From a virus, in the IMG/VR virus record IMGVR_UViG_3300014914_000500, positions 1 to 23,031 of that record: a DNA stretch of 23,031 bases; one strand, given 5' to 3'. The translations under genes and the position numbers were made by a program. How positions within the stretch are numbered: position 1 is the first letter of the stretch; each line of letters begins with the position of its first letter. Below the pieces are notes generated by a model. It was not told the origin of the DNA. It saw only the letters and a program-made list of their open reading frames with translations, and searched no databases. Of this stretch, positions 1 through 23,031 are shown piece by piece.

Positions 1-738
1 TATTTTTACTCTTTCAGGTATTTCAAACGGTTCAAATTTTTTAACCTCATAGGCCCAAAGTTCAGGTTCAACTGCATTGTCTCTTGACATCCTCCACCAC
101 TGCCAAGCTTCTGTATCCAGAATGCGGTGCTTTTTCTTTAAATCCTCTGTAAAGAACTGCTTTTTGGTAATTCTTTTAGGTTCTTTGAATGAGATAACTC
201 CATAACAAAGGCCATCATCAATGAGGTAATGAGGCTTAGATAAGTCAAATTTTCTAGTCTTCACCAACAAAGTTTTCTCTTTTGTCCAAAATAACTCTCC
301 ATGTGGATAAGTTAGATAAAGACCGTCTATCTTTCTTTTAGCTTCTTCTAAAGATGTTTTGATTATCTCTTTGCGTTTCTTATCCCATTCAGATAATTCC
401 TCTGGTTTAGGTGGCTTAGATTTAATATAGCCTTTTTCTTCAGCTTTACGATAAGCTTGCCAGTAGCTTGTATTATATCTTGGGTCATCGTTAGAGGGTG
501 GTATTAAAGGGAAATAAACAGAACGAAGGGCATCTATGATTTTGCCTCCATACCTTAAACAATCTTCTTCTTGCCAATCACCCCATTTCTCACCTTTCCA
601 AATCCTTGGAAGTCCACTATCAAAGAGGTATCTAAGGTCAGCATAAAGTTGCCTCCATCTAGTCTTGGCATGTTTAATATCGTAATCAACCCCTTCTTTC
701 TTAAATTGCTCTAAATGCAGTTCGGTTATACGCATCAT
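1..738 (-). CDS. Partial phage protein downstream of portal; possible PUA/ASCH-like domain
   Basis: An open frame on the minus strand runs off the left edge of the window, with at least 246 codons and no stop. It begins with two successive ATGs that overlap the portal stop codon, so the two genes are probably translationally coupled. The N-terminal part is rich in Trp, Tyr and charged residues and contains SGLPRIWKGEKWGDW. Further on, DGLYLTYPHGELFW, KTLLVKTRKF and DDGLCYGVISF, followed by AWQWWR and LWAYEV, resemble PUA/ASCH-like folds found in some phage head-region proteins. That link is memory-based inference. The place after the portal would suit a head maturation or protease fusion protein, but no protease motif is visible because the C-terminus is outside the window. 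Confidence 0.7.
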   Translation of the reverse strand, partial: MMRITELHLEQFKKEGVDYDIKHAKTRWRQLYADLRYLFDSGLPRIWKGEKWGDWQEEDCLRYGGKIIDALRSVYFPLIPPSNDDPRYNTSYWQAYRKAEEKGYIKSKPPKPEELSEWDKKRKEIIKTSLEEAKRKIDGLYLTYPHGELFWTKEKTLLVKTRKFDLSKPHYLIDDGLCYGVISFKEPKRITKKQFFTEDLKKKHRILDTEAWQWWRMSRDNAVEPELWAYEVKKFEPFEIPERVKI

Positions 739-2042
739 CTCTCTAAATCAACACCCATCTGGCTCAATAAGTTTCTGATAATTTTCTTAGCTTCTTCATC
801 TGAAATTAAATTATTTTGCTTTAAATGCTCTATTGATAAGGTAATATTCTTAAATGCTCTACTTAACCGTTCTATATCTCTTAATGAGATTTCAGGAAAG
901 ATTATCTCAAACTTGCGATTAACATTCCTTGGTAATCTTTTATGAAGAATTGCTTGGTCTATTACAAAATTAAATACATATTCAATCATTGCTTTAAAAT
1001 ATTTCTGTCTTGTAATAAGCATTTTTTCAGTAGGAAAAGCCTGTTCATAAGCAACCGCCCTTACTCCTTCTGTATCTGCAAAATAATAAGGTGGGAAACC
1101 CGCACCACTTAAAATATGGTTTCTTATCAAACGACTTTCTTGATTTGCATCCCTTGCTTCAAGCTTAGGAGCTACTACATCCCATTTAACTTTCTCATTG
1201 TGTGCTCGGATTGTTCCAGGTGAGGGAGGTGGTAAATTATCAAGGAATTGTTTTATTTCATACTCGTCTGCACCTTCTAGAGTTACATCCCAGCAGAAGT
1301 TATTGATATTCATTTGTCTTTCAAGTCTTGTAAATAAAAACTGGTCGTAAGAATCAATCCAATCTATCAAGGGTAGCAAATCACTTGCACCTCTTGTCGC
1401 ATTTGAAACCTTGTTAATGGCAAAGAAAAAGGTTTCACCTGTTAGGTATCCATAAGTATCACTGTTGGGATTTTCATCTCTACGAATTATCTTGAGTTCT
1501 CTTTTTTTACCGTTTTTCTTATTGAGAGGAGCATACAAAATAATCTTATCCAAAATCAAACAATTTTCTTCATGAGGCACAACCTTTTTAACTTCCAATG
1601 GGTCAATGTATCCTAATCTTACATGACCATTGGCAGGATTTACTGTAACAGGCCAAATGCACTCGCCATAAAGACATAATTCCAAAATTCTATCGTGCTG
1701 TTTAAGAGGCCAATTATTTACATCATCAAACCAGAATGCATTTAATACTTCTTGAACTCGTTTATCGGTTGTCTCAAAATAAATACCTTCTCCTACCACA
1801 AAGTTCTTGATGTATTCAATTATCCTTTTGGCTAGGGGGTTTGAGTCATAAAGCCATTTGGCTAAACGACTCATCTTAACAAATACATCGGTGCGTAACT
1901 CTCTTAACAAGCCTACACCAGAGATTTTTCTCCACCCAGCCCAATCTTCTTCTTTTGTTTCTTCACCGCCTGGTAAAGAAAGCTTGGTGGCTTCAAAAAA
2001 TCTTGTAGGCTTAGGCGTTGATTTTTTTACAAAATATGGCAA
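735..2042 (-). CDS. Phage portal protein
   Basis: The 435-residue product is a likely portal, the dodecameric ring at the capsid vertex through which DNA enters and leaves. Family-like signatures are the N-terminal segment SNPLAKRIIEYIKNFVVGEG around residues 67-86, the polar middle domain, and the later segment RLIRNHILSGAGFPPYYFAD followed by a long amphipathic helical region. The length is normal for a compact portal. The start is TTG, chosen because CGGAGG lies just upstream and the preceding gene ends with the TAA directly before the TTG. It lies two genes after TerL in the same leftward operon, which is the usual order. The identification rests on motif style and gene order, not on a database match. 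Confidence 0.85.
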   Translation of the reverse strand: MPYFVKKSTPKPTRFFEATKLSLPGGEETKEEDWAGWRKISGVGLLRELRTDVFVKMSRLAKWLYDSNPLAKRIIEYIKNFVVGEGIYFETTDKRVQEVLNAFWFDDVNNWPLKQHDRILELCLYGECIWPVTVNPANGHVRLGYIDPLEVKKVVPHEENCLILDKIILYAPLNKKNGKKRELKIIRRDENPNSDTYGYLTGETFFFAINKVSNATRGASDLLPLIDWIDSYDQFLFTRLERQMNINNFCWDVTLEGADEYEIKQFLDNLPPPSPGTIRAHNEKVKWDVVAPKLEARDANQESRLIRNHILSGAGFPPYYFADTEGVRAVAYEQAFPTEKMLITRQKYFKAMIEYVFNFVIDQAILHKRLPRNVNRKFEIIFPEISLRDIERLSRAFKNITLSIEHLKQNNLISDEEAKKIIRNLLSQMGVDLER

Positions 2043-2261
2043 TTATTTCCTCCGATATCTTTTAAGCACTTCCTCTGTAACAAAAAAGCCTGCTGTAGTA
2101 GCCTCAGGCATATCAGGAGCTTCATCTGAATAGAAATAAATACGAATACTTGCTGTATTAGGTATTACTTCAAAACCGTAAATCCGTGCATCTTCAGGTA
2201 AAGCATCTTTTAAAATTTCTTTAAATGCCTCTTGGCTCATTTCAGTGTAAGCCCTTTTCAT
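2043..2261 (-). CDS. Small unknown protein between TerL and portal
   Basis: A 72-residue soluble protein with an ATG start behind a clear AGGAGG-type site. Its stop codon directly abuts the TTG start of the portal gene, so the two are almost certainly co-translated. The sequence has an N-terminal amphipathic helix, then a hydrophobic beta-like stretch (YGFEVIPNTASIRIYFYSD), and ends in a basic tail (KRYRRK). No family is recognised. The position suggests a head-assembly or packaging accessory, but that is inference from neighbours only. Confidence 0.75.
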   Translation of the reverse strand: MKRAYTEMSQEAFKEILKDALPEDARIYGFEVIPNTASIRIYFYSDEAPDMPEATTAGFFVTEEVLKRYRRK

Positions 2262-2278
2262 ATTTTTCCTCCTTTAAT

Positions 2279-2578
2279 TTATTTTCCCCAAAACCACTTT
2301 GAGGCTTGCCAAAACACTCCTCCTAAAAAGCCAAACAAACCTGAAATAAATGTATTAATCCGATTTTTATTCTCAAGCTTGCCTATTCTTTGCTCATGAT
2401 TATTCTTTGCAGCATTAAGCTTTGCAATTTGCTGTAAGGTTTCATCGTGTTTTCTAAATAAAATCTTAAAATTACCATCAAATCGTTCTAAATCCTTACG
2501 AATATATCCTACATGAGTTTGAATAGTCTCTTTTAACATTTCTTTTACTATCTTCAATAACCTATCATCACTATTCAT
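2279..2578 (-). CDS. Coiled-coil protein with C-terminal membrane segment (XhlA-like)
   Basis: A 99-residue protein. Residues 1-75 are a charged helical segment with heptad-like spacing (LERFDGNFKILFRK, KLNAAKNNHEQRIGKLE). One hydrophobic segment follows near residues 78-95 (FISGLFGFLGGVFWQASKW). This layout, an N-terminal coiled coil with one C-terminal membrane helix, matches XhlA/hemolysin-like phage proteins and some holin-associated proteins. Its start overlaps the end of the TerL gene by 4 nt, so it belongs to the same leftward operon. Its location between terminase and portal is unusual for a lysis protein, so a membrane-anchored packaging accessory is equally possible. Confidence 0.75.
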   Translation of the reverse strand: MNSDDRLLKIVKEMLKETIQTHVGYIRKDLERFDGNFKILFRKHDETLQQIAKLNAAKNNHEQRIGKLENKNRINTFISGLFGFLGGVFWQASKWFWGK

Positions 2579-4122
2579 GAGAACCTCCTGATGTTATTTC
2601 TGAAAAAGAATATTGGATTTCTTCTTTTAATCTTGAATTGGTGCATCATAGATGGAAACATAGAATTATCAATCACTTCTTTATTTGCTTCTTTATATTG
2701 AAATTCTGAAACAGTTACCATAGCAGGAGGAGTTCTGTAACTTGAAACAAAGCTAAGTAATGTAGCATCTAAAAAATCAGGAGAACGCTTCAACCGCTTT
2801 TTCAGCTTTCTTTTATTCTCTAACTTTCTTTTACCAGTTCTAGGGTCTTCAATAACTTTTATAGCAGTTATATCAGACAACCAAGCATCTTTTACTATTC
2901 TAGCTGAAGGAGATAAGCATAACCCTCTTTCTATGGCTTCTTTCAATCTGAAACCAACTTGAGTTCTCAAATTATAATACTCATTTTCATCATTCTCTGG
3001 TTTGGAAGATAAAAAGACTAAGTTAATCTTTACTTTTTCAGGATTACCATGTTTCCTGAGATATTCATATATCCCTTTTCCCCATCCACCATCTATATTG
3101 ATTATCGTTGGTTTGTTAGCACTTTTATAAGTCTCTGCCAATTCTAAAGTTCTTCTACCAATTGCCTCATCCGTTGCATTCAAAACCCATTTTATTGTAA
3201 CAATGGATGAGCCTTGTCTTAAAACCCAAACTGTTTTATCTTTTCCTAGTCCTGCTGGGTCAAGACCAATTACCAATGTCTCATCAGTGCAACGATTATA
3301 TTTTCTTTCAAAAACTTGTTTTGCAAGTGAATAAGGAATTAACTTTTCTTCTTCTCTCTCGGGAAATTGACCTAAAACTCTGATTTGGTATCTTGCACTA
3401 TCTTCACCCCACTGCTTTTTCTTTTTTTCAGGCCAATCCCAAGGCATCAATCTAGGATAAATATTTCTTCCTGCCTTAACATTAGGAGTATCATAAGCCG
3501 AGATAGGAATGGTTACCCATTCATCACTGTTGCAAGCTTCTCCAAACGGTGATAGTGGGTCAAATGGATTGCCAAGTGCAAGCCAATGACAGTTGGCAGA
3601 GGTCATCAATCCTTCGGCTGATTCCCAAATATTCTCACCTACCCCACTTGATTCGTCCAGAATTAATAATATATTAGGGCTATGCCTTCCTTGGAAAGCC
3701 TCTTGAGAAGAGTCTTGAGGTCTTAAACCCACAGCATACCAATCAGGGCCTAAATTTATTCCCATAGTTGTTACATGCTTTTCTTCCATTAACGGTATTC
3801 TTGAATATCTCACTCTGGTTCTGATTTCACTCCATAATGCATCCTTAACTTGTTCTTTGAATGCTGAAGTTGTAATAACTTTAGAAGGATAATATGTAAA
3901 AAGAAATGCAAGGGTTAGACATGCAGCGGTATGAGTTTTGCCTGCATGATTACATGCAGGCACTGCAACTCGTTCATTCTCATAGATAGCTCTAAAAATT
4001 TCTTTTTGCTTATCCCAAAGAGTAACTCCTAAAACTTTCTCAGGAAAAATTAATGGGTCTTTTTGAAAAATTTTTCTTAAAGACGGTGCTAAACCTCTAC
4101 TGTTAAAATTAAGTTCAATCAC
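2575..4122 (-). CDS. terL: Terminase large subunit (TerL)
   Basis: The 515-residue packaging motor ATPase and nuclease. The N-terminal ATPase domain shows a divergent Walker A, ACNHAGKT at residues 56-63, a Walker B, ILLILDES at 151-158, and a coupling-type LALGNP at 181-186. The C-terminal RNase H-like nuclease shows acidic residues in VIGLDPAG (Asp near 288), NIDGGWGKG (Asp near 344) and SPDFLDATLLSF near 467. Length is normal for the family. The start is GTG at 4122; no in-frame ATG lies nearby and the ribosome site is weak, so translation may be coupled to the gene that ends 24 nt upstream. TerL cuts concatemeric DNA and pumps it through the portal encoded just downstream. Confidence 0.93.
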   Translation of the reverse strand: MIELNFNSRGLAPSLRKIFQKDPLIFPEKVLGVTLWDKQKEIFRAIYENERVAVPACNHAGKTHTAACLTLAFLFTYYPSKVITTSAFKEQVKDALWSEIRTRVRYSRIPLMEEKHVTTMGINLGPDWYAVGLRPQDSSQEAFQGRHSPNILLILDESSGVGENIWESAEGLMTSANCHWLALGNPFDPLSPFGEACNSDEWVTIPISAYDTPNVKAGRNIYPRLMPWDWPEKKKKQWGEDSARYQIRVLGQFPEREEEKLIPYSLAKQVFERKYNRCTDETLVIGLDPAGLGKDKTVWVLRQGSSIVTIKWVLNATDEAIGRRTLELAETYKSANKPTIINIDGGWGKGIYEYLRKHGNPEKVKINLVFLSSKPENDENEYYNLRTQVGFRLKEAIERGLCLSPSARIVKDAWLSDITAIKVIEDPRTGKRKLENKRKLKKRLKRSPDFLDATLLSFVSSYRTPPAMVTVSEFQYKEANKEVIDNSMFPSMMHQFKIKRRNPIFFFRNNIRRFS

Positions 4123-4145
4123 CTTTTAACCACTCAAGCCCTATC

Positions 4146-4394
4146 TTATTTTGTCTTCTCTACAACTTGCCTTCCACCAACTTTCAAATCAATTAGAAAT
4201 CGGTCTTCAAACTCATGCACTCTCGCAACATCTTTCCTTGAAACTTTAAGATAATTCAAAGCATCAGCCAATGTTTTAACAGGTCTAGGCTTCGGTTTAG
4301 ACTGAGATTGAGATTGAGGTTTAGGCTTAGAAGGAGAAACTGTGGGCTTTGGCTTACTTGAAACTTTGCTGTCTTTTTTAACTTTCTTTCTCAT
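4146..4394 (-). CDS. Small basic protein with Lys/Pro/Ser/Gln linker, upstream of TerL
   Basis: An 82-residue product when started at the ATG at 4394. A longer in-frame start at 4496 is less likely because it would lie upstream of the promoter. The N-terminal half is low complexity (Lys, Pro, Ser, Gln; KPKPQSQSQSKPKPRP). The C-terminal ~45 residues form a compact segment with TLADALNYLKVSRKDVARVHEF that could be a small DNA-binding or assembly domain. It occupies the usual place of a small terminase subunit, but no recognisable TerS helix-turn-helix is seen, so I leave it unnamed. The ATG sits about where the transcript should begin, so the mRNA may be leaderless. Confidence 0.7.
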   Translation of the reverse strand: MRKKVKKDSKVSSKPKPTVSPSKPKPQSQSQSKPKPRPVKTLADALNYLKVSRKDVARVHEFEDRFLIDLKVGGRQVVEKTK

Positions 4395-4401
4395 ATATTG
4401 A

Positions 4402-4430
4402 AAGTTAACACAAATCAAAGGAAAAGTCAA
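4402..4430 (-). promoter_or_regulatory. Leftward promoter of the packaging/head operon
   Basis: On the minus strand, TTGACT (4430-4425) and TAACTT (4407-4402) are separated by 17 bp. The predicted transcription start falls at or next to the ATG at 4394, so the first gene may be translated without a leader. The -35 box lies 8 bp from the opposing -35 box of the rightward promoter. Confidence 0.6.
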
Positions 4431-4438
4431 GTTAGGTC

Positions 4439-4467
4439 TTGACAAATAAGAAATGACATGATAATTT
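4439..4467 (+). promoter_or_regulatory. Rightward promoter for the 4592-8964 operon
   Basis: TTGACA at 4439-4444, a 17 bp spacer and TAATTT at 4462-4467. It lies back to back with the leftward promoter; the two -35 boxes form an 18 bp perfect inverted repeat, GTCAAG-N6-CTTGAC at 4426-4443 or one base either side, which could be an operator. About 120 nt of untranslated leader follow before the first ATG. Confidence 0.6.
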
Positions 4468-4591
4468 AATCTTAATGGTGCAGAATAAAGGCACATACCA
4501 TCCTGATTTAATCAAGATAAACCTATCTAAAGACAAAAGTCATACTACTCAATCAGCTCCTTCATGCTATATTAAATTTAAGGAGAGGAAA

Positions 4592-5056
4592 ATGGGCAAG
4601 AAAAATAAAGACAAGACTTTTATAGAGATTATGGAAGAATGTAAAAATCATAGCAAAGAAGCACTCTGGGATTATATCACAGCTTTAAGAGGGCCTGATA
4701 TAATAGTTGCGTTAGGTGAAACTCATAGATGGATTAAAACAGTCTTTACTTATCCTTTAAGAGGGCAAAGTATTGTAGAAGAGTATTTGGTCTCATGGCC
4801 AAAAGATATTGAAGGCGTTTTTGAATACCTGAATAATGAAAAACATATCTATGAGTATTTTCATTATCTAAACCATATTGCAAAAATATGGCACTATTTT
4901 AACCCTAAGGTTGAATATGTTATGTATACTTTATTTCGTGAAGGCGGAGACCTTAATGAAGAACAAATTAAGGACTTAGCTCGTAAATATAAAAAATATG
5001 TAGATGAATGGTTAAATAGTGAAACAGTAATTAATCAAAAAGAAGGGAGGAAATAA
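4592..5056 (+). CDS. Unknown protein, first of a tandem paralogue pair
   Basis: A 154-residue product starting at the ATG at 4592, chosen because AAGGAGAGG lies just upstream and because the start then aligns with the next gene. It begins MGKKNKDKTFIEIMEECK and is rich in aromatic residues, mostly alpha-helical in appearance. The following gene starts with a very similar segment and also shares the T-PL-G motif (TYPLRGQSI here, RTPLQGKDSI there), so the pair arose by tandem duplication. No conserved family, catalytic motif, signal peptide or membrane segment is recognised. It is the first gene behind the promoter at 4439 and overlaps the next start by one base. Confidence 0.8.
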   Translation: MGKKNKDKTFIEIMEECKNHSKEALWDYITALRGPDIIVALGETHRWIKTVFTYPLRGQSIVEEYLVSWPKDIEGVFEYLNNEKHIYEYFHYLNHIAKIWHYFNPKVEYVMYTLFREGGDLNEEQIKDLARKYKKYVDEWLNSETVINQKEGRK

Positions 5057-5808
5057 TGCAGAAAAAGAATAAAGATAAATCGTGGATAGAGATTTTTGAA
5101 GAATGCAAGCATGTAGAACATGCCGCCTTGGATTATTGTGAAGCATTAAGAGCATTTGATAAATATTTTGGCACACCAAATTTTATTACATCAGTATTTC
5201 GCACTCCTTTGCAAGGTAAAGACTCAATTGAAAATGAACATCACTGGTATAAATTTGGGTATTATCAGAAAGAACACATGGTGATAAATGCAATGAACCA
5301 AGCTTTGGATTGCTGGTATGATTTTGAAAATTATGCTCTTGCTTTGCAGGATTGTTGGCAACATTTTAATCTACCAGTAAAAATAGCCATTCAAAATCTA
5401 GAACGAGCATGGATTAACCATCATTCCCAAGAAACAAAGAAAAGTGTCGCAAGAGAATATCTGAAAATGGTGGATGTTTGGATGAACTCAACAAAAGTTT
5501 TAGAAGATGAACAACGAAGAATAGACAGAGAAAGTGAATATTTAAAGGCTTATTTTACAGCTTTGCAGGAAATATGTGAATATTATAAATCAACAAAGGA
5601 AGAAAAACACTTCCAGCTTATGTTAGCAGGGATAAAAGATAGAGATTGTTGGATTTTATCCAATGATAAAGACCAAATAAGTAAAGAGCTTCATTCCAAA
5701 GTAATCACTCTAGAAGACGTGAAAAATCATTTCATTTTACGAGATAAAAGAAAACCTTTAATAATTGACCCAACTATTTGGTGTGAGTTATTAAAGAAAT
5801 TAGCATAG
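5056..5808 (+). CDS. Unknown protein, second of a tandem paralogue pair
   Basis: A 250-residue helical protein, starting at an ATG that shares one base with the preceding TAA. Residues 1-155 are paralogous to the preceding gene (KKNKDKSWIEIFEECK at the N-terminus, WMNS near the domain end in place of WLNS). An extra C-terminal ~95 residues have no counterpart there. It is rich in Trp, His and Glu. No recognised domain. GGGAGG precedes the start. The duplication followed by C-terminal extension suggests diverged roles, but no function can be read. Confidence 0.8.
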   Translation: MQKKNKDKSWIEIFEECKHVEHAALDYCEALRAFDKYFGTPNFITSVFRTPLQGKDSIENEHHWYKFGYYQKEHMVINAMNQALDCWYDFENYALALQDCWQHFNLPVKIAIQNLERAWINHHSQETKKSVAREYLKMVDVWMNSTKVLEDEQRRIDRESEYLKAYFTALQEICEYYKSTKEEKHFQLMLAGIKDRDCWILSNDKDQISKELHSKVITLEDVKNHFILRDKRKPLIIDPTIWCELLKKLA

Positions 5809-5820
5809 GAGGCATATATA

Positions 5821-6147
5821 GTGAATGAAAAAACAGCACCAAACAAAATATTTAAAATTGGTAAGTTTCATATAGCAACAGAAATATTACGCAAAGCAAT
5901 TCATGAAGAAAATAAAGAACTATTAAAGCAACTAAAAGTTTTATTCTCTGGGTTTATTATTATAGATACAAAATGTGACTTTGCACGAGAAATAATTGAA
6001 TATACAGCTTATCATCCAAAGTTCCGACCCATCCCACAAGGCGATGAAATACCTACTTACATTATTGAATTTGAAATGACTGAAGATGAACAAGGAAATA
6101 AGCATTACAAAATTGTTAATATACGGGAGGATTATAATGCAATCTAA
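5821..6147 (+). CDS. Unknown 108-residue protein
   Basis: Starts with GTG, 8 nt after AGGAGG; the nearby ATG at 5825 is out of frame. The protein has a helical N-terminal half (ATEILRKAIHEENKELLKQL), a hydrophobic strand (SGFIIIDTK) and an acidic/aromatic C-terminus. No family recognised. It overlaps the next gene by 11 nt, as expected within a compact phage operon. Confidence 0.7.
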   Translation: MNEKTAPNKIFKIGKFHIATEILRKAIHEENKELLKQLKVLFSGFIIIDTKCDFAREIIEYTAYHPKFRPIPQGDEIPTYIIEFEMTEDEQGNKHYKIVNIREDYNAI

Positions 6148-6598
6148 TGATTTAAAGGATGTCAAGGAAGTATTAACAGGTTTGAAAAATGACCCAGAAA
6201 TAAAAAATCTAATAGATGAGTTCTGGCAGTTAATAAAGAATATTATTTACAACATTACAGACTCAGCCTTAGATGGATTGATGAATCTGTCTGAGAAGAA
6301 AGCTAAATTATATGGAACGATGCTTAAACATTTAATAAAGCAAGGCTTCACCAGACAGGAAGCAATTGAATTAATATTAAGAATAAACCAAACAACTAAT
6401 GAACAGTTTAAATCCTTCCTTACTGGCTTCTCAGAACAAAATAAGACTTCTGTCTATAATAAACAAGTGATGGATTTATATAAAAATTTCTCAAGAGTTT
6501 ATGATTTATTGGAAAAATTAAGTAATGCTAATGTAGCTTTAACCCAAAGATTAGCAGTCATTGAAAGAATAATTCAGGCAAATAAGTCTTTACAATAA
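6137..6598 (+). CDS. Unknown helical protein
   Basis: A 153-residue protein starting at the ATG at 6137 behind GGGAGG. A longer in-frame start at 6086 lacks a ribosome site and would lie deep inside the previous gene. The sequence is nearly all helix-forming, with a C-terminal segment (YDLLEKLSNANVALTQRLAVIE) that has coiled-coil character. It overlaps the preceding gene by 11 nt. No recognisable catalytic or DNA-binding motif. Confidence 0.78.
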   Translation: MQSNDLKDVKEVLTGLKNDPEIKNLIDEFWQLIKNIIYNITDSALDGLMNLSEKKAKLYGTMLKHLIKQGFTRQEAIELILRINQTTNEQFKSFLTGFSEQNKTSVYNKQVMDLYKNFSRVYDLLEKLSNANVALTQRLAVIERIIQANKSLQ

Positions 6599-6611
6599 GG
6601 AGAGGTAAACA

Positions 6612-6815
6612 ATGACTTACAATATTACAGCAACAGGATATGGAGATACAGTTAAGTTTCATGTGGATGCAGACAATATTAAAGAAGCTTATAAAGAAGC
6701 TAGAAAAGAAGCAGAAGCAATCTTCCGCTTGAGAAGTGATAATCCTTCATACCTGCATCCCGACCCAAATGTGCATGTAGAAGTAGAACCAGATATTAGA
6801 CGATGGAGTATTTAA
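6612..6815 (+). CDS. Small unknown protein
   Basis: A 67-residue protein behind AAGGAGAGG. It begins with a beta-like segment (YNITATGYGDTVKFHVDAD), then a helix rich in Ala, Lys and Glu, then HPDPNVHVEVEPDIRRWSI. The strand-helix-strand pattern resembles small phage domains in which a strand is followed by an EAYKEARKEAEAIF-type helix, but I cannot assign a named family. Confidence 0.72.
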   Translation: MTYNITATGYGDTVKFHVDADNIKEAYKEARKEAEAIFRLRSDNPSYLHPDPNVHVEVEPDIRRWSI

Positions 6816-6842
6816 AACATTAAAAAAAGAGGAGAGCAAATA

Positions 6843-7073
6843 ATGTTGAAAGATAAAATAGTAAAAGAAATAACTCAATTTCTTTATAATCTTAATAAAG
6901 TCAGATATGAACTTGAAAAAAATAAAATATTTCAAGAAAATATAGATGCGAAAATCCGATTGTATATGGGTAATTTATTGGATGAGTTGAAACATAAAGA
7001 AGATAAGATAATTAGAAACTTTATTGCAAACTTATACCAAGTCCTAGATGAACATGAAAGGAGCAATAAATAA
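6843..7073 (+). CDS. Small helical protein
   Basis: A 76-residue, Lys/Glu/Leu/Asn-rich protein predicted to be all helix, possibly a coiled coil. An AGAGGAG-type site lies just upstream of the ATG. Its stop overlaps the next start by one base (TAATG). No family recognised. Confidence 0.75.
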   Translation: MLKDKIVKEITQFLYNLNKVRYELEKNKIFQENIDAKIRLYMGNLLDELKHKEDKIIRNFIANLYQVLDEHERSNK

Positions 7074-7345
7074 TGTATATAGAAAAGACAATTTCTTTAT
7101 TTAACTGGGATAAACTTGAAGAAGCTTTGAATACATTAAGACAACCAGACTTAGCCCAAATTACCTGTCCTCATTGCAAACAAAGAATAAAACTTCCTGT
7201 TATTGCTCGTGAGTGCGATATTCAAGCGTTCAAAGAACTTATACAGCTAGCTCAACAATATCTTGAAGAAAAAGACTTATTGTCTAAAATGTTAGATTAT
7301 ATTTGCAAAGAAGCCAAGAAAATTAAGAATGAAAAATTACAATAA
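7073..7345 (+). CDS. Small protein with one CxxC pair
   Basis: A 90-residue protein. A single CPHCKQRIKLP knuckle near residues 33-43, followed by a further Cys near 49, resembles half of a zinc ribbon. The rest is helical (FKELIQLAQQYLEEKD). The start is coupled to the previous gene through TAATG. Metal binding may need dimerisation because only one clear CxxC is present. No named family. Confidence 0.75.
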   Translation: MYIEKTISLFNWDKLEEALNTLRQPDLAQITCPHCKQRIKLPVIARECDIQAFKELIQLAQQYLEEKDLLSKMLDYICKEAKKIKNEKLQ

Positions 7346-7838
7346 ATTACACATTAAAAAATATTTCAAACTTTTGCAAAACAAGCACCGTTCTTATGTA
7401 TTTCAATATCTCAAATACGGTAAATATCTAAAACCATATCAATACCCTTTAACTGAAGGCGTAGAATTTACTTGTGAATATCTCTTGGATTTACTCAAAA
7501 AAGCGGTTCAGAGACATTCCTTAACTATTAAATTAAATGAAACATTCTTCTATTTTATATCAGATATTATTTGGCCTCATAAAATTAAATATATTGCATT
7601 TAAGATATATGCATGGAGAGTGCCTTATGATATTTCTTGCCATCTAAGAGGCATATCAACTATTAAAGAAGATAATCTATTACTTTCCTCAACCGAATTA
7701 TATTATCATTTATACACTGCTCCATTATCCACACACCAACTAATTGAAACATTAAAACCTAAATTAACCTATGAATTGCAATTAGCATTAGATGTATTGA
7801 AAGTAGAGGAGGTTGTGTATGGCAGAAAGAAACATTGA
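7329..7838 (+). CDS. Unknown aromatic-rich protein
   Basis: A 169-residue protein that overlaps the end of the preceding gene by 17 nt, with only a weak upstream ribosome site, so translation may be coupled. It is rich in Tyr, Leu, Lys and His, with a basic N-terminus. No membrane segment or catalytic motif is evident and no family is recognised. Confidence 0.7.
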   Translation: MKNYNKLHIKKYFKLLQNKHRSYVFQYLKYGKYLKPYQYPLTEGVEFTCEYLLDLLKKAVQRHSLTIKLNETFFYFISDIIWPHKIKYIAFKIYAWRVPYDISCHLRGISTIKEDNLLLSSTELYYHLYTAPLSTHQLIETLKPKLTYELQLALDVLKVEEVVYGRKKH

Positions 7839-8049
7839 AATTTCTCTGCACAGCTCAAAACCAACCAAGATAGATACTTTGGCTGAATTGGTAGGATATA
7901 TTATGGAAATAAATGAAAATACCTCATTGAAATTTAATTGGAAGGTAAGACTAGAACGTGACATCTTTACAGTGCGAAGTACTTTGATGATATTTATAAA
8001 GGGAAACCAGCGAAGTTTTAATTCTAGAATAACAAGGAGACAAACATGA
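7819..8049 (+). CDS. Small unknown protein
   Basis: A 76-residue product beginning MAERNIEISLH. I chose this ATG over the TTG two codons upstream because AGAGGAGG lies at proper distance. The sequence looks like an alpha/beta mini-domain with a basic end (RSFNSRITRRQT). It overlaps the preceding gene by about 20 nt and the next gene through ATGA. No known family. Confidence 0.65.
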   Translation: MAERNIEISLHSSKPTKIDTLAELVGYIMEINENTSLKFNWKVRLERDIFTVRSTLMIFIKGNQRSFNSRITRRQT

Positions 8050-8270
8050 AAACTATCATTTTGGCCATAGTGGGCAAAGAAAAGACTGATTTGATAATAG
8101 AAAAGGATTGGCAGAAATTGGAGGAATTACAAAAATCCTTTCCCGATGGAGACTTTTATACAATATATACAGTGCAAGGAGATGTAGGCAATTTGGTAGA
8201 ACTTGCCTTGAAAACATACTTAAATTATGAGGCTATAAATGCTAGGATTTGTAAGGAAGCAGGAATTTAA
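8046..8270 (+). CDS. Small unknown protein, first of a second paralogue pair
   Basis: A 74-residue protein starting in the ATGA overlap with the previous stop; AAGGAG precedes it. The segment FPDGDFYTIYTVQGDVGNLVELALKTYL parallels the corresponding segment of the next gene (KFIEIARVEGDIAALVDLAIKSYI), so the two are diverged tandem duplicates. Function unknown. Confidence 0.75.
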   Translation: MKTIILAIVGKEKTDLIIEKDWQKLEELQKSFPDGDFYTIYTVQGDVGNLVELALKTYLNYEAINARICKEAGI

Positions 8271-8285
8271 TAAGGAGGATTGATA

Positions 8286-8627
8286 ATGTTAATACCACTA
8301 GCACCAAGAATTTGGATTGCGATTGAAGGGGAAACACTGAAGATAATTGAGGCTGGAACTATGGAACTTATTTTAGAGAAAGAGAAGCATCCAGAAAAGA
8401 AATTCATTGAGATTGCAAGAGTAGAAGGAGATATAGCAGCATTGGTTGATTTGGCAATAAAGAGTTATATAGAAAAAGCTGTAAGAGAAACAGAGAAAGA
8501 ATTTAAGTCAAAATTGGAATTAGCATCAAAAGACATAGCCGATAAATATAAAGAAATGATTGAATTTTGTAAAGAAAGATTGGAAGAATTGGAGGGAAAA
8601 CAAGGAGTTGCAAATGAACAAATATGA
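8286..8627 (+). CDS. Unknown protein, second of the paralogue pair, with coiled-coil tail
   Basis: A 113-residue protein. The ATG at 8286 sits 7 nt after AAGGAGG, which is better than the upstream in-frame TTG. Residues 1-60 resemble the preceding 74-residue protein; residues 60-113 add a charged helical tail (KEFKSKLELASKDIADKYK and more) likely to form a coiled coil. It overlaps the next start by 14 nt. No named family. Confidence 0.75.
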   Translation: MLIPLAPRIWIAIEGETLKIIEAGTMELILEKEKHPEKKFIEIARVEGDIAALVDLAIKSYIEKAVRETEKEFKSKLELASKDIADKYKEMIEFCKERLEELEGKQGVANEQI

Positions 8628-8964
8628 ATTCAAATCCGCAACAACCTCAGCATCACCTCCATACCACGGATACTATATTTGTAGGCCACCTATCTTGAAA
8701 ACCTTTGAACTTCCAACTAGAGAAGAGTTGCTTAATATTAAACCAGGTGATTTGGTAAAACTTATCTTTGGTTCTGATGAGGTAGTTGAAAAAGAAGAAA
8801 TGTGGGTTAAAGTCATTAAAATAGTTGAAACTTATGGATATGGTGAACTAAATAGCAAACCTGTCTATATCACTAATCTGTCCCTTGGCGATTTAATTAC
8901 ATTCCATCTTGGTGATGTGATAAATATTATGAAAGACTTTAGAAAGGAAGATAAAAATAAATAG
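8614..8964 (+). CDS. DUF2314-like protein
   Basis: A 116-residue protein started at the ATG at 8614 behind AAGGAG. The C-terminal two thirds match the pattern I know for DUF2314: PGDLVKLIFG, then EEMWVKVIKI, GYGELNSKPVYI, and a final LGDLITFHLGDVINI. DUF2314 proteins are small, mostly of unknown function, and are sometimes carried by phages and toxin-rich loci. This is the last gene of the rightward operon and ends exactly where the convergent methyltransferase gene ends, with no room for a terminator. Confidence 0.72.
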   Translation: MNKYEFKSATTSASPPYHGYYICRPPILKTFELPTREELLNIKPGDLVKLIFGSDEVVEKEEMWVKVIKIVETYGYGELNSKPVYITNLSLGDLITFHLGDVINIMKDFRKEDKNK

Positions 8965-9696
8965 CTACAATGGCAATCTACTACTCTCCTTCATTATCCT
9001 TTCCTTGGCTATTTTGCAATATTCCTTGTTTATTTCTATTCCTATCCATCTACGATTTAGTCTTTCACAGGCTACTGCCGTCGTCCCTGAACCAAGAAAT
9101 GGGTCTAGAACTAAATCATTTTTGTCGGTAGAAACTAAAATTAAATGTTCCATAAGTTTTAGAGGTTTCTGGTGTATATGATATCTCTTATCCTTCTTGA
9201 AATTTCCTTGAGGTGTTGCATATTTTAATACATCAAAATTATTAAGACCTTCTACCTTTTAAGTTTGGAAGGCTTTCCTTTATGAAAATTTAAAATTTGC
9301 TCATAAACCGAAGTAAAATCGTAAGTTTTCTTTTTTTGTTCCACCAACTAAGTTTGGACGATACCAAATCAAAGTCTGATGAAGTTTGAACCCATTTTCT
9401 TCAAAACCACTAACAACTTTAGTAAGAGTTTTTTGAGCAGTCAAACAAAGGGCTCTTGAATTGTTTTTTGAAATTCTATACAATTCTGTTGAAACTAGAC
9501 CTACATTATAGAACTCATCTTTATAATCAATTCCATTCAACTCATTAGAATTAACTCCATACGGCGGGTCAGCCAATACTAAATCCACACTCTCTCTCGG
9601 AAATCCCTTCATTACCTCCAAACAATCCCCGCAATACAAAACTCCATTACTCGTTTGAAAGTAAATATTCTTCTTCGGAAACTTATCCTTCCACAT
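8965..9696 (-). pseudogene. DNA adenine/cytosine-N4 methyltransferase, broken by two frameshifts
   Basis: The frame encodes a beta-class amino-methyltransferase (motif order IV then I). DPPYG is at residues 43-47 and DPFLGSGTT lies in the C-terminal part, preceded by HQKPLKLMEHLI and followed by GIEINKEYCKIAKERI. It methylates an exocyclic amino group using S-adenosylmethionine; the target sequence cannot be read. The frame breaks twice. A T7 run at 9331-9337 (A7 in the coding sense) behaves as if one base too long. A T4 run at 9257-9260 behaves as if one base too short. Correcting both restores one 243-residue protein with no other stop. No partner restriction enzyme is present, so it may protect phage DNA. 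Either recently inactivated or a sequence error. Confidence 0.85.
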
Positions 9697-9704
9697 ACCC
9701 CTAC

Positions 9705-9710
9705 ATTATA
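9705..9710 (-). promoter_or_regulatory. Extended -10 element for the methyltransferase gene
   Basis: On the minus strand TGG-TATAAT lies 8 nt before the ATG at 9696. This is a consensus -10 with an extended TGn. The expected transcription start coincides with the start codon, suggesting a leaderless transcript. Upstream is a long A/T tract that could act as an UP element; no good -35 box is visible. Confidence 0.5.
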
Positions 9711-9823
9711 CCATAAAAAAATTAAAAAAAATTTAAAAAAATTTTGAGGGGGACCAGCTTTAAGCCCTTTTGCCCTTCATTCCGAATCTTTCGGTAAATT
9801 GGGCACTTACGATTACCTTCTAC
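9711..9823. other. AT-rich non-coding stretch with short hairpins
   Basis: Starts with runs of A and T (9714-9752), then GGGGGACCAGC and a small CCGAA/TTCGG hairpin near 9782-9794. No open frame with a ribosome site is seen on either strand. It leads directly into the left 37 bp repeat array. Confidence 0.6.
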
Positions 9824-10000
9824 AACCCTTGTCATTATTGCGTTTCAGAGGCATATCTAGAAGCCTTGATATTGTAGGGTTTCATGAGTGCCTTTGAAGT
9901 GCTTGATATTGCTATGTTTGAGAGGCGGTCTTGTAAGCCTTGCCAGTTCTATATTTCAAAGCCTATGCTAGAAGGCTTGTCAATGCTATGTTTCAGACTA
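9824..10000. repeat. Left 37 bp tandem array (5 diverged units)
   Basis: The CTTG core recurs with its G at 9831, 9868, 9905, 9942 and 9979, exactly 37 bp apart each time. The unit pattern is (A/G)AxCCTTG-(A/T)-rich-TATGTTTCA followed by about 13 variable bases. The units are diverged, not identical, and there is no constant-repeat/unique-spacer alternation, so it is not a CRISPR array. 37 is not a multiple of three and no frame runs through it. The same unit recurs in the larger array at 11149-11440. Confidence 0.8.
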
Positions 10001-10258
10001 AGCCATTTTGGCAATCTGAAGGCTAAATAATAACCAAGATAAAGCTATAAACAACCATGTTTTTTCTGAAGGAAGTAAGATATTCAATCAATCTGATTGC
10101 AATCCTAAAGCAACTTACCAAGTCTAAGCATAAAATTTTTCACTGCTAAAAATATTTTTTTCTACCTAAACGCCTTAAAATGCACTTTCTTATGATTTAT
10201 TGGCAACTTCCATTGAAAAACTTTTTTAAAAAAATCTATTTTTCTTTGAAAAAACCTC
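10001..10258. other. AT-rich upstream region of promoter P1
   Basis: Non-coding. It contains long A/T runs (10150-10162, 10222-10245) and the sequence GGCAACTTCC-A-TTGAAAAA at 10202-10220. A near-identical block, GGCAACTTCC-T-TTGAAAAA, lies upstream of promoter P2 at 11850. This shared block suggests the two promoter regions are duplicates. Confidence 0.6.
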
Positions 10259-10287
10259 TTGACAAGATAATTAAACTGTGTTAGGAT
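10259..10287 (+). promoter_or_regulatory. Promoter P1
   Basis: TTGACA at 10259-10264, a 17 bp spacer AGATAATTAAACTGTGT, and TAGGAT at 10282-10287. The AATTAAACTG in the spacer recurs in P2 and P3 in the same register. The leader that follows contains ATGAGAAAGGGAGG, also conserved in P2. It drives the three small genes that end at the terminator at 10967. Confidence 0.75.
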
Positions 10288-10317
10288 TGATAAAAATGAG
10301 AAAGGGAGGTAGGTAAG

Positions 10318-10443
10318 ATGAGAAAGGACAAAAAACAAAATGTAAAACCAGCCGTTTACCAGTTTAAAAATGGCCGCTGGGTTAATGTAACCCAGTCAGG
10401 CCGTCCGAGGTTCTTTAATCCTAGGACGGGCAAGTGGCAATAA
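10318..10443 (+). CDS. 41-residue basic mini-protein
   Basis: ATG at 10318 lies 9 nt after GGGAGG in the P1 leader. The product is small and basic; its core KNGRWVNVTQSGRPRFFNP followed by RTGKW has a regular pattern of aromatic and Gly/Arg residues that looks like a two-strand beta-hairpin. No family recognised. Strong ribosome site and operon position support expression. Possibly a host-takeover or regulatory peptide, but that is a guess. Confidence 0.72.
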   Translation: MRKDKKQNVKPAVYQFKNGRWVNVTQSGRPRFFNPRTGKWQ

Positions 10444-10456
10444 GGGAGGTGATAAA

Positions 10457-10597
10457 ATGAGAAAGATAGCAGTAGTAGATACATTTAAGGAAGCTGAAGA
10501 CTTGGCCGCTGAACTCATGGCCAGCGGTCATTATGAAGACGCTTCCATCATGAAAGATGGAGGCGTTTACGAGGTCTGGGTTGAAGATAAAGACTAA
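10457..10597 (+). CDS. 46-residue acidic mini-protein
   Basis: ATG at 10457 follows GGGAGGTG. The sequence starts with MRKIAVVDTFKEAEDLAAEL and ends with GVYEVWVEDKD. This looks like a strand-helix-strand mini-domain with a buried Ala/Leu helix. It lies 13 nt after the previous stop and 11 nt before the next start, so it belongs to the P1 cassette. No known family. Confidence 0.75.
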   Translation: MRKIAVVDTFKEAEDLAAELMASGHYEDASIMKDGGVYEVWVEDKD

Positions 10598-10608
10598 AGG
10601 AGGTCAAA

Positions 10609-10947
10609 ATGGCAAAGTTAAACGGTAAAGGGTTTAAAGTTGTTAAAAGGCTAGTCAATCCCAAGACTGGCCTTTCTATTGCTATCAGGTCAGACGGGGT
10701 TGTTTTAAAGAAAACATTCAATGGATGGAAAAGATATAGACGGCTAAAGAAAGAAGTTACTCCTGAGCAAGCAACACAACACCTAATGAATTTGGGCTAT
10801 ATAGAAGGCGTCGCACCTGAGTTTAGCACTCTGATTAAATGGCAAAATGAAGGCATAGCTAGAACACCTGATGGCTGCCGTGTAGAACCAGACGGCACTT
10901 GTCAGCACGGATATAAATCTTGGTTGCTTATTTATGGATTATTGTAA
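10609..10947 (+). CDS. Phage protein with C-terminal CxVEPDGxCxHG...SWLL motif
   Basis: A 112-residue protein behind AAAGGAGG. The N-terminal ~70 residues are basic and may fold as strands plus a helix. The C-terminus carries DGCRVEPDGTCQHG followed by SWLLIYGLL. I know this short motif from the C-termini of many small bacterial and phage proteins of unknown role; its two Cys and one His could bind metal. It is the last gene of the P1 cassette and is followed 19 nt later by an intrinsic terminator. Confidence 0.8.
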   Translation: MAKLNGKGFKVVKRLVNPKTGLSIAIRSDGVVLKKTFNGWKRYRRLKKEVTPEQATQHLMNLGYIEGVAPEFSTLIKWQNEGIARTPDGCRVEPDGTCQHGYKSWLLIYGLL

Positions 10948-10966
10948 GCTAACAAATTACCTCCAC

Positions 10967-10996
10967 GCCCAGGTCTTCACAGCCTGGGCTTTTTTT
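10967..10996 (+). terminator. Intrinsic terminator of the P1 cassette
   Basis: A perfect 7 bp stem, GCCCAGG at 10967-10973 with CCTGGGC at 10983-10989, a 9 nt loop and a T7 tract. It closes the three-gene cassette; non-coding DNA follows. Confidence 0.88.
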
Positions 10997-11148
10997 ATGC
11001 CTTGACTTTCTGTTTGGCCTTCCCAGCTTTTTTTTCTAGCCTTCCTTGCTTAGCCTTGCTTCTTATTTCACCTAGCCTGCCTTAGCTTAGCCTTGCTTCC
11101 TATCTTCCTTTAGCCTTTCCAAACCACCTCCAAAACTACCCACTTCTA
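10997..11148. other. Pyrimidine-rich non-coding stretch with degenerate 37 bp periodicity
   Basis: T/C-rich sequence with no supported gene. CTTAGCCTTGCTTC occurs at 11049 and again at 11086, exactly 37 bp apart, and GCCTT occurs repeatedly. It looks like a decayed outer part of the right array. Confidence 0.55.
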
Positions 11149-11440
11149 AAACCCTTGCTATTATTGCCTTCCAGACACCCCTTTGAAAGCCTTATCATTA
11201 TTGCCTTTTAGCCGTGCCTCTCAAACCCTTGTCAATCCTATATCCTAGAACTACCCTTGAAAGCCTTATCAATCCTACATTTCAAGCACGCACCTAAAAC
11301 CCTTGTCAATCCTATGTTTCAGCTATGCCCTTGAAAGCCTTATTATTCCTGCATCCTAGAGCATACCTCTGAAACCCTTGATGCTGTAGGCTTTCAAAGC
11401 ACCTCTGAAACCCTTGATATTCCTGCGTTTCAAGGGGTCT
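11149..11440. repeat. Right 37 bp tandem array (8 units)
   Basis: Units start at 11149, 11186, 11223, 11260, 11297, 11334, 11372 and 11408, giving spacings of 37, 37, 37, 37, 37, 38 and 36. The first six alternate between AAACCCTTG and AAAGCCTTA starts, which implies a 74 bp higher-order unit. Within a unit the order is AAAxCCTTx-TCAATCCTA-xxTTTCAxG, followed by about 13 variable bases. TTGAAA at the unit boundary and TTTCAA inside it make an imperfect dyad; in the unit at 11257-11283 it is perfect (CTTGAAA and TTTCAAG, 13 nt apart). It is not coding and not CRISPR. It could be binding sites for an initiator or partition protein, or a repetitive structured RNA. Confidence 0.85.
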
Positions 11441-11456
11441 ATTTTTGGGCATTTTG

Positions 11457-11520
11457 GGCTATTTTCAATAGGCAATAGGGTAATAGTAGAATAGTTAACA
11501 GCGTAATAGGCAAAATAGCC
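11457..11520. repeat. Inverted repeat enclosing AATAG repeats
   Basis: GGCTATTTT at 11457-11465 pairs with AAAATAGCC at 11512-11520. The intervening sequence contains five copies of AATAG at irregular spacing. There is no T-tract, so it is not a terminator. Function unknown. Confidence 0.6.
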
Positions 11521-11526
11521 GTTCTT

Positions 11527-11646
11527 CACGCACTCATTCAGACAAAAACGCCTTCATATTTTAATTGTGAGCAAGTTTTAAAGGCCAAGGCATATAAAAT
11601 ATCCTGCTGAGGCTTAAACCTTGCTCACAGGCCAATTATGTGCGTG
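11527..11646. other. Nested inverted repeats, possible structured RNA or cruciform
   Basis: Three nested complementary pairs: CACGCAC (11527-11533) with GTGCGTG (11640-11646); TAATT (11562-11566) with AATTA (11634-11638); and GTGAGCAAG (11567-11575) with CTTGCTCAC (11620-11628). The last is extended after one mismatch by TTTAA (11577-11581) with TTAAA (11614-11618). The pairing is too extensive to be likely by chance. No promoter was identified nearby and no gene overlaps it. Confidence 0.6.
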
Positions 11647-11918
11647 TTTCTCTCAAAGCCTTGATATTCAAGCAATTCAAGGCCGTCCTAACACTCAAAC
11701 AACCTATTCTGTTACATCTGCATTCAATAGCAACAAACATAGAACCTCACGCATAAGCTAGCAAGTGAAGCCTACACACAAAGGCACTCTAACACAAAAA
11801 CTTTTTTTCATTTTCTTAAAAATTTTTTTCAGTTAAAAAGGCCATAACAGGCAACTTCCTTTGAAAAATCGGGCAGTTAAAGAAATTTAAATGAATGTGA
11901 TTTTTTTCATAAAAAGGC
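11647..11918. other. Non-coding leader region of P2
   Basis: Contains one isolated copy of the 37 bp unit core (AAAGCCTTGATATTCAAG at 11655-11672), then A/T-rich runs (11800-11830), then the block GGCAACTTCC at 11850 that is also present upstream of P1. No gene is supported. Confidence 0.55.
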
Positions 11919-11947
11919 TTGACAAAAAAATTAAACTATGCTATAGA
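11919..11947 (+). promoter_or_regulatory. Promoter P2
   Basis: TTGACA at 11919-11924, 17 bp spacer AAAAAATTAAACTATGC, and TATAGA at 11942-11947. AATTAAACT matches P1 in position. The leader ATGAGAAAGGGAGG at 11957-11970 is identical to that of P1. It drives the early gene series beginning at 11979. Confidence 0.78.
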
Positions 11948-11978
11948 ATAGGTATCATGAGAAAGGGAGGGAAGGAAA

Positions 11979-12185
11979 ATGAGAGCAAGGAAAAAACGGT
12001 TTGCAATTTTTGAGTATCGGACGGAGGATAATTATACGAAGAGAATGGATTTTGAAATCCCTAAAGGCAACCTATCAATAATAATTCATTCAAACTGGAA
12101 TAAATGGGTTAAGACAATTCAATCTAATTCACCTGTAAGAATTAAACCAGAAACAATTAAATTTATAGGGACAGTGTATGAGTAA
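11979..12185 (+). CDS. Small basic unknown protein
   Basis: A 68-residue protein, first gene after P2, with AAAGGGAGG upstream. N-terminal MRARKKRFAIFEYRTED is basic and strand-like, and the rest has alternating hydrophobic residues (NLSIIIHSNWNKWVKTI). No family recognised; possibly nucleic-acid binding because of its basic charge. Confidence 0.72.
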   Translation: MRARKKRFAIFEYRTEDNYTKRMDFEIPKGNLSIIIHSNWNKWVKTIQSNSPVRIKPETIKFIGTVYE

Positions 12186-12240
12186 TTTGGGTTGTTTAGG
12201 GCTGGTATAAGCCAAATTAATAATAAATGGAGGTAAGAAA

Positions 12241-12411
12241 ATGAAGGTAAGATATATCTGTAAAGATAGAAAAAAGACTTGGCAAGTAAAATGCAAAGGC
12301 AAAATAATATCCAAACATATTGACTTTTGGCATGCTCAAGAAGCAATCCCAAGGCTTTTTAAACAAGGCAAAATAGATAATTCTTATACAATAGAGCCTA
12401 TAAAGGAGTAA
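12241..12411 (+). CDS. 56-residue basic mini-protein
   Basis: ATG at 12241, 6 nt after GGAGGT. The N-terminal half (MKVRYICKDRKKTWQVKC) is basic with two Cys, and the C-terminal half contains a His/Trp-rich helix (DFWHAQEAIPRLFKQGK). It lies 4 nt before the next start. No family is recognised. Strong ribosome site and packing support it as a real gene. Confidence 0.72.
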   Translation: MKVRYICKDRKKTWQVKCKGKIISKHIDFWHAQEAIPRLFKQGKIDNSYTIEPIKE

Positions 12412-12415
12412 AGAA

Positions 12416-12631
12416 ATGAGAGCTAGACCGTCAACTGGTAAACAAATCATAGATACAAGCACCTTACCTGATAAGGCTAAAAGACTACTTCAAAAACGAG
12501 GCAAATTGGTAGAGAAACACAGATTAGTAATAGACCCTACCAAAATAGTGGTTAGGATTTATCAACGGTATTACCACCCTAAGTTTGGATATTTATACGA
12601 GTTGATTAAAAAGCAAATAGTCCCAAGTTAA
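12416..12631 (+). CDS. Small basic unknown protein
   Basis: A 71-residue, Arg/Lys-rich protein. AAGGAG lies in the last codons of the previous gene. The C-terminal half carries a Tyr-rich segment (YQRYYHPKFGYLYELIKK). The gene's final codons overlap the 5' arm of the downstream terminator hairpin. No family recognised. Confidence 0.72.
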   Translation: MRARPSTGKQIIDTSTLPDKAKRLLQKRGKLVEKHRLVIDPTKIVVRIYQRYYHPKFGYLYELIKKQIVPS

Positions 12632-12663
12632 GGAATTATGTCTCTTTGGCTTGGGCTTTTTTT
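12622..12663 (+). terminator. Intrinsic terminator just before the next gene
   Basis: CCCAAG (12622-12627) pairs with CTTGGG (12650-12655), followed by C and a T7 tract (12657-12663). The next gene starts only 25 nt later at 12689, with no space for a new promoter, so read-through or antitermination is needed to express it. Confidence 0.7.
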
Positions 12664-12688
12664 ATTTTAAAAGGAAGGAGGTAATAAA

Positions 12689-13069
12689 ATGAAAAGTAAA
12701 ATAAACATTTGGAAAAACAACACGCCTTTAATTAAACAAACTTTAAAAAGGCACTTCCCAAAGGCAAAGTTTAAAATAAAAACAAGAAACTCATCTTTAA
12801 GTAAATCAATTTATATTTACACTGATTTAATACAAGATTATGACTATGCAAAGTTTAGAAATTTAGAATTAAAACTCCAAAATGAAGGGCTAGTTAATAA
12901 GGAAGCGGAAGAATACCACAAAATTAAAGAGCTAATATGGCAAAATAGAACAATAGAACAGAAAATAAAGACCATCTTAAAAGATTTTTGGCATATAGAT
13001 TATGACAAGCTCACAGGTGAAATATTGAGCGGTGGGAATTGTTATCTTTTTATAGAAAAATTGGCTTGA
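12689..13069 (+). CDS. Unknown protein, possibly related to large-polyvalent-protein-associated domains
   Basis: A 126-residue protein behind GGAAGGAGG. The segment PLIKQTLKRHFPKAKFKIKT followed by SKSIYIYTD has the layout of small domains (LPD29-like) found in phage and conjugative polyvalent proteins: a helix with LK-x-x-FP, a strand, then a Ser-rich turn and another strand. The C-terminal GGNCYLFIEKL would be the closing strand. This link is tentative. The middle is a charged helix (NEGLVNKEAEEYHKIKELI). Function unknown. Confidence 0.75.
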   Translation: MKSKINIWKNNTPLIKQTLKRHFPKAKFKIKTRNSSLSKSIYIYTDLIQDYDYAKFRNLELKLQNEGLVNKEAEEYHKIKELIWQNRTIEQKIKTILKDFWHIDYDKLTGEILSGGNCYLFIEKLA

Positions 13070-13080
13070 GGTAAATTTAA

Positions 13081-13165
13081 CCCGCTGTGCCTACCGTGGC
13101 GGGTAATAATAACGGTGGGAATAAAACAATCCTTCCCAAGCCAAGGCTATAAAGGCAAGGGAAGG
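13081..13165 (+). promoter_or_regulatory. Structured 5' leader with competing hairpins
   Basis: CCCGC (13081-13085) pairs with GCGGG (13099-13103). Alternatively ACCGT (13093-13097) pairs with ACGGT (13112-13116), which would exclude the first hairpin. A third, stronger hairpin pairs CCTTCCC (13131-13137) with GGGAAGG (13159-13165), extended inside by GCC/GGC. No T-tract follows. The ribosome site GGAGG and ATG at 13181 come right after it. Confidence 0.5.
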
Positions 13166-13180
13166 GGAAGGAGGAAGGAA

Positions 13181-13636
13181 ATGAGATGGAGTAACGAAGG
13201 AAAAACATTTGAAGGGATTAAGGTAGAAGTTATTATGGGTTCTAGCTGTAATCCTTATAGGAGTGGGGAAACTTGCTATAAAGTAAAGGTTAACGAAGCT
13301 AAACACCCTGAAGGGTGGGGCACGGTTCAATTACCTTTTACTTCTCATGAATTGAACGAGGCATTGGGGTTGCGGGATTACGGGTTCTGCCCAGATGAGC
13401 ACTTTCTTGATTGTCGTTCTGATGATTACTACATGTATTCTGGTGAATTCTCTTCCGAGAAAAAGGCTAATGAGTTTGCTGAGAAAGTTAGAGAAGCCAT
13501 TAGGAAGATTGAAGAAGAAAAAAGAGGAATTGAAAAAGTCAAAAAGATACGGAGGCGGATTGAAGACGTCCTCCGTAAAAGTAGTCCTGAAGTTATTTTT
13601 AGAATTGCAAAAGAGTTGGGCGTAAAAATAGACTAA
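13181..13636 (+). CDS. Unknown protein with C-terminal coiled coil
   Basis: A 151-residue protein. ATG at 13181 lies 5 nt after GGAAGGAGGAAGG; a longer in-frame start at 13115 would translate the leader hairpin and lacks a site. The N-terminal ~90 residues are Cys/Tyr/Gly-rich and strand-like (GSSCNPYRSGETCYKV, DYGFCPDEHFLDC). The C-terminal ~55 residues are a charged coiled coil (EKVREAIRKIEEEKRGIEKV). Four Cys spread over the first domain could bind metal, but spacing is not a classic ribbon. No family recognised. Confidence 0.78.
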   Translation: MRWSNEGKTFEGIKVEVIMGSSCNPYRSGETCYKVKVNEAKHPEGWGTVQLPFTSHELNEALGLRDYGFCPDEHFLDCRSDDYYMYSGEFSSEKKANEFAEKVREAIRKIEEEKRGIEKVKKIRRRIEDVLRKSSPEVIFRIAKELGVKID

Positions 13637-13667
13637 GGCAACGCACCGCTCTTTTTGAGCAAAGCAC

Positions 13668-13712
13668 GGCCGAGTTTGACAGGCACTACGCCTGTTGGCT
13701 CGGCCTTTTTTT
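13668..13712 (+). terminator. Strong intrinsic terminator just before the next gene
   Basis: GGCCGAG (13668-13674) pairs with CTCGGCC (13699-13705), with inner GACAGG/CCTGT extending the stem, followed by T7 (13706-13712). The next ATG at 13735 is 22 nt away, again with no room for a promoter. Confidence 0.88.
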
Positions 13713-13734
13713 ATTTGAAGGAAAGGAGGGTAAA

Positions 13735-14172
13735 ATGAAAAAAATACAAAAAGCAACTTGGGAACTGAAGATTTTTAATCCCCAAGTTGTGGCCAAAGCC
13801 GTGGCCATGACGGTTTGGGGCATTGAAAATTACAAGGATGCTCCTGAACTGCTTTATGATGAACAGTTTGAGTGTCATCCTGTAGTGCGAGAAACTGAAA
13901 AAGTCATTATTCTAAAAACTGTTTCAGACCGTATTATCCAGATTTCAAAAAAACGGCCAATCGTGCGGTTCATTGCGCCGCACGGGTCAATCTGTTTGTT
14001 TCACCAATTAAATAGCATTTTAAGCGGGATACCTGTTTTTGGTAAAATAGTGAAAAAAGTAGAAGCAGATGTTGAGGTTGATGTAGAGCGGTTAATAAAA
14101 AATATATTCTCTTGGGGTTTTGGACCCTATTCTGTTAATCATGCACAACAAAAAAGGCTGTGCGAATATTAG
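13735..14172 (+). CDS. Unknown protein
   Basis: A 145-residue protein behind GGAAAGGAGGG. It appears to be an alpha/beta fold: a basic start, WELKIFNPQVVAKAVAMTV, then strands with VIILKTVSDRIIQIS and PIVRFIAPHGSICLF, and a hydrophobic C-terminal part. No catalytic motif or family is recognised. First gene after the terminator at 13668. Confidence 0.75.
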   Translation: MKKIQKATWELKIFNPQVVAKAVAMTVWGIENYKDAPELLYDEQFECHPVVRETEKVIILKTVSDRIIQISKKRPIVRFIAPHGSICLFHQLNSILSGIPVFGKIVKKVEADVEVDVERLIKNIFSWGFGPYSVNHAQQKRLCEY

Positions 14173-14188
14173 GAAGGGCGGTGATACT

Positions 14189-14387
14189 ATGAAAAGAGAA
14201 ATGCTGATGGATGAGACAGGAAGAGTTTTTTGTGAGGTTTGTGCAGAAAAGTATTGTGCAGATGGAGGGAAAGAGGACGTATTCGTGAAAAAATGTGACG
14301 GGGGAGGGCTATACCTGTCATGAATGCGGGTGGGAAGACCGCTCACACATTTCCACTTTGGCAGATTGGAAAAAAGAAAGGAGGTGA
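14189..14387 (+). pseudogene. Zinc-ribbon mini-protein with a frameshift
   Basis: ATG at 14189 follows GGGCGGTG. The first frame gives 44 residues with VFCEVCAEKYC and stops after a G-rich run. Removing one G from the G5 run at 14300-14304 continues the protein as EGYTCHECGWEDRS followed by a helix, ending at the TGA at 14385. The restored protein, about 65 residues, has two Cys pairs (CEVC and CHEC) as in a zinc ribbon. This makes a single-base insertion very likely, either real or a sequencing error. Confidence 0.72.
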
Positions 14388-14394
14388 GGCTATC

Positions 14395-14574
14395 ATGACT
14401 ATCGTTTGTGCTTGGTGTGGTCGTGTTTTGGGCGAAAAGCAAGGCGAGGGCGTTACACATGGAATTTGCCCTGACTGCCTTGCAAAGCTAAGGGCTGAAA
14501 TAGTTACCTTGCGTCGGCATCTTATCGGTGCTGAGCGGGTGACGGAGAAATTATTGAAGAAAGGAGGTAAGTAA
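14395..14574 (+). CDS. Small zinc-finger protein
   Basis: A 59-residue protein started at the ATG at 14395, which lies after AGGAGGTGAGG. The first half has CAWCGRVLGE and THGICPDCLAKL, a four-Cys knuckle seen in many bacterial small regulators. The second half is a single basic helix (RAEIVTLRRHLIGAERVTEK). It probably binds zinc and perhaps nucleic acid or a protein partner. The stop is 2 nt before the next start. Confidence 0.78.
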   Translation: MTIVCAWCGRVLGEKQGEGVTHGICPDCLAKLRAEIVTLRRHLIGAERVTEKLLKKGGK

Positions 14575-14576
14575 AA

Positions 14577-15002
14577 ATGCTAGAAGAAAGAATCAAAAAA
14601 TTAATCGAAGCTCGTCAAAATAGGCGGGTAACTTGGGCTAGGGTCTTAGGAGAACTGCACGAACAATTGGAAGACGCATTTGAAGAAATCCGCATTCTGG
14701 GTTGTTGTGGCCATTGCACGGCTTGTTATAATCAACCTTGCCATGAAACGGGGTTGATACTAGGAAAACTAGCCTTCACAGATGGAGGCAATTGTTATTT
14801 TCCTGCTATATGTATTGATACGGGTTTTGGCTGGAAGCGACTGGTTTATAAAGAATTTGACTATACCACTAAAAAATTAAACTGGACAATTGCAGACAAG
14901 GCAACAAAGGCTGATTTTGAGATAGCAAAGAAAGCATTGAATGAAATACAGGAGAAAATAGAGCAATTGACTGAACAAGAAAGGAATTTAGCTATATTAT
15001 AA
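14577..15002 (+). CDS. Unknown Cys-cluster protein with coiled-coil end
   Basis: A 141-residue protein behind AAAGGAGGT. N-terminal helix, then GCCGHCTACYNQPCH at about residues 42-56, a possible metal site. A beta-like middle (YFPAICIDTGFGWKRLVYKEF) follows, then a C-terminal coiled coil (EIAKKALNEIQEKIEQLTEQ). No named family. It is the third Cys-rich small gene in a row. Confidence 0.75.
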   Translation: MLEERIKKLIEARQNRRVTWARVLGELHEQLEDAFEEIRILGCCGHCTACYNQPCHETGLILGKLAFTDGGNCYFPAICIDTGFGWKRLVYKEFDYTTKKLNWTIADKATKADFEIAKKALNEIQEKIEQLTEQERNLAIL

Positions 15003-15022
15003 AAAAAGGAGGTGAAGTAAAA

Positions 15023-15307
15023 ATGAAAACAAATGGAAAAACATGGGCAGTAATATGGGTTATTCATGTAAATACTCCTTATCAATATATCCCTCAACTA
15101 TTCATCAAAAATGTCCCATCAAACTTTAGTAAACAAGATGTTAAAGAGTGGTTAGAAGAATGTGGGCATCAGTTTGGCGAGTTTGGCATTCCTTGGGCAA
15201 ACCATTGGATTGCTCAAGCAAAGGATTGGCCTTCAAGTGTTAAAGGAGCATATAGGAAAAAAGAAATAAAAACGATTGAATATGAAGAACTTGAACCAAT
15301 AGAATAA
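15023..15307 (+). CDS. Small Trp-rich unknown protein
   Basis: A 94-residue protein behind AAAGGAGGTG. It contains seven Trp (WAVIWVIHV, WLEECGHQFGEFGIPWANHW) and ends in an acidic tail. It has an N-terminal strand-like segment but no clear signal peptide. No family recognised. A terminator follows 27 nt after the stop. Confidence 0.75.
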   Translation: MKTNGKTWAVIWVIHVNTPYQYIPQLFIKNVPSNFSKQDVKEWLEECGHQFGEFGIPWANHWIAQAKDWPSSVKGAYRKKEIKTIEYEELEPIE

Positions 15308-15334
15308 AGAATAGCACCCACCCTAATTTAATAG

Positions 15335-15369
15335 GCTCGGTGTTCCTTTATGGAGCATCGGGCTTTTTT
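15335..15369 (+). terminator. Intrinsic terminator just before the next gene
   Basis: GCTCGGTGTTCC (15335-15346) and GGAGCATCGGGC (15352-15363) form a 12 bp RNA stem including G-U pairs, with a 5 nt loop, then T6. The next ATG at 15390 is 20 nt downstream. Confidence 0.8.
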
Positions 15370-15389
15370 ATTTTGGAAGGAGGTTTGAG

Positions 15390-15623
15390 ATGGGAAAAAT
15401 AAAGCCAGACATAACAAAAGAACACAAGGAAAAATTACTTGAATTAGTAGGTAAATTATCAGGACGTCAGGCCAGAATTGCCCTAAGCAAATTTATAGTT
15501 GAAGACCTAGATGACCCAGATGTGTTTGAAGCGTTAGAGGATGCCATTCAAGTGGGCTTAACTTATCCTGCAGGCCACCATAATCAACTCATTTTTGACT
15601 TGTTTCTAGATTATAAGAAATAG
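15390..15623 (+). CDS. Small unknown protein
   Basis: A 77-residue, mostly helical protein behind GGAAGGAGG. It contains LSGRQARIALSKFIVEDLDD and ends FDLFLDYKK. No metal site or known family. It directly follows the terminator at 15335, so its expression should depend on read-through. Confidence 0.75.
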   Translation: MGKIKPDITKEHKEKLLELVGKLSGRQARIALSKFIVEDLDDPDVFEALEDAIQVGLTYPAGHHNQLIFDLFLDYKK

Positions 15624-15642
15624 TAAACGGAGGTAAAGAGAA

Positions 15643-15885
15643 ATGGTAGAAATAGAAAAACTATGTAAAGAAATACAAGAAGGCAAATGTCCTTATCTCA
15701 ATCCTGCTTGTGAAGATTGCCAAGGTTGTTTTTCTCCTTGCTGTAATAGTGGGTTAGATGAAAATGGTCGCTGTTACTGTGAACGTATCCATGACAAAAT
15801 TATGAAAGTTAATAGTGCAGAGGACGAACTTGAAATAGGGAGGTTAAATAAAACGGCTAGACTAAATTGTTTGCAAAAGGGGTAA
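15643..15885 (+). CDS. Cys-rich small protein
   Basis: An 80-residue protein with nine Cys in the first 47 residues (CPYLNPACEDCQGCFSPCC, then RCYCERIH) and a tenth near the end. The pattern resembles a small zinc- or cluster-binding domain. AACGGAGG precedes the ATG. No named family recognised. The fourth Cys-rich small gene of this operon. Confidence 0.77.
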   Translation: MVEIEKLCKEIQEGKCPYLNPACEDCQGCFSPCCNSGLDENGRCYCERIHDKIMKVNSAEDELEIGRLNKTARLNCLQKG

Positions 15886-15889
15886 TAAA

Positions 15890-16057
15890 ATGGATACTAA
15901 AACACATCAACAATTATTAACAGAATTTTTTGGAAAATATAGTGATTTACTCAATAAAAAGCCTTCTAGCAGAAAAAGAGGGCACTTTACAAAGCTATTA
16001 TTAAGGCGAAGAAAAAGAAACAAAATTGCAAAGGAAACAAGGAGGAAGCAAAAATGA
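15890..16057 (+). CDS. 55-residue highly basic protein
   Basis: ATG at 15890, 4 nt after the previous stop, with AAAGGGG upstream. The C-terminal half is strongly basic (SSRKRGHFTKLLLRRRKRNK). It may bind nucleic acid. It overlaps the next mini-gene through ATGA. Confidence 0.65.
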   Translation: MDTKTHQQLLTEFFGKYSDLLNKKPSSRKRGHFTKLLLRRRKRNKIAKETRRKQK

Positions 16058-16128
16058 TTGAATTCTTTGGCTTTTTAATAGCAATATGGTTAATTGGCTG
16101 GATTATTTTAAAATGGATAAATGATTAA
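16054..16128 (+). CDS. 24-residue single-pass membrane peptide
   Basis: ATG at 16054, 8 nt after GGAGG, overlapping the previous stop as ATGA. It starts MIEFFGFLIAIWLIGW and continues with IILKWIND, giving one membrane helix with a short charged end. No family is recognised. The good ribosome site and coupling make it likely to be expressed; such phage peptides can act on host membrane proteins, but that is inference. Confidence 0.6.
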   Translation: MIEFFGFLIAIWLIGWIILKWIND

Positions 16129-16139
16129 AGGAGGGCAAA

Positions 16140-16640
16140 ATGATTAAATTTAAATCACCACATCTTTTAAGGGTTTTGGACATTGCTTTCAATGGGAGAC
16201 ATTCATTATTGATTATTACGAGTGATGTAAATTTCATTAGAAAAGTAATAGATGAAACTAATGCGAAGAAGCAAAAAGTTATAAGGATTTATATTCAAAA
16301 ACCTTGTCCTTGTGGTAATTTCAAACATTCATATAGACTATGCACTTGCACACCTGAAGAAATCAAAAAACATCAAGCTAATTTTCCTCAAACAAATATG
16401 ACTTTTGTAATAACTGATTTTCCTTTTGAATATCTTGAGTTTGATAAAAGCAATATAGAAAGGGAAGGACTGAATTTTCTAAAGACTGCATATAACACTA
16501 AAGGAATGTTACCTTCTGAATTGGAGGCAACTTTAAAAGTTGCTAAAACTATCAGTGAAATGGATAAAGAAGACAAAATTAAAGCAATGCACATTGCAGA
16601 GGCATTACAGTATGTCTTGGGAAAGGAATTTTATTTGTAA
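16140..16640 (+). CDS. ComM/Mg-chelatase-like protein lacking the ATPase core
   Basis: A 166-residue protein behind AAAGGAGGG. It strings together three parts of ComM/YifB-type proteins. Residues 5-25 (SPHLLRVLDIAFNGRHSLLII) resemble the helix and strand before Walker A. Residues 55-75 (PCPCGNFK, CTCTPEEIKKHQ) match the Cys-rich insert. Residues 132-158 (LKVAKTISEMD, HIAEALQY) match the C-terminal helical end. The Walker A position reads ITSDVNFIRK, so there is no P-loop; Walker B and arginine finger are also absent. Full ComM is about 500 residues and acts as a branch-migration helicase in natural transformation. This version may bind the same partners without ATPase activity. Confidence 0.7.
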   Translation: MIKFKSPHLLRVLDIAFNGRHSLLIITSDVNFIRKVIDETNAKKQKVIRIYIQKPCPCGNFKHSYRLCTCTPEEIKKHQANFPQTNMTFVITDFPFEYLEFDKSNIEREGLNFLKTAYNTKGMLPSELEATLKVAKTISEMDKEDKIKAMHIAEALQYVLGKEFYL

Positions 16641-16662
16641 TAAAGAGAAAGGAGGTATGGAA

Positions 16663-17285
16663 ATGCTAAATAAATACAATCTTCAAATAGCAAATTTATT
16701 AGAGAAAGAAGACGATTTTACATTAAATGTCCAACATATTATCAAAGTAACCAAGGACAAAACGATTGCTACTAATAGAAGATTATTAATAGAAGTAACA
16801 AGACCAGACTTACCTTATGAAGAGTTTCCTGAAACTGAACATGAATACAAACAAGACAGGGATTTCTATCTTACTAAGAATGAAATAGCAAAAATTCAGA
16901 AACTAATTCCTAAAACAAAAGGACTTCCTATTCTTGAAAATGTTATGGTGTCGCAAAAGAAAGATAAAACAACCTTGATAACAACGGATTTGGTTAATAC
17001 CTTCACAATGTCTGTAAAGGATAGAGATATAAAATATCCCAAGACAGATGAGATATATCCTAAAGAAAGCCCAGTTGCAACATTTATCGTAAATGCAAAG
17101 CTCTTGAAAGAAATAGCTACTCAAGTTGAGAATTTAGTGATTCAGAAGAAAAACCAATTGCTATTTCTGTTTATCAAAATGAATTCCAGAAATTTATTAA
17201 GTTTGAAGCCGTTAACAATATAACAGACCAAAGAATGAAAGGTTTATTAGCTTGCTTAGATGAAAAGGAGGTTGGCAATGTATAA
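16663..17285 (+). pseudogene. Sliding-clamp-like protein (DnaN-related) with a frameshift
   Basis: ATG at 16663 lies 7-8 nt after AAAGGAGGT; the ATG at 16657 is too close to the site. It has sliding-clamp features: LPILENVMVS and LITTDLVNT as in clamp domain strands, KYPKTDEIYP like the KYPDY element, and FIVNAKLLKEIA. The first frame stops at 17223 after a nonsense tail. Adding one A to the A5 run at 17149-17153 continues as KPIAISVYQNEF and FIKFEAVNN, the expected clamp ending, up to the TAA at 17283. The restored protein of about 207 residues matches short phage clamp-like proteins. A phage clamp could support replication or load partner enzymes. Confidence 0.75.
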
Positions 17286-17454
17286 AGGAAAATATCAAAA
17301 AAAGAAACTGCCCAAGGTAGGGTTTAACCGTGTTGGGCATAGGTCGCATATAAAAGGAATGAGGCGGTTACTTGCAAATAAGGCATTTAGAAAAAAATTT
17401 GAAATTGTCTCAGATAAACAGTGCAAAAGACTACAAAGGGAGCTTGTAAAATGA
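17278..17454 (+). CDS. 58-residue highly basic protein
   Basis: ATG at 17278 follows AAGGAGG; it overlaps the end of the restored clamp gene by 8 nt, which supports that frame. Strongly basic (GKYQKKKLPKVGFNRVGHR and more), likely nucleic-acid binding. Overlaps the next gene through ATGA. No family recognised. Confidence 0.68.
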   Translation: MYKGKYQKKKLPKVGFNRVGHRSHIKGMRRLLANKAFRKKFEIVSDKQCKRLQRELVK

Positions 17455-17780
17455 AAGACTTAATAATCTTACTAACTGCCTTATGGATTGCCTCGGTTGC
17501 TATAGGTTACCATATCTGGCAAGAAATAGAACTACCTCATAACTCGCGCCAAGACCAAATAGCAAATAGTGAGCCTGCTAATTGGGTTGCTACCAGAAAA
17601 ATTACCAGAAACACTTATAAGACCTCTATTTCTCTTGAACCAAATCTTTCTCCTATTGATGCAATAAGAATAGCACAATACTTTGTTAAGCAGCGATGCA
17701 AACAGGCTAAAATAAAGCGGATAACTATTCTTTATACAGTTAAAACGAATGTATGGGTAATATGGAGGGAAGATAAATAA
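17451..17780 (+). CDS. Membrane-anchored or exported small protein
   Basis: A 109-residue protein beginning at the ATGA overlap. Residues 3-21 are hydrophobic (DLIILLTALWIASVAIGY), with a positive residue near the front, giving a membrane anchor or uncleaved signal. The rest is polar and strand-like. No family recognised. The convergent gene on the other strand ends 23 nt downstream. Confidence 0.72.
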   Translation: MKDLIILLTALWIASVAIGYHIWQEIELPHNSRQDQIANSEPANWVATRKITRNTYKTSISLEPNLSPIDAIRIAQYFVKQRCKQAKIKRITILYTVKTNVWVIWREDK

Positions 17781-17803
17781 TGTTAAATAGTGCCAACACA
17801 AAT

Positions 17804-18079
17804 TTATTCTTCCTCGTCTTCCTCTTCATCTTTCTCTCTGAACCTTACTACCTCATCATACTTCTCAAACTCTTGTTTTTTACGCACGGCCTCTATCGCA
17901 ACACTAATCAATTCCTTAATTGTTGTTGCTTGAGTTTCAGAAATAAAGCCTTTTTCTATTTGTTTGCAAATGGATGCAATGTAATTCAAAATCTGTTCAA
18001 AAGAATGAAGTTTTGGCGGATACAGGGTTACAGTTTCATTTTTTTCTGTTTTAATGCGATATACAAGCCGTTTTGGCAT
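17804..18079 (-). CDS. Small leftward protein, possible regulator
   Basis: A 91-residue protein on the opposite strand to its neighbours, with GGAGGG upstream and its own promoter at 18157-18129. The N-terminal MPKRLVYRIKTEKNETVTL is followed by a helical pair, FEQILNYIASICKQIEKGFIS and ETQATTIKELISVAIEAV, that resembles small phage and plasmid proteins often located near promoters. The C-terminus is strongly acidic (EKDEEEDEEE). It diverges from the recombination operon promoter P3, so it may regulate that switch, but no helix-turn-helix is clear. I prefer it over the overlapping plus-strand frame. Confidence 0.72.
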   Translation of the reverse strand: MPKRLVYRIKTEKNETVTLYPPKLHSFEQILNYIASICKQIEKGFISETQATTIKELISVAIEAVRKKQEFEKYDEVVRFREKDEEEDEEE

Positions 18080-18128
18080 GGTTTTCTATCCCTCCATAAG
18101 AAGCACATAGTAGAACACTTAAAAGCTG

Positions 18129-18157
18129 ATTATAACTTAACAGCATACAAGGTGCAA
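18129..18157 (-). promoter_or_regulatory. Leftward promoter of the 17804-18079 gene
   Basis: On the minus strand TTGCAC (18157-18152), 17 bp, TATAAT (18134-18129). It lies about 33 bp from the -35 box of P3, facing away, so this is a divergent control region. Confidence 0.7.
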
Positions 18158-18190
18158 GATAGTTTAAGGGTTTGGAAATTAAATTACCTC

Positions 18191-18219
18191 TTGACAAAAT
18201 AATTTAACTGTTTTATAAT
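18191..18219 (+). promoter_or_regulatory. Promoter P3
   Basis: TTGACA (18191-18196), 17 bp spacer AAATAATTTAACTGTTT, TATAAT (18214-18219): perfect consensus. The spacer shares AATTxAACTG with P1 and P2 in the same register, and the leader has AAAGGGAGG like them. It drives the recombination genes from 18243. Confidence 0.88.
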
Positions 18220-18242
18220 AAAAAGAAAAAGGGAGGAGAAAG

Positions 18243-18488
18243 ATGGATGAATTAAAAACAATTACAATTAATGAAGAAGGCGTATTTTGTCATTATTATC
18301 CTAAATGTATGGAAGAACCTTTAATTATCCCAGTTTTTCATTCTCAAATTCCTATTTTTGTTTTTCTCAAAAATGAGAATGATATTGAAGACTTCATTGG
18401 AATTATGGAATCTGGGATAATTTGGTGCAGAGATTTCAAATATTCAAAATATAAAAAGGACGGAATTAGATTGAAAGTTTTTATATAG
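18243..18488 (+). CDS. Small unknown protein
   Basis: An 81-residue protein, first after P3, with AAAGGGAGG upstream. Hydrophobic strands (PLIIPVFHSQIPIFVFLK) and three Cys. No clear family. Its place at the head of the recombination operon suggests an early function. Confidence 0.72.
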   Translation: MDELKTITINEEGVFCHYYPKCMEEPLIIPVFHSQIPIFVFLKNENDIEDFIGIMESGIIWCRDFKYSKYKKDGIRLKVFI

Positions 18489-18501
18489 GAGGGAGGCCAA
18501 A

Positions 18502-18729
18502 ATGAATGAGAAACGAATTGTGGCAAGGAGAATGGCTTATCATTTTGAGGGTTTTACTGAAAAAGAGGCTTCTGAAGTGGTAGAGTTGTGGGAGCAAGGG
18601 CATCTGGAAAAAGTGCAACAGAAATATAACCTGTTTGAGTGGGATACCTGTCCTAGTTGTGGGGCTTTCCTCGTTTCAAACAGGCGGATTACTGGGTGTA
18701 TTATTTGTTACCATAGTTTTATGGAGTAA
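18502..18729 (+). CDS. Small zinc-ribbon protein
   Basis: A 75-residue protein behind AGGAGGGAGG. The N-terminal helical part (EGFTEKEASEVVELWEQGH) is followed by a CPSCGAFLVSNRRITGCIIC ribbon with the two CxxC pairs of a zinc knuckle. Likely binds zinc and perhaps DNA or RNA. It ends 2 nt before the nuclease gene start. Confidence 0.77.
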   Translation: MNEKRIVARRMAYHFEGFTEKEASEVVELWEQGHLEKVQQKYNLFEWDTCPSCGAFLVSNRRITGCIICYHSFME

Positions 18730-18731
18730 TT

Positions 18732-19253
18732 ATGCGATATCCACGGGTCACAGAAGTAATCTCACCCTTTCTGGAATTTCCTGTCTCAAATAACACGCTA
18801 GAATTAGCCTGCGAACGAGGCAAACTAATTCATAAATATTGTGTAGCTGAGCTTGAAAATCTATTTGTGCCTGAATATGGCGAACTGGAAGGATATGTCC
18901 AATCCTTCAGAAGCCTGCTACCTGTAAAATTAATTAAGGCTGAGTTTGAAGTGAAACATGAGCAATTTATTTATAAAGGACATCCTGATATGGTGGTTGA
19001 ATGGAAGGGTGAAAGGTGGCTGTGGGACTTAAAGACTTCTGAAGTAGCTAACAAGGCGTGGATAATGCAGTTGGGAGCTTACTACTATGCTCTGCCTGAA
19101 GAATTGAAGCCTGATAAAGTGGCAGCGGTGCGTCTAAAAAAAGATGGGAAGCCTGCTATTGTTGATACTATTTTTATTGATGACCTGAATAAAGGCTTTC
19201 AGGCTTTTTTAAATTTTTTAAATGGATGGAGGTATTTAAATGCAGAAAAGTAA
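18732..19253 (+). CDS. PD-(D/E)XK nuclease (RecB/Cas4-like)
   Basis: A 173-residue nuclease of the RecB C-terminal/Cas4 superfamily. Visible motifs: RGKLIHKY around residues 29-36 (metal-ligand His), GHPDMVVE at 83-90 (Asp), LWDLKTS at 97-103 (D-x-K), and QLGAYYYAL at 113-121 (the Q-x-x-x-Y type motif IV). This set matches the single-metal fold of phage exonucleases that resect ends for RecT. Its place two genes before RecT supports the role of 5' to 3' exonuclease partner. A GGAG lies within the end of the previous gene. It overlaps the next gene by 14 nt. Confidence 0.88.
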   Translation: MRYPRVTEVISPFLEFPVSNNTLELACERGKLIHKYCVAELENLFVPEYGELEGYVQSFRSLLPVKLIKAEFEVKHEQFIYKGHPDMVVEWKGERWLWDLKTSEVANKAWIMQLGAYYYALPEELKPDKVAAVRLKKDGKPAIVDTIFIDDLNKGFQAFLNFLNGWRYLNAEK

Positions 19254-19917
19254 TGGAGTATTTACAGAGTTCAAAGCCAATTTAGCTTTAATAGAAGCAC
19301 AAAACGCTTTTTTGGCCTTGAAAAAACGGTTTGATGAATTAGGAGAAGAAGTAAAGGCTCTTGAAGTTGTAAATGATGAGACATGCGAGAAAGCTAGTGA
19401 AATGCTGGTAATGATTAAGAAGTGTGAAAAGAAATTGGACGAGGAACGGAAAAAGAGAGTGGCTATTCCTAACCAATTTGTAAGAAAAGTTAATGCTAGG
19501 GCTAAAGAATTTCTTAATCCATTATTAAAACTGGAACGGGATTTAAAAGCAAAAATAAAAGATTATAAAATTCGCCTTGAATTAGAAAGGCGGGAAATGG
19601 AAAAGAAGGCTGAAGAGGAAAGGAAACGGCTACAAGAGCAATTGAATAAAGAAGCCAAAGAAAAGGGCATTGAACCTGTTAAACTACCTGAAATTGCTAT
19701 GCCTAAAGAAAGGCTAAAGGTAACCACGAAGAATGGCACTGTATTTGAAAGAAATCAGTGGACTTTTAGAGTGATAAATATTAAAGAAGTGCCAGATGAA
19801 TTTAAAATTGAAAAGGTGGATGATAAAAAAGTTAATGCGGCTATCAGGGCAGGAGTAAGGAAAATACCAGGGATTGAAATATACCAAGAAGTAGAAATTG
19901 CTACAAGGAGGATATAA
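19240..19917 (+). CDS. Coiled-coil protein of the recombination module
   Basis: A 225-residue protein behind GGATGGAGG. Residues ~30-150 are a long charged coiled coil (for example ELERREMEKKAEEERKR). The C-terminal domain (WTFRVINIKEVPDEFKIEKV, AAIRAGVRKIPGIEIYQE) has a sequence style I know from phage proteins that lie between exonuclease and RecT genes. The role is unknown; bridging or single-strand-related function is inferred from context. It overlaps the nuclease gene. Confidence 0.78.
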   Translation: MQKSNGVFTEFKANLALIEAQNAFLALKKRFDELGEEVKALEVVNDETCEKASEMLVMIKKCEKKLDEERKKRVAIPNQFVRKVNARAKEFLNPLLKLERDLKAKIKDYKIRLELERREMEKKAEEERKRLQEQLNKEAKEKGIEPVKLPEIAMPKERLKVTTKNGTVFERNQWTFRVINIKEVPDEFKIEKVDDKKVNAAIRAGVRKIPGIEIYQEVEIATRRI

Positions 19918-19943
19918 AATAAATAAATAAAGGAGGGTAAGCA

Positions 19944-21185
19944 ATGAAAAAAAATCAATTGGAAGTAATCAAGGCAAAATTAGTTTCTCCTGAAACAAAT
20001 GAAAAGTTAAAAGTATTACCTAAGTGGATAAAAAAGGATGTCTTAATTGCCGCTTTCTGGAATGCTCTTTTTAAAAACCCACAGCTACAGCAATGCACTC
20101 CTGAAAGTTTATTGAATGCACTATTGAAATGTGCGGAATGGGGATTACTACCAGGTGGAGATAATGTTTACCTAATACCTAGACGGAATAACAGAAAACA
20201 AGGCCATCCAATAGAATGTAATGCTCAAATTGGTTACCAAGGCTTGATTGAGCTAATTTACAGAGTTACAGGTGCTGAAGTGGAAGCCCATGTGGTATAT
20301 GAAAATGATAAGTTTGATTATCAATTAGGCACCAATGCTTATGTGCATCATAAACCTGCACCCAAAAATCCAGGTAAACCTTATTTAGCTTATGCGGTAT
20401 GGAGAAAGGATGATAGAGAAAGCTTTGATATTATTAGAATGGAAGAAATTGAAAAGCGGAGAAAGATGTCTTTATCTTATCAAAAAGCTGAACAATCAGG
20501 TCGTAAAGACAGCCCTTGGCATCTATGGCCTGAAAGCATGATGCGAAAAAGTGCTATATTGAAAATGCTTAAAATGAAACCAAAGACGCCTGAATTAGAA
20601 TTAGCTATTTCTGAAGAAGAAGAGGATTTTGGACTGCCCAATATTGAAGAAGAACCTGAAAAGGAAGTAACTTTTCAAGGCAAAGTGATTGATGTAGAGA
20701 ATGCAGATGCTGAAAAAAAAGAGAAAGAAGAAAAATCAAAACAAATTGAAGACCAAGCTCCGGAACCTCAACGAGAATTAAGCTTTGAAGATATAATTAC
20801 TGAAATGGATTTAAATAAAGAAAGAGTAGAAGAATATATTGAAACAGTCGCAAAGGGTGTTAATTGTTCAGTGGATTATGTAAAAGAAAAGGCCGTTAAG
20901 AAAATGGATAGGTTTGTGGAAAAGTTTAAAGAATGGGAAGCAAAGAATAAGCCTGCTACTCCTGCTCCAAAACCTAAAAAAGCTAAACCAGAAAAGAAAG
21001 CTCAGCCTGCACAATGGCTTGTAGAATTGGAAGAGCAATTGTCAAATTATGACCGTGAGTTGGTGAATGAGGTTTTGAAAGAAAAGGGATACAATAGTAT
21101 TTATGATATTCCTAATGAAGAAACAGCAACGGAAGTTTATTTAACCATTGATACCAAGGCAAAAGAATTAGAAGAGTTATTTTAA
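19944..21185 (+). CDS. recT: RecT-family single-strand annealing protein with long C-terminal extension
   Basis: RecT anneals complementary single strands during phage recombination and repair. Residues 1-220 are a typical RecT core: LLNALLKCAEWGLLPGGDNV, the QIGYQGLIEL segment, and the PWHLWPESMMRKSAI signature near 191-205. The remaining ~190 residues are acidic, then a Pro/Ala/Lys linker (PATPAPKPKKAKPEKKAQP) and a C-terminal helical segment. Typical RecT proteins are near 270-330 residues, so this tail is extra and may bind a partner such as an SSB or the nuclease. Ribosome site AAAGGAGGG, spaced 26 nt from the previous stop. Confidence 0.92.
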   Translation: MKKNQLEVIKAKLVSPETNEKLKVLPKWIKKDVLIAAFWNALFKNPQLQQCTPESLLNALLKCAEWGLLPGGDNVYLIPRRNNRKQGHPIECNAQIGYQGLIELIYRVTGAEVEAHVVYENDKFDYQLGTNAYVHHKPAPKNPGKPYLAYAVWRKDDRESFDIIRMEEIEKRRKMSLSYQKAEQSGRKDSPWHLWPESMMRKSAILKMLKMKPKTPELELAISEEEEDFGLPNIEEEPEKEVTFQGKVIDVENADAEKKEKEEKSKQIEDQAPEPQRELSFEDIITEMDLNKERVEEYIETVAKGVNCSVDYVKEKAVKKMDRFVEKFKEWEAKNKPATPAPKPKKAKPEKKAQPAQWLVELEEQLSNYDRELVNEVLKEKGYNSIYDIPNEETATEVYLTIDTKAKELEELF

Positions 21186-21191
21186 ATTACA

Positions 21192-21256
21192 GCCTGCACG
21201 GGCAAACAGGTCTCACCTTTTTCTCCTCCCTTTCTCGCCTGTTTGCTTGTGTGGGC
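21192..21256 (+). ncRNA. Long hairpin after recT with pyrimidine-rich loop
   Basis: Bases 21192-21210 and 21238-21256 form a 19 bp RNA stem, continuous when G-U pairs are allowed. The core GCAAACAGG/CCTGTTTGC is perfect. The 27 nt loop is pyrimidine-rich and includes CTCCTCCC, complementary to GGAG-type ribosome sites. No T-tract, so it is not a simple terminator. It may stabilise the recT mRNA end or mask a ribosome site. Confidence 0.55.
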
Positions 21257-21279
21257 AACTTTGAATATGGGGGACTAAA

Positions 21280-21618
21280 ATGACCCTTGAAAAAATGTTT
21301 AAAAGATTAGAAGCAGGAGAAGACCCACTTGATTTGAGCATTGAAAAGTGGAGAGATGTAGTTAACCATTTATATAAAATTACTAGATTTGAAGAATATG
21401 ACTGGGAAATTGAAATGGGAGTGTGTAATTGTGCATTGTGCATTGTATATGCTCGTTACAAATGCAATGGTTGCCCTATTAAAAAAGCAACTGGCTATGG
21501 GAGCTGTGATAAAACGCCCTATGAAAGTTTCCGTATAGCACGAATGGGCAAAAACCTTGAAGGCATGCGAAAGGCAGCCATTGCTGAATTAAAATTTTTA
21601 AAGTCTCTTAAAAAATAG
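21280..21618 (+). CDS. Small Cys-rich phage protein near RecT
   Basis: A 112-residue protein behind GGGGGA. The N-terminus is helical (KRLEAGEDPLDLSIEKWRDV). It carries GVCNCALCIVY, CNGCPIKK and SCDKTPYESF, giving six Cys with the pattern of small phage proteins I know from recombination and early regions (C-x-x-C-P and C-x-x-TPY). Metal binding is likely. Function unknown. Confidence 0.78.
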   Translation: MTLEKMFKRLEAGEDPLDLSIEKWRDVVNHLYKITRFEEYDWEIEMGVCNCALCIVYARYKCNGCPIKKATGYGSCDKTPYESFRIARMGKNLEGMRKAAIAELKFLKSLKK

Positions 21619-21623
21619 AAAGA

Positions 21624-21652
21624 TTGACAAGTTAAAAATAATCTGGTAAGAA
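21624..21652 (+). promoter_or_regulatory. Promoter of the small RNA-like unit
   Basis: TTGACA (21624-21629), 17 bp spacer, TAAGAA (21647-21652). It lies 5 nt after the previous stop and about 35 nt before the hairpin unit. The spacer does not contain the AATTxAACTG of P1-P3. Confidence 0.6.
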
Positions 21653-21658
21653 TAAACA

Positions 21659-21765
21659 AATGATGGAGGGTATCTCGAAAATAAAGACCCGCACAGGCAG
21701 GCAAGATTATCTTTTGGCCCTCCATCATGTCAAAAAGTCTTGTCTTGTCTGTGTGGGCTTTTTTT
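21659..21765 (+). ncRNA. Candidate ~105 nt small RNA or attenuator with pseudoknot-type pairing
   Basis: It has its own promoter (21624-21652) and ends at a terminator T-tract. The first transcribed bases ATGATGGAGGG (21660-21670) are perfectly complementary to CCCTCCATCAT (21718-21728), which lies in the loop of the terminator hairpin. The two pairings interleave in H-type pseudoknot order. A long terminator stem and the crossed 11 bp pair may exclude each other, as in an attenuator. It could instead be a small RNA with a ribosome-site-like 5' end. Confidence 0.55.
21687..21765 (+). terminator. Long-stem intrinsic terminator before the GIY-YIG gene
   Basis: Arms 21688-21708 and 21736-21757 give about 21 pairs with one bulge and a few G-U pairs, and a 27 nt loop; T7 (21759-21765) follows. 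The next ATG is 18 nt downstream. Confidence 0.8.
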
Positions 21766-21783
21766 GTTTGGGGAGTTAGTTAA

Positions 21784-22329
21784 ATGAAAACACTTCTCAC
21801 CCCCACAATATTTCTTCATGAAAACAATGAAGAAGAATGTATCATACCAACAGACCAAGGTGGTTTTATTTATTCCAAAAAACAAATAGAAACTTGGTTT
21901 AAACAAATTATGAAATTCTATGAGCTTTATAGTGATGAAGAAATAAAAGAACATAATAATGACCTTTTTAAACAATACAATTCTTCTTATACAAACTCAG
22001 AGAATACAACAAAAAAACCAAAAAAAGGATTTGTCTATTTTATAAAAGCCGAAAATGGATTAATAAAAATCGGACAAACAAAAGATTTATCAAATAGATA
22101 TAAACAAATACAACATAGTGCCCTATTAAAAACCGAATTATTATTTGCAATTGAATCTAATGATGTCATAAAGTTAGAAGAGAAACTTCATCATTTTTTT
22201 GAAAACAAAATGGAAAAGGGAGAATGGTTTGCACTTTCGGATGGAGACACTGAAATAATAAAAAATGCAGCCAAAAAGAAAGGATTAAAAATAATTACCA
22301 TAGAAGGAGAAGGCAATGAAAGAGAATGA
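21784..22329 (+). CDS. GIY-YIG/T5orf172-like protein
   Basis: A 181-residue protein. The C-terminal half (residues 82-151) carries the T5orf172-type GIY-YIG domain: GFVYFIKAE, then LIKIGQTKDLSNRYKQIQ, KLEEKLHHFF and GEWFAL. In such proteins the GIY-YIG core may be a nuclease, but in many phage versions activity is unproven. The N-terminal ~80 residues look like a separate domain with a Thr/Asn/Ser-rich linker. Its start follows the terminator by 18 nt and the ribosome site is a weak GGGGAG. It overlaps the replication gene by 14 nt. Confidence 0.82.
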   Translation: MKTLLTPTIFLHENNEEECIIPTDQGGFIYSKKQIETWFKQIMKFYELYSDEEIKEHNNDLFKQYNSSYTNSENTTKKPKKGFVYFIKAENGLIKIGQTKDLSNRYKQIQHSALLKTELLFAIESNDVIKLEEKLHHFFENKMEKGEWFALSDGDTEIIKNAAKKKGLKIITIEGEGNERE

Positions 22330-23031
22330 AATAAATGAACAATGTAAAAAACTAATTGGCGTTGAATTTCCTGGTAATACTGTTCCCTTAAGTTGGTATA
22401 GATATATAAAAACTCAAAACGGAACAGTGAATCATGTAGCTATAACATTATTGGCGGACATTGTTTTTTGGTATAGGCCAGTTGAAGAAAGAAATCCAGA
22501 AACAGGCGAACCAATTGGTTATAGACAAAAGTTTAAAGCTAATAAATTACAAAAGAATTACCAGTCTTACGTGGATTTATTTGGTTTCACAAAAATACAG
22601 GTTAAAAGAGCTTTTGATGATTTGATAAGATTAAAACTTGTTAAAAGAGAATTTAAAACAATAGAAACTAACGAAGGTTTAAAACTTTCAAATGTCATGT
22701 TTATAGAACCAATTATTGACAATGTCCTTAAAATTACATACGACCAACGCAAATCTAAAAAAACCTCCTCTTTACCTCAAAATAACTACCTTCCTACTTC
22801 AAAATCATTACCTCCTAACTCCGAAGTAAATACCTCTTTACTTCAAAGTAACCACCCCCCTACTTCAAAGTTACCACCTCCTTCTCCTGAAGTTAAGACA
22901 AATACAGAAAATACTACAGAAACTACTACAAAGAATACTACAGATATAAAATCTTCTTTAAATAATTCTTTTAGTAATAATATAAATAATATAAATAATA
23001 ATAATCTATATAGCTCTAAAGAACCAAATAA
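22316..23031 (+). CDS. Phage replication initiator, partial at the right edge
   Basis: ATG at 22316 follows GGAGAAGG. The open frame runs off the window. Residues ~1-140 look like a winged helix-turn-helix replisome organiser: VAITLLADIVFWYRP, YRQKFKANKLQKNYQSYVDL, then GFTKIQVKRAFDDLIRL. A Thr/Ser/Pro/Asn-rich linker follows (repeats of PTSK and TTETTTKNTTD), as is common in phage initiators before a C-terminal helicase-loader domain. The linker DNA contains iteron-like repeats, as in lambda-O-type origins. It probably recruits host helicase or primase. Identity to a named family is unverified. Confidence 0.75.
   Translation, partial: MKENEINEQCKKLIGVEFPGNTVPLSWYRYIKTQNGTVNHVAITLLADIVFWYRPVEERNPETGEPIGYRQKFKANKLQKNYQSYVDLFGFTKIQVKRAFDDLIRLKLVKREFKTIETNEGLKLSNVMFIEPIIDNVLKITYDQRKSKKTSSLPQNNYLPTSKSLPPNSEVNTSLLQSNHPPTSKLPPPSPEVKTNTENTTETTTKNTTDIKSSLNNSFSNNINNINNNNLYSSKEPN
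22773..22883. repeat. Iteron-like repeats inside the initiator gene, candidate origin
   Basis: Five related units of about 22 bp start at 22773, 22795, 22816, 22839 and 22861. The pattern is TACTTCAAAGTAACCACC, with TACCTC, AACTCC or ATTACC variants. Spacings of 21-23 bp are not multiples of three, so selection appears to act on the DNA and not only on the protein. Two helical turns per unit suits initiator binding on one face. An A/T-rich segment follows at 22935-23020, as expected for an unwinding region. Confidence 0.6.

Follow-up and report, generated by a model that had tools for sequence, protein, structure and literature searches.

The two tandem arrays of 37-bp units in this phage DNA are best explained as double-stranded DNA binding platforms in an early control region, made of putative regulator sites, a reading to which we give close to, and slightly less than, an even chance. 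The arrays retain their register in close relatives, their motif changes slowly, and sister phages have a single similar site next to an early promoter. The window, that is, the whole stretch of 23,031 nucleotides analyzed, is an IMG/VR virus record of 23 kb with genes for a portal protein, a large terminase, RecT, a PD-(D/E)XK nuclease, and an O-like replication initiator. The close relatives G001, G002, and G003 and the more distant G004 were found by scans with the terminase and one cassette protein, and eight further phages (G006–G013) by a scan with a protein from the end of G002. No relative turned up among 84,980 prokaryote genomes in two scans based on alignments of terminase and RecT, and a two-unit degenerate pattern searched over IMG/VR matched the three known relatives and two G+C-rich false ones.

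Units and spacing of the arrays

The positions of the arrays and the surrounding features are listed in Table 1. The left array has four intervals of 37 bp, and the right array has five intervals of 37 bp followed by 38 and 36 bp; the unit starts confirm the numbers of units and the spacing, including the 38/36 step, given in an earlier note on this DNA. Both arrays lie in one orientation and are only about 67% identical to each other. An isolated 14th unit, overlooked in that note, is 82% identical to the last right unit. The autocorrelation at 37 is 0.515 in the left array and 0.519 in the right core, and that at 74 is 0.586 in the right core. The values at 37, and also at 74 and 111, lie far over those of 500 first-order Markov shuffles (maximum 0.43 for the left array and 0.40 for the right core), none of which reaches the observed value. 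The 37-bp period is above background in the shuffled control that had been proposed as a check.

Table 1. Features of the array region in the window
Feature	Position	Strand	Remarks
Left array	9818..10002	+	5 units, 37 bp; starts 9818, 9855, 9892, 9929, 9966
P1, promoter-like TTGACA-17-TAGGAT of the cassette	10259..10287	+	About 260 bp downstream of the left array
Cassette gene 1, 41 aa	10318..10443	+	Homologue in G009
Cassette gene 2, 46 aa	10457..10597	+	Near-identical in G002; homologues in G003 and G012
Cassette gene 3, 112 aa	10609..10947	+	78% identity in G001; elsewhere different or absent
Intrinsic terminator closing the cassette	10967..10989	+	Also in array-less G009 and G012
Right array	11144..11439	+	8 units; starts 11144, 11181, 11218, 11255, 11292, 11329, 11367, 11403
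Dyad element "A," about 100 bp	11553..11653	+	Outer arms CATATTT/AAATATG and TGAGC/GCTCA; conserved across the phage group
Isolated 14th unit	11650..11682	+	Immediately 3' of the dyad element; corresponds in position to the single site in sisters
P2, promoter-like (TTGACA, TATAGAAT) of the long early operon	11919..11950	+	From sequence; aligned in relatives

A step of 37 bp is 3.5 helical turns, which places adjacent units on opposite faces of the helix and every second unit (74 bp) on the same face. The alternation of AAACCCTTG and AAAGCCTTA that had been described for the right array follows this 74-bp step in units 1–6, but the last two units are both AAACCCTTG, and unit 2 in the relatives reads AAAGCCTTG. 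No long reading frame crosses either array. A coding repeat is rejected, since a period of 37 is not divisible by 3 and each array has stop codons in every one of its six frames. Two other loci, L053 and L054, have 36-bp periods that are coding repeats. Upstream of the right array, the window has two copies of GCTTAGCCTTGCTTCYTAT at 11048–11103, 37 bp apart, which are perhaps decayed units; the copies are partly found in G002 and are missing in G001 and G003.

The unit motif should be described differently from before. TTGAAA/TTTCAA dyads had been taken as marks of the units, but the strict form TTGAAA-N13-17-TTTCAA is found in one unit only (11257). A better description is a unit of about 33 bp with AANCCTTG and then TTTCA about 19 bp (about two helical turns) downstream. 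The 13 array units of the window score 29.8–41.2 bits on their own matrix, and no score above 13.0 occurs on the plus strand of the window outside the arrays and the lone unit. The columns A7, T12, T13, T19, and T26 are invariant, and T4, A8, C11, A17, and A30 are near-invariant.

Conservation of the units in relatives

All 13 units are found in the same register in both G002 and G003, the 38/36 step included. In G001, the eight right units are all kept and the left array is damaged (2 units); the lone unit is kept in all three phages. The identity of the right array to the three relatives is 90.5–94.9%, and that of the neighboring non-coding stretches (11440–11540 and 11683–11800) is 84–89%, below the right array. 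Over the 37 columns, the more information a column holds among units, the less it differs between orthologous units (Spearman −0.69, P 2e-6). Since the columns conserved among units diverge least between phages, the motif of the arrays is maintained by selection.

The last right unit and its 3' flank (11408–11446) match Streptococcus thermophilus phages and small plasmids over 40 bp at 90% identity, with E values of 5e-4 and 2e-3, which are borderline. Narrower searches add pneumococcal satellite phages and other streptococcal plasmids. The streptococcal sites are single-copy, non-coding, and located near promoters or rep genes. The match fits a DNA control site of mobile elements, although at these values homology is not proven.

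Promoters and the cassette between the arrays

Each array lies upstream of one promoter of the same paralogous family, which speaks for binding platforms. P1, which is conserved in the relatives, is paralogous to P2 (repeat families D5, D6, and D9); P2 follows the right array at about 480 bp and the lone unit at about 240 bp. The distances should be noted, since they speak against the platforms: the arrays are 250–700 bp from the promoters, which is far for direct polymerase contact. Neither is the distance fixed, since in G003 the left array is kept and the stretch from it to P1 (L007, about 5020–5450) is longer by several hundred bases, which hold a degenerate repeat (ACAGGACATTC/GGCCAT). 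The loss of the promoter-proximal site in the window, where the lone unit is about 240 bp from the −35 box, and the lack of a dyad element at P1 also weigh against this reading.

The three-gene cassette that had been proposed is real as an operon, with a promoter, three small ORFs (41, 46, and 112 aa), and a terminator. In an alignment of four phages, the flanks bearing the arrays are conserved and the small genes between them are mosaic. It had been suggested that a lack of the arrays in relatives, with no effect on the flanking genes, would speak against their significance. The outcome is mixed: four phages retain the array despite the mosaic cassette, and the sisters G009 and G012 retain the cassette type and its terminator without the array. 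Because the cassette varies where the arrays are kept and its type is kept where they are missing, the presence of the arrays does not depend on the cassette between them. They go with the early promoter region, in which the sisters carry the site once. Further upstream, at 8965–9696 on the minus strand, the window has a DNA methylase (N6_N4_Mtase) gene in two frames, apparently broken, which is missing at the corresponding place in G001 and G003.

A single site in sister phages

Five sisters (G006, G007, G008, G009, and G012) have no arrays. In all five, the order is the dyad element, one unit-like site, about 20 bp, and the −35 box (TTGACA), so that a unit-like site has a constant position with respect to a promoter, the arrangement that marks phage operator arrays. 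When the sites were scored with a matrix built only from the array units of the window, the sister site ranked 1 of about 120,000 positions in G007, 1 of about 115,000 in G008, 4 of about 51,000 in G012, and 5 of about 53,000 in G009. The site in G006 is decayed (rank 222). The ranks give a combined P of 8e-8, a value that is overstated, since the five sisters are related and are not independent data points. The sites lie at roughly −83 to −51 from the transcription start of the early promoter, as estimated from the −35 box. HTH_3 matches occur in several relatives, with no link to the unit site.

The dyad element occurs as two direct copies in each of G002, G006, G008, G009, and G012, and one copy lies just upstream of the promoter corresponding to P2. 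The other, in several phages, is directly upstream of a gene start near replication genes. The arms TGAGC/GCTCA show compensatory changes. Besides the window, the element is located at L026 2469–2569 and in L087, L088, L093, L080, L078, L084, L089, and L095; the elements of the window and L007 have no match in Rfam. Where the window has the right array, 5' of the dyad element, G009 and G012 have clustered GTTAACG/AATAACG motifs, and G008 has a 17-bp period (TTTAGAATG...) (loci L070, L071, and L072).

Since the lone unit at 11650 and the single site of the sisters share the place after the dyad element, the arrays are read as a multiplied promoter-upstream site. Each unit of about 33 bp would be a copy of one site that is present once in the sisters. 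In the subclade of the window, the site may have been multiplied, mostly in tandem steps of 37 or 74 bp, to give five units before P1 and eight units and a stray one before P2. A phage or host DNA-binding protein would most likely load cooperatively along the array and thereby set early transcription. The effect on the paralogous promoters P1 and P2 could be activation or repression, exerted through looping or titration.

A replication origin as the main alternative

The main rival to DNA platforms for a regulator is a replication origin, in which the arrays would be iterons for the O-like initiator (22316–23029) or a host initiator and the non-coding region of about 1 kb would be the origin. 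We regard it as possible but unlikely. The region does look like an origin, in that a single non-coding block combines arrays of repeats with a long dyad, AT-rich DNA, a neighboring promoter, and AATAG repeats at 11466–11512. The two direct copies of the dyad element flank early/replication genes in several phages, the streptococcal matches include small plasmids with rep, and the window itself encodes the O-like initiator. However, iterons of 22 bp lie within the O-like gene of the window itself (22762–22893); they are a candidate lambda-type origin that would be sufficient, and they are unlike the 37-bp unit. These iterons are not decisive against an origin at the arrays, because the O-like gene of G002 does not have them. 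The sisters, which have the same replication genes and no arrays, also argue against an origin.

Arrays as possible templates of repeated RNAs

It had also been suggested that the arrays encode a repetitive RNA, and they might be transcribed into repeated small RNAs, either TIGR-type guides or ToxI-type (pseudo-ToxI) decoys. This is improbable. The period of 36–37 agrees with those of TIGR and ToxI units (both 36 nt), and a true TIGR-Tas locus is found in the relative G004 (IMGVR_UViG_3300021498_000001; L029:15723–17570), where a protein of about 300 aa that matches IS110-type/TasH chains in PDB precedes an array of 36-bp dual repeats whose spacers are unique. The left array on the plus strand and the right array on both strands fold better than shuffled sequences (z about −3). 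However, the predicted pairs show no covariation and are broken by most changes; the consensus fold energy is only −23.7 and compensatory pairs are 1/50 in an alignment that covers right units 1–7 at most, the relatives used being slightly shortened. Arm pairing within and between units is no better than in shuffled sequences. Rfam gives nothing at E 1 in the array region, and no promoter or terminator bounds the arrays.

The TIGR arrays of TIGR-Tas systems consist of two alternating 8–12-nt repeats that share box D/box C, and of unique spacers of about 9 nt (PMC12045711). The tandem unit of about 36 nt and the occurrence in phages, including the relative G004, are common to these systems and the arrays of the window, but the latter have neither unique spacers nor box C/D half-repeats, and no Tas is found in the array-bearing phages. 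The autocorrelation at 18, expected from a half-unit repeat, is 0.26–0.28, equal to background, versus 0.41 in G004. The box D–box C G.C pair is kept in 7/13 and 5/13 units, versus 14/14 and 13/14 in G004. The block 13–21, which would be a spacer, is not unique, with 60% identity among units (30% expected); the block 31–3 alone is spacer-like (35% identity among units). Tas matches were obtained only in G004, and none in G000–G003 and G005–G013, which are incomplete records. None of the three marks of TIGR membership, namely half-repeat boxes, unique spacers, and an adjacent tas (Nop-domain) gene, is found here. A stand-alone, guide-fixed derivative that is TIGR-like and served by Tas in trans from the rest of the genome or the host is highly improbable, though the dual-block geometry of about 36 nt, the TIGR-Tas phage group, and the contigs ending near the tas position bear on it; G002 ends a few kb before the tas position of G004. 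A period of about 36–37 bp does not by itself make a phage repeat a guide-RNA array, even when a relative has TIGR-Tas, and the analysis supplies criteria that tell guide-RNA arrays from arrays of 37-bp DNA sites.

The pseudo-ToxI repeats of PhiTE (PMC3475682) are likewise intergenic phage repeats of about 36–37 nt. ToxI units are, however, near-identical RNA pseudoknots, whereas the units of the window are strongly diverged and accompanied by neither a ToxN nor an Rfam match; the ToxN search gave no match, though no control matched either.

Several further observations concern the TIGR-Tas loci, which are also found in L044 and L045. The phage TasA-like protein matches PDB TasH 21kl (E 1.5e-8). 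The phage TIGR array is a 36-bp dual repeat of about 24 units, with the edge AGCGAGCCA and the loop AGNYAACCA, and an MT-A70-like methyltransferase gene lies near the locus. A hairpin-like element (CTGGCC..TTTAAGGGCTTATGCCCACCAG) recurs between small genes in G004 (L038 402–430, 1074–1098, and 1610–1645; L030 11745–11785 and 12390–12435).

Less probable explanations

A neutral satellite, in which slippage-prone non-coding DNA has left the period as a relic, is quite improbable. The region does turn over, as seen in the unrelated repeat clusters there in other phages (TTAACG in G009 and G012, and the 17-bp period in G008). However, neutral slippage would not be expected to leave three phages with the same number of units in the same register, or a slow change specific to the motif, and the similar site at a fixed promoter position in the sisters is also against it. 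CRISPR had been dismissed earlier, and rightly so: the units are diverged throughout, conserved positions extend over most of the unit, and among the scanned proteins there is neither a cas effector nor an adaptation protein, a weak match to a Cas4/PD-(D/E)XK nuclease being the only one of this kind.

The phased sites upstream of promoters recall parC/tubC arrays, and a centromere-like array had been proposed. A partition site of a plasmid-like prophage state is now disfavored and has only a very small probability, since neither ParA (AAA_31, PF13614) nor ParB_N (PF02195) is matched in 13 related, incomplete records in a search that covered these two families and whose controls matched.

The least probable explanation is a recombination or packaging site, in which the arrays would serve cassette exchange or mark the terminase (cos/pac) site. 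In its favor, the genes enclosed by the arrays form a mosaic among relatives, and a matching motif in Streptococcus phage DT1 is found close to the end of the genome, 5' of the gene for the small terminase. Against it, the left and right arrays are only about 67% identical, and a cassette-exchange device is rejected on account of the cassette type and terminator of the array-less G009 and G012. The published cos site of DT1 is a different sequence that does not support this lead (PMC13376191), and the terminase gene of the window is about 6 kb from the nearer array.

Comparison with known DNA-site arrays

Iteron origins in or near phage O-like genes have regular repeats and AT-rich DNA, as in the phage of the window. 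The iterons in its own O-like gene are 22 bp long and unrelated in sequence to the 37-bp units. The site AAACCCTTGATATNNCTGNNTTTCNAAGGGG of Streptococcus plasmids, satellites, and cos-phages resembles the last right unit and shares its non-coding location, but it is present in a single copy, in contrast to the tandem arrays of the window.

Some phage regulators act on multi-operator arrays, e.g., the stoperators of mycobacteriophage L5 and the p6 sites of phi29. There, as here, one asymmetric or weakly dyadic site is present in many copies in non-coding DNA near early promoters. The sites of the window differ in being tandem at a near-fixed 37 bp, and the likeness is one of description. If the arrays are platforms of this type, they would offer a natural case of one promoter-upstream site multiplied into phased arrays, with the single copy kept by sisters, and the effect of site number on early control of the phage (or on origin firing) would be directly testable in this phage group. 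The arrays most likely belong to a known kind, that of multi-site regulatory or origin arrays.
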